From assembly GCA_009192285.1 (NCBI GenBank), contig WBVU01000004.1, positions 2,130,001 through 2,194,000 of the forward strand: 64,000 nt of DNA, read 5' to 3'. A model generated the notes under the pieces. The model was not told where the DNA came from, did not search any database, and worked only from the letters and a program-made list of their open reading frames with translations. The position numbers and the translations under genes are program-made. Origin of the DNA: Morchella semilibera. Taxonomy: Eukaryota > Ascomycota > Pezizomycetes > Pezizales > Morchellaceae. Every line of letters starts with the position of its first letter. Positions within the stretch are counted from its first letter, which is position 1. This document shows positions 1 through 64,000 of the stretch, one piece after another.

Positions 1-1336
1 CGGCGAGCTGCCCCCGGCACCGCAGTTGCCACTTGCAAACCCTGTAGTGTTCAAGAAGCCCCTACCAACCGCCTTCTGCTCGGCAGCTGTTATCCCCGCG
101 AATGCGCCAGCGAGCCCGCAGAAGATGCTTGTGCGGCCCGGGAGCAGTAGCAGCATCGCAAGCATGAACCTCATGAATACGCTCAAGCGCACCGGTACCG
201 CAAACACCAGTGCCGACTCTTCCAGTAGTTTTCTGAGCTTCCTGTCCTTCTGGAGCAACGCCCGCACGGGGTCCACGGCGCCCAGCGAGACTAGCACGCA
301 GCCGGACGAACCCCTCCATGCCGCGATCAAGATTGGCACGGGGGAGCGCGATGACTTCAGCCGCGGCCTCTACCTGGACGACGAGGACCTGCAGCATCAC
401 CACCACCACCACCATAAACATGTACACCACAATCCCCCGCCCACTCTTCACCCGTACGGGTTCATCGAGAACGAGGTGCGCATATCCGTTGATGAGAGCG
501 ACGGCGTTGTAGACGTCGACATTCCAATGCTGCCGATGGACTTTGGGACTACCTTTACCTCACCAATCAGCAGTCCGTCCAGCGGCGGCGCATGGCCAAC
601 GCTCATGGATGCCGCGGCCTCCTCGGGACTCATCCGCTCAAATAGCATGTCCTTCTCCTCGGCTATGCTCATGCCCAGCTTCATGCCCGATCACGACGAT
701 GCGGGCCTGAACGTGGCTGGTTGGATGGATGACGAGCTCTTCCACCCCGACTTTGCCCTGCAGGCCGTCAAGCCCTATCCCGACCTCGAAGAGGACATCA
801 AGCGTGCCATGCGCTCTGAGCCCACCCCCCCTCACCCCGCATCCAACACCCCCTCATCCGAGTCTGGCGGACAGGGTGGATGGATCAACGTATGCTCAGT
901 CCTCATTGCGGACACCAAGAGGCTACAGATCAAGCGCCTACGTCTCCGCCGCCGCTCAAAGAAGTCTATGACCACGGCACCGCCGGCCCCAAGCGCACTC
1001 AGCGCACACAGACATCTCCACCCGCCTGCGCCACAGGTTCAGGAGGACGATGACGAGGACGAGGAGGAGTGTCTGGATGAGGAGGTGGTGTGCGATGTTG
1101 ACGACGTGCTGGCAACGGCGGTCGAGGGCGTTATTGCGGGCGCGGCGGACGAGGAGGAGAATGTGGGCGTCCAGGTGTGCAAGTGCATGGTCCTGGGCGC
1201 ACTCGAGAACGTGGTCAAGGCCGTGGCGGTGGGCAAGGGGAATGTGGTGGGAAATGTGCTCACGGAGGGAGTAGCAAAGTGGTTGAGCGAGGTGGAGGAG
1301 GCGGCGACGGCGGCGGCGGCGGCGGCGACAGCCTAG
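1..1336 (+). CDS. C-terminal part of a low-complexity hypothetical protein (5' end outside window)
   Basis: The reading frame is open from base 2 to the TAG at 1334-1336, with no start needed inside the window; the first in-frame ATG is at 125, so the gene probably begins upstream. I do not recognise a family. The protein is Ser/Pro-rich, with a histidine run (HHHHHHHKHVHH, coded near 395-430), a basic patch (KRLRLRRRSKK, near 930-965), an acidic stretch (EDDDEDEEE) and an alanine-rich tail coded by GCG repeats just before the stop. The segment between the acidic stretch and the tail, with CKCMVLGALENVVKAVAVGKG, looks helical and may be its only folded part. Composition matches a disordered regulatory protein; no function is assigned. 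Codon GC is much higher than in the T-rich DNA after the stop, which supports real coding. Confidence 0.65.
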   Translation, partial: GELPPAPQLPLANPVVFKKPLPTAFCSAAVIPANAPASPQKMLVRPGSSSSIASMNLMNTLKRTGTANTSADSSSSFLSFLSFWSNARTGSTAPSETSTQPDEPLHAAIKIGTGERDDFSRGLYLDDEDLQHHHHHHHKHVHHNPPPTLHPYGFIENEVRISVDESDGVVDVDIPMLPMDFGTTFTSPISSPSSGGAWPTLMDAAASSGLIRSNSMSFSSAMLMPSFMPDHDDAGLNVAGWMDDELFHPDFALQAVKPYPDLEEDIKRAMRSEPTPPHPASNTPSSESGGQGGWINVCSVLIADTKRLQIKRLRLRRRSKKSMTTAPPAPSALSAHRHLHPPAPQVQEDDDEDEEECLDEEVVCDVDDVLATAVEGVIAGAADEEENVGVQVCKCMVLGALENVVKAVAVGKGNVVGNVLTEGVAKWLSEVEEAATAAAAAATA

Positions 1337-2082
1337 GAGGGCGGTGGTTTGTGTTTTTTTAACTCTTTTTTTTTTTGTTTATTTTAGGACCTTTTTATTT
1401 TTATTTTTGAGTGTTGCGGTCTGGCTGGTCGGTCGGTTTTTTTTTTTTTCGGTCTTTTTGGTTATGTTCTGGTTTCTTTTTTGGTTGGGCTGGGTTCAAT
1501 GGTTCCCCTTCGTCTCTTTCTTGGTCTTACTACTAGCATTGCGTCTCATGGTTGGTGTGGTTGGGGTTCTCTTTTTCTTTTTTTGCGTTTTCTCTTTTGG
1601 TGGGATTAGGATTTTGCATTTTGGAGTTTTTTTCTCTTGTTTGTTTGTGCGCGGGAAGGTGGTGGGTTACCGGTGGCATTTTTTTTTATCACGGGTTTTT
1701 TTTTCTCTCTTACTACTACTACGGCTGGCTGGGGATCTTTATTACTACTACTGCTACTACTACTTGCTATTATTACTATTACTACTACAGCAGCAGGGGG
1801 AAGAGAGGAGAGAAGGAGAAGGGAAGGGAAGGGAAGGATGGATAGTAACATAACTACTTGCTAACCTACTACTTACCTTTTTTTTTTTTACTACTTTACT
1901 TACTACTATCTTATCTCTGTGTCTCAATAGCTACTTCTAATCATTGCCTCCGTTCCGTCTGGCTTGGTTCCCCCCCCCTTTCTCCATCTTCTGTTTCTAG
2001 TTGTTTTTTTTTTGGGCTGGCTGGCTGGTATATAGCTTCTTCTTCTTCTTCCTTCCCCCGTTCTTTCTTGGGGCGGGGGAGT

Positions 2083-2110
2083 GTATGTATGTATGTATGT
2101 ATGTATGTAT
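2083..2110. repeat. (GTAT)n microsatellite
   Basis: About seven perfect copies of the tetranucleotide GTAT in gene-free DNA. Confidence 0.9.
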
Positions 2111-3462
2111 GCATAGGAATAGTTCTAGTCTTGGAGAATGGAGTAGGTGTGTGGTTAACTATGTAATTGCTACCTACTCTATGTACCTGGCTGTGATTGT
2201 GATCCTTAGCTATAACTACATGTACATAGGTATTACTGACTAAACTCCCCCTGTGGTATTTTAAAGACTTCTACATGAGCATACCTGACCTGGCCGGCTG
2301 CGTCTCCCGCACTGCTATCAGTATTGTTGGAGCCATATGTGTAGAGTAATAAAACACCCCCCCCCCCTCCCAGGTATTAATTACTACCACACACCACACC
2401 AGTGGTTTGAGCCGGGACCCCGGGATATCGTATCGTACATACACTACATACATACATACATGTACGTACGACGTCTGTCTATCGCCCATCGTGCATACAT
2501 ATGTGCGTGTGCGTGTGTACCTGTATAGCAGGATTAGCGAAGCTGGAGTTGCCCCCCCCCCCCTAGATACTGATACTGATACTGGATACTGGATATGGGG
2601 GGCAAGGGGGTGCGCCCATCTGGGTATATACTGATACCCGGCTTATCGCTTTCGTATTGCGTAGCAGCGCTTCTTACCCAGATTGCTACTCTACGTACTT
2701 ACATGCCAGCTTAGCTGGAGATAGAGAACACCCATGAGCTAGCTAGCTCTACATACATAAGCTATGGCCCACCAGAGTTGGGGAAGGGGGGAGATAGAGA
2801 TAGCTATAGATACGGGTTCTATAGCTAGCTAGAACCAATATCACCCGGCCCGACGGCCAGGTATGGTATTGGACGGAGCAAGTAGGAGAGTGGGTGAGAG
2901 ATTTAATCTCTCTCCCTCACCTCACCTCACTGTTCTATTCCTTACATGAAGAGTAGGTAATGGTGGACGCTTTCTAAAACGGTTTGCACGTGTTCTCGCC
3001 GGGTAAATTCAGACCTCCTTTCCTCCTTTCCTCCTTTCCTCCTCCCCCCCTTTTCTTGCTTTGTAGGTGCTTTGTACCCCCGGGGGGTACTGGTACGGAT
3101 TTGAAGGCTTATCTTTCTGTTGGGATTGGGGGTATGGTATGGGAGCCGTGTAAACGTTTATCCTGAGAAGGGGCATGTACAGACGGATAGGATAGATGTA
3201 GATATGGGGAGAGGTTGCTGTTTCATGCCAAGAGGGCTACTAGCTAGCTCTATGCACATATATGTAAACATTAGTTATGTAGTTCTCGGAAAAATAGTAG
3301 TCCGCCCCCCGGCTGGCTTATTTCTCTGGGGATGACGCCGTGGCTTTTTGGGGGGGGTGGTTGGATTGCAGATATGTAGATATGCAAGTAGTGATAATAA
3401 TAATAATAAGTGAGGCTCTATGATATGTGAACCACCAGCTGTCTCGCGACTCTTCTTCCTGC

Positions 3463-3487
3463 GCACACACACACACACACACACACA
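3463..3487. repeat. (AC)n microsatellite
   Basis: Twelve alternating AC units, followed about 20 bases later by a long C run. Confidence 0.9.
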
Positions 3488-5722
3488 TGCGGAGATAACC
3501 TGTTTTCCCCCCCCCCCCCCTCCCTCGTCGTAAATGAGATGTCGCTCGCTTGCCTTATCTCGAGCCTACCATAAACCCCTTCCTCACTGTGAAGAACTCT
3601 AAATAGGAACGCACGCTTGGACTCACACATGCGGTGTAAAGTAGCACAGTCAGCAGCGGAACTTCCCACCCGGGGTCCGTGCGCCTTATTAGACGCGGAC
3701 ACGCGGCGGCGCGCTTAGGGGTGTGGGGGGGGATCGGAGAGGAGGTCTTGATCGGGGGGGGGGGGATCGTGGGGTTTGTTAGCGCCGCATGGGGGGGTGT
3801 GTTTCCGTGGTGGTGGGTTTTGTTTGGTGGTTCGCCGGCGCGAGTGATAGTTAGTGAGTGGATGGTAACCACCCACCCCCCCCCCCACGGGCCAAGATCA
3901 AATCAGAATATTACCACGGTAGGTATCGTCGTTATTGGAATTTCTTTCGTGAAGGAGGGGGGGGGGATGTTTAAAATCCGGTGTATGTAGCTATTCTAAA
4001 ACCCACGAGACAACACGAGGGTCTGCTGTAAATGTGTGTAGCTAGCTGGGGGTGTATCTTGGAAGTAGATAACAACCAAAACAAAAAGTTCGTCACGACC
4101 GTGCTCTCTCTCTCTCTCTCACTCCCCCCCCCCCCTTCAAGGCAAGGCGTTTAATGAGAGAAACCACTTATCTCCCGAGTCTCATGAGTAGGACCGTCTA
4201 GTGCCACGTGGATTTCAACGTCAAAGCTTTTTTTTTTTTGTAGGTAGATTATCGCCTAGTAGGCCGGGCTAGACATGCCCAGGATCTGTCTGGTGCACAC
4301 TAACATATACGGCCTTGGCAACTTTGCGATTCCTGTTGTAATCTTAATTTCTATCATTACAGTACTACAGCGTGTGGTAAAAGTATTGTAGAGTAGAAGT
4401 ACGGGAGGAGCCCTATTGGCCAAATCAGCTACTCAAACCCTGTTTTGAGACGCCCTGTTTCTACAATAGTTCTATATACAGCGAGTATGCAGTGCACCAG
4501 ATTCTGAGCATGTTTCGGCCTGCCAGGCAGTAGAACACGGCGCATACACCTTTTTCTGGTGCTTCACAAATAGGGGGGACAGACGGGCAGCACCCGCGGG
4601 AGAGACGACAGCCCCGTCTGAGCTGAGAAGATCGACAGTTTACGAACGTACCACGCGGGTTTGGGTAAGCTGGCCGTGGTTGCAATAGTTCCCACTGTCA
4701 ACAGGCTTGCCCCTACACGTGTAGGGGGCGTTTGGAGCGTTTCTTTGTGAGCGATAATATTTAACGATGATCTTCCCCCCCCCCCCTCTAGTATGGCGAT
4801 CTTTCTCATGTAAGCCTCCCGCACACCCCCGGACAGTACCCCATACTTTCCAACTTCCAAGACGAACAATGTCCTGGTCCTGGTAGCACAGCGGCCGAGT
4901 GGGGAAAAGGAAAATGTGCTTTTGAAACTCGTGGGGAGTGAGACCTTGGCCGGTGCAAGCTTGGTTTTTTATATCACATCCGCGGAACGTCGTCGTCGTC
5001 GCTCCAGAATGGGCACAGGCTGCAGAGAGAGGGAGAGAGGGAGATGAGAGAACGGCTAATTTGATGGTAATGATGATGATGATGGTTTCTGAAGGATTTT
5101 TTTTTTTTTTAGGCTCATGAGCGGAAGTTGAGACCTGACATGAGACTGAATGATGATGTTCAGCCGTCGTGGGTAGCGACGATCCTACCAAGCGTGTTTG
5201 GCAGGATAGAACTCGGTAGGTAGGTAGGTGCAGAGGCCGGCCGGCTGGACACGACGTCTCATTGCTACATGGAGATGGTGTAATTTAGCAATTGTGCAAT
5301 TATAGATCACGCGGTGGCACGAGGGTAATTGCAAAGTTCTGCTTAATTTTTTCTGCTCTGCTTCTCTCAAAAAGATACCTTCTTAACTAGACCGGCTTGT
5401 TATTTACCCAGCTAGTTGGTTTTTTTTGGGGGGGATATTTCCCGGGTTAGGTGCATGCTAGCCCTAGGGCTTAATGGTATCTCACTCGAGCTCTACTAGC
5501 TATATATTTAATTTATACCTGACCGCCCGAATGCAAAGCTAGCACGGCCAACCAAAAGGAGGAGGGCTTGCACTTCGGGCATGTAATGCGAGGTCTAGTG
5601 TTTTGTGCAGCGCTCCCTTTCCCTTTCCCATTGGCATTTTCCAAACTAGTGACACACATACTAACCCTCTTTGGTGACTATTAGTAGGAATTTCAATACC
5701 CTAGTCACAAAGAGAGCGCCAC

Positions 5723-5746
5723 AAAAAAAAAAAAAAAAAAAAAAAA
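5723..5746. repeat. Poly(A) tract of 24 bases
   Basis: An uninterrupted run of 24 A, the longest homopolymer noticed in the window. It lies just after an imperfect hairpin (CTCTTTGGTGACT pairing with AGTCACAAAGAG, about 5668-5714). Confidence 0.9.
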
Positions 5747-6292
5747 CTTGCCCTAACCAATAAAAACTGAATGATTCCTTGGAATTGTTCAATTAAAAAA
5801 ATAATTACAGGCTGATGTAGTAATGGGAAGTGGGTATGGGTGTTTTATGTAGCGGTGCATAACTAGGCCAGGCCGCGCATATAACCTGTTCAACTAAACT
5901 AGGGCACTAGAATGTGGGCAGTTAGCTAGCACGATCCCATTGATCTTGGAGTACTCCTTTACGCTATAAAATATCGATTGTTCTTTGGCGGGTAACGTTA
6001 CTCCGGAACTACTTTTCAGACAATATATCGTGTGTTTGATCTTAGGCCGCTAGTGGCCAAAGATTCGAGTGAGGTGGAGGAGATACTAATTAATAGTAGT
6101 ATTATTGTTTCCCTTAATTTTTCTAAGGATGGGATGGGTGTTTGGTGGGGTAGAGTATTGAGGAATAAGAGTATTCAGTCATGATTTATCACTCGCTATT
6201 GATAAGGTCTAGTAAGATAGGTACGCCCACAAGTAAGGGTGTAGCTCTGTAATTCATTTTTTAAGCCTAAACGCTTCCCGCGGGGGGGGGGG

Positions 6293-6330
6293 GGCAACCT
6301 TCTCCTTATTTGGCAACCTTCTCCTTATTT
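6293..6330. repeat. Tandem duplication of a 19-base unit
   Basis: The unit GGCAACCTTCTCCTTATTT occurs twice head to tail (6293-6311 and 6312-6330), directly after a run of G. It looks like a recent slippage or repair duplication. Confidence 0.9.
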
Positions 6331-6872
6331 AAAAGGGAGGGGAAAGGAGGGGGAGGGTTGATTGGTACTTCATACGTACTCTACATGCATGCAGCGAGGA
6401 GGAAGGAGAAAAGCAGTGCTGGGTGTGCCACGGAAAATAAGTAATCGCCTCCCCAAAAAGTATTAATATACGCTGTGATTGATCTACGGCTACCGGTAGT
6501 GGGTTGTGAGGGTATGTAATTGAGATTTAGTTGTTGTATCATGATATATCACTCGGTTAGAGTTATGAATAGGGTAAATTATAGCATTGACTAGTGCAAG
6601 AATTATACTTTATTATGAGAAAAATAACTTGAGAATAAACCTATTGCTCCGTAAATAGAAAAATGTGGACTAGATCTTCCAAGACAAAAAATAATAAGAC
6701 GGCATTAATAACGTCTAGACAATTCTGTAACCACCTGATAAAGTCCTTAACTTTTAAAAATTCACCCTTAAATGCAGACAAGTAAAACAAAAAAAGAAAC
6801 GGGGGAGTAAAGAAAACCCTCCTTACTTTTTATAAACGAGAACTAGGCTTTAAAAGTAGAGTATCCTCAGTG

Positions 6873-9800
6873 CTAGGTATACTTCAACGAAAGATGAAAA
6901 TCCTCCGGAACATCCGCGATACTACTCCTGCCACTCTGTAGCCCATTTTGCAGACCCATACTTGATCTCCCGACCCCGTGAACATTGCTCGCAACTGTAG
7001 TTGGACTTCCTGCCCCCAACGGCCCCAATACCGGACTCGCCAGCTGTGCTGGGAAAATTGGCGGCTCGATTCTCGGAAATGGCGATGGAAGGACACGACT
7101 ACTGGTCATACTAGCGCTAATGGCTCCAAGGCTGGCATCGTCGTATGTAACAACATTTTTGCTACTAATAACCACGCTCCTGAAAAATTTCTTCAACGCC
7201 TCAGGTTCGTTGCAGAAGCTCTCAAAGTCGGCTATAAGAGATTCCGGCGTAGTCTCGGTCGCTGGTGATGGGCCTGATAGGGGAGTAATACGGTTAACGC
7301 GGGTTGAGTAACTCCTGTTAGCCATCATGAGAAAGTGCCCTTCATCATTGACTTGGGCAAAGAGGGATCCAGTCTTGTGGATGTACTGGCTCCAGCGGTA
7401 GTTGGGAACACCCCAAGAATATTTGACCTTAACATCGACAGGGAAGTTACGCGCGCTTTCAATGTCGAGGACGAAGCCAAACTTCTTGAGGGCCGCCTTA
7501 TGATAGAAGTGAGGGTCGTTGTTTGCGGGAGGGGGCGGAGGGGGCGGGAGGGGGGTAAGGATAGTTGACATCTCCATATTTTCGACTGTTGGGGAGGATG
7601 GCTGCGTATATGCTGGCGGATGTTGAGGCGAAGGTGGTGCTGGTGGAGGAGGAGAACTAAATTTGATGATATATGGGCTTCTGAACGGATTTCTGATTGG
7701 AATAGTTGAAAGCTCTTCAATAGGTGCTTCAACGAGTTTCAACCCATAGCGGTCAACTGTACGAGCCCATGAGGTTAACGAATCCTCGATCAGCTTAGAT
7801 GTTGTATTCATCCAATCTATTCGGATATGATAGCAATTGTCTGGGTTGTGTAGGCGGTCGTAATGAAGATTGATGATTTCCTTGCGGTAACTCTTTTTTC
7901 CCGGGTCAACATCATATTTCATCACTTTACTTAACTCAACTTCTGCCTTCTTTTTCGGAACAGGAGTAGGTGTACGGAACCCAGAAGCATAAGACCCATC
8001 AGAACTATCGTCAGTTATCGTACTACTCCTACTTCGTAGTGGGCTGATGCTTTCATCTCTCATGCTTGATGGAGTCGGTGGAACAGATTTTGAATTGAAC
8101 CCCCCGAACCATCCTGTCCCTTTCGATGTGGGTCTAGGTTGGTGAATCACGAACTGTTCCGCAATACGATAAAAGTAATTTCCATCTCTGAATTCGTGGC
8201 GCTTTTCAACATGTTGGAAAATCCCTGCCTTGAAAAGCTTTGCCCCAATATCCTCTGCCTCTGCACGGGTGAAAACTTCTTTGAAGTTCTCAAGGATCCA
8301 GGTCACCATGTCATCACCCACAAAGCAATTTGTATGATATCTAAGATGCCAACGGCGATTCTCCAAGCGAATACCTCGAGGTCCTTGGAGCTCCTGTGCA
8401 ATTCCTGCTATATCTAGATTCTTCTTGTCGAATTGTTCAGTAGATAGTAGTTGACTACGGCGCATATTGTTATTATCTGCTGGAGGGAGACTTTCAAGTT
8501 CCTGCGCTACAACAACGCTAGGGTCGAAAGTCTTGTAAAGAATCTGTATGGGGTCCTTCTCCTTCCCTTTGGATTTGCTAGAATATTGGCGTTCCTCTGG
8601 TGGGATATAGCGATTGCGTTGGAATAACTGTGTCAATTTCTTGATACCCTCTAGACGGATTTCCTCATCGTTTAACTCGGTGACATTTTCATTATGATTC
8701 TGGTCATGCCGAGCAGGGCGATTGAACATCCCGCTCTTGCGCGCAGACTCTGGCGGGTCATTCGGGATAAGTACAAATCTGGCCCTCCAGTAGCGCAACT
8801 GCTCTGTGAGCGAGTCTTCGTAACCTCCAATATACTGGTCGACGTAGTTCCAATTGTACTCAGTGATGGGTAACTTGAAGGAGGCTTTGACGGGTAGGTA
8901 TTTATCGCTCATGATGGTCTTCATGTAGCTAATATACTCATTGCTAGCCCCAGCCCCAACTAAACCTGACCCGGGGATTGCTGTCATTGGTTTCCTGACA
9001 TAACGCTTCACCTCAACATTGTACTCCTCATCACAAATAAGCTGATGGATTTGACTCCCCAAACTCATGAAACACGAGCTTCCAGCCTTAACCATATAAG
9101 AATGCTCATATATATTGGTATCACCACCAATACCGCCAGTTGCTGCTTTTACACTGGCTCCAACTACAATCTGGAAACCTTGTGCGAGACGCTGCCCAAT
9201 CATTGCACGAACAAGTTCTTCACGGTTGTTCCCCACAGAGTCTTCGGGCTCGTCAACCTCGTTTTGACAAATGACGTACGGATTCTCCTGATATTCGTCG
9301 CGGAGCTGCTCAGCGGTTGGGAAGTGTTCTGTCGTGAGCGGAAGAGCAGCTGGGGAACAAAGACTCTTCCATTTGACAGTAGAGATCTTCAGCGGTTTGG
9401 GGAAAACGTGGTGCCAGCGACGGAATTGGTTCACGACGCTTGGGGGGTTCTTTTTAGGATTGCTCGGGTTAAGCACCTGAACCCACGGCGCAAGAGCGCT
9501 TGTAGGAGAGACAGTCGGGGGAATAACAGCCATTTTATCTTGATTCGCAGTGATATCAATAGATGGGCGTTCCCGCCTTTGCATACCCGCAACCTTCAAG
9601 ATATCCATAGTCCCACATCCGACACCCCGACCTTCAAGTGGACTCCCAGCGAAGGACCTCCGCCTCTCTCTTTCCCTACTAGCGGCCTCCAAAGAGCTAG
9701 TTGCACTGTTCTTGATAGAAATCGGCCTGCTTCCCCAACCCAACTTTTCTGGACTCGGGGCCCCCGCACTACTCCCTTTCTCACTCATCCGGGGACTCAA

Positions 9801-12717
9801 CGGGCTCTTAGGTGGAGCAAGAATACTACTATCACTGGTATCAAATCCCCTAGTAACAGTGACACCGCTTCCCGGGCTACTAAACAAACCCGTTCCAGCA
9901 GCGGTTTCTGTTCCTACAAGTCCTGTCTTTGCAGTTGCTTTTGCAGCACCCCACTTGAATCCGAAACTAATGTTCCTTACCAACCTTGTTGGTTTGCCCA
10001 AGATACCCCCTGAACCTGGCTGCGGTTGTGGTGGCTGTGGCTGTGGTATAATTGTGGTTTCTTGTAGAGTAGTTGGGCCTACCTGCGTGGCCTCCGCAAT
10101 TGTAGCCATCTGCGGTGCCGTAGGGTGCGGCATAACATCGTTCTCCCGCGCCTCAATAGGACTATCGAGCTCGACAATCCGTCTTTCCTTCATTTTCCTA
10201 TCGAAGAAACCTGATCCTGCAAGACTGGCCTGTCCACGCTGCGCATCGCCATGGAAACTGGTTCCAAGGACCATCGGATCTTCTTCCAGCTTCAGTCTTA
10301 GCTTTTTATCGTCATTTTCGCGGCTACCAATCTTACGGTCCCGAGAAGCCTTTTCCAGGTCTCGTAGCTTTGGAAGCGGAGCAAACACAGCCTCATCGTA
10401 GTCATCCATCCATTTAAAAGCGTCTTTAGAATATATTACCTTTGCCCTCCCTTTCCCAGCTGCTATTGACGACCCAGGCGCAATCTCATCTATATCTGGT
10501 GATTTTATCGGTGTCGGCCAGGGTTGCCAGAACGGACTTTCATGTAAGAACGGGACGGAAATCTCAGAAACCTCCGTCTCCATGACACCCATCATTTGCA
10601 ATTCATACATCTTACATCTAGGTTTAAAACCGTGGTTCTTGGATTTGACTTTAACTGTGTCTTTCTTTTTTTCAAATTTCCCGGTAAGGTTATTTTTCTT
10701 CTTAACCTTTTTCTCCGAAGCCGCAGACCAAAACGATATGTCGATCCAGTGGGGAACTGCAAAAACCCATTCTCCTAATTGTGGGGGCTGAGGCTGAATT
10801 TGTGGTTGGGGTGGAATACTCGAGTTCTGGGAACCGATTGTAACCTTTGGCGGTGAGACACCAAGGAAGCTAGGTCTATCATCTTGAGGCTCTTGTGGGG
10901 TCGGAGTAGGACGGGGTGAAGGATTACGGTATTTAAAGAGGGGGACAGTGTGGAGTGGTACTTTAGAAAGGCAGACTAGATCCACGCCCATGCCGTTCAT
11001 AATGAGGCCGTCGGTAGTGGCTTTCAACATGTCATAATCAACCTCAAAATGGCCGGTCCCGGGAGTGATAATTACGACGCTGATACCCGTGCGAACAAGA
11101 TCACGATCAACGTAATCTCGGCTAAATTGAAATGTAGCGAGATTGATAGCCTCGAGAATATTACCATGAATAGCTGCGGAAGGACGGCCAGCGATAATAG
11201 TTTTCTTTTCTTTTGGCTTCGGGGCTTCCTTTTGGGGCGGGATCCTTGGGGAAGGCTGGGAATTGGTTGATGAGGAGGCAGGCCGAAGCATTTCTGTCAG
11301 CTGGGGAGGGAATGTAGCTGGAGTACCAGGGCGGGAGGAAATTGTAGTAGGGATGGTACCGGTAGGTATGGGTGTACTATCTGCGTATGTGCCTGGCTCG
11401 TCTTCTTCAACAGGTTGGACGAGTACATCCCTAAGAAATACAGTGAATTCACGTTTCAGTCGATGAAGGATGATAGTCCAATCTGCCGATGCCATTGAAG
11501 ACACCACCACACGGTAGAAATCTCGATAGCGACGGCCTTCACCTATTCCGATTCCTCCGGGGGTCCCGAGAAATTCTTCGGATTCCTTTCCTCCATTGAG
11601 GATACCTACAGGTTCACCATGCTCATAGACAACTCGGGTGAATAGGACTATGGAGACGAGGTGGTGGGCGTTAACGCGTTTCCACCTTTTGAATAGCTCT
11701 GGGAGGAACCCATTGACAAGCTTATTGAAAACGATTTCACCTCCAACGCCAACGCCAGCGCCGCCTGTGTCTAGCCCTTGATCCCCTTCCCCGCCGTCGT
11801 CGGTATCAAAGTGCCACATCTCGCGTGACATCTGGACAAAGAGAACATAGTGCGCTGATTCAGAGCGAAATATTGGGACCGTATGTGGGGAGAAGTACGC
11901 CGATTGAACCTTTTCTCCGCCAACCCAGATATTTCCTACGGTACCACGAACGGACTGGATAAAAAGAAGTTTTTGGGCGTTGTAAGGGCATGTGTCGGTC
12001 AGGAGAGCAGTGGACATACGCCACATGTCGCTGCGGGAGATGTATTGATCTCGGAAGTAAATTTCTATATGACTGGCTTCATGGTTCTCTTTTTCGACCT
12101 TTGACTCATATCTTCAGCTCCTTAAACTGTCAGTGGCAACCATTAGGGAACTCACAATCGAGACAATCACTGTAGCTCTTGACGGGAAACCAAATAGATT
12201 TGCAACATGATTTGCTAAAGATATCTGTGACCCACATAATTAGGTATTACATCCTGGGCCTGGCGAGAAACCATTGACATACCTGCATATTGGGCATAGA
12301 CCTTTGTTCCGCCGTCAACTTCCTTATCACGAATAAGAACCTCTTCTCCCCTCTGTCATTCTTGGGGTGTAACGGAAATCCCCTCTCTGTTCCCTCCCCA
12401 AATCCATTATTGGAAACGCTTCTTTTCCTCTCCATATTCTCAGAAGTTGCGCCGATACCTCCCACAACTGATGCATCTTCCCCAGCATTATTGCCTGGCA
12501 ACAACCTAACCTCCGCAATATCCCCTGGCTTTGCAATACCAGGCGCAAACAACTCGTAATTAAGTATCGCGTCTTGACGCGATAATGTAGGCTTCGCATC
12601 AGGGTCATGAATCCATAATGTCATCTGCCTGGACGTCTGCACGCCTGGCGTTGGAGTCGCAGGAGGCATGTGGGAGGAGGAGGAACGGGGGGGATGTAGG
12701 TTTGTGGTAGTCGACAT
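6873..12717 (-). CDS. IML1: Iml1/DEPDC5, GAP subunit of the SEACIT (GATOR1) complex
   Basis: Three exons on the minus strand: 12283-12717, 12156-12224 and 6873-12098, giving about 1909 residues. Both introns are short (58 and 57 bases, GT-AG) and frame-keeping. Joining them rebuilds the conserved Iml1 N-terminus: TLWIHDP near residue 31, then ISLANHVANLFGF, IEIYFRDQYISRSDMWRM and FVQMSREMW. In the family, Iml1 with Npr2 and Npr3 forms SEACIT/GATOR1, which stimulates GTP hydrolysis by Gtr1/RagA at the vacuole and so restrains TORC1 when amino acids are scarce. A DEP domain lies at about residues 1405-1490 (RRWHLRYHTNCFVGDDMVTW). It is followed by a Ser-rich linker, proline runs (SSPPPPAPPSP, LPPPPPPP) and the conserved C-terminal domain (FGFVLDIESARNF). 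Long disordered inserts explain its length above yeast Iml1. No damage is seen. Confidence 0.95.
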
Positions 12718-13654
12718 TTCGGGCGTCGCAAAGGAGACTCTTTATCTTCGCTTTAGTGGGGGTTCATCGGCATTGAGTTAAGGTGGGATTTGACCGCTGG
12801 GATGTGGAAAGTGAGCTTGGGATGCAGCGGTTGTCGGGAGTGCCATGGCTGGAAAGACTAAAGATTAAGCGACCCAATCGGCATTGATACTGTTATCGGA
12901 TCCGATTAGATTGTGTCAGGGTCTGAGACAACCTGGTGCAGTGCCTACATGGATGGTCTCCTTCAGAACTAGTACTTTTAGGTATTGATGTTCTCCATTG
13001 AGTTGGATAAATACTAATACCCGGTGTCTCAGAACGGGTTTATCTATGGCTGGACATACATAGCTTAGCGGTTGTAGGTGTTTAGGTTTACCCGGCGTGG
13101 AGGTAATGGGTTATTAATTCAACACCATCGGATTGGTTAGGCTCTAGTGTTGTACCTAGGCCTATCGTGAATTGAATATCAATTTCGATAGGGTTGATAT
13201 AAACTACATGTACATGTACATGTAGTATTTGTAGCTTGGCAGTCTATCCGTTTTTTATCCTGGAATCAGAATGATTGCTACTCACCACCTGATTCCTTGA
13301 CATAAAATAGGCGGACTATGCCCTGGAGATCATGTGCTTATAGGCCAAGTATTTACATGATCATGTGGTATCGTGAATACCCACATTTACATGTGCCTGG
13401 ATGTACTTAAGTGCCCCTTTTATGTCCTAATTCCAAGGCTATCACATCACTTAGGCGCATGCACATGTACTTGAAACATGCAACAGCTACTTATATGTGC
13501 CTATCTACAGCATCTCGATGGCTTATAATTAAGTGTTCGCTGAAACCGAGCAGCTGTCTGGTTATAAATAAAAGCAATTCAAGTTTATAAACCTTGGCTT
13601 ATTAAACTACCGTTTTAGAAATACCTAAAACGTCTTCAAAAGCTCAGTGCGTGT
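12718..13654. other. Intergenic region upstream of IML1
   Basis: About 940 bases without a gene, holding the IML1 promoter (right next to 12717) and the 3' flank of the F-box-like gene. It contains overlapping TACATGTA palindromes at about 13206-13225 and several ACATG-containing short repeats (13340-13480). Confidence 0.7.
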
Positions 13655-14836
13655 CTATGCTGAGCTGCGAGTATAATGTGATGGAAGTCGATGAACTTTG
13701 AAAATATGCGGATCCGGACACCCTATAGCAGTTCTACCACAAGAACATCCACAGCCATAATACGATGGACTGATAATATTGATTTGACAATTAGACAATA
13801 TATTCTTTACCTGTGTGATCAGATCTTCCCATGACTTCAGGGGCCTACTCGTTTCCATTCCCGGGAGAAATCTGCAGTTGTATTCACAGCCCTCCAAAGT
13901 GAACACACGGAGTGTTGATTGATGCCTTCTCAAAATATCCAGAAGAGGCCCACGCCTGCCCAAAGCAACGTTTTCCAAGGTCAGCTCTTTTAGGTATGGC
14001 CAGATAATCGTAGTGCTTATTAATGAATCGATGCGATAATAGTCATCTCTGGGTCTGCGGTTGTTTATATGGGTAAAGCTAATCCTGAGATGTAAAAGGT
14101 TCTTCGCTATCTCTAGGATAACGGTTCTAAAATTCTCCCCTCGTATTGGCCGCACATGCATGGTTTGAATGCTTTCCAGAACATCTTTGACACTTCTGCG
14201 GAGCACATCAGATGTGTATGGAAGCCATCGCTGATGGTCGATATCGATAGCCATATTGGTTTCAAAGGAAACCAGTTTACCCTTTAAAGAGCTCGCAGCG
14301 ATCATGATTGCACAAAGCTTATATATGGCTTCTGCCTTCGGCCTATAATCTGCTTTGCTAGAGTATCCGTAGTTTTTAACCGGTTCCTGATAAATGCCAA
14401 TGGCCTTAATATTTGGTAATAGAGAGAGACATTCTGTCAGAGCTGTTGCACAGTTTTTTTCATGTATACTACCGAACCATAGCCTCTCGGTTTCTATACG
14501 AGCGATATCCTTCATTTTGCGAAAATATCCCGGAGCGGTAATGTGTTTTGCTGCCAATTCCTTTTCACAGATACCATCTATTATCTCTCGCGGATGTTTG
14601 ATATGCACAACCACCTTCCTAACAATAGACGCAAATCGCGGGACTTGAGATATCTTCCTAAGTCCAAATTCATTCAGGCTCGCAAAGGTAGGATTAATGT
14701 GAAGAACTTTGAAGAGTTGTCTGAACCCAATTTCGCCAAGAATTCTACTAACTAGCCGCATGTTCCTGATGTCTGATTTTGAGGATAAGAATTCATATAT
14801 CAGGGATATGAGCTCAGGGCAAATCCTATCAAGCAT
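13655..14836 (-). CDS. F-box-like protein, fungal type
   Basis: Single-exon frame of 393 residues. The N-terminus (LDRICPELISLIYEFLSSKS followed by DIRNMRLVSR) fits an F-box: a short helix starting with L-x-x-x-x-P-E-L/I, then a segment where residues are counted as 'lost/rest'. In other proteins this domain binds Skp1 in SCF ubiquitin ligases. The rest has irregular Leu-rich stretches (LRISFTHINN, LKELTLENVALG, LRVFTLEGCEYN) like the LRR-type C-terminal halves of fungal F-box proteins, which choose the substrate. The C-terminus has a cysteine cluster (YGCGCSCGRTAIGC). The gene starts 401 bases from MCM6 and is transcribed away from it. Substrate and role are unknown. The F-box call rests on pattern only; a plain LRR protein is the alternative. 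Confidence 0.7.
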   Translation of the reverse strand: MLDRICPELISLIYEFLSSKSDIRNMRLVSRILGEIGFRQLFKVLHINPTFASLNEFGLRKISQVPRFASIVRKVVVHIKHPREIIDGICEKELAAKHITAPGYFRKMKDIARIETERLWFGSIHEKNCATALTECLSLLPNIKAIGIYQEPVKNYGYSSKADYRPKAEAIYKLCAIMIAASSLKGKLVSFETNMAIDIDHQRWLPYTSDVLRRSVKDVLESIQTMHVRPIRGENFRTVILEIAKNLLHLRISFTHINNRRPRDDYYRIDSLISTTIIWPYLKELTLENVALGRRGPLLDILRRHQSTLRVFTLEGCEYNCRFLPGMETSRPLKSWEDLITQVKNILSNCQINIISPSYYGCGCSCGRTAIGCPDPHIFKVHRLPSHYTRSSA

Positions 14837-15065
14837 AGTAGTAGGGCCCGGCAGGATGGAGATATGTTGAGGCGTAAAAAGTCTGATGCGTAAAAAGGAT
14901 ATGTCCTGAAAAGGCGAAGTTGACGAGGATTGATCAGTCGATCAAAATTGCAATGTAGGCACTAGGCATTACTTTAGGTCTTGCCATATGGTATTCGATG
15001 TAGGTAGGGTTAGGGTTTTGAATAGATAGACTAGCTTTAATCGGCAGTAAATGGATAATTGGCTG

Positions 15066-15089
15066 TTTTCGCGTTTCTCGTGTCGCGTC
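15066..15089. promoter_or_regulatory. Possible MBF/SBF (CGCG-core) cell-cycle sites upstream of MCM6
   Basis: Within the 401-base divergent promoter, TTTTCGCG (15066-15073) and GTCGCGTC (15082-15089) lie about 150-170 bases before the MCM6 start. CGCG-core sites bind the MBF/SBF factors that drive G1/S genes, including MCM genes, in yeasts. Two short matches could arise by chance. Confidence 0.35.
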
Positions 15090-15237
15090 TCTTTGTTGGA
15101 TCGAGATACCGTTATCCCCCTCCAAACACCCAGACCCCTCATCATCAACACTGCCGCCATATTTCCTCGTCAATTCTTTGTACACAAACTATATATCACC
15201 GCCTCGCTGAGCTCAATTGGTATCTTCCATCCTCACA

Positions 15238-18372
<3,135 letters not shown>

Positions 18373-19260
18373 GTGTGAATTGTTGAAGCTGTGATGCAGT
18401 TATGCCCTTATGCGAATCATACTACTGGCTTGTTCTTTCTTGCCTAGAAAGTATGGATTAATTAGATACCCAAACGGGTACTGTTTTGCGTTGATCTTGG
18501 ATAGAAAAAGAGAATTAAATAGGGGGTGAAGTTATTTGAAATATAATTTTTAACCATAAACCCACTAGAAAATCATGTGCAGAGGACTTGGCTTAATAGT
18601 GTGCAGGTAGCTACGCACACGAAGGGAGGTATCATACTAATGCAGGTCCTGGCATACTAGGCACCATAAGTTTCCAGTATGAGGGATACTCGTTAAATGT
18701 TGATCGAGTGATTGCTTATGATTTACTTTCCTCCAAGCCTTTCCACGATTATATGGTAGCTCCACCCTTATCATACACATGGCCATGGTCTATTGAGTGA
18801 ACGGATACACAGTAGCCCCCTGCATGTAGTTACTATTGGTTGTAAGTTCTAGCTACGTAGCTAGCCGAACTTAGTGGTATGTGCAGTTAGAAATTTACAA
18901 TACTATTAAACTACGCAAATATTTGGTATTTTTGATTAAGTCCCAAAACCTACAATAGGTCATTTAGACGACCTGGATAGACCACCTAGATCATCTACAT
19001 AGATGTATGTGTAGCGCTTCAGAAGCTGAACTCGTTCCAAATTAATACTGCACAATACCAGGCTTTGGGTTTCGTATATAGTATAGGTTTAAACAATACC
19101 ATTCTATTTATATCACTCAAGACGGCTATAAAAAGGCTATTAAGAGCCTAGTTCAGCATGTAAATCTTTCTCAACACCCCACCTTGACTCCCGAGACTTC
19201 ACGATACCCCAAATCGACGCACCTACATTAACTGCGACGGAAGCAAAAGAAATACCCAAC
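18373..19260. other. Intergenic region between MCM6 and an unknown gene
   Basis: About 890 bases of AT-rich DNA. It holds the MCM6 3' UTR and the promoter of the next gene. A CT/CAA-rich segment before 19261 (CAACACCCCACCTTGACTCC near 19170) looks like a fungal 5' UTR. No other feature is seen. Confidence 0.6.
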
Positions 19261-19878
19261 ATGACTGATTACGAACAAAAGAGAACCTCTCAGAGAAATA
19301 AGCTCATAGGAGACTTCATATCCTGCTTGTCTTCCACAGAATTTGTGCCTCAAGAAAATATCAACTATTCTTTAATGTCGCTTTTCGAAATTTGTGCGGG
19401 GGGGCACAGTGAAACGGACAACAAGGAGTCTCAAAAATACATCCTGGATGAACTGAGAGGGCACTCTGAAATAATACTCGAAAAAACTACCAGCCGCAAA
19501 GTTGATTATGAACAGGCCATCTTGCTTTCGAATTCATCAACATCGTTCGTACAAGAGGGCTCTACTGACGTTAGAGCCCGAATTCTCGCCTCTATAGAAG
19601 CAATCGATATGCTTGGTTGTCTTGCTTCAGATGCTTACCAAAGGTACGATGTAATCACGGCTCGTATTGAGAGCCTTGATGATGTGTCGGAATTTCCGCG
19701 CTTTTTAACCTTTGGCGAATGGGAGGTATACGTAGGGGTTTTTAAGATGCTTCAACTGTTGCACAAGGAGGAGGAGTCAAGGATAGATCTTTTCAGGATT
19801 CAGCTCATGAACGAAAGACGGATTCTTAGAACCCTAGGAGGGCTGGCTGGGGTAACTGGGGGTGGTTGGGGTTTTTAA
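19261..19878 (+). CDS. Unknown protein of 205 residues, predicted helical
   Basis: Single open frame from an ATG in good context (CCAACATGAC) to TAA. I do not recognise the family. The protein has no signal peptide or membrane segment. It is mostly mixed-charge and helical-looking (NKLIGDFISCLSSTEFV, RILASIEAIDMLGCLAS, MLQLLHKEEESRIDLFRIQ), and ends with a Gly-rich tail (GGLAGVTGGGWGF). Codon use resembles the neighbouring genes and a pyrimidine-rich leader precedes it, so it is probably expressed. It lies tail to tail with the HisRS-like gene (stops 120 bases apart). A species-restricted protein is likely. Confidence 0.55.
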   Translation: MTDYEQKRTSQRNKLIGDFISCLSSTEFVPQENINYSLMSLFEICAGGHSETDNKESQKYILDELRGHSEIILEKTTSRKVDYEQAILLSNSSTSFVQEGSTDVRARILASIEAIDMLGCLASDAYQRYDVITARIESLDDVSEFPRFLTFGEWEVYVGVFKMLQLLHKEEESRIDLFRIQLMNERRILRTLGGLAGVTGGGWGF

Positions 19879-19998
19879 GTCCGTTAATATCGAAACCCTT
19901 CTTGCTTCTTATATAATTATTATAACTCGAGTATCCTTACAAGTAAAAGAGATTTATCAATAACCTCAGGTCAACCAGTTGGAAAGGAAGCATTTATT

Positions 19999-21961
19999 CT
20001 ACTCCTTATGTCCCCTCAATTCAATTTTCGCATTCTTCATCTTGATCTTTGCCCCCTTAACCTCAATCTGAGCTCCTTTCGATGTGATCTTTGCAAAATC
20101 CATCTCGATCTCGATGCCTTCCATATCCACAGTTCCACCCTCTAGCTTGACTTTTTTCACGTTTTCGTTAAATGGGTCCCCACCAGTATCACTATCGTTC
20201 TCTTCATCATCCTCATCGTCAGTATTGTCCGTATCATCGCCATCTTTACTCCCCTGTTTCCTTTCAAGTCTCTGTTTGATTTCTGCCGCGATATCCAAAA
20301 GATTCACGTCTATCCCCGTCTTCTGCGGATGGCCCTCGCGTAGACTTAAATCCACGACTTTTACTTTTTGTTGTTGCAGGGTTTCCGGACTAAGTATTAT
20401 TGCAAATGGAATGCCACCCTTTCTCGCAGCTGACATTTGGTATGCAAATTCCGGCTTTTTTTGATACGAAAACTCAGCCTGCCTTGGTCAGTTTCAATGT
20501 TTGTTTAAAATATGTAAAATTTACCGGGTACTGCAAACCTTAACACCTTCGTCCCAAAGTTTTTTGCAAACTTGCATCCGCTCCTTTAGAAATCCTTCGC
20601 CAAATGACATGACGTACACCTCCGTTTCGCTTTCTCTAAACTCTTTTTGGGACGATAACTTCTCTTTGATAATACCAGAGACCTCATTTACATATAGCGA
20701 GAAGTAAACAAGCTGGGCTCCATAATCTTCTTTATTATAATCATCTCGTCCACCGGTTGCTATACAGGTAGTCTCCCTGAAGTCGCCGGTAATTTCGATT
20801 ATTTGTCCCGCACCTAATGACATTTCTGGAATCGGAACCGGGGCTACAGCCATAAAAGCTACGCCAGTCTCTGCCTAAAACATGTGAGAAACCTTCGCTA
20901 GATATAAATGGAAAAATGGTAAATACTCACAAAATCGGTAAAAGAAAGATCGAATTCAATCCTATCCATTACTCCGAAGATTTCAAGATAATCAAAAAGG
21001 AGTCCCATTTCACGGAGCCCGGTAAAGAAGGTCTCGTTTGCAATCAGATCCTCCTCAAGTAACAAATCATACTGAAGACGCCTTCCTCCTATTCAAGCTT
21101 CAGTATTCGAGGTCTGTTTGAGAGATTCCTTGCTTTAAAAACCTTTCCTAGAAAAATAATGCGAAAGCTGAGAAATATCCTTTTCTAGGCAAGCCCCTGA
21201 TTGCAACAATTTTTTTTCAATTTCTATCAGAAGATCATTATCCGATTGGAATCCCTAGTGCCTAAACATCAGAGATGTTCTAATCTGAACGCATAGTGCG
21301 CCAGTTGACAAACTATACTGGAGGTTTGAAGATATATATACCTTCAGTCTCAACGATGAAAAAAGAGCTGTGATTACTCTGAAGTTGTGTCTAGCCACAC
21401 CATAGCTCTCAAGTATTCCATCAATAATCTTCCGGTGGTTGATCCTTATCTTATAATCCTCTAGATCGACCTTGCTTAATATTTCTATTAAGGCCCTTAA
21501 GACCTCTGCGTCGGGAAGCATATCATCGAATACTCCGAGAATAATCGAGTCACATGTATAGTTTCTGGTATTATGAAAGAGCATACCCTTGGTACTTTCC
21601 CAAGTGTCGTTGTCGTCGTCGTTCTGAACAGATGCCCCGATCGTGTAGCACTTTGCAGGTTTATCCACATCCAGCAAATTCTCTGCTAGCCAGCGTCTGG
21701 TGGACTCAATAAGACGGAGGCGTGCATGAAACTCAAAATCATAGAGACATTTGAGGGCCCTACAGTAGTTTATCAACTTGTTGGCTTACTCATTCTACAG
21801 TATTTTGGTTACGGGCATTTTAAGACTCGCAAAGAGGCTTACGGGGAATCAATTCGGACACCTCCATGGCGCTTGAAAACCTCTACGGCTGTGTTTATTA
21901 TTTTGTCGCGGATGACAATGTCTGTTCCTATCCTTCTTTGTTCGCCGCTTAAGTCGTCCAT
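19999..21961 (-). CDS. Catalytically degenerate histidyl-tRNA-synthetase-like protein
   Basis: Six exons on the minus strand: 21843-21961, 21342-21759, 21143-21254, 20931-21088, 20525-20874 and 19999-20482. They sum to 1641 bases (546 residues), all joined by GT-AG introns that keep the frame (the third donor, GTTTTT, is weak). HisRS resemblance runs throughout: VIRDKIINTAVEVFKRHGG (motif 1 region), MLPDAEVLRALIEIL, YKIRINHRKIIDGILESYGV, LLFDYLEIFGVMDRIEFDLS and the anticodon-binding-like ETEVYVMSFGEGFLKERM and KPEFAYQMSAARKGGIPFAI. The catalytic parts are missing: the YRRDQP and REFYQ residues of motif 2 are replaced (VQND, TRNYT), the RGLDYYTG HisA motif is gone, and GGRYD reads GGRDD. About 25 residues after motif 1 are absent. 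An acidic run and a heptad-repeat tail (KGAQIEV, KGAKIKM, KNAKIEL) follow. It cannot be a normal synthetase; a regulatory or structural paralogue is likelier, and a decaying duplicate is the alternative. No kinase domain, so not Gcn2. Confidence 0.8.
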
Positions 21962-22617
21962 GAGGGGGTTGCGGCTTCTTTGAGGTAAGATGGACTGATT
22001 GGAGTTTTGACGTTTGGTTGCAGCTGTACAGTCAACAAGATGAGGGGTAACAGTAGGAGGCCAACAACGTCACAGCTTCCGTGTTCCTCAACATGTAGGT
22101 ACCTGCATATATACCTTGTCTAACTCTGCTATTTGGGACTCGCTGGTGTTACCATCTGTAGGATACTCATGTATGAGCGCATAACTAGTCTCACTAGAGT
22201 ACCACGTTATTAGCGATGTGTCGCTGCTGGGTCGGTATTTTTAAGAAGGGGCTTACCAACATAGGATTGTACGCTCTTTTAGTTCTTTTAATCCTATATT
22301 GTTAATCCATTAATTGCATACACCCCGTACACAATGACAATATTATTTTCCCCTATAGATTTGACAGCAATTGTCTATTCTGTTATAAGATTATCTTTAT
22401 TTGCCTTAGTTAACCTCGACAAATCCTGATCAATACGTATGTATTAGTTTCCTGCTGAGTCACCGCTCATGAAGTAGAAATACGCAATGAGATTGAGCCG
22501 GTGTCCAATGCATAACCTCGGGGATTCATACGTTCGTAAAGGAAAAACCTATGTAGTTATTATGTAGTTATGCGAAACGCCTTTGCTCCCAGAAGTTTCA
22601 AAAGATATGTACGGCAT
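21962..22617. other. Intergenic region between the HisRS-like and GNAT genes
   Basis: About 650 AT-rich bases, the promoter side of the HisRS-like gene and the 3' side of the GNAT gene. The HisRS-like frame stays open for some 30 codons upstream of its ATG without another ATG. No further feature is seen. Confidence 0.55.
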
Positions 22618-23792
22618 CTACGCTGGCCCATCTAGCCCTGCCCGGCTCTCATTCTCAATAAGGGCGACAAATATGAACCCATAGCGCAATTTACCAAATT
22701 CCCAACTTCTGCCTTTTTGTTCTAGATAGCTTAGTGCTGAAAGCGCATCGTCGTAGGCCAGATTGGTACCCGTCTTAAGGCAACAAACGATCCCATCCTC
22801 CTCAGGGTTACAGGAAGTTTCGTTGAAGAGCCCCCCACGAAGTGTAGCACCTTGAAGAGACTTGATGATGGATTTCCGGAGAATCTCTCTGGCGTATGAT
22901 CCTGTATATAATAAATCATCGTAAGAGAGTTTATTCCCTGAATGTAATTAATTCGTTTGTAAGCGGCGGGCTCGAAGCACTTAGAACCTGACAAGTGTTG
23001 CGCTCATGGATTATTCACCTGAAATAGCTCGTTTCAATGCCATGATTGCCGCGGGATGGTGCGATTTAATGCCATATAGGATGTCCGTGTTGGTTTTAAA
23101 CTTTGACAGAAGGGAGGTTGCAAGGCCTACTCCTCGATAGTTTTGGTTGACTACGACTTGAGTGATCCAGCACACATCACCTATAGAATGAACCAGTAAG
23201 TATATTTGCCCAAAGCCATATCTCTAACGCTTATTATAGCATACCGTCTAACGCATGATGGGGCCATCGTGTCCCAAACGCATAACCAACAAGGTTATCC
23301 TGAATATAAATTCTGACTAGAGTGGTCTTCTCTTCGCACGAAACACACTCTGCACGGAGGTGTTGCGCGGTTGTCCTTAGGTACGAGCCTATACAAAGTA
23401 CCAGAAATCAGCACAGACCTATTACATTGGAGTCATGACCACGACCAGTATCAAGGATACAAACCTGGTACAATCTTGCTATTCTGATCCTTAGCCATCT
23501 TACTCCACACCCCAAAGCTGGCATTAAAGAGCTTGACACATTCCGCAATAACATCATCCGTGATTTCGGCTCCCTTAGAGACCTTTTTGGTAGTTTTTAT
23601 GCATGCCCAACGCCGCGCCGGAGGTGACCACGGATTTTCGATTTGTGTGAGGCGGAATGGATTCTGCGGTGAGTATGGCGGTAGCATATGTTCATCCTCA
23701 AAGTCTGTTGAGCGAGGCATCACAACGATTGAACTGGTAGTTGGTTTTTCCTGCTCTCTGATGGGTTTATGCTTTCTTGATGAAGATGTCAA
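22618..23792 (-). CDS. GNAT-family N-acetyltransferase, substrate unknown
   Basis: Four exons: 23465-23792, 23245-23388, 23019-23180 and 22618-22901, together 918 bases (305 residues), with introns of 76, 64 and 117 bases. The acetyl-CoA-binding core is visible: LVGYAFGTRW (strand 4 area), then CWITQVVVNQNYRGVGLATSLL, where the V-V-V-x-x-x-Y-R-G-x-G-L-A pattern is the family's Q/R-x-x-G-x-G/A motif A. A later part (SYAREILRKSIIKSLQGATLRGGLF) matches the C-terminal half of a fungal-specific cytosolic GNAT group. The N-terminal 110 residues carry a PPYSPQNPFRLTQ segment and look partly disordered. I chose a long third intron (117 bases) because it links ISG directly to SYARE in frame; a shorter alternative adds an exon that does not fit. 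Target (protein or small amine) is unknown. Confidence 0.8.
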
Positions 23793-25290
23793 GTTCTCCG
23801 AGGAGCAAACTTCTCATGTAGGGGCACTAGACCACTAGTATGTACATGTACATGTATGTATGTTACAGTTAAGTATTGATGTTCCTTGTAACTACATGTA
23901 CAAGTACATGTACATGTACTTAGGGTAACAGCCCAATAGAGCTACATGTATACGATACATGTATATAAAGAACTGCTGGCCCATTGAGCCCAATGGAACT
24001 GAGCTACATGTAATAGTGACATAACCTCAAACTTCCTTTCTGCTGGCGTCAATAACAAGAATACATACTTGTTTTGTAATTGTCGAATGTTGCGGCCGCA
24101 TTCGAAAGTCTTGGCACTCCCGGGCCAAACACACGACGCATGCAGTCCTTCCTGCTTTGCGGCTCTCATCAGGAACGTAGATACATGTAGTTTGGGGATG
24201 CAGCCATACCTGTCAATGAGCTGAGTATGCTCGCGAGCCATGGTTTTTTTTTTACCTTGTGGGCTATAATTCATGAACACTCGACTACAACATGTTATCA
24301 AATATAATGTCTCGGGTGGTAGCTTATGTACCTATACGTATACCCGAGTGAAGGGGGAAAAAATGCCTTATGACAAGTCCGGCAAGAGAGGCCATACGAG
24401 ACGGACACTTCAGAAGCCGTAATATCTGTTCTCTTTCGCATTTTGTAGTTAAAGTACATCCCGTTATTTTTTTTATTGGGGTTCAGTATAAGTGCATGCA
24501 GGCTTTGTCCCGTCACTTTTTTCATGCGAGTGTACATACCCACTCTTGTACTCCGAGTTGTAGTATAATACTACAGTACTAAAAAAGGGGATGTAATAGA
24601 TACCATAGCAATACGGCACCGTGAAAAACTCCCGAATTAAATCGGAATTTCAGACATTATACCATAGCAATGCTGTAGCAATACCGCAGTGTCATGGTAT
24701 TCTTGCAGATAAGGTACTAGATCACCCGCTCTTTTGGTACCGGAGTAATATCTGCTGAATGTAGCCTTGCATAAAAAAAGCAATAATCACTCATTCATCA
24801 ACGATCACTCGACTCAATCACCTCATCAGCTGTTGATACCAAAACTATATATTGGCCGTAAATTTAAACTATATATCTCAAAACAAGTGTTCGAGCGCCA
24901 TACACGCATGTTTATTTGGCATGGGTGTAAATATTGCAATGAAGTAGCATGTATATAAAGCGCCTATCTGTCTTTTCTCACATACACACAGTTTTTTTTT
25001 TTAAATAATTTATAATATTCCGTGTGCCAAATTTCTCAAAGTAGCCATTAGAGTATACATGTAAATCGTACAGTATCAAAATTAAATCTCCCGGCAACCC
25101 ATCCAAATCAGCTCCGTGACCAAATTCCTCCATTCCTATGCTTCACACATACAATCCGCCTTCCCCACCCCTTGCTTAACCTTTCATCTAGGTATCATTT
25201 TACATATACCGCACTTGGAGAGGTTTGAGGCTAGAAAGAAAGTTAGAGTCAAAGCACAAACTTAAAGGATAGAGGGTTTGTTCCCACCAT
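23793..25290. other. Intergenic region with TACATGTA clusters and a MITE-like element
   Basis: About 1.5 kb with no supported gene. At 23835-24190 there are around nine copies of TACATGTA or its overlaps. The palindromic element annotated at 24574-24745 lies inside. A 119-codon minus-strand frame at 23942-24301 shows no family resemblance and is not called. Confidence 0.6.
24574..24745 (+). mobile_element. MITE-like element, copy A (related to 60222-60345)
   Basis: About 172 bases flanked by TA on both sides (24572-24573, 24746-24747). The left end CAGTACTAAAAAAGGGG and the inverted right end (CGGTACCAAAAGAGCGGG) are imperfect inverted repeats. The interior contains ATACCATAGCAATACGG and CATAGCAATGCTGTAGCAAT, which recur in inverted orientation at 60222-60345. 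Copy A has about 38 extra bases in the middle. TA flanks plus CAGT-type ends are typical of non-autonomous Tc1/mariner/pogo-type elements. No transposase is present. Confidence 0.7.
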
Positions 25291-25692
25291 TTAACAAGCA
25301 GTCTCCGAATAGGTAACATCAACTCTGCCCAAAGCCACACCCTGGCCACCAGTCAAGGCGTTCAAAGCTGCCAATGAAAGAACGAATCCAGAAGCCGCAT
25401 GGTCAACAGCAGTGACTTTGATAGTGGTCGAGCCGTAGGTCACACTATAACACTTGCCGCAATTGGGGGAGTTCCATCCCGCAACGGTCTCGACAGCACC
25501 AACATAAGGGTAGTTAGGAACGGAACCAAGAGTTTGATATCCCTTGGTGTAGAGACCGTTGACGCCGTCAGAGCAGGCGAGGACAAGGGTGGAGAGGCTG
25601 GCAGTATCGTAGGTAGTGTCGTAGGCTGCAGTAACAGCGAGAGCGCTGGTAGCGGCAGAAACGAGAGTGAGGAGGATGGTGGAGAACTGCAT
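25291..25692 (-). CDS. Secreted cerato-platanin family protein
   Basis: Single exon, 133 residues. A classic signal peptide (MQFSTILLTLVSAATSALA, about 1-19) is followed by a mature protein of some 114 residues, the usual size for the family. The four cysteines expected to form two disulphides are present (C40, C78, C81, C133), as are YDTTYD, CSDGVNGL, GWNSPNCGKCY and VDHAASGFVLS. Cerato-platanins are small double-psi beta-barrel proteins, related in fold to expansins, found in the cell wall and medium; they bind chitin oligomers, loosen cellulose, and in plant-associated species trigger plant defence. Saprobes also carry them, so lifestyle cannot be inferred. The gene stands alone, with more than 1.4 kb of gene-free DNA on each side. 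Confidence 0.96.
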   Translation of the reverse strand: MQFSTILLTLVSAATSALAVTAAYDTTYDTASLSTLVLACSDGVNGLYTKGYQTLGSVPNYPYVGAVETVAGWNSPNCGKCYSVTYGSTTIKVTAVDHAASGFVLSLAALNALTGGQGVALGRVDVTYSETAC

Positions 25693-25850
25693 CTTGATAA
25701 TTGGTTTGGGGAGGTGAGAGTTAAGTAATTAGAATTATTGTGAGAGTGGTTTTTAAAGCGAGTGATGAGGTAGCGAGTGGAAGTTGATGGTACTAAACTC
25801 GATAGTGAGTGAGGTGAAGAAAGAAGCTTTGAGGTGGATGTGGACAGTAG

Positions 25851-25858
25851 TTTATATA
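25851..25858 (-). promoter_or_regulatory. TATA box of the cerato-platanin gene
   Basis: TATATAAA on the minus strand, about 160 bases before the ATG, followed by a CT/AC-rich leader of the kind seen at highly expressed fungal genes. This is the clearest TATA element noted at a gene start here. Confidence 0.55.
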
Positions 25859-28800
25859 TTCTGTCATTCCACGATACTTTGACATCTTGCCAACCTGGCG
25901 ATATAGTCCTAAGCCGCAATTGGTAAAATTATATTAATCACGATATTACATTCCCCAGCCATGTTTTCCAGCTATCAAAGCTCGTATTCTCCATTTCTTT
26001 CATGTCACACGATAAAATAGAGTCGGTTATACTGCGGTGTAGTGTGGTATAGTGATATCTTACAAGGGGTGGTATGGTTAGTGGATTTTGCACCACTTGC
26101 AGTCATGGTGTTCTAGAAGATTATTGCCAAATTTGGCAATGGAAAATATATCAGTACGAGATTCGGATGTCGGGTACATCGTGCAAGGATTCGGGGTAAG
26201 CAGATAGGGTAGACAGCATCTATAGTACCTACATGCAACCTACCCTACTGCAACCGTTACTACCTTCCCCGTCAATTACAGACGGGCAGAAAACTCAAAT
26301 ATCAACCCCCCCAAATTCTCGTGATGTAAGTTTCTGCACCTAGGATAGATAACCGTCGGTCCGGGGGGGCGGGATATTGATCGGAATACAAGCCGTATGC
26401 CTATTTACGTGACGGATCTCTGTCAGTCCGAGGCCTCTGTACTGTATTCAATACCGTATACGTACGATACATGTACTTGAGGATTTGTCTCTTTTTGCGA
26501 TATCGCAATTGAACATTTTTAAATTTATGGGCTATGGCACCGGCATACCTCGTGATGTTTTCTCACGAAAACGGGTAAGTTTCCCGCCCCAGATTCCCCC
26601 AACTTTGAGCAACCCCTCATGAGAACAACTCTAGTGCTACATACAACCCCACACCACACAAAGCTTTGTAGATCTCAAAACATTTGCCTGAATTCTCATG
26701 AATAGATGAATTCAACGTTAACCAGGACGCAGTATGTATGTAGGTACTCTAATAGAGCAGTTGTAGAGGACCCTATTACGGAAAATAAGGCTCAACGGGG
26801 AAAGAGCTTATGTTACACAGGGGTCCCCTTCCAATAATAACCTTCCCTGTCGATCAGTGACGTAGAAGATCTGTGCGCGGAGCCCATTTTTAGAAACGCG
26901 CAACTCTCGGCACCGGCTTCAGACACTCTTTGGGCCGAGGGATAATATTTTTGTCGGGGTCATGCTGCCCGAAAGAAGAAGAGACTACTAGTATCTTTTA
27001 GAGCTCTCCTTTTTATTCTAGCCGATACTTGTATGGTGCGCGGATATAGAGTAGCTACGCAGCGGCTCATGACTTTTCTCCTTCTCTATTATAACTCTAC
27101 ATAGAGAAAGGCCGGTTTTCTCCGTTCTAAATAAAACGTCGATATCAGGCCACGGCTATTATTCCTTTAAAATATTGCTTTCGGAAGGTACATAGTATTG
27201 AGAGGTGGTGATAAGGCCTCTCCATACGGTATTCTCACCAGAGAGGAGTGACTTGCCTATTTTTCCGGAATATATTTCGGGCATCGCTTACATCCGTAAT
27301 TATAACTCCCTCAACGAATGCAGAGAAACAACGAGATCTTGTCATGAGACCTCTCCCGTCGAGCCCCGCTAGCATTACCCTCATACTACTCAGCAAAGCC
27401 TGACTTTTTTGTTTCTAGCCCATTCCACAATGTTTACCTGAGTGAGATACTGCGATGGCTAGGTGGGGTCTCTTGTCTATGAATAACCGTACAACCCTCT
27501 TAATTCAATAGGCCTAGATACATGGGGCGAAGTTGATTTTACCTTGTGACCTGCTAAAACTAGGAATATCGAGCCCATTAGCTTAGTTACATACATGCAA
27601 AAGTAATCATTCACATCTGGTTGTCATAAATAATCACTCGAAATAATCGTAGATCTCTGTGTCAGTCTAACTCAGTCTTCCACAAATACGAGCCCATCAG
27701 CTCACTATGTAGGTAATGTAATCATCAAGTAAAGCTTAATTGCGACAACGGGTGGAGCGGAAGCATAGCGGCCCGTTGCGATGACACAATTAATATGCAT
27801 TTTTTTAAGTAAAACTCCTGGAGATATTTATTAGCATTCGGTTTGTGGTCCCCAGTTGAATGAGAATCCTGGACCCGAGTGACCATCCGTGACTTTAGCC
27901 CTTCTCATTACCCATTTAGTCCGCCCTCGGGGGCTTTAGGATTAGGCTGGCTCAGACCATTTGAGGTGGCAGGCTTGAAAACCCCGATTAGGCCCTAGTG
28001 TTTGTGCTTGGCAAACCGTTTGTTGACTCCGAACTCCCTTCACAGGCTTGACATCAATCTCCTTCCTACTTGTAGATACAAAGTGCTGAACTGGACATTT
28101 TTCCGTCACTTGCGTCTTCTGTGGTACATAGGGTACAAGTATCTTTGCAATTTTGATAGTGTAGCGTATAACAAGGCTGTTACTGGAGGGAGTTATGTTT
28201 ATGAGGGCTCAAAGGGTCCAAGCCACGAGCGTTACTCTGGCGCCTTTGCTATAGTAGACCTTGAAACGGGTCGCTCTCGAATGTAGTTCACAACAAGCGC
28301 CCTATCATCCTTTATAATGTTAGTACTAACGTGGCGGGCTCGCTAATAATGATGGTTAGAAGTGAATTGGTTGGTCCTAGATTTTTTTTCGCGTAAATGC
28401 CTCTGGTGTATCAGCTACTCGTACTTCGCCCAAGCTACTCTAGATCGTGCACCGCAACCCGCCCCACGAAGAGCCTCAGCTTCTTAAGAAAAACCTATTC
28501 CCTTGAAGAATCGCTGTTACTATCACCCTCGGTTATTGCAATCCGAATATCGTGTCGAGCCCCGAGGAGAGGTTAAATGTATATGGAGAGAGGATGATTG
28601 GCTAAGCCAGTCACAGCTAGCATTGTCGAAACGTTAGGGCTCCGGCCCTGGGCGTGGCTCCAACAAACCCTCAAACCAACCCACTAACAAAACTTGTCCA
28701 GAAAGAAACATTAAATCAAAATCCCTTTCCCCCTCTATAGAAAATCTGGTCGAACATGGCTGAAAATCTTAGCAATAATGATAACTTAATCTCAATTGAC

Positions 28801-30003
28801 TTCGACCAGGGATACAGTCATTTTTGGGCCTATGGCGGACTTGTATCCATCAGCCAAAGGAAATGTTCCACCAGAACAGAAACAGCAATGCGCGGTGTTT
28901 ATGGCATTTTCAAGGTAGGTAGCGGCTCTCTGCAACGTAACCGAGTGCGCGGAATAGCTCAGGTTTTCGCCGCTCGCCCCGGGTACTTTATCTTGATACC
29001 GTTCTAACATTGAAAGGTGTAGGTTATTGTTTTGCCGGAATGAAGCCATGGCAATACATTTGCGGTCCCCTCTTCGAAATATAGATTGTGCATTATCTTT
29101 CTGGAGCCCCGCAGCTCAGAAAATTTGTTCACGAAAAAACCCTGAGGTATTTCGCCTGTATTACACATTATGTAACACACCTTAACATGTTGGCCTTCAA
29201 CAATGGCAATCAATCACTAAGCCAACCTACGTCACTACCCGTGCGCTAACTTTCAGCCTGAATGTTTGCCTGTAAAGAGCGAGGGTGGGGTTGAAGCATA
29301 TGGCCAAAGAAATATTCAATCAACAATACTTACCACAACCTAATCACTTATTACAATAATTATTAAGCAATGATGTGTTAAACTGTGCAGTTCGCTAAGC
29401 CTTTATCGCTGGTCTTGTGATGTTTACTACAAGTACCGCCCGGCTGTTTCACGAAAAATCACTCGTACAAAGCTTATGACCAAGCTTCGAAGTACCAGTA
29501 TCACAGCATTGGGTCTGAGCTCCTCCACCAGGCTTGAAGGTGAGCTCGGGCCATTTTTGGAGATGATCATATGAGTCTTAAATTCATGACTCTGAACACA
29601 ACTATGCCCGCATACCAAAATCTGCACTTTGCGGGTTCGGGAGACGTTGTGGGTCTGGGGAGATGCTGTTTCTATATGTACATCCTATCTCATGTTTGCT
29701 AGTTGGATTTCCCGATGTGTCTTCCCGATTAATAGCTTGGCTGGCACTCGCCACCCTTAATACATGCTAGTTCTAGTTTGTTCACGAAATTAATTTTTAG
29801 AGGCGGTTTATAACAAACTTGTACTTTCTGCCTCCTCTTTTCATTCTAGTGCCTCTCTCTCCCTGCTTTCAATCAGGGCTCCTGAACAATCTTTAACATT
29901 CGTACACTTCGCCCTCTGAAAGTTGATTTTATAAGCGTCCAGGCGCCGATCCACTGTTATATCAGGTACAAACAGCTAGACAGAGACCAGCAAACCTCGA
30001 GAA
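25859..30003. other. 4.1 kb gene-free region
   Basis: No gene with family resemblance or long exon chain is seen. Open frames at 28002-28286, 28756-29007 and 29427-29627 are short and uncorroborated. The last 120 bases are the promoter and 5' UTR of the Myb-like gene. Sequence is ordinary in composition with few homopolymers, unlike 1.3-6.9 kb. Confidence 0.55.
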
Positions 30004-31168
30004 ATGCCTGCAAAGGCCCCCCTGGACGAGAATGTCAAGTTCTTGTACTCCTGCCTTATCCGTAGCGACTACAAGACTGTATGTCCATCTAAACATTCAT
30101 TGATTACTTATAGCTCGTGCACATTAGCATGATACTGACCAAGTATACGTACAGATTGACTTTTCCCGTGTCGCCGCTGACTTTGCTATTAACCCCGCTG
30201 CAGCACGCATGCGCTGGAGCCGTTTGAAAAAGTCCATTAACCCCGACGATATGTGGTCGCAACCAATTCTCGAGGCATTGCCCAAAAAGGTCAAGAAGAA
30301 GAAGGCCCTGATAAAGGTACCCAAGGGAGAGACGGAAGAGCGAGAAGAGAAATTGATTAAAGACGAAGTTAAAGAACTCGAATCGGAAGATTCCATTGAC
30401 AAGAGTACTCCGAGAAAGGCTAAACTTAAGGCAGGCAAAAAGATTGGGGTTGTGGTTAAGAATGAACGAAGGTCTGATGTGGACGATGATGGGGAAGCTG
30501 AATTTAGTTTTGGCGATAAGAGCGAAGACGAGGATTTGTTTCAGGCGCCAGAGGACGAGCAGCCGGAGAACGAGCAGCCGGAGAACGAGCAGCCAGAGGA
30601 TGGGCAGCCGGAGAACGAGCAGCCAGCTGTAGAGCTGGCGGCAACGACAGAGGCAGCAGCTCCGCAAAGGGGCCTAGTCAAGGTCGAGGAAGAAGATGAC
30701 ATGACGCTACCCAGCCTACTCAAGAAAGTACTCAAGAAGAGAAGACTCCTCCTAGAGACATTTCATCATTTTCACTTAGCATGTTCCCGATGCCCCCGGC
30801 ACCATCCAAACCCCCGGTCATCCCAAGCCTTTAATCCGGCACCACTCCCCGAGGAGGAAGGAGATGAGGATGAGGGCTGGGGTGCGACAATCGTAGTCAA
30901 GCACGAAACGAGTCCTGATCCCAAGACTCCCACCAAAAGAAAGTTTTCTGCTGCTCTCGACGGTGCTTCTCCTGCAAGTTCTGTGTCGTCATTCTCCCCT
31001 CCATCCCCTCACAGCTCCCCCTCGCCGCCGCAGGCCCCGAGAAAATCCGAGCGCACTCCCGGGCAGAGATGGCAAGCAATTATTACTAGAAGCCGTCAGT
31101 CACGCAGCAAATCGCGGAAGATATACAGCGAGGAGGATGAAGTTGACAGTGAGGATGAACAGCTTTAA
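30004..31168 (+). CDS. Small Myb/SANT-like DNA-binding protein with acidic PENEQ repeats
   Basis: Two exons, 30004-30078 and 30155-31168, 362 residues. The N-terminus (DENVKFLYSCLIRSDYK, then IDFSRVAADFAINPAAARMR, then WSRLKK) matches a short fungal Myb-like domain of about 50 residues that occurs at the N-terminus of many ascomycete nuclear proteins: three helices, the last rich in Arg/Lys for DNA contact. The intron sits at the same place, after DYK, as often seen in this family. A Lys-rich helix (PKKVKKKKALIKVPKGE) and a disordered acidic tail follow. Coding bases 30549-30626 are a tandem repeat giving about five copies of EQPEN/EQPED. The C-terminus is Ser/Pro-rich with KKPRKSER- and RSRSKSRK-like basic motifs that could serve nuclear import. 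Target genes are unknown. Confidence 0.75.
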
Positions 31169-32294
31169 TTTCTTTGTAGTGACTGCTTTTTGGGAACTAC
31201 GATGTATGTTATATGTCTGTGGTGTAGCTATGTCTTCATGTGGCTATGCATTTATGTCTAGGAACGTCAATAGCAATCAGTAGAGGGCCCAGGGTAGGAG
31301 GTTAAGTAAAACCAATGGTTTGGGGGCGGGGCCTTGGTTATGATTCATGTATTCCGATTTTTCTATCCCTCTTTCGAAAGAACTACGCGTAGGGGTCTGA
31401 ATTCCTTTAATAATTAGCATATAACTTTAACTCCGATTTACTTGATCCACAGCTTATATTGAAGAGTGAAGAAAACCGCATTTTACGAACTTTAGGGGAT
31501 TGTTGTCAGAACCCCTAGCTAGCATTGTGCACGCAAGGCTACTGTGGTTAGACCCATACATGTAGTTTACAATTTGATATTAACACTTACATACACCCCG
31601 AACCCGACTACCTCGAGTATCTTGTTGACTCATGGTGTATCACTCGGTCTTGGTAATTTGTGCGCTATCCACCTTGACAACATAACATATATGTCGATGT
31701 ACCGAGGGTGCACTGGGAATTTTAAGTTTCTTAGTTGGCCAATTTCTAGAGTTTGCTATATCCGTTGTTTTTGTACTCTGAGGAATTTAGGTGGATGTAA
31801 CACTTCGACTGCTGGCCCAACACCAAGAGTTTGAACTCCCTCCCCTCGAGAAGTCATGAATACTTCAAACCAGTGCTTACTTTTTAACCCTTTTTTGTAC
31901 TACGGTGTCAAGGGTAAGTGAGTAGAACGTAGCAACGCAAACCGCACCGCCGCGTTCTACTCACCCTTCACACCGGAGTACATGTGGAACACTGAACCTT
32001 GAATTAACTATTATTGCCATGCATGGGTTCGGGCCCTCAGCCCTAAGCCCCGTTTCGTTATTAAATGATGGTGGGGCATGCTTGTCTTGGCGGGCGGGCA
32101 TCTCGCACCCCGCAGCCAGAAACAGGAAAGAGTCATCGCGTTTCAATTAGTAGAGGTCACTCGGTTTTTCAAACGCTTTTAGCACAATATTCAAACTGAA
32201 TATCTCAACTCTCCTTCGTACAACAGCCCGCGTACTTCCCCGCCGAGTCTCTGTGCTCCCACAGCTCATACAGCGAAGATACACAACCGCAAAA
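31169..32294. other. Intergenic region between Myb-like and ARC1-like genes
   Basis: About 1.1 kb without a gene. It holds the 3' UTR of the Myb-like gene, the palindromic TA-flanked element at 31900-31978, and the ARC1-like promoter. Confidence 0.6.
31900..31978. mobile_element. Short TA-flanked palindromic element (foldback MITE-like)
   Basis: Bases 31900-31929 (CTACGGTGTCAAGGGTAAGT, then GAGTAGAACG) pair with 31952-31978 in reverse (CTCCGGTGTGAAGGGTGAGT on the other strand), leaving a loop of about 20 bases. TA lies on each side (31898-31899, 31979-31980). The ends resemble those of the element at 60348-60449, which suggests one small family. Confidence 0.6.
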
Positions 32295-33775
32295 ATGGCT
32301 GGCTACACACTCTCAGTTGCACAAAATGACAAGCCACTCCAGCTGCTCATTTCGTCATTCAAAGACCTCCTCACTCCCAAAGTTACCCTTTCTGAGTCTA
32401 CCCCGGCAGTCTCTCAGCTCGTATTGAACAACGCCGACACTGTTGCGGGAACAAACACCATTGTTTCACACCTGTCAACACTCATTCCGGCGTTCAAGGA
32501 GGATCAATACACGGACCTTGAGAAGGCCGAAATCACCCAATGGCTTACACTCACTGCCACAACTCCAATCATTGAGGACTCTCTGCGCTCGTTAAATGAC
32601 GAGCTCAAATTCCGTACTACAATCCTCGGCGAGAAGCCCTCCATCGCGGACGTGGTTGTGTATGCCCGTCTTAAGGACGATGTTGCTGGTTGGACAGACG
32701 AGCAGAGGACTGGAGAGACTGGCTACAGAAATATTGTCCGCTGGGTCGACTTTGTCCAGAACTCGCCTGTGTTTGGGCTTAACTTGCCAGAGAGTGAGAA
32801 GGTCAAGATTGACCCTAGCAAGGTGTTGGTATACTTGAAACCCGAGGAAGCTGTCAAGGAGAAGAAGAAAGAAGGCGTTGAGGGTGAGAAGAAGGTCAAA
32901 GGAAGAGCGGGTGCCGCAGAGAAGACTAAGGAGAAAGTTGTTGAGGCTAAAGAGGCTGTTAAAGAGGAGGTTAACAAGGCTGCGACTGCTGTTGCCGGCG
33001 ACGGTAAGAAGCAGCAAAAGAAGGAGAAGAAGGAGAAAGGCCCTCGTAGAGAGGCCCCACCAAAAGAGGGTTTGTTCATACAAGATACTCCGTTCATTTA
33101 AGAGCATTGTTGACATAGTCTACAGAACCTGTACTTTCACCCTGCCAGATTGATCTCCGTGTCGGTCATATTCTCTACTGCACTCCCCACCCCAACGCTG
33201 ACTCACTGTTCGTGTCTACCATCGCCATGGGCGACCCTGCCGACTCAGCTCTCGTCACTCCTCCCTCAACACTTACTCTCCCTGAATCTGTGCTCGCTGC
33301 TCACAACCCCCTTCCTCCTGTGCGTACAGTTTGCTCAGGTCTTAACGGTCTTGTACCTTTGGAGGCCATGCAGGGCCGCAAAGTTGTTGTCGTGGCCAAC
33401 CTCAAACCTGTCACAATGCGTGGTGTCAAATCCGCCGCTATGGTTCTCGCCGCTTCCCCTGTTGGCGACGACCACGGCAAGGTCGAGCTTGTTGCTCCCC
33501 CAGAGGGCGCAGTAGCTGGTGAGCGTGTATATTTCGAGGGTTATAAGGGTGAGCCCGAGGCAGTTCTGAATCCTAAGAAGAAGGTCTGGGAGGCGATCCA
33601 GCCCGGTTTCTCAACGAGCGAAGAGAGGGAGGTGATCTTTGACCGTTCAAAAGCTGGTTGGGAAGGTGATGCGGCAAAGGGCAAGGCGCCAGGTGAGGGC
33701 CCTATTGGGAAACTGTTGGTTGAGGGTAAGGGAACATGTCGCGTCGAGAGTTTGATGGGGGCTACTGTGCGATAA
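32295..33775 (+). CDS. ARC1: Arc1/EMAPII-type tRNA-binding synthetase cofactor
   Basis: Two exons, 32295-33069 and 33126-33775 (474 residues). The intron was placed so that KE joins EPVLSPCQIDLRVGHI in frame. Residues 1 to about 175 are GST-like, with WLTLTATTPI and GEKPSIADVVVYARLKD; this part docks synthetases in yeast Arc1. Residues about 185-258 are a Lys/Glu/Ala linker expected to bind RNA. Residues 262-474 are the EMAPII-like OB-fold: IDLRVG, HPNADSLFVSTIAMGD, VCSGLNGLVPLEAMQGRKVV, ANLKPVTMRGVKS. In yeast Arc1 holds MetRS and GluRS, raises tRNA affinity and keeps both in the cytosol. The start is the first ATG (32295, AAAAATGGC context); an in-frame upstream extension without ATG could encode extra residues only through a non-ATG start. 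Gene looks intact. Confidence 0.92.
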
Positions 33776-36041
33776 ATGCTAGAATTAGAAGCAAAAACTC
33801 TAGAGCTTGAGCATAAATTGAATTTTAAGAAAGAAAAAAAAAGATATTTGCTGCTTTCTCGTATTTGTACCTATAGTACTGTGACTAAAATTAGGAAGTT
33901 GTAGGAAAAACAAGTATTCTCGACTAACAGCACTAGACTACATGTACTAGACTACATACAGTGTGGTTCTTATTTGCCTGGCGGGAGATATGGATCGCTT
34001 AGTGAGGCAAAAGATTAACTGCATGTATCTGGGTTAGGGCTTAGTTAAAAGATCAATGATAATCTTAAATGAAAAAACACGGAGGAACTTTAACTACATT
34101 TATGTATATTTGAAGCCAAAGAAGTTCTGTCTGTAGAATTTTGGCTGGCTCAGAGTAGCCCATTACTATATGTACATGAAATACTTGCGTGAAGATCTAC
34201 GTTTCTCATCCTCAGTACTCTAGGCCTCTTCCTATAGATGTATTCGTAGCTGAGCATATTTAGGCTACATGTATACTCTATTCCTCGATAGAGTTCTTGA
34301 CTTGAAATTCAAACTTGTGTTAAGATATCTCGGTTAAAGATATCTGGTGCTAAATTTCCTCCATAGCGGATCACTCGGAAGGCCGAGTGAGCAGCTATGA
34401 TTGGCTGGTTCACTGGTAGAAGATCAATGATTAAATAGTAGGAAAATAGATATCACAAACCCCAGACTTTTACAATTTTGGGCCTTTAGTTTTTCTGTAG
34501 ATAATAATTGGATAAGGAGGTAAGGAGAGTTTCTTGACTTGAAACGATGCATATAGCTGTTAGAGTAGCTGTACATGTGTGTGGACCGATTGTCGGGACA
34601 TAGAGCTACACAGACAGCTGCCTGTGGACCCGAAAGTGAGCAGCCATTCGCTTCGGCTACTTTTACTCTAGGCTACACAGCTGGTAGACATGCTGCGTGG
34701 GCCTAGAGCTCGGCAGGCCATTTACGCATAGAATTGGCTGTGTAGCTACGTAGAGCGGCCAAGCGTTTGGGGTGTACTAACTTCTTTTTCTACATATATA
34801 TATCCTCCGGTCCCCTCCTCACTCTCCTTCTCCTCATACAATCCAGATTCCAAAATTCTCGTCATTCTATCTGCCTTGAATCATATCCATCTTGGTTGAA
34901 TCCAATATAATCAATTTGTCGCAGCCTCTGCCAACATTCTCCTATCATCCAACTTTAAATATCACATTCAATCTATTTCTCTCATTGGACTTCTTCTCTA
35001 CCCAGCCTCTCGTCCAAATTCTATCAGCACTTTCTGAATATTGTTGGCATCGAGATATAGGTGCTTCTAGATCTATATCATCGACTTTGCGTCATAAACA
35101 CTTTGAGTTTTGATAGTTAAGGTCTGCTGCTCACCGCTCCTTTTCAAGAATGATTCTTTAACTTCAGTCTTATTTCCCTTCTCTGCCTGCTTATATATAG
35201 GCGTTGTCCATCAAGACTGACTCGTTTCTGTTTATTTCACACAAACAGTCAAGATATAACTACATCAATCTCAAGCCCCAGGTACCGACTTCTACTTTCA
35301 TCTAAAAAGAAATCAAAATTTCTCTTTGTGGTATTTCCCTTCCTATTCCTCTCCTTACAAAAGTTGAAGGTCAGAGCTAACCAATCCTTTTATTTATCCA
35401 GATTGGTAGCATTTCAATCGATACAAATATCGGATATCTCTGTCAGAAATACGTACCTTGAGTTCCGTTAAATTCTGCTACTCGCCACTTCATTTTACAT
35501 AAAGTCTGACCCCCCCCCCCCCCTTTCATTCTCGCTTCTCTCCTTATTCCACTCGCCGCAGAATTTGCAACATCAAAGCTGACTTATTTTGTTTATCTTA
35601 TACAGATAGTATCATTTTCATCAATACCAAGTACTAGTCCACCAGGGATATCTAGAGCATCGTCAAGGTATACTACTCACTTTCCTCCTTTATTAACAAA
35701 AAAAGAATCTACCTTCCCTTTTACTTCATTAACCCCCTCATATTCTTACTTGTATCTAGTTTACTATTGGACTAACATATTCTATGTCATTTTTAGGCAG
35801 ATAGGAAAAAAGAACACCAGTACGGACCTACAGCTATAGCTTCAAATAGCTGCATACTTACGGTTAGGACTCTTTTAAGGTCTGTTACGCATCGTTCCTT
35901 TTAGTAGTAAAAACACACTCCCTCTCACACCACCCTTACCCTCCCTCCCCGCCCCTTCACCATGAAGACTAACTCACTTTCCTTCAAGTCTCACCCAATA
36001 CCTATACACAATTAAACACACAGATCAAACTATCATCAACA
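33776..36041. other. Long intergenic region with a probable long 5' leader
   Basis: About 2.3 kb. From roughly 34780 to 36041 the plus strand becomes strongly pyrimidine-rich with CACA/CATCA motifs, like a fungal 5' UTR, and contains recurring blocks (near 35205-35285, 35570-35665 and 35960-36040) of the form 'AAG-CTGACT ... TTTATTT ... ACA-CAG ... ATCAAT'. This suggests a long, perhaps intron-containing leader of the gene at 36042. A C13 run is at about 35509-35522. The first half (33780-34780) shows nothing recognised. Confidence 0.4.
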
Positions 36042-36584
36042 ATGGGCTGCATCCTTTCTAGGCATGTGCACAAGACCAAGGGTCTGAAACACCCCGCCAA
36101 CAAGGATAAAGCCTTCCACGCTGAAAACCCAGGCGAGTCGACTGATGAAAACACTCGCTTGCTGGCCGACAGCCCCAGTCCTAATCCTCCGCCAAAGATG
36201 GTTCCCCGCAGCGCTGGGAACCGCAGGATCCCCAAGCTCAGAGATCCATACAGCCTTCAGCTGCCAGGTATGGTCCGCAAGGAAAATTACATGTTTGGAG
36301 ATTGTGCCAACGATAGTGATGGGGAGACCGCGTATGAATACGTGAATGAGGTCAGCGGGAGTGAGTACTCAGACGAGGACGAGGAAGACGACTACCCTCA
36401 GGATGAGGGCATCGGTCATCCCCACCCAGGTGAAAACTTGTCTCAGTTAGCAATCCTGCGGGCTCTCAGCCGATTGGAAGTCACTAGAAATGCTGCCGCG
36501 GCGGCGGTGGAGAGGGCTGCTGCAGTGGCGGCGGAGGTAAAGGAGAAGGATAATGGCGGTGAGGGTAGTAGTAAGTCTGACTAG
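36042..36584 (+). CDS. Small acidic protein with an N-terminal myristoylation/palmitoylation motif
   Basis: Single exon, 180 residues. The protein starts MGCILSR: Gly2 is an N-myristoylation site and Cys3 a likely palmitoylation site, so it should sit on a membrane. The following region (ENTRLLADSPSPNPPP) resembles the motif found after the acylated N-terminus of Ego1/LAMTOR1-type vacuolar anchor proteins, but the remainder does not obviously match. The middle is acidic (GSEYSDEDEEDDYPQDEG) and the C-terminus is a predicted helix (LSQLAILRALSRLEVTRN followed by an Ala-rich stretch). The family is not identified. The ATG follows a pyrimidine-rich leader. An anchor for the TORC1 machinery is possible, given the motif, but this is only inference. 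Confidence 0.65.
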   Translation: MGCILSRHVHKTKGLKHPANKDKAFHAENPGESTDENTRLLADSPSPNPPPKMVPRSAGNRRIPKLRDPYSLQLPGMVRKENYMFGDCANDSDGETAYEYVNEVSGSEYSDEDEEDDYPQDEGIGHPHPGENLSQLAILRALSRLEVTRNAAAAAVERAAAVAAEVKEKDNGGEGSSKSD

Positions 36585-37271
36585 AAGTACTAGGCCTTGA
36601 CCGGGCTTTAATGATTCCCCCCACGGTTTACGATTTCCTTTCTGTTTTTCTTAGCTGTCATGGGGCTTTCTGGCGGATTTCTGTTTCCCTGTTAACTGCC
36701 AACGCAGCTCTGTCCGCATTGATTGTGAACCTTTCTTCCTTTCTTCGGAAATCCTTTTATTGATATTCTGGTCTCTTTCGGGTTTTTCGAGTTTTTTTCT
36801 CCCCCCCCCCCTGCCCTTACCTTCCCCTCCCCTTCCCGTTTCCCTTTTCAGTACTCTCAACAGGTCCCGTTACTTATGTCGTGTAGGTCTATCAGAAAAT
36901 GATAGGAAACAATGTATCTCCACCCGTCACAAATCATGTAGTCACAACTGATCACTCTTCTTCTTAACCGGTCTCATTTACAAAAAGAAATAGCTAGAAA
37001 CTAATAAAAGCCAATACCTTGCAATCAACCAAATGTCCCACCCCATGACCTAGACTCGATTCAATATAGTGAGTATATGTATGTAACAGCATCAGCTCAG
37101 CTCACGCAGACCAAAGAAAAAACCGAAAAGCGAAAGCACAGGAAAAACGAGGAAGAGGAAAAGCGACAGAAAACACCTCAAGGCCCTACACTACACGAAA
37201 AAAGAAAAAAAAGAGAAAAAAAGAAAAAAGATACGTACAATACACCCTACCCACAGCTGAGCTACAGATAC
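36585..37271. other. Convergent intergenic region
   Basis: About 690 bases between the stops of the acylated-protein gene and the NCBP3-like gene. T/C-rich then A-rich (37110-37240), as expected for two facing 3' UTRs. A C10 run is near 36801. Confidence 0.6.
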
Positions 37272-38696
37272 TTAGCCAAACATGTCTTCAGCCCTATTCC
37301 TCCTTGCTCCACCTCTTCTCCTCCCTCCCTCCTCCACCACCAGTCCCTCCCCTTTTGCAGCTCTCAGCTTCTGTGCAAACAGATCGTTTCCATCATCTGC
37401 TGTCTTCCCTCCACGACCCTTGATCCTGTATCCTGTATCCCTATCGCTGCCACTGCCACTATCTAAGTTGATCCGTTCCTCAAGCGACTTCTTTGCAGGC
37501 CTCTTTATCCTATGCCCCAGCTTCTCCGGAAACAGCTCCACCGGCCCCGGCCCTGGCCCTGGAGATACTGAGAACCTCGAGCTCGCCGCAGGCTTTCTAG
37601 GGAACAGCTCCAGTGGCTCAGTCCTCAACCGGCCACTCTCCTCCGTCCTCATGCGCTCGGGGAACAGCTCACGCGACCGGTTCCGGCTCACGCGGCCGGG
37701 GAAGAGCTCAACTGGCGATCTGGAGCGCTGTCTTCGCTCGCGGGCGGGCGAGTAGGAGCGATCACGTGAATTGCGGCTTCTAGAGACGTTGCGCGAGTTG
37801 CGAGAGCTGACGTCATCGTCGTAGAAGTTGTCGGTGTAGCTGTCGACATTGCGGCGACGGTCGTGCTCACGCGAGTCGTAGTGGCGGCGCTCGTATTCGC
37901 CGCCGTCGGTGTCGTTGCGGCGACGGTTACGGCGGGCTTCTTCGCGTTCGCGACGGCTGTGGAGCAGGGTGTTAGCTTTTGGTATTCCGGGGTGCTATGG
38001 ATGCAATGCAAAGGATTGGAGATACTAACAGGCGCGCAGCTTGCTCGACGCGGTCCTCCTCCGGGTTGAAGAGATAGTATCTACTCCTATCTCGCGCACC
38101 CGCAATCTTCTTGTCAGTCTGTCTCGCGATCCTGACCTCGAGCCTCGAGTCTGGATGGGACGATGCCAGCTTTGCCGGGCGGATCGCGAGCGCCGGGAGC
38201 TCTTGCTGCTGCTGCTCGAGTGCCAGCGCACTCAGTGCTCCTGCAGCCTCCTCGGGGGTTCGGTACACCAGGCAGCCTGTTGTAGCAGTGGGAAACCTCA
38301 CTGTCAGCATTGCCCTCATTGATGACTCTGAGCAGCGGAGTAGGAGGAGGAGGAGGAGAACGAACATGAAGAGTCGTCTATCCACTCGACCTTGACGATG
38401 GATGCAGCCGTGAAGTGCTCGGCCACGAAGGCCTTGACGTTGGCGGTGGACATGTTATCAACGCCTTTGAGAAACACTTTTTCGTGGGCGAGCTGATCCG
38501 TGTCGAGATCCTGCATTGGCTCTGGGGCTGCGGAAGGCGTTATTGGTGCTGCTGCCGGTATGGGCACGAGGACAGCGTCAGAGGGGCCATCGTCGTCGTA
38601 GTCCATGAGGATGTCATCGTCGTCGTAGGAGATTTGGACGGAGGGGTGGGCCATTGTCTGCGGCGGGGGCGCTATGGTAGCGAAAGGGTTTTCCAT
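37272..38696 (-). CDS. NCBP3-like (DUF2414) RNA-binding protein with ELFP repeats
   Basis: Three exons: 38366-38696, 38030-38300 and 37272-37956, 428 residues; introns of 65 and 73 bases keep the frame. The core HEKVFLKGVDNMSTANVKAF, then VKVEWIDDSS, then LRFPT and GCLVYRTPEEAAGAL is a degenerate RRM like that of animal NCBP3, the alternative nuclear cap-binding subunit that works with NCBP1 on mRNA export. The LEVRIARQTDKKIAGARDRSR plus YYLF segment is the second conserved block of that family. The C-terminal third is disordered, rich in RS/RD/RN dipeptides, and holds four ELFP motifs (coded about 37519-37711) and an NDLF/DMFG ending. The N-terminus is acidic (DDDDILMDYDDDG). In fungi the role is little known; cap or mRNP binding is inferred from the animal protein. 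Confidence 0.8.
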
Positions 38697-39512
38697 GAGC
38701 CTTTGTTTTGTTTTTTTTCCCTACTTCTCTCTCTCTCTGTGTCAATGGAAGTGTTGATGTGGAGGTGAGTGTGAGTTTGAATAGAAGATTAGGAGAAAGA
38801 AGGGGTGTAAATAGGTAGAGGAGATGTGTGTATGTGCGTATGTGTGTGGTGTTGAGCCTTCTATGGGAGAGAGGAGCGTATGGTCTCGGAAATTGCACGT
38901 ATGTGTATTCTTTGAGAATCCTTATCCTTTTTTTTTCTTCTCTCTCTCCTATTCTCTTCTTCTTCTCGTTCATGCAGTGTCGTCTGTGGCCGTCGTCGTC
39001 GTGTCTTTGAACAGCATGCCAAGCAAAGCAAAGAAGGCAAAGCAAAGCAAAGTAAAGCAGCTCCTCCTCCTCCTCCTCCCTGATTGATTGCTTGCTTGGG
39101 GTATGACGCGCAGGATGTGTGACTTGGCTTGGCTGAACATTGAATTAACTCTACGAATACATGTATGTACCTACATACAATAATTAAGCATGGATGGACC
39201 AACAACAATTAAGTGTCGACGGTAATGAACTGTATGGTTATGACTGCACAGTGATGTTATTTTGGAATTTTCTGATTAGATATTGTTGGTGTTGTTTTTG
39301 TCTGGGGTTGTTGATTATGAGCGTTGAGCTCAGGTCAAGAAGGCAGGCCCCACTGATATTACTTGACCCACAGCTCCACGATCAACACCACCACCACCAC
39401 CACCACACCTCAAACCTACCACCATCTTGGAGATAATAGACAGCATCTACAAAACCCATCATCCATCTATATCTACCATATAGTTAGTAAATACATACTT
39501 GCAGAAATATCA
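38697..39512. other. Divergent promoter region of the NCBP3-like and LisH/WD40 genes
   Basis: About 815 bases shared by two divergent genes. Contains CT/GA-rich and GTGTGTATGT-type repeats (38820-38860), AAAGCA repeats near 39010-39060 and (CAC)n near 39378-39405. No gene seen. Confidence 0.6.
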
Positions 39513-40972
39513 ATGCCAGCACCCGACTCCCCAGTGCTCCTTGTAGCCCGCTTCCTCAAGTCCAATGGCTACGACAAGGTAAGTAAATACATGAATACGA
39601 TCCCAGATCTCTATATAGATGCTTATCTTCACGACAGACTCTCGCAGAATTCCTCCAGGAAACAAATCTTCCGGCCTCGAGTGCCGACCCCAAGGACCCA
39701 ACCACAGCACTCACCCTCGAGAAGCTCCTCGACGAGAAGCGTCTCTATGACCTCTCCCTCACCCTCGAGAAGGTCGATATCCTCGATCACGAAGAAGAGT
39801 TCACCACACCCTGTGCGCCTCTCGTGTTTAAAGCTATATTATATATATATATATATATATATCCAAGCACTAACAACCTTTTTCCAGACCCCACCATCCC
39901 ACGCCTGATCGCACCCCCGGGGGTCCCCCAATCCAACGTCCTCTCCGTCACCCTCGCCCCTACCCTCGCTCCCTACCCGCACCCCGTCATCATTGCCACG
40001 ACCGCTGACCGCGCTCTCCGCATCTACACCCTCGCCGGGACCCTCCTCGCCTCACACCCCGCCCTTCACCCATCACCTATCCTTGCCGTCGCAATCCTCA
40101 AGGGCAAATGGCTCATCACCACCTCCATGTCCGGGAACATCTGCATCTCCGCTGCCGACTCCCCCACGCCCCTCTGCACCGTCTACCGACACACAAAGTA
40201 CGCAACCAAGGCTCTTCTCCACAACGACAGCATCCTCGTAACCTCCTCCTACGACGGCTCGATCGCCGCACACACTATCGGCTTCGACGACGACAACGGC
40301 GCCCCCACACTCACAGAACTCGGATACATGAAGCTCCCCACGCCGCCCGAGGCGCTGTGTATTGTCGGCCTCCCAGCCTCGGGCGAACCGGCGGTGGTAT
40401 TCTCCCGCAGCAACAGCACGCAGCTGCACTACCACCGCCTGGTGGCGGGGCTTCCCCACCACGCCACCCATAACCTTGCGCCCGAGGCAAATTCGTGGGT
40501 CTCGTTCCACGCAGTGTCGCTGGCGCTGCACCCGGGCGACCCTGCGCTGCTCGCGGTCGCAACCTCGCACGTCCCCGTCATGAAGTTCCTGCTCGTGCGC
40601 GTCGACAGCGGCGACGTGCTCAAGGAGGTGTTTGTCGGCGCGCCGCAGAGCGCGTATAGCACCAGCGTGGTGGCATGGCGGCCCTCGGGCACGGGCGTGT
40701 GGGTGAATGGAGACGATGGGGTGGTGAGGGGCGTCGAGGTGCGCAGTGGACGGGTCGTGGCGGCGTTGAGGGTGTGTGAGCGCGGGGAGAAGGTGAGGAC
40801 GTTGTGGGCGGGGGCGGTAGATCTGGGGGAGGGCGAAGAGGATCAAGAGGAGGGGGGGAGGAGGGAGATTCTGGTGACGGGCGGGTTTGATAAGGGACTG
40901 AAGGTGTGGAGGGTTAGGAGGCTGGGGGAAGAGGTGGGGAGTGCGGAGCTCGATGCGAGTGAGTTTAGGTGA
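39513..40972 (+). CDS. LisH-domain WD40-like beta-propeller protein
   Basis: Three exons: 39513-39578, 39638-39812 and 39888-40972 (441 residues). Residues 7-37 (VLLVARFLKSNGYDKTLAEF) form a LisH dimerisation motif, with the first intron after DK. A coiled segment (LEKLLDEKRLYDLSLTLEKV) follows, then seven or so weak WD-like blades, with VIIATTADRALRIYTLAG, LAVAILKGKWLITTSMSGNI, LVTSSYDGSIAAHTI, FHAVSLALHPGDPALLAVA, VVAWRPSGTGVWV and ILVTGGFDKGLKVWRVRRL as the clear ones. Such proteins act as scaffolds; no specific partner is known. The second intron contains a (TA)n run (39838-39862). The last exon may be spliced further: a GTGAGT donor at 40969 and an acceptor at 41067-41068 would add FRYGLGSIKMTEIV and end at 41159. 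Confidence 0.8.
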
Positions 40973-41372
40973 GTAGGTAGGTAGGGCAAGAGGTCAATGA
41001 TTGCGGGGCAGGTTTGTAGGAGTGGGCGGTGATTGTGATTTCCTTCCTTCCCCTTGTGGGGAGTGTAGATACGGTTTAGGCAGTATCAAGATGACGGAGA
41101 TTGTGATTGCAGGTGACCAAGAAACTAGGATCTGTACAGAATCGTTGTGCAAGCAATAATTCCCCCTCGATAGGCGACGAGAGTATCAATGATCAATGGT
41201 GTGAAGTATTTATAAGTATCCCTCCTGATACCCCCCTCCCCTCCCCCATCTCTCTCTCCCTTTCGACTACCGATGATAGTATACGGCCTACATACACCAT
41301 ACTACTAACAACCTTTTTCCCCACTCACTCCAAAAAAAGAAGTAACCTCAGGAAACCACCAGGCAAGAAAAG
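40973..41372. other. Intergenic region, LisH/WD40 gene 3' flank
   Basis: About 400 bases. It may include a final coding exon of the preceding gene (41069-41159; see that entry) and otherwise holds CT-rich sequence near 41220-41265. No other feature. Confidence 0.5.
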
Positions 41373-41379
41373 AAAAAAA
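41373..41379 (-). terminator. Pol III terminator (T7) of tRNA-Phe
   Basis: Seven T on the minus strand three bases after the tRNA 3' end, as required for RNA polymerase III termination. Confidence 0.8.
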
Positions 41380-41382
41380 GAA

Positions 41383-41490
41383 TGCGACAAACCCGGATTG
41401 AACGGGTGACCTCCAGATGGCACCCCGGATATTGACCTAATCCCAATGGATAGCTTCAGTCTGGCGCTCTCCCAACTGAGCTATTATCGC
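41383..41490 (-). tRNA. tRNA-Phe (anticodon GAA) with a 35-base intron
   Basis: The 5' half is 41454-41490 and the 3' half 41383-41418; the intron 41419-41453 sits one base after the anticodon, the standard place. Joined, the halves form a full cloverleaf: acceptor GCGATAA with TTGTCGC, D-arm TAGCTCAGTTGGGAG (A box), anticodon stem CCAGA with TCTGG around CTGAAGA, and T-arm ACCCG-TTCAATC-CGGGT (B box GTTCAATCC). The discriminator base is A, as for tRNA-Phe. CCA is not encoded, as usual in eukaryotes. The intron must be removed by the tRNA splicing endonuclease. Confidence 0.95.
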
Positions 41491-42348
41491 ACCGCATCGC
41501 TGGTTTTCGTCCCGTCTTTTTTTTGGGCTTGGCGGGGCGGATGCAAGGGGCACGCACGCACGCACGCACTACTTTAGTGGCTAACAGTGCGGCTGTTGCT
41601 GGTGGCTGCTGCTTGTACATACTACTGCTTAATAGATAATTCAACGACATGCTTCCTTTGTATATGTGCACACCGTTCACCCTTCCCTCGTTTTAGACTC
41701 TGCGTCAGTCCGGTTTTTCATGATCGGGCTGGTCTGGTTGTTGTCTATGAAGTATCGTGGGTTGATCTGTACCGCTACTGCTACTGCACTTACATGGCTG
41801 GCTGGTAGCTATGAGTAGATGGATGGACACTGGGACGATGGGGCTGGATTGGGCTGGGTAAGTATGTATGGATGGTATCTCGCTGTTGGGAAGTACTCAG
41901 TTAACGGCAGCTGTAGGTACTCTCTGCATATACTAAGCTATTGAGGGCTCTATTTACTCCCACCATTACTTTGTACCTATCATCATGATGGTGGGTCAGT
42001 TGTCGGGCTGTCAGACTGCCAGTTGGTGATAGGTACATGTATATACGAGTGGATATCGACTCTCCGTCTTGCCAGTGCCAGAGTCGAATTGAATTATGCC
42101 AGGAAGGCCCTGCCAAAACACCAGGCTGGCCACATACATGCAATAGCTGCTAAATACAAGAGGACCCGTCACCTCCACTGTGTCTTTTCCACAACCCCTC
42201 TCAGACATTTCTACCGAAGCCAGCCAGTCAGCCAGCCAGTATGTCAGTATCATTCTCTATCATTATCAAAAAACCCCACAGGAACTCTCCAAACACAAAG
42301 GCAGGCCAGTGATAAAAACATCTATATATCTATATTACAAGAACAGCT
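41491..42348. other. Intergenic region upstream of the disordered protein gene
   Basis: About 860 bases. Contains an ACGC microsatellite (41552-41567), GCTGCTGGCTGGCT-like repeats and short GCCAGCCAGTCAGCC repeats near 42220-42240. The last 150 bases are A/C-rich and probably the 5' UTR of the gene at 42349. No other gene. Confidence 0.6.
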
Positions 42349-44364
42349 ATGCGCAGCCTACCCACCACCACCATTACAGCCACCACCACCCACTCCGACT
42401 CCCGTCCCCGCCCCCTGCTACTCCCCGGACAGCCCCCGCGCGTCCAGTCCCTCATCGCCTTCTTCAACCTCAAGTCCCAGCCCCAGCTGTTGCCGGTCGT
42501 GAGCTCACACAATGGCCACGACCACGACCGTACTACCATTCCCCCCAACAAGGTCCGCATCATGGTCCAGAACTGGCTCAGGGTGGCCGATGCCGGCCCG
42601 TCCCCCAGCTCAGTCAGCGGCGGGGGCGGAATGGTGACCATGGGGACATCCTATACCTCATCCCCTATTATGATCCGGGCCCAGGACGTCGCTGCTAGGC
42701 TCCTTCGAAGTGGTGAGGTGGGCAGAAGTCACCATGGCACAGATAATACGGGCGAGGCGGCGCTGGCACAGAGGAGGAGGAGGAGGAGAAGGAGGGAGAA
42801 GGAGGGCTCGAGGCGGGGCGGCAATGGGGGCGGGAGTGAGTATAGTACACCGGGGGTTACGTCGCCGTTCCCAATCACGCCGCCGAGGGTCGTGCACCCG
42901 CTGACGGCACCCCGACTGAGGGCGCTGGAGAGCGAGATTACGAGGTCGTCGTCTCTGGGTGTCGAGGTCTCCTCTGCATCGCCGGGTGAGAGCGTGACGC
43001 CGGAGAGGGAGAATATGGGACGGTATATTGAACCGCAAGTGCCCAACAGGATGGCCACGAATATCGGGCAGATATCAACACCGGCATCCGCAGTCTCGAG
43101 ACACTCTAACCGGAGCTCTTGGAAAGGCGCATTTCAGTCTGTGAGGGACAGCTTGAGGAAGAGGAGGCAGCCCTCGGTGACTGCTGGATCCCCCTCTGCT
43201 GTAACGAGATCGTCTATCGTCGGATCCTCGGCCTCAAAGCTATCAGACGAGAGCAGATCTACCGGTAAGTACACCAAAAAACCCATCCCCGGAAACCAAA
43301 CACCGGACTCGCCGGTACTTGGATATGTCACGGCCCCGGACACCTTCGGTCCCTCCCAGGTCACCCGCCTCTCTCTAATGGGCCCTCTCTCTCCCTCCTC
43401 CGGAAGCGGGCATTCGAGGCCCGCAACTCCCGCACCACCACATACCATCACCGCCGTCGGTGAGCTCCCCCGAACCAGTGCCCGGCCCGCCCGCCCACAA
43501 CGCACAATCACAAGGCAGCGCCGTGCTGCAATGCCGGAAGCATTTCGACAGCACTCACCCGTCCGTCCGCGAAAAGAGAGCCCGCTAAAACCCGTCTCGC
43601 CTCTCCGCGTCGTCAAGGACCGTCCCGCCGCCGCCGCTATACCACCACCCCCGCCACGCACAGTTACTTTCAATCCTAGACTCGGGACGCCACTGCTCCC
43701 CCGCGCATCGATGGATACACTAACCTCGTTCTCGCTGCAGCCGCCAGAGTCCACATCCCTCAGCTCCTCCCTCTCCCTCAGTTCCGCCCTGCCACCCCCA
43801 CCGCCACCACCACCCCGTAAGGTCCGACCGCCGCCACCCACGGAAAACAGCCGCTTCGAATCCCTCAGCTCGCTCAGCACGCCGCCGCCAAACCCGCCGC
43901 AGGAGATCCGGTCGCCGACGCTGATGCGGGAGATGGCGTTTCCAGCGCTGCGCATGCGCGGGGACGCGGGACAGGACACCACCGCCACCGACACGGGGGG
44001 GGAGGAGGTGGCGGCGTCGCTGTGGCTACGCAAGAAGCAGCAGAGGCAGAAACGCCGAGGCGGAGCAGAGAAGAGTAAAGCGCCGAGGAGGGTGCTATAT
44101 GGCGATACGGACTGGCTGGCGCTGGCAGACAGCACGGCTGGGGGGGTGGGAGTACAGGAGTATCGGAATGACGGGCAGGGCGGGGGCTATAGACTACAGG
44201 AGGACATGACCGTGCCGGACGTGAATGGCGCGCTTGGGGGCGTTATGTGTACGCCCCCGCCGTCGCTGGAGGATGAGGGGGAGGGGGAGGGGCAGGAGGA
44301 CTACGATATCCCCGCGAGAGGGCGCACGAGGAGGAGGATGGTAAGGAGGGTGAGGGGGTCTTGA
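42349..44364 (+). CDS. Large disordered Pro/Ser/Arg-rich protein, unknown family
   Basis: Open frame of 671 residues with high GC in the third codon position, which supports coding. No known domain was recognised. It has an Arg-rich patch (LAQRRRRRRRREKEGSRRGG), many S/TP sites typical of CDK/MAPK targets (PSTPG, SPFPITPPRV, SVTPERE), a basic WKGAFQSVRDSLRKRR segment that could be an amphipathic helix, polyproline runs (PPPPPPRTVTF, LPPPPPPPPRKVRPPPP) that fit SH3 or profilin binding, and a C-terminal region with acidic DEGEGEGQED followed by a basic end (RTRRRMVRRVRGS). These features suggest a signalling or actin/septum scaffold, but that is guesswork. A GTAAGT at 43265 looks like a splice donor, yet the frame stays open, so I kept one exon. 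Confidence 0.7.
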   Translation: MRSLPTTTITATTTHSDSRPRPLLLPGQPPRVQSLIAFFNLKSQPQLLPVVSSHNGHDHDRTTIPPNKVRIMVQNWLRVADAGPSPSSVSGGGGMVTMGTSYTSSPIMIRAQDVAARLLRSGEVGRSHHGTDNTGEAALAQRRRRRRRREKEGSRRGGNGGGSEYSTPGVTSPFPITPPRVVHPLTAPRLRALESEITRSSSLGVEVSSASPGESVTPERENMGRYIEPQVPNRMATNIGQISTPASAVSRHSNRSSWKGAFQSVRDSLRKRRQPSVTAGSPSAVTRSSIVGSSASKLSDESRSTGKYTKKPIPGNQTPDSPVLGYVTAPDTFGPSQVTRLSLMGPLSPSSGSGHSRPATPAPPHTITAVGELPRTSARPARPQRTITRQRRAAMPEAFRQHSPVRPRKESPLKPVSPLRVVKDRPAAAAIPPPPPRTVTFNPRLGTPLLPRASMDTLTSFSLQPPESTSLSSSLSLSSALPPPPPPPPRKVRPPPPTENSRFESLSSLSTPPPNPPQEIRSPTLMREMAFPALRMRGDAGQDTTATDTGGEEVAASLWLRKKQQRQKRRGGAEKSKAPRRVLYGDTDWLALADSTAGGVGVQEYRNDGQGGGYRLQEDMTVPDVNGALGGVMCTPPPSLEDEGEGEGQEDYDIPARGRTRRRMVRRVRGS

Positions 44365-45537
44365 TGCGTACCCACCCGTCTGGAAAGGAAAACAAGAGAA
44401 GATCAAGAAATGGAGAGGCTGGGAGGTGAGTGAGGACTACGTAGTTTGTTCCTCGTTTGGTAGTTTTTTAATTATTAGTTGTTAGTTATTAATTGATTAA
44501 TTGAGTTATTGACTTGACTGGCTGGCTTGTTTATAAAATTCTGATACTATATTATAACCAGAGTGAAGTGTTAGAAACACCTACCCCACTCACCCATTCA
44601 TCCGCCCATTCGTAGAGAGAAGAGGTTATGTTACGGAGTTTAGTAGAAAAAAGGCATCGAGTGATATCCCATGATGCGGCGCGAAGGTTATGACAGCGGG
44701 AGTCTTCCCCATCGTCCACGTGGAACAACGCTAAATCCTCAAACTCTCCTTAGCCTCCCACGTTGATTGTCGCCACTTTTTTGCCCCCCTTATGGCAGAT
44801 GTATGGGGCGCAGTCACGTCGGACCGTGCTAGTTACTATAGAGTACTAGGTGGGTACATGTAGGTGGAATTTTGCTCTCTCTATCTCGAAATTTCTACAT
44901 AAAGACTTTGGATCCGCGGGTCGGGTCGGGTGGGGGGCGGGGACTCTACATTCTTAGATTCTCGGGAAAAGGAAAAGGGGGGAGGGGCGCGAACAGCTAG
45001 AATGGAGTGGAGTGGGGTGGTATGAAGAGGGGAGAAGGACAGAAAACAGAGAAACAGAAACGGAGAAACAGAAACAGAAACGGAGAAATAAGAACGAGAA
45101 AACCACCCTCTCCTCCATAAATTCACGTCTTTTTTTTTTTTGGTACTTATTTTTCTTGTCTTTTTTTTTTGGTCCTCGGCGCTCCAATGCAAATGCGTAT
45201 ATAAAAGGGAAAGAAAAAAAAAAAAAAAACTCCGTTCGTCACACTTCTCAAGGCAAAATAAAAATAAAAAAGAAACCTCCCCCAATTTTACCACTTCCCG
45301 TCTTTCAAAAACCGCATTTTTTCCAACATCATGTCCAATTTTCCCTTTTCCAGATTTTCCATTTCCGGCTTTCCCTTCCGTCTTACGTACTGGCCGTCGC
45401 CATCACCATCACCACCATACATTAGGCAATAATTTCCGAGGACCGTGACCACTTTTGATATGTCATTAGAGGGAAGAAATGAAGAAATAAAAACCAAATA
45501 AAAAAGTCGCGTGTCGTTCAACCTTGAAAGGGAAGAA
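44365..45537. other. Convergent intergenic region
   Basis: About 1.2 kb between two facing genes. Strongly purine/pyrimidine-biased: GAAACAGAAAC-type repeats (45035-45095), T11-T12 and A17 runs (45130-45230). No gene seen. Confidence 0.65.
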
Positions 45538-48093
45538 TCAAACAGAGCGAGAGCTACCTTGAATAGCCACAAACTCCCCGTTCAAAGCCTTGATGATTCG
45601 GTCAAGGCCGATCTCTTTGGCCAAGCTGAATGCTGTCTTTCCCTCGTAGTCGGGCGCTTGGGGGTCGGCTCTGTGCTCCCGGAGGAGCACGACCAGGCTC
45701 TCGTTGCCAATGTCTACCGCCATGTGGAGCGGTGTTCGCCCAAGGGCGCCAGCGTCGTGAATGTCGGCCTTCCTCTCGAGGAGCAGTCGTGCAACACCAA
45801 CATGCCCGTTGAAGACAGATACATGGAGTGCGGTATTTCTGCTGGTGTCACGAGCGGTAATGTCCGCCCCCCGCTCCAGGAGGAGCTTCACTGTTGACTC
45901 GTGGCCGTTTCCCGCGGCTATGATGAGCGGGGTTTGGCCTTCTTCGGCGGGGTCTTCGATGTCGGCACCGCTCTCAAGAAGGAGCTTTGCGACGGCTTCG
46001 TAGCCATTGAAGACCGATAGGTGCAAGGGTGTATTACCCTGAGGGTTCCGGGCGGTAATGTTGGCGCCCCGGTCCAGGAAGAACTTTACTGTGATCTCGA
46101 GGCCATTTTTGGCGGCCATCATCAAAGGCGTTAGGTCACCGTTGCCCTTCTCTTCAATGTCAATATCAGCCTCATCGTCTAGGAGTAGTGTTGCTACAGA
46201 ATAGCTGCCGTTGAGAGCTGCTAGATGCAGTGCTGTATTGTTTTCATGATCACGGGCTGTGATGTCGGCACCCTTCTCCAGAAGAAGTGTGACTAGACCG
46301 GAGTTGTTGATATCTGTTGCCATATGGAGCGCAGTTTTGCCATTCTCGTCACTGGCAGTGATGTGGGCTCCTCGATCAATAAGAACCTGCGATACGCGTG
46401 TATGACCGTTACGTACTGCTAAGTGCAGTGCGGTATTGCCGTCTTTGTCGCGGGCAGTAATATCAACGTTGTGTTCTAGAAGTATTTTTACTGCTGCTTG
46501 ATGTCCCTTTCTTGCCGCCCAAATCAAAGGTGTTTGGTCTCTGTATCCCTTCCTATTAATTATACTAGCTCCTCTATCCTTTAGGAGCAACTTTATTGCT
46601 TTCTCATCACCGTGTAACGTCGCACAGTGGAGGGCTGTATCATTATCATCATCGCCTATGGTAATGTCTGCCCCGTGCTCCAGAAGAAGCTCTACCATTG
46701 AGACATGCCCTTTTATGGCTGCCCATATCAATGGGGTTCGATCTCTATAACCTTTCTCGTTTATACAGCATCCCTTTTCTTTCAAAAGTAACTTGGCAAC
46801 CTCCACATGACCATTCAACGCCGCCGAGTTGAGGGCCGTATCATTATCGCCATCGTGGGCAGAAATATTGGATCCTCGTTCCAGTAAATACTTTACTGTC
46901 GATTCGTGTCCCTTTCTGGCGGCCCAGATTAAAGGTGTGCGGCCTCTGAACCCTTTCTCATCAACAGAGGCACCCTCCTCCCGCAATAGTAACTTAGCTA
47001 TTTCATCGTGTCCATAAAAGGCTGCGAAATGGAGAGCCGTATCATTGAACTTGTCGCGTGCAGAAATGTTGGATCCTCGTTCCAACAGAAAGTTAACCAT
47101 ACGTGCATGGCCTTTCCTTGCGGCCCAAATCAATGGTGTTCGATCGAGTTCTCCTTTCTCATCAATAACAGCACCTCCTGCTAATAGGGTTCTCGCAACT
47201 GCTTCATGACCTTCACGCGCTGCTAAATGGAGGGCCGTGTTATTGAATCTATCGCGGATGGAGAGATCAAATCCTCGCTCAAGGAGCAGTTTCACCACCG
47301 GCTCGTGCCCATTTCTAGCAGCCATAACTAAGGGTGTCCGGTCGTCAAGGCCCTTCTCGTCGATAAGAGCTTCTTTCTCTAGTAACAACTTCACCACTTC
47401 TCCAAAACCATTCAATGCAGCAACATGAAGAGATGTATTGTTATTGTTAGAATGGGAATTAATATCAGATTTCCACTCTAGAAGGAGCCTCGTAATAGGT
47501 TCAAAGCCTCTGGAAGCAGCTCTCATTAAGGCTGTATGACCTTTGGGACATTTATCATCAACACAAACACCTTTCTCGAGCAGCAATTTGACTATTGCTT
47601 CATGACCTCTGTTTACCGCATGATGCAGCGCCGTTTCTCCCGCCTCGGATCGTAGATGAATATCGCCTCCGTTCTCGATCAGAAGCCTCACAACCACGTC
47701 GTGACCCTCTTTTGCAGCCTGAATCAGAGGTGTCTCCTCCTCACCATCCACCTCATTGACATAAGCACCCTTCTCCAGGAGCAGCCTCACAATTTTTTCG
47801 TGTCCATTTTTCGCAGCAACATGGAGGGGTGTCTCTTGCGGATCTGTGGATTTTGTTTGCAGCGGATTGGCACCCTTCTCAATTACTATCTTGAGTAACG
47901 ATTCGTTTCCTTTTTTGGCAGCCCACCAAAACAAATCATCTTGATCTTGACACTTATCGATAGAGTCGTAGAGTAGAGATATCAAAATATTGTACAGGCA
48001 GCGACTACTCTGGATAAGTGAATTGAGATCATCTCGACCTAATTCCTTGGCGACCACCAATAGTAGCTCGTTGGGAAGGTCGAGTAATGGCAT
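45538..48093 (-). CDS. F-box plus multi-ankyrin-repeat protein (about 23 repeats)
   Basis: Single exon, 851 residues. Residues 1-45 (LLDLPNELLLVVAKELGRDD) form an F-box-like motif; then about 23 ankyrin repeats of 33-35 residues run to the end, most with the consensus TALH/TPLI-x-A-A-x-x-G-H-x-x-x-V-x-x-LLL-E-x-G-A-x-I. Such F-box/ankyrin proteins are thought to link SCF ubiquitin ligase to targets held by the ankyrin solenoid. Repeats 6-15 alternate in type: one carrying N/D-TALH, the next TPLIWAARKGH, giving a two-repeat supercycle of about 67 residues (for example IDEKG-DRTPLIWAARKGH). Long single-exon ankyrin genes are common and highly variable between fungal species. The gene is complete, with no frameshift, and its target is unknown. 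Confidence 0.9.
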   Translation of the reverse strand: MPLLDLPNELLLVVAKELGRDDLNSLIQSSRCLYNILISLLYDSIDKCQDQDDLFWWAAKKGNESLLKIVIEKGANPLQTKSTDPQETPLHVAAKNGHEKIVRLLLEKGAYVNEVDGEEETPLIQAAKEGHDVVVRLLIENGGDIHLRSEAGETALHHAVNRGHEAIVKLLLEKGVCVDDKCPKGHTALMRAASRGFEPITRLLLEWKSDINSHSNNNNTSLHVAALNGFGEVVKLLLEKEALIDEKGLDDRTPLVMAARNGHEPVVKLLLERGFDLSIRDRFNNTALHLAAREGHEAVARTLLAGGAVIDEKGELDRTPLIWAARKGHARMVNFLLERGSNISARDKFNDTALHFAAFYGHDEIAKLLLREEGASVDEKGFRGRTPLIWAARKGHESTVKYLLERGSNISAHDGDNDTALNSAALNGHVEVAKLLLKEKGCCINEKGYRDRTPLIWAAIKGHVSMVELLLEHGADITIGDDDNDTALHCATLHGDEKAIKLLLKDRGASIINRKGYRDQTPLIWAARKGHQAAVKILLEHNVDITARDKDGNTALHLAVRNGHTRVSQVLIDRGAHITASDENGKTALHMATDINNSGLVTLLLEKGADITARDHENNTALHLAALNGSYSVATLLLDDEADIDIEEKGNGDLTPLMMAAKNGLEITVKFFLDRGANITARNPQGNTPLHLSVFNGYEAVAKLLLESGADIEDPAEEGQTPLIIAAGNGHESTVKLLLERGADITARDTSRNTALHVSVFNGHVGVARLLLERKADIHDAGALGRTPLHMAVDIGNESLVVLLREHRADPQAPDYEGKTAFSLAKEIGLDRIIKALNGEFVAIQGSSRSV

Positions 48094-49531
48094 AGTGACT
48101 GACTTTGGAAGGGTAAGAGGTGGGGCAGAAGAGGTGTTTGCCTATCTAGCTATTGTCAGTTGATAAGCAAATACCCGGCACGAGGCAATATACCTAAACA
48201 TACCTAGTTGTGTAGCAGATGTAATCGTGGAAGGCTGCTATCAGCCTCGGGCGATGGACGAGGTTACAGAGCTCTTATTTACTTCCAGGATAGGTGTAGC
48301 CGCGGTGCGTCATATGCTGTACAGCCTTGGCGGCAGTGGGCTAGGGTTTGGGGAGGATCACAGCGGTGGGAAATTTTTACAAGCAGGTTCTGGAAGGTTG
48401 AAGTGTTTTTTTTTTAGCTGAGAGCCTCGAGTGGTTGTACAGTACTGGTTTTTGTCAATGTACCACGAGCTTGTTGGCCAGCTTGTTCCAGTCCACCTAT
48501 GAGCTTTACCCATCCATTGGATACTTTGATAGTGGGTCGGGGCCCAGAGGTCTGGAGTGAAGTTGCTCAAGTTCATAGCTCTCGGAGATTAGGGAGCCTA
48601 GAATTTGACTAGACATACATACTTATTCACCCTATAGTTAACCCACAATTGCGGGGCTAAATAAGGCGTCTACCCCAATATATACTTGTTAATGGCTCAA
48701 TGAGGAGACACTCGGATTCATAGTCTTATACAGTGTACGTTCATGTAAATACGGACTGTAGTGATCCCGGGGTCTCTTTTATTTCTATAGAACCTAAGAA
48801 TGCAACTAATTGGTGAGTGATTCTTCATGATTCGACGCTACGTGATCTTCGTGGTGCTTTAGTCAATCACTCAATTAATAGATTGTGAAGTACTGTGACC
48901 TTCATTATTTAAATGTCTGAGTGACCCTTTACGGCCTCGTTACTTTTAAAACCTGGTCCTGTCCGCTTCAGTACTAGTGTATTATTAGACTCTAGTGGCA
49001 TGGTGGTATTTATTCACTCTCTAATCATCGAAAGTCTCGCGAGTACATCCCTTCCGCCTCATATTTATGCCGCCTAGTGAATAGATCAAGAAGTTGACAA
49101 ATAAATGTATCCATCGAATCATTAGCGTCCATGAATGTTCTAATCATGAACAATCACTCATCCCGATGCTAGTCGTTAGCGTTCTATCGCCATAGGGATA
49201 GGAAATTTCATTATAAAGCACCCCTCCATTTCTTTTGGGAGAGGCGTTCAAAACCCCTGAACAAGTTGATGTAACCGCCGAGAAAAAACTAAAGCCGATA
49301 TATGGTGATATTTGTGCTTAGGGTACACCTAGACGTTACCCCTTCCTTGTTTGGTATTTGTACAGTACTGTATCTATTCCTAGCTCTAATGGTCCAAGGT
49401 TCCACCCACTTCTGCTTCCTAGGATATATAACGCTCTAGAATAAAAGGGATATATACAGATAAACATTAATCAACGCCTTTTAGTTTCCCGGTCCATGAA
49501 CAAAAACAAACTTTTGATTTATTCTCGCCAA
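48094..49531. other. Intergenic region between ankyrin gene and NAA20
   Basis: About 1.4 kb without a gene. Holds the promoter of the ankyrin gene. The AT content rises after 48600; scattered TGATTCATGA-like imperfect palindromes are present (48820-48880, 49120-49160). Nothing recognised. Confidence 0.6.
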
Positions 49532-50197
49532 CTAATAAACCTCATGAGGTTGCACCTTAAACTCTCTCCCGTTTTCCCGCACACTCTGTCGTTTTTTGTC
49601 ACGCTTCATTGGTTTCCGCATGTCTATTACTCACGTTAGCACCGCCAGCAACCAAGAGAAAATAACCTCTTACCATAGGCATCCTCTTCTATCTCTCCGG
49701 GACCGGCTGAATAGTACTCCTGGACGCATCGATACACACTATATCCCAAGCCCTCGTACATGTCTATCGCCAGTTTATTTGAAACACGAACGTACAGGTC
49801 GACAAAAAAGCCATTGTAAACGTCTGTGGTGACACGTTCAAGCTCATCCATCATGGTTTTGCAAGGCCGAGGCGGCGAAAGTCGGGTGCGACGGTAACAG
49901 CAGTTACATGGCCATGCCATTCTGTATATTCACCTTCGGCTTTCCCAAGAACTATTTAACAGAGAGCCTGGTCAGTTGAGCACTACAACCCCCAAGGCAT
50001 GACACGAGCGGTAAAGCAGGAGACATACTGTACCCCATAATCTTGCCACCAGCGCTCTCCATCACCGAACACAGTGTTGGCCATTTTGCAAGATATTGGA
50101 GATAGAAGCTTGTGACATAGTTCTCAGTTAATACGTCGAGATTTGTCAAGTTGAAACGAAACAGGTCCAACGCATGAAAAGGTCGTAGCGAGCTCAT
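49532..50197 (-). CDS. NAA20: NatB catalytic subunit Naa20/Nat3, with a one-base frameshift
   Basis: Three exons: 50029-50197, 49674-49951 and 49532-49623. They rebuild the known NatB N-terminal acetyltransferase: LRPFHALDLFRFN, LAKWPTLC, ILGKAEGEYTEWHGHVTAVT, VAPDFRRLGLAK, FFVDLYVRVSN, MYEGLGYSVYR, EYYSAGPGEIEEDAYD, MRKPMKRDKKRQ. NatB acetylates proteins starting Met-Asp/Glu/Asn/Gln at the ribosome, together with Naa25. The acetyl-CoA motif RRLGLA is intact. However, between GLAK and TMMDELE the frame changes: at the run TTTT (49857-49860 plus strand, AAAA in coding sense) one base is missing. Exon 2 is 278 bases where 279 are expected. Everything before and after is conserved, so this is either a sequencing/assembly indel or a very recent mutation. 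With the base restored the product would be 179 residues, about the family length. Confidence 0.9.
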
Positions 50198-51097
50198 TTT
50201 TTTTACTTCTTTGCTTCCTTAGTTTCTGCTTCCCTAATCTCGATTTTCCCGGCTTAATTCGTATCTTGTTTTTTGCGCAGGTTGAAGTATGTAGTCGATT
50301 TTAGAAAGCTTATGTACAAATGGGAGTTGGGGGCCGGGTGCGGGGTCCCGTGTGTCGTATGTTCTCTGTTATCGATAAAAAAAAAAGTTCATTGAGCAGT
50401 TTGGTGGGGCGGCTCATTTAGCTGCAAAATGCTGCTAACGAAAAAACGTGACCTGACGTGACGTCGTGACGTGTGGGGGGTGGTGGTGGTGTAACACCAG
50501 CCGCAGAGATGGGGGGGGCGAGTGAGGGCAGGAAGGGGCCATGTCCCTGAGTGACGTTTCTGCCTTGGTACCTGACCTTAATTATGTTGGTATGTTGTGT
50601 TAGGTATTTGCACAGATCCTAATATTAAGGATACTTAGGCAGGATATTGCTTTTTTTAATGAAAATTAAACCAAAAAAAGATTGCAACTCAGGTTTCATC
50701 TAATGATCGTCACATCACGGCTTACTAACGTTGGACATCCTCACGTGTAGCTAGACGCAGGGGTAAATCCATTGCATCGCATATCAACGCTACCTTCTAG
50801 GTCTCCTCCCCACCCTCTTATTCGGCCTCCTGTTTCGCGGAAGGCCTGGTACCTGGTTTCTTTCCTTCCGTGCATAGCCCCCTGGCTACTTGTGGAACAA
50901 GCAGGAAGCAGATGAGCACACATTAAGCTCTACTCTACTCTTGTGATCAAGCTCCTTCTCCTTCTCCTCCTATCTCTCTTTTTCCCTTTGCGCGTACCCA
51001 GATATCTATTTATCTAGAAAGTACATTACGGATAACGACAACGAAACAAAACCACAGACTTTCAAGCACTCATATCTACAGCATTTATTGAAGAAAC
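50198..51097. other. Divergent promoter of NAA20 and the gene at 51098
   Basis: About 900 bases between two divergent genes. It includes the TGACGT cluster (50446-50473) and a pyrimidine-rich leader just before 51098. A minus-strand frame at 50741-50923 is not supported. Confidence 0.6.
50446..50473. promoter_or_regulatory. Cluster of TGACGT (bZIP/CRE-type) sites
   Basis: Three TGACGT cores in 20 bases (50454-50459, 50459-50464, 50467-50472), one forming the full CRE half-site pair TGACGTCG. They lie 250-280 bases upstream of NAA20 and about 630 upstream of 51098. Fungal CREB/ATF-type bZIP factors bind such sites. Confidence 0.45.
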
Positions 51098-52229
51098 ATG
51101 GAAGACTCACTCTACGAAGTTACTGGCCTGGACGAGTCCTCCCCCCTTCCAAATTTCACCGACGAAGGTCCGTCCATATCATACGAAGATGACAGTATGC
51201 TCATGCCCTCTACTCCAGTCCCTCTAGGCCACAAGGACGACAGCGGCGGTCTAGGTGGCCTTGGGTCACTTGCGGATGAGTTGGCGGGTGCCATGTACGA
51301 TTCTGACGAGGAGTATGACGAAGAAGGGGGTGAGGTTGAGATGATGCTTGGAGAGGCTCAGGTCAATGGGGCGCATCACCATCATATCGTGAGCGGGTAC
51401 GCGACAAAGGATGATTCGATAAAGAAGGCCCCGGTGAGGCCATTATCTGCAAGTGACTATGACGGTAGTGAGTACGGCGACCCTGAAGATCTTGGAAATG
51501 GCATTAGTGTGGGGTTGGAGGACAAAATCAACCAAATCGAGAACCTAGCTTTGAGGAATCGACACATGCTCAAGGAGGAAGAGTCTGGAGTTGGGGAGCT
51601 GGCGGGGGTTATGCCAAGGCTTATGGAGGGGCTACAGAATCTGGCGCCACAGAGTAGCCTGGAGACAGGAAGTATGAGGTTTGTTTTTCCCCCTATTACC
51701 GATATGATTTCTATTGTTAACGCACGGGCCCCACTGTAGATTGATAACAGCCCATGCTGCGTTAACGTCCAATATGACCCATCAAGCAAGAACCATCCGC
51801 GATCTCTCCTTATCAATAAACTCGGCCTATCCCCCAGCGGAAGATACCTCAGACCTTCTTCTATCTCTCCTTGACCTCATCCCTCGACCTTCTCCGCAAC
51901 CTCTTGCCGAGCTCTCAAATCTCCACTCCCTCACACTCTCTCTTGTCTCGCAGCTCTCATTTCTCTCAGACTCCTTACACATGGCCCGGCAATCCTCCAT
52001 TGCCGCTACCCGTAAGTTGCGTGTTGCTCGTGAAGCCTGCGCTGATTGGAAACACGAGCTCGAAGCGGTCGAGAAGGCAAAACGGTGGATCGAGGATGGG
52101 GACTGGGAGGCGAGATGTAAGAGAAGGGAGGCAGCTGGCGTCTGTGCAGAAGTAACCAGCGGATTCGAGGATGTCTGTAAAGGTTTTGAAGAGAGGTTAA
52201 AGGCGCAAGGTGTTAGTGTTTCCGCATAG
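51098..52229 (+). CDS. Conserved-looking helical protein, function unknown
   Basis: Two exons, 51098-51678 and 51740-52229, 356 residues; the intron (61 bases) restores the frame, joining GSMR to LITAHAAL. Residues 1-130 are acidic and disordered (EEYDEEGGEVEMMLGE). From about residue 140 the chain is helical, with DKINQIENLALRNRHMLKEE as a likely coiled coil, LEKL/LLSLLDL stretches and a C-terminal segment MARQSSIAATRKLRVAREAC followed by WKHELEAVEKAKRWIEDGDW and FEDVCKGFEERL. This long coiled-coil-rich C-terminus feels conserved in filamentous fungi, but I cannot name the family. A structural or kinetochore/spindle-type role would fit the shape; it is not shown. Start chosen at the first ATG after a CT-rich leader. 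Confidence 0.7.
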
Positions 52230-53186
52230 TTCCCTTTTTTTTTTTTTATCATGTACTTTACTTTCTCCGCCCTTTATTCTTCTTTTCATCGTAACTAGGG
52301 TTTTAGAGATTGCTACTTTATTTCTTTTCATTGCTCCTTGCCGGAGTAGGATCTCATGGGGTATAAGGCGTGGATAGATATCGTTTTTATTTCTTATAGC
52401 TTCCCCTTTACTTTGCTTTTATGCGCTTCTTGTTGATTTTTATTCAACACTGATAAAGGTTTTGGTAGCTTTTTCTGTTGTATAGTAAATAACACTCAAG
52501 TACATGTAAATAGCAAGTGTGCGCATAAAGCTGGAGTTTATACGTACAGTCTCCAGCATACATGTATTCATCTAGAGAATCTCTAGAAACCCCAATTAAG
52601 ATGAAAGTATAACCATACAGTGTTCTTGTACAGTTGTCCTTTGATAATAACACAACCCGCATCGCAATAGCCCTAGCCAGAAAGCATACACCCTTTGCTT
52701 TCTGACGGTCTACCACAACTCTTTGATAGCCATTTCACATATTACAAGCTACATCAGCTCGGTCTAGACTCTTCCATCCAGTCCTATGTCACTCCTTCGG
52801 AGCCCAACCACTGGCCCGTTCTAGGTTCGCTCGGCGTCTACCTCATCATCAAACCAGGAACCTTCCAGATATCTAAGACGCTTCCCGCCTAAGGCGTATA
52901 TCAGCTAGCATAGTTGAGTGATCCATGGCGTGGTGATGGGAGGAATTGACAAGGAGCATGTGCCCGATTGAGCAGGAAGCTACAAACCTCAAGGCCAAAA
53001 GATTCTCAGGCTTGCGACTTTGATTCTTTGTACACGTTGGAAATATGATTGATACTGATTGATACATAAGGAGTTACTTATAAGTCACTCTCGCCCCATC
53101 GATTAGGGCCACGTTTAGCTATCATTTAATACTAGCTCGCTGGCCCCCCCCCCCTTAGGTTCTCGCGCGCGCCCACTACCCTAAAG
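52230..53186. other. Intergenic region
   Basis: About 960 bases with T-rich 3' UTR sequence at the start and two TACATGTA copies (about 52500, 52557). A C11 run lies at 53145-53156, just before the next gene. Nothing else recognised. Confidence 0.6.
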
Positions 53187-53620
53187 ATGAGTACCGATAC
53201 GGAGGAACGCATGCAGGAGAATGGGTCATGTAGTAAAGAATATGAGTGTGAAGAAGACGAGGATATATACGAAGCTGCGGCACCCGATTTCGAAACGTAC
53301 GTGCGTACATATTTCTGGCAAGATGTAAAGACGATGTATGGACTGTTCTTGCTTTCCCAGCAAGAAGTAGACTACAAATGGCAGGAGCCTCAGGCAGAAA
53401 AGCAAGTACGTTTATATGGCGAACAGGTATACGTGAACTACAAATGCTGCAGAGGTGTGTTAAACCAAATACCGGTACTCACGAAATGGCGAATTACTAA
53501 TATAATATCGATAGCGTAGGCTGCACATGTATGTGTAAGAAGCCAGAAAGCGAACCTGTAAAGGAGGAACCCACAGAATATCATAACCCCCGGACTCAAG
53601 CTCCCGTGGATCAGGGGTAG
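53187..53620 (+). CDS. Small protein with a cysteine-rich tail
   Basis: Two exons, 53187-53454 and 53520-53620, give 122 residues. The intron is supported by a perfect fungal branch site (TACTAAT at about 53494) and the ag acceptor at 53518-53519; splicing adds GCTCMCKKPESEPVKEEPTE before a stop. Residues 1-30 are acidic (CEEDEDIYE), 35-75 form an aromatic, helix-like segment (FETYVRTYFWQDVKTMYGLF), and the tail has CCRGCTCMCKK, with five cysteines in eleven residues. This could bind metal or be lipid-modified. No family is recognised. Without splicing the frame ends at 53519 after 110 residues. Small size and high Cys content are also seen in effector-like proteins, but no signal peptide is present. 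Confidence 0.5.
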
Positions 53621-55145
53621 GAAACCCCCCAAAAGATTCGACTTCTATTTACTAGCTAACCATGATGGCTATGCAGGGATATATACCCTTCTTGTCTAGT
53701 GCTACCTACCGATGGGATGAGTGATGTTGCGAGGGAGAAATATTTGCTCCAGTTGTTCCTGGCTATATGCAGGAACCAATTCCCTTAGAAAGAAAAAAAA
53801 AACTAAGAGAAAAAACCTCACCATTGGGTTAGGTGCTTATTGCAATATAGATCAGATCCACTATTTCACTGCACTTTGGTTGCGGGTCAGAATATGTTCT
53901 TCATTATGCTGATTACTTCACAACCCTCCAACTACTTAGTATGTAAATATAAGTAAATACCATGCATCCGTCTCTCAAGCAAGCAGCCTCGGTCTATACC
54001 GCATGGTACAGCTTAAACAAAGCCACTTCACTCACCCATACAAGCTCCCAACGGCCCCATACCCGCACCCTCCCCAGGGCACTAAAGAAGACAGGGTATT
54101 ATGGGGAACATGTGACGTTACTCCTTATGGTGCTGTAGCCGGAGTGGTTTATTGAGATGGCGGCGGAAGGCAGAAGGCTTTTAGATATTTCCATAGCCGG
54201 TAGACTACATGCAATCAATGAACCAACCCCCTACATCTCGGGGGTCGCCAACAGCACCGAGTGATACCCCATGAACCACGTCTCCACCAACACCCAAACC
54301 CACGAAGCAAAGGCATATAATATCCATATCCCAAACCAGACCAGTACAGGAGCACCCTAACCCCCACCACCCCACCTCCCCTAACCCACCACTCCCGCTC
54401 CCCCGCCCGCCCGCCCCGCCCCGCCCCGCCCCGCCCCTGACAAATCCTCGCCAGTCCAGGCCCCAGACCCCCTCCCTACACGACAAGGACAAGGGCCGGG
54501 TCACCCCAGCCACAGATCCCGCAGCTGCCAAATCCCGCAGTCCTCATTGGTTTACGCGGGACAGGCAGGCAGGGCCCGGAATTTTTTTTTTTTTTTGCGG
54601 TTGTCGTCAGGCCACGGTGGGTGGGTGAGTGAGTGATGTGCTGTGAGGGCTTGTCTCCCGAGATATACCCGAATTGGAGTGCGTACAGCGTAAAGTAGGT
54701 ACATACATCGCCTTGCATTTGAACAGCTGATGTCAGCGGTGGTATGTGTTTTTTTTTTCTTTCGGAGAGGTTCGGAAGGTTTTTTTTTTTTTTCTTAGTC
54801 AGAGAGAGGTTTGGCTGGAATGCCTTTGTTGGGATTGAGCATAATTGCCTCTGCATGATTTGGTGGTGAATTCTACGAAACGGTTACAGCAGTGAGGTAT
54901 ATATCACATTTTATAAGTATAATTCAATCAATCACCACGCACACATAATGTCAAAAAATTCGAGAAAACATTGCATCCGGGGGAGCTACTCCCCGTGCTG
55001 CAGTGACTTCTATTATCCCACTAGATGCTCCTCCTACACAAAAATTCTTCCCAGCTACTAACAATGACATGATATCTCCGGCTATTAAACGACAGCGGGC
55101 TTTCCCCCTCCCCATGCAATGAAAGCATGTACCAAAAGAGACGCC
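53621..55145. other. Intergenic region with a GC-box repeat
   Basis: About 1.5 kb without a supported gene. Around 54403-54437 there is a (CCCGC/CCCCG)n run of about 35 bases, and T-runs at 54583-54597 and 54779-54794. The last 200 bases form the 3' flank of the ALAS gene. Confidence 0.6.
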
Positions 55146-57148
55146 TTAGGCCTCAATACCAATCGACCTTCCCATCTCCTTCTCCAAAATAGCGTCCATG
55201 ACCGGGCCGGCTACCCTGCCGGTCTTCATACTAATCGCCTTCTCAACAAACCCCTTGCCCTGGAAGCCAAGCTGCTCGTCGGTCCAGATATTTTCGACCT
55301 TGATGTTGTCGACACCGACGCCACAGAGGCCGCCCTCTGCGCGCCAATCGGAGGTGCGCTTGATGCCGAGGTCTTTCCAAACAGTTTCGAGGGCTTCAAC
55401 AAGGTGGGTACGGTACTTCTCTGTGTGGCCGGGGGTGGGGGTAATGCGGAGACGCTCCTGACCTACAGGGACGGTAGGGTAGTTGATCGCCTGGACGTAG
55501 ATACCGTGGTCTTCGAGAAGGCTATCGGAAGCCTGCCTAGCAAGCTCGGCGCTTCCAACAAGAATGGGAACAATGTGAGACGGATTAGGAATGACTGGAA
55601 TGTCGCGTTCATGTAGAGACTCCTTTACCGCGCGGGTGTGCAGTTGCTGGAGTCGGCGGTCGCCATGGTAGTGCATTTGATAGTCAATCGCTGCATCTGC
55701 ACCCGCCATTGTAGCTGGGGGTAATGAGGTGGTGAATATGAACCCGGGCGCAAGGGAACGGATCATATCGACGAATAATGAACTTCCAGCAATGTAACCT
55801 CCAACACATCCATATGCCTTTCCAAGTGTACCAGTGATGATATCAATCCGGTCCATAACTGTTCCCTCTGGCCTGCCAGCAGCATGCGCTTCAAAATCAA
55901 GATGCTCCGCAACACCAGCTCCGTGTGGTCCGTACATACCAACGGCATGTACCTCATCCAAAAAGGTGATTGCGCCATACTTCTCGGCAAGATCGCAGAT
56001 CTCCTTGATGGGACCCACAGAACCACACATGCTATATACTGACTCGAACGCAATAATCTTGGGGTAATTTGCAGGAATTGATTGGAGTTTTTCCTCAAGA
56101 TCCTTGAGGTCGTTGTGTTTGAAGACAAGCTTCTTTGCCCCAGAGTGGCGGATACCCTGGATCATTGAGGCATGGTTAAGGGAGTCGGATAGGATCACGC
56201 AGTTGGGGAGTTTTGAGCCCATAGTTGCCAAGGTCGCATCATTGGCCACGTAGCATGATGAAAAAACAAGTGCAGCCGGTTTGGCATGAAGTTTTGCAAT
56301 AGTACGCTCAAGCGCAATTGCGTGCTTGTTGTGTCCGGAGATGTTTCTAGTACCTCCTGCACCGGCACCATATGTGTCCAGTGTCTCATGCATAGCCTTC
56401 AAAACATTGGGATTACGACCCATACCGAGGTAGTCGTTGCTGCACCATGCAGTGACAAGCTTGTCGGGGGTGTCCAGATGAGCCTGTGGGAAGTCCTTGG
56501 CAAGACGGTTGATATTGTTGAAGTAACGGTAAGACTTGTCATTGAGCTTCTTCTGGATCTCGTTGTTGTAGAAACCTTCGTAATCAAAGGCGGTCCCGGT
56601 AGTAGTCGCCGGGTTCATCTTCACCGGAGCGACGTTAACGGGGCGGGTAGGGCGTGCGCGGGGAGCGGCGGCCATGCTTTCGGCGATCTGTGCGGCCTTG
56701 AGCGCTGCAGCGCCGTGAGGGCAGATCCCTATTGTAAAATTAGCACTCTTTTTGACCCAATTCCAACCAATGTGCAATTGAGGGTGGAAGTACCCTTGGA
56801 GGTGTCAAGAACGCCTGCCTGGAGGTGCAGGGTCTCAATGCTCGCAGCCTCGGCATCCTTCCTCTCGGTAGCCTGGAACCCAGCGGGCTTGCTCGGAACA
56901 ACGTATCCCCTCTTCTGTCCAACAATTCCAGCGCGGACCCCAAAGCTAGAGAATGCTGAGTTACGGACACTCTGAACTGCAAGCGCCTTAGACATGACCG
57001 GGCAGCGGCGGGCAACGACCTGGAGGTTGCTCATGGTCCCGCCACCAACACTTGGGGAGACACCGGTGGAGAGGGCGCGGAGAGTGGATGGAGAAGTTTT
57101 CTTGAGGAACGGGCAAAGACGACGAGATTGACTTAGAAGCGGCTTCAT
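55146..57148 (-). CDS. HEM1: 5-aminolevulinate synthase, mitochondrial
   Basis: Two exons, 56794-57148 and 55146-56728 (645 residues, intron 65 bases). The enzyme condenses glycine with succinyl-CoA to 5-aminolevulinate, the first step of haem synthesis, with PLP. Features: N-terminal mitochondrial targeting sequence with three Cys-Pro haem-regulatory motifs ([24 protein letters not shown]); core [80 protein letters not shown] and the PLP lysine in TGTLGKAYG (about K422). Haem-regulatory motifs let excess haem block import in other organisms. The ATG at 57148 was chosen because earlier in-frame codons lack an ATG with good context. The gene looks intact and matches ascomycete ALAS length. Confidence 0.96.
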
Positions 57149-60100
57149 TTTGGATGGTTTCAATGAAATTTGGGGGGAGGGTTCGAGGGTATTTCGCAAT
57201 ATTTAAACTGGTGCGGGATAGTGTTCGTTGATATGTGGCGTTTTAACTAAGGAATAGTAAGGGGGAAAAAAAAACGAAACTAGTGGATAGAGATGTTGTT
57301 TAATTCAGTTCTAGATTATTTGATCAAGTCCAGAAAGCTAAACAAGAAATGCGGATGAAGAGACGACGGGAGGAAGAGGAAGATGGGGTGGGAGGGGGGA
57401 GAAAGGACGTATAAAAGGAATTTCGTTGACGTTCGGGGAAGCCAGGTGTTTGAAGAAGGATGGATGATGGATCTTGGACCGAGAGGGAGGGGGGGGGAGG
57501 GAGACATTCCTTCCCTCCTCCAACGACGGGGTCTGGGCATTTTAGACCACAAGTTACATATCCACAATCCAATTACAACACAGGGAATACCAAGTACAAC
57601 ATGTATCAGTAAAAATTTATTCATTAGAAGCATCTATTTGTCTGTCCTGGGCTTAATATGTATGTATGTGGTCATGCATGACCTACATTATACATATGCT
57701 CAAGAGTAACGTAATGTAGGTACTCTCTACGGCCAGTACCAGGTAGTAGAGTACATACTCTAGAGCTCCCCCTACCCGCCTCTACTACTACCGCAGTTTA
57801 ATTATAATAACGATCCATTAAAAAAGAAAACCAATAGACACCAACCAGAGGAGAGGACACATTGACAATCACTTTATTTATGTAAACTCCGAGTATCTAT
57901 CTTGGGTATGTAGCTGTTGTGCTGAGTAAAGAAAGACATCCAACAAAGTGAAGGAGGAAAAACCACTCGACGTCCATCTGAAAAGCGCTTCCGAGTGGGC
58001 TTCCGTACATATGCTTCATGCTTCCCCCTGAACGGGATAAGCGCGTGTTAGGGGGAAAAAGGAAATTCATCAAACCACCACTCAGCAATTGTTTACCTCT
58101 CTTCCTATTGGCCAGCGCGGCAACTTACCCACCCCCCATCCCAGATCTAAGATCCCCCCCCCCCCCCCACCGCCGAAGAAAAAAAAGAAAAAAAAGAAAA
58201 AAAAACCCACTCACTCTGGGTCGGGAAGGATGAAGAACCAGAAAGAAAATTTAAAAATACCCGCATCCAGAAGGACCCCTACTTCCTTTTACTTGCTACC
58301 ACCACCACCGCCGCCCGCTGCATCCCTTTTAGCTCACGCACATCACGATTCGAATCTCGTTTCCTCGGCTCCCGGGTAGAGAGAAAGTACCTCCTCCTAC
58401 AAGCTACATTATGTTAAATGCTGTTTGTGCCTGGTTATATGGGATTGATCTCTACTATCTTCCTCTTCTTCCTAGGTCTCTGGATAGATAAAAAGAGTTG
58501 CTTGCTTCTGATGGTGATCATTAACATTAATTGACAGTTATGGCCCTCTGATCCTCAATTGCATTCTTCTGACGTCTTTCTTGTGACAACTCTTTCCTAA
58601 GGTTTCTTCTCTTCCCGCCGCCGTCTCCCAAGGACTCTTCAAAGAGTTAGTTTTCAAAACACTTACATCACACTCACACACTCACTCTCTATTGAAAAAC
58701 TTACTCTACGTACCCCTCCCCTTCCAGGTTACCACCCACCCCTGTTCCTTTCATAAACTCTCATCAATCGTACCATAACTTAGACGGCTCTCTCGTTCCA
58801 TACAAATTCCCATGTTACCTTTTGTACCTACCCCCACAAAATGTTGCCTCTAGGTCAGGCCGGGTTGAAATCCCATGCAACTTTGTTGTTGGGGTTTTAG
58901 AATTTCCAGCCTCGGCCTCCCGTCCCGATTAATATTCGTCTCTTTCCCCTACACACTCTAGATTCCTACAGCTCTACTTTACACTTCTCTCCTGCGGATG
59001 TCACACATCACGGGAATTGCGGACCTGAAAATCGAATTCTGTTTGGTGGCCCCCAATTCCCTCTAGAGTGCCTACTCTCGAATGTAGGAATCTACCTCCG
59101 CGGGGATTGATTGATTTTGCTTTTTGCAACGCATCTTCAGCTGTAAGCCTGTATGTAGAGCAGCGAGAACACACACCTCCGTAGAAAGAAAAAAAATAAT
59201 GATCAACGCTTTTCCCTGCATCATCATCATCATCTGTGTTTCTCTCGCTTGCTCCCTTCACCCCCATCGGCCCATTGCAGCGAAGATCGCTTCGGGTGCC
59301 CTTTAAAAAAAGAAAAATCGCTACGCTCGGCGGCCGGGACCTCGGCTTCCGGGGGTTTCCCCGACCGGCGGGTGGACTCCGGCTAGCTTGGCTGCGGGCG
59401 GATGCTACGGCATGTGAATGTGAATGCCACCCACTGCTGATATTCCAAGGGAGAGGAGTTTCTTTCTAACCTTTGTATAATCGAATCTACTCTGCTCTGC
59501 TCTGCTCTGGAACCTACATATCACTGTTCCACAACCACCGCTGTGCGGCACTGTCTGGCCTGTCCGTCCAATCGTATCGCCGGCATTATGCCCCGAAAAA
59601 AAACTGCTCTTTGCTAGAGTACATGTAGGTACTTTAAAAAGCTACTTATATTTAAATTGCGTCAATTTGGGGGAGGGCTGCAGCCTGTAACACACACCCC
59701 CCCCCACCTTCTTCCTACCTTTCCCCTCAATTTAAATTTGCGGAGAGAGAGTGGGATCGGAGAGCGCAAGAGAGAGAGGAATCAAACGTCTTTTTACCCC
59801 ACACCGTTTCTGGTTCTTCCCCGGAATCCAACGCCCACCCTTCCTTCCTCCTTCCGCCTAATTGTAAATCCTGGATCTATCCGGCCGACGTGGGGAAATC
59901 GGCGGACGGGGGCGTTAGTTAGTATCGTAGCACAGTTGTATATATATGGACATAGTACCTACATGTACGCAGATAGAGAGTAGGAAGTTGTGGGAATCCA
60001 TCCGGAACTGGAGGCCCCCCGGGAAAGCTTATTCTGAGCCGGTTTCGCCTGGTGTGGGACACCACTGGCAGCTGCTTCAAGCGGGTAGCCGTCCGATGCG

Positions 60101-60221
60101 GCAACATCCATCCATTCGTTGATCCAAATGGGGTGAAACGTTGGCGTGTGTGTGTTTTGCGTACGAGTGATGGATTGTGATGCATATCATACGTTGGAGT
60201 CGTTGCCTCTAGGTGAAACTA
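57149..60221. other. Intergenic region upstream of the ALAS gene
   Basis: About 3.1 kb. The first 200 bases are the ALAS promoter. C/G runs at 57490 and 58156-58168, a TCTGC microsatellite near 59493-59508, and TACATGTA at about 59622 and 59961. The pyrimidine-rich stretch near 58600-58850 could be a leader, but no supported reading frame follows it. Nothing else recognised. Confidence 0.55.
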
Positions 60222-60345
60222 CACTACCAAAAAAGCCACATTACCTGCCAGAATACCATGACACTGTGGTATTGCTACAGCATTGCTATGGTATAATGGT
60301 TACCGTATTGCTATGGTATCTATTACATCCCCATTTTTGGTACTG
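60222..60345 (-). mobile_element. MITE-like element, copy B (inverted relative to copy A)
   Basis: About 124 bases flanked by TA (60220-60221 and 60346-60347). Read on the minus strand the element starts CAGTACCAAAAATGGGG, and the opposite end reads CACTACCAAAAAAGCCA, so it has imperfect inverted ends. The interior shares long blocks with 24574-24745 (TAATAGATACCATAGCAATA, then CATAGCAATGCTGTAGCAAT, then CAGTGTCATGGTATTC). No coding sequence. Confidence 0.75.
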
Positions 60346-60347
60346 TA

Positions 60348-60449
60348 CCAAGTGTTGAGGGTAAGTGATCAGAATCTGATAAGTGAATGTTGCGGTGGAT
60401 ACGTGTAAATTCTCTTATCAGATTCTGATCACTTTTCGCTACACCCTAG
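60348..60449. mobile_element. TA-flanked palindromic element next to MITE copy B
   Basis: Bases 60348-60383 (with GTAAGTGATCAGAATCTGAT) and 60412-60449 (with ATCAGATTCTGATCAC) are reverse complements over about 36 bases with few mismatches, around a loop near 30 bases. TA lies on each side (60346-60347, 60450-60451), and the left TA is shared with MITE copy B. The outer ends resemble those of the element at 31900-31978. Confidence 0.65.
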
Positions 60450-61551
60450 TACATAAGTAGGTCCCAAGTGTAGAACCATATCATGGTGAACAGCGGTAAA
60501 AAAAAAAAAAATTTTTTTTACCCCTTGGAGAAGCCTTTTGCACATCTTTTTTTTTTTTTGCATAACAGAAAAAATATTTGAGTGGAGAACCCTATTTGCC
60601 AAGTAGATTTTGTATATATGGGGGGGGGGGTTCACCACTCAACTAAGCTGGACAGTTAAGTAAGTACTCACTCTTTTGGGCTTTCACGGAAACCTTTGGG
60701 TGGGGGCTTTTTCATAACGTAGCACTTGAGCTTGTTAAGATGGTATGTAACTGGATCCCCTGTAAACTCTACGCAGTGAACGCCCTAGCCAGGAGGACAT
60801 GCACTTTGATTCCTCCTCCTTCTCAGTTGTTTCTTGGGGTAGAGCTACATATCTGGCTGCTACAGATTCTTTTGGAGCTTGGGGGGCGTGCCCTGGGGAA
60901 TATTCACAACACGATACCAGATTAAAAAGGGGGGGGGGTATAGCTGTACTGTACCTACCAGAAAAGAATCACATGGATGGGGGGAAGTCGACTACAGTAA
61001 GTATATATGGGGGGGTATAGGAAAGAACTAGGAGTCAGACACATCAAGCATACATTAACAGCAGCCTTCTCCGATTATATTACCGCCTAGGTGCTACAAG
61101 AGACAACCGTAGGGGGTTCTTCTCTCATCACCTAGTCCTAGGTGAGGGGTCGATGTCGAGAAGAGAGGTAGACAATGGTTGTATGTAGAAAAAATAAAGG
61201 GGGTGGGGGGAGGGTGAGGTGGAGGGGGTGGAAGAATAGGAAAGAGAATATAATTAGGAAACAGGAAAGAAAGAAGACGTTCAAACACCGTTCCTATCCC
61301 TAGTAGTTGTAAGAAAAGAAAAAGTAAAAAGAAAAGAAAGAGAGGGGAAGAGGAAAAAATGCAAGAAAAGAAAAAAGAACACCCAAACCCATTCCTAAAC
61401 CCAAAGTTATTCCATTTCCATCGGCACGTTTCGGTCCATCCAAGTAGACAAAAGAAATAAGATCTGCCAGCTATCAAAAAACAATAGAGGAAAAATAAAA
61501 ATACAAATGTAAATCGAAAGTAATTAACATTATTGAGTCTTCAAAGTTTGC
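60450..61551. other. Intergenic region, NTO1 3' flank
   Basis: About 1.1 kb without a gene. A G10 run at 60620-60630, a G9-G10 run at 60929-60939, A/T-runs at 60499-60520. The part from 61090 is A/G-rich on the plus strand and includes the NTO1 3' UTR. Nothing else recognised. Confidence 0.55.
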
Positions 61552-64000
61552 TCACCGTTTCTTCTTCCTTCCTTTCCCTCTCCAGCCACCACCCGCACTA
61601 CCTTCTCCCCTGCCAGAAACTCCTGTCTTCGTCGTTCCAAACCTGCCATTACTCTGCCGAACAAAATTCGCGCCTTTTCTGCTTTTCTTTGCCGAACCGC
61701 CCGAACTGCTTTCCGCTGAGCCATCTCCTTTTGACTCCCCGGATTCTGACCCCAACTCCTCCAATTCACCTCCAGCATCTAGATCATCGTCTCCTTCGTC
61801 CTCTTGATTGGAAATATCAACATCCATCTTATCTAATCCCCCAGTGTCATCCTCATCCTCTGTAGAGCCTTCTGCGTCGATATCTACATCGTCATCATCC
61901 GGCGGATCGGAAAGGATACTTGTGTTATCATGATCTCCAATCCCATTAGTAGCAGTATTTGAGGCGGCTACAAACGCGGCTAGGGCACTCTGTGGCGGTG
62001 CTGGGAGTGCAGGAATACCGCTATCCACCCTCTCCTGGTCGGGGCTAGGGTTTGAGCCATCGACTGTCCCAAGCGGAGAAGGGAGATCTTCAATCCTATA
62101 CCCTCCCATAAGGTCCTCGTTTTCAGCAAAGTCCAGATCTGACTTTTTGGTAGGCTTCAACCCATCTGAAGCACGCCGAACTTTAACCGTGGGTATATCT
62201 TTGTTTATTGGTGTGCGATAACTGGCCGACTTGTCCACTGGTGACCCTGCCTCTGGAGTCTTCGGAAAAACCTCGGTCCGTTGTGGGATAGATGTTTCAA
62301 GAGTTGTTGGATCTGCTACTTCGTCAACAGATGCATCAGTAGCCCCTTGGTTCCGTGTCCCATGAGACTTTTGCAGTGTTGGCTTTTTTGATGGTGGGGA
62401 TAATCTTTTTTTGGCTGGTGAGGACGAGAGTTTTTTTTGTTGGGGAGCCCAACTTTTTATCTGGCGACACTAGCGCCTTTTTTCTGGGAGAAGACGTCGC
62501 CTTTTTTGATGGTGCCGGCACTTTTTTGGGTGAAGGAGTCGACTTCTCGCCATTTATTTCAAGAACTGGACTCATTTGTCTTGGAGTCGGTGTGGGTGTT
62601 TTCCTAATATATGGGTCAACAATGTCAAGTTCCCTAGGCTCATTATCATTCATATACCACGGTGGATGACCATCGGTCCAACAGCCCAGCACCGTGGTGC
62701 CTGCAGCGGGTACTGACATGTTCATATTGATCAATGGAGGTGATACTCCGTTGATACCCTCCGCCCCCGCCTTTGGTTTCTTCTGGGATGAAATAGACTC
62801 TTTGACGAATTGCATAGAAGGCTGGCCATTTTCTGTCTCCCTAATTCCGCTTTTTTCGCTCGGTACGTTATCGTAATCGCCTTCAGCATTTTCGTCCTCC
62901 TGGGCATCGTCTACTTGGACATCTTCATCCTCTGCTTCACCATTGTTCTTGTTAAAATCCAGATTATCACTGTTCTCGGTGGTGAAATTCCAACTAATTC
63001 CGTTGGTTCCAGTAAGAATGCTTGCAATCTCGGCAATTTCCCTTTCGTTGTCTCTTTTGGTGTCTGAAATTCTCTGCTGCATAATCGTATCCTCTAAAAT
63101 AACTGCATTAGCAGACATAGATATTGAATCAGTCCTTAAATCTATTTCTTTTAACCCAGCTTCATCCAATAGCGTCTCGACTTGCTTCAATATCCTGATT
63201 GCCGCCTCCTGACTTAGGTCATCCATGTCTTTCTTTTGTTGTAGCATCGGGGGGGTATAAGAAGGTATGTTGAACTTGTGCTCGAGTAATGGCTGGCTTG
63301 GCGCGGAGTTTAATACTGAGAGCATATCCATGGCAAAGGTTTCTACAGTTGGATACAGCCGGTTCTCGATTCGGTCCAGGATAAGTGAGAATCCTGGCTC
63401 AAAGACATGTTCGTGATCCAGACTGCACGCGTACCCCATACTATAACGTTAGCTATGCCGCACTGATCTCACATGACGCCCCATCATGCCAGTGCTCTGT
63501 AAAGAAGGACACCAACCTTTCTGCCTTCTCTAAAATTTCCCTCATTAAAGATACCTCGGGGAAATATATAGAGTCCAATGATTGTTCCAAAGCTTTTGCA
63601 TCCCCTACTCTTTCCTTCTCGCCTATATCGACTCTCATAGTCCCATCCTTTAGTTTACCCAAAGCGCCAATCAACCAATCTGCAAATTCCTTGCGTTTCT
63701 CTAGCTTTTTAGTCCCAATTGTGTGTCCCATCGCTGCATAATTCTTTCTTGTAACCTCCACACTTGTGAAGCTGTTCATCTGCAACTGTAGTCGCTTTAA
63801 TAAACTAGCACCACGACGCGCTTCCCGCTTAAGTGTCCAATATTTGCACGCTTCAGCAACATATTCCTCTTTTTTGCAAACCTTGAAGCGAGAAAGAAAG
63901 TCGATAACAGCGGTATAAATGACATGTGGTATCACAGGCGCACCAGAGGGAAGTTTCCACACGGATTTCGGGTTTGCATTGCGCTTACGCTTATTTCCGA
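61552..64000 (-). CDS. NTO1: Nto1, NuA3 complex PHD-protein (partial, 5' end outside; one-base frameshift)
   Basis: The frame is open to the right edge, so the gene starts beyond 64000; its N-terminal PHD fingers are outside. Exons here: 63517-64000 and 61552-63440 (intron 76 bases, GTTGGT donor). The sequence after the edge reads LPSGAPVIPHVIYTAVIDFL, then YVAEACKYWTLKREARRGAS, LLKRLQLQ, YAAMGHTIG, DSIYFPEVSLMREILEKAE, and DHEHVFEPGFSLILDRIENR, all typical of Nto1/BRPF-JADE family members, which in yeast bind H3K4me-marked chromatin within the NuA3 histone H3 acetyltransferase. A Lys-rich region has many SPxKK repeats (about 62375-62530). At an A8 run (62431-62438) the frame moves by one base: removing one A joins SPTKK to LSSSPAKKRLSPPSKK and keeps the frame open to 61552. 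The tail is acidic and Ser-rich and ends WRGKGRKKKR. Confidence 0.85.

Follow-up and report, generated by a model that had tools for sequence, protein, structure and literature searches.

The HisRS-like gene and its surroundings

The window, by which we mean the whole stretch of 64,000 nucleotides that was analysed (C20:2130001-2194000), contains a HisRS-like gene on its reverse strand. By Pfam, its neighbours in the window are Iml1, MCM6, an Arc1-like gene, an ankyrin protein and a PLP-dependent aminotransferase-family enzyme, which we take to be 5-aminolevulinate synthase. An earlier note on this DNA had described six exons that join in frame into a 546-residue protein collinear with HisRS, and both parts of that description hold. 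The protein matched human HARS over residues 14-453 (E 6.7e-41) and the intact HisRS of the same genome, on contig C2, with E 2e-87 by blastp. Compared with eukaryotic cytosolic HisRS (HARS/HTS1, class IIa), it is collinear from motif 1 to the anticodon-binding domain and the gene has three introns in common with the genome's own HisRS. The features are as follows.

21961-19999 (-): HisRS-like gene, six exons joined in frame, 540-546 residues
21843..21961 (-): exon 1, N-terminus and motif 1 (FKRHGGVRIDSP); omega about 0.10, 40 codons
21760..21842 (-): intron 1, 83 nt, GTAAGC..TAG; position and phase of C2 HisRS intron 1
21342..21759 (-): exon 2, TXE-loop remnant, destroyed motif 2 and conserved DMLPDAEVLR...INHRKIIDG; omega about 0.15, 127 codons
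21255..21341 (-): intron 2, 87 nt, GTATAT..CTGAT..TAG; position and phase of C2 HisRS intron 2
21143..21254 (-): exon 3, part of the insertion domain; weakest exon, 18% identity, constraint not detectable
21089..21142 (-): intron 3, 54 nt, GTTTTT..TAG; additional relative to the C2 gene; retention brings in-frame stops
20931..21088 (-): exon 4, end of the insertion domain and conserved MGLLFDYLEIF..FDLS; omega about 0.05, 52 codons
20875..20930 (-): intron 4, 56 nt, GTGAGT..CTCAC..TAG; additional relative to the C2 gene; by alignment within the former RGLDYYTG motif
20539..20874 (-): exon 5 (540-residue model), former HisA/HisB/motif 3 region and first half of the anticodon-binding domain; omega about 0.20, 97 codons
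20479..20538 (-): intron 5, 60 nt, GTTTGC..CTGAC..GCAG; position and phase of C2 HisRS intron 3
20524-20483 (-): intron 5, 42-nt alternative of the 546-residue model
19999..20478 (-): exon 6, second half of the anticodon-binding domain, acidic linker, heptad tail and stop; omega about 0.10, 102 codons
20176..20244 (-): acidic linker (DGDDTDNTDDEDDEENDSDTGGD), without counterpart in intact HisRS
20002..20160 (-): C-terminal tail of seven heptads, mostly xxx(I/V)x(hydrophobic)x

Two choices of intron 5 leave the frame open. GTAAAT...CCAAG (42 nt) gives the 546 residues of the earlier note and GTTTGC...GCAG (60 nt) gives 540, and the donor of the latter lies at the donor position of the intact C2 HisRS. 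A third pairing, GTAAAT with GCAG, causes a frameshift that truncates the protein. A model lacking exon 3 is also in frame (497 residues), and this exon may be skipped in splicing. The context around the start codon is weak and there may be an extra exon upstream.

To judge the junctions we used a stricter set of splice sites. It gave 33 candidate junctions. For 10 of them a candidate combined a branch site with YAG, and in 8 of the 10 a donor of the form GTRNGN or GTATTT is available. The donors of intron 3 (GTTTTT) and intron 5 (GTTTGC) are unlike these, and we consider both introns doubtful. We also trained a splice-site model on 294 kb, which placed the donors of introns 3 and 5 at the 69th and 61st percentiles, the total score of intron 4 at the 3rd, and the 42-nt intron 5 at percentile 0, where intron 1 of the intact gene also fell; the training set was visibly contaminated, with donor positions nearly flat, and we disregarded these percentiles.

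Three other features near the gene were observed. A single-exon ORF of 205 residues (19261-19878, +) is convergent with the HisRS-like gene, with 120 bases between the stops. It had only sub-threshold Pfam matches, no PHROG match and no second copy in the genome, and is possibly a lineage-specific gene. An exon resembling a GNAT acetyltransferase (23011-23223, -) lies near the HisRS-like gene and scored just under the cut-off for PF00583 (20.4 versus 20.7 bits). The Arc1-like synthetase cofactor gene (32154-33775, +), with Arc1p_N_like and tRNA_bind domains, lies about 10 kb away; this closeness is probably a coincidence.

An intact HisRS and an old duplication

The earlier note had proposed a check for a separate intact HisRS gene, and one is present in the genome searched (56,756,124 bases in 23 contigs). 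It lies at C2:4211327-4209572, has 4 exons and encodes 524 residues with every motif present, and it has an upstream in-frame leader that carries its own ATG. A search of the genome with the window protein returned 11 places, of which six are the window gene, three are the C2 HisRS and two are weak (E 0.04 and 0.05, on C19 and C10). Apart from these two weak places, this search found no third HisRS copy.

Introns 1, 2 and 5 of the window gene correspond to introns 1-3 of the C2 gene in position and phase, and introns 3 and 4 are extra. The two proteins are 42.7% identical over 452 aligned codons. Counted on proteins, identities were 190/451 between the window protein and C2 HisRS, 132/412 between the window protein and human HARS, and 259/449 between C2 HisRS and human HARS. 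At the 175 columns where the C2 and human proteins differ, the window protein has the C2 residue in 61 and the human residue in 21. Because of the shared introns, the identities and this column agreement, duplication most likely occurred in the fungal line after the shared introns existed. Synonymous sites are saturated between the two genes, which indicates that the duplication is old.

Other origins were examined. From the 30 kb surrounding the C2 HisRS we took the stop-to-stop ORFs with 40 aa or more and compared them with the window by tblastn; the six rows returned were all HisRS-like exons, so that no co-duplicated neighbours were found and a segmental duplication including flanking genes was rejected. 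The gene is also not a fragment of Gcn2. On C7, a single 828-residue frame combines a HisRS-like region with a kinase catalytic loop; from its sequence we call this gene Gcn2-like, and a search with the window protein up to E 10 did not retrieve C7. Six short patterns scanned against prokaryote contigs detected no relatives, and a plasmid scan returned two Paracoccus places with 24% identity, one of them annotated as histidine--tRNA ligase.

Catalytic segments are lost and other regions are kept unevenly

In catalytic HisRS, the arginines of motif 2 (YRRD..REFYQ) bind ATP. We aligned the window protein with the intact C2 copy and compared five catalytic segments (TXE, motif 2, HisA, HisB and motif 3), the borders of which we drew ourselves. 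All five are altered, and the window protein thus lacks the residues that HARS/HTS1 has in each. In motif 2, the residues aligned with YRRDQP are VQNDDD and those aligned with REFYQ are TRNYT. HisA (RGLDYYTG) reads DFAE--TG, HisB (GGRYD) reads GGRDD and motif 3 (GVDRIF) reads YVNEVS. The losses in motif 2, RGLDYYTG and GGRYD that the earlier note had read from the window alone are therefore real against the intact copy. Its claim that about 25 residues are absent after motif 1 was right about the loss and too large in size, which is 20 residues in blocks of 14 and 6. These data bear on the idea that the gene encodes a catalytic isoform of HisRS, such as one for an organelle, whose active site has diverged but still works. 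Its ancestry and the intron positions in common with the intact HisRS would fit such an isoform. However, alteration of five out of five catalytic segments argues against it, as does the intact gene already having an in-frame upstream leader, and we consider this idea extremely improbable.

Among residues shared by the human and C2 proteins, the window protein keeps 25/82 in the catalytic segments and 86/177 in the remainder (Fisher P 0.007, with gaps counted as lost). When gaps are left out the values are 25/72 and 86/162 (P 0.011). The contrast between catalytic and non-catalytic regions is not uniform. The anticodon-binding domain is kept best (23/36), and 21/37 residues are kept in the stretch after motif 2 and 8/15 in motif 1, the dimer segment. 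The insertion domain (12/30) and the rest of the N-terminal part (8/33, with 9 deleted) are non-catalytic yet kept no better than the active site. Retention at human-conserved sites (111/234) differs only modestly from that at variable sites (61/175; P 0.012), indicating that constraint is loose. Given this small difference, the fold seems to be constrained more strongly than the residues conserved in the enzyme.

In profile searches, the class II anticodon-binding domain PF03129 passes (35.3 bits versus a cut-off of 21), whereas PF13393 (18.5 versus 25 bits) and TIGR00442 (58.8 versus 286.75 bits, from a model built for prokaryote annotation) are below their curated cut-offs. The claim in the earlier note that there is no kinase domain agrees with the four Pfam families listed for the 541-residue protein, none of which is a kinase, and with the separate location of the Gcn2-like gene. 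Single-sequence AlphaFold was run on two exons with no alignment and was uninformative, with low confidence (mean pLDDT 43 for exon 6 and 37 for exon 2).

The reading frame appears to be under selection

The spliced model has 0 stops over 452 aligned codons. We simulated neutral change from the C2 codons (2000 runs each) and obtained means of 4.1, 7.9, 11.4 and 16.9 stops at 10, 20, 30 and 48% divergence. At the observed 48% the minimum was 4 stops, and at 10% only 1% of runs were stop-free. A limitation of this simulation is that it loads the whole divergence onto one branch, so that the 48% figure is overstated and the rows for 10-30% are the cautious ones. The earlier remark that this gene needs neither stops nor frameshifts holds, and its frame is much more open than neutral drift would leave it. 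The exons were picked for openness, which favours the model; yet three of the five introns are fixed by the intact gene.

The earlier note had also proposed dN/dS, for which we used a two-branch codon model. Differences between the window gene and C2 at the three codon positions were 0.45, 0.35 and 0.65. On the window branch omega was about 0.1 (0.11), a value that is approximate because dS is saturated, and neutrality was worse by 31.7 lnL and is rejected. With omega on the C2 branch fixed at 0.03-0.1, an omega of 0.3 on the window branch was worse by 2.9 to 4.1 lnL and neutrality by 31 to 33. We calibrated the model with codon frequencies that differed between the two branches. In 24 neutral simulated sets the median omega was 1.04 and 0.91 and constraint was favoured by at most 1.9 lnL, and values of 0.3 and 0.15 were recovered from 12 sets each. 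One grid point (omega_win 0.02, omega_canon 0.1) and one region fit did not converge and were ignored, and a row named ORF244, cut in the wrong frame, was left out. When exons were fitted separately, five of the six favoured constraint, by 5.6 to 11.0 lnL; none was detected in exon 3 (34 aligned codons, 18% identity). The dinucleotide ratios of the gene body resemble those of the neighbouring MCM6 bins and differ from those of the bins immediately outside the gene. By the RIP thresholds applied, the gene body has no RIP-like shift, and decay driven by RIP was rejected.

These results make it very improbable that the gene is an old neutral pseudogene whose frame is open by luck or as an artefact of exon choice. 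Exon borders were chosen for frame and retention of intron 3 brings in stops, both of which would suit such a pseudogene, but the calibrated codon test by itself strongly disfavours it, and the stop simulation, the constraint on five of six exons and the coding-like dinucleotide ratios point the same way. A paralogue that long remained functional and died lately, before its frame decayed, is less easily dismissed and still unlikely. The odd donors of introns 3 and 5, the unconstrained exon 3 and the frame-shifting alternative for intron 5 are consistent with a recent death. However, 0 stops in 452 codons leaves room for only a short neutral phase, given the mean of 4.1 at 10%, and exon 6, which lies beyond the doubtful intron 5, is constrained and open for 159 codons.

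The reading proposed by the earlier note, that the gene is a maintained, non-catalytic paralogue of HisRS, is supported by the intact HisRS elsewhere in the genome, the open frame, the codon test and the preferential loss of the active site. We consider it probable. As expected of a pseudo-synthetase, the gene is homologous to a synthetase, has lost catalytic residues and has a frame kept by selection, with exon 3 alone lacking constraint.

An acidic linker and a heptad tail

The seven heptads of the tail are VKKVKLE, GGTVDME, GIEIEMD, FAKITSK, GAQIEVK, GAKIKMK and NAKIELR. None of 5000 shuffles reached the observed hydrophobic period of seven, while periods of 2, 5, 6 and 8 were not significant; the period, phase and start of the heptads were picked after the pattern had been noticed. 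The self-agreement of the tail DNA at a lag of 21 was 0.44, versus 0.33 in codon shuffles (P 0.0014). The first heptad lines up with the last residues of intact HisRS (VKKVKLEG and VAKVVLEG, respectively), and repetition of this former C-terminus may thus have given rise to the tail. No second copy of the tail was found in the genome. Searched alone, the tail gave 16.8 bits versus a cut-off of 27 (E 0.0067) with PF21930, a beta-helical trimerization family; as this is sub-threshold, we did not accept the tail as this domain. Its best PDB match had E 0.9.

Possible role and relation to other HisRS relatives

Together, these data support the idea that the fungal HisRS gene was duplicated long ago and that one duplicate lost the residues for histidine activation yet was maintained as a protein. 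We infer that the HisRS-like core still folds together with its anticodon-binding domain and that, with ATP- and histidine-binding residues changed, the protein would not form histidyl-adenylate. Because retention is highest in the anticodon-binding domain, in the stretch that follows motif 2 and in the dimer segment, the protein would be expected to act by binding. The likeliest partners would be tRNA-His, through the best-preserved domain, or HisRS, through the retained motif 1 segment. With the acidic linker and the heptad tail it has probably gained a further protein-protein contact. The first exon, unlike that of the intact gene, has no in-frame upstream ATG, which makes an organelle leader less likely. 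By analogy with the HisRS-like domain of Gcn2 or with HisZ, the protein could act on histidine charging or histidine status, as a regulator or a chaperone that binds tRNA-His or HisRS, a role that we put forward only tentatively.

A maintained protein need not have kept a link to HisRS. It may have a job unrelated to tRNA-His or HisRS, in which the HisRS core would be a mere scaffold and the linker and heptad tail the functional parts. The motif 2 loop of HisRS reads the extra G of tRNA-His, and its loss, together with the loose constraint and the new period-seven tail, would fit such a job. Against this, the best-kept part is the anticodon-binding domain. Within the preferred reading of a maintained, non-catalytic paralogue, we regard this as a possible variant, about as probable as a role in binding tRNA-His or HisRS.

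To our knowledge, few non-catalytic relatives of HisRS are known, namely the Gcn2 domain and bacterial HisZ. The HisRS-like domain of Gcn2 is a non-catalytic HisRS relative, and both it and the window protein are eukaryotic; by contrast, the window protein is free-standing and has no kinase match. HisZ, the regulatory subunit of ATP phosphoribosyltransferase, is likewise a HisRS paralogue without adenylation. It is not known to have an anticodon domain, whereas the window protein has one and comes from a eukaryotic host, and the match of the window protein to the HisZ model TIGR00443 is weak (31.4 bits versus a cut-off of 271.65). Relative to HARS/HTS1, the window gene differs further in its two extra introns, acidic linker and heptad tail. 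In the available portion of a review of duplicated synthetases, HisZ is described as a HisRS paralogue without adenylation activity that occurs in bacteria only, and is the sole HisRS example named (PMC9437257). Among the matches listed in the open-licence PMC literature there was no report of a fungal HisRS-like non-catalytic paralogue.

From these comparisons we propose, as a speculative model, that this free-standing eukaryotic pseudo-HisRS has kept its anticodon-binding domain and binds tRNA-His or pairs with HisRS, and would thereby regulate charging or sense histidine in a kinase-free manner, with a beta-type heptad tail through which it would self-assemble or bind partners. It could then be a kinase-free fungal counterpart of the HisRS-like domain of Gcn2. 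If true, a maintained free-standing pseudo-HisRS in a eukaryote would be another reuse of the HisRS fold, with the intact gene in the same organism for comparison.
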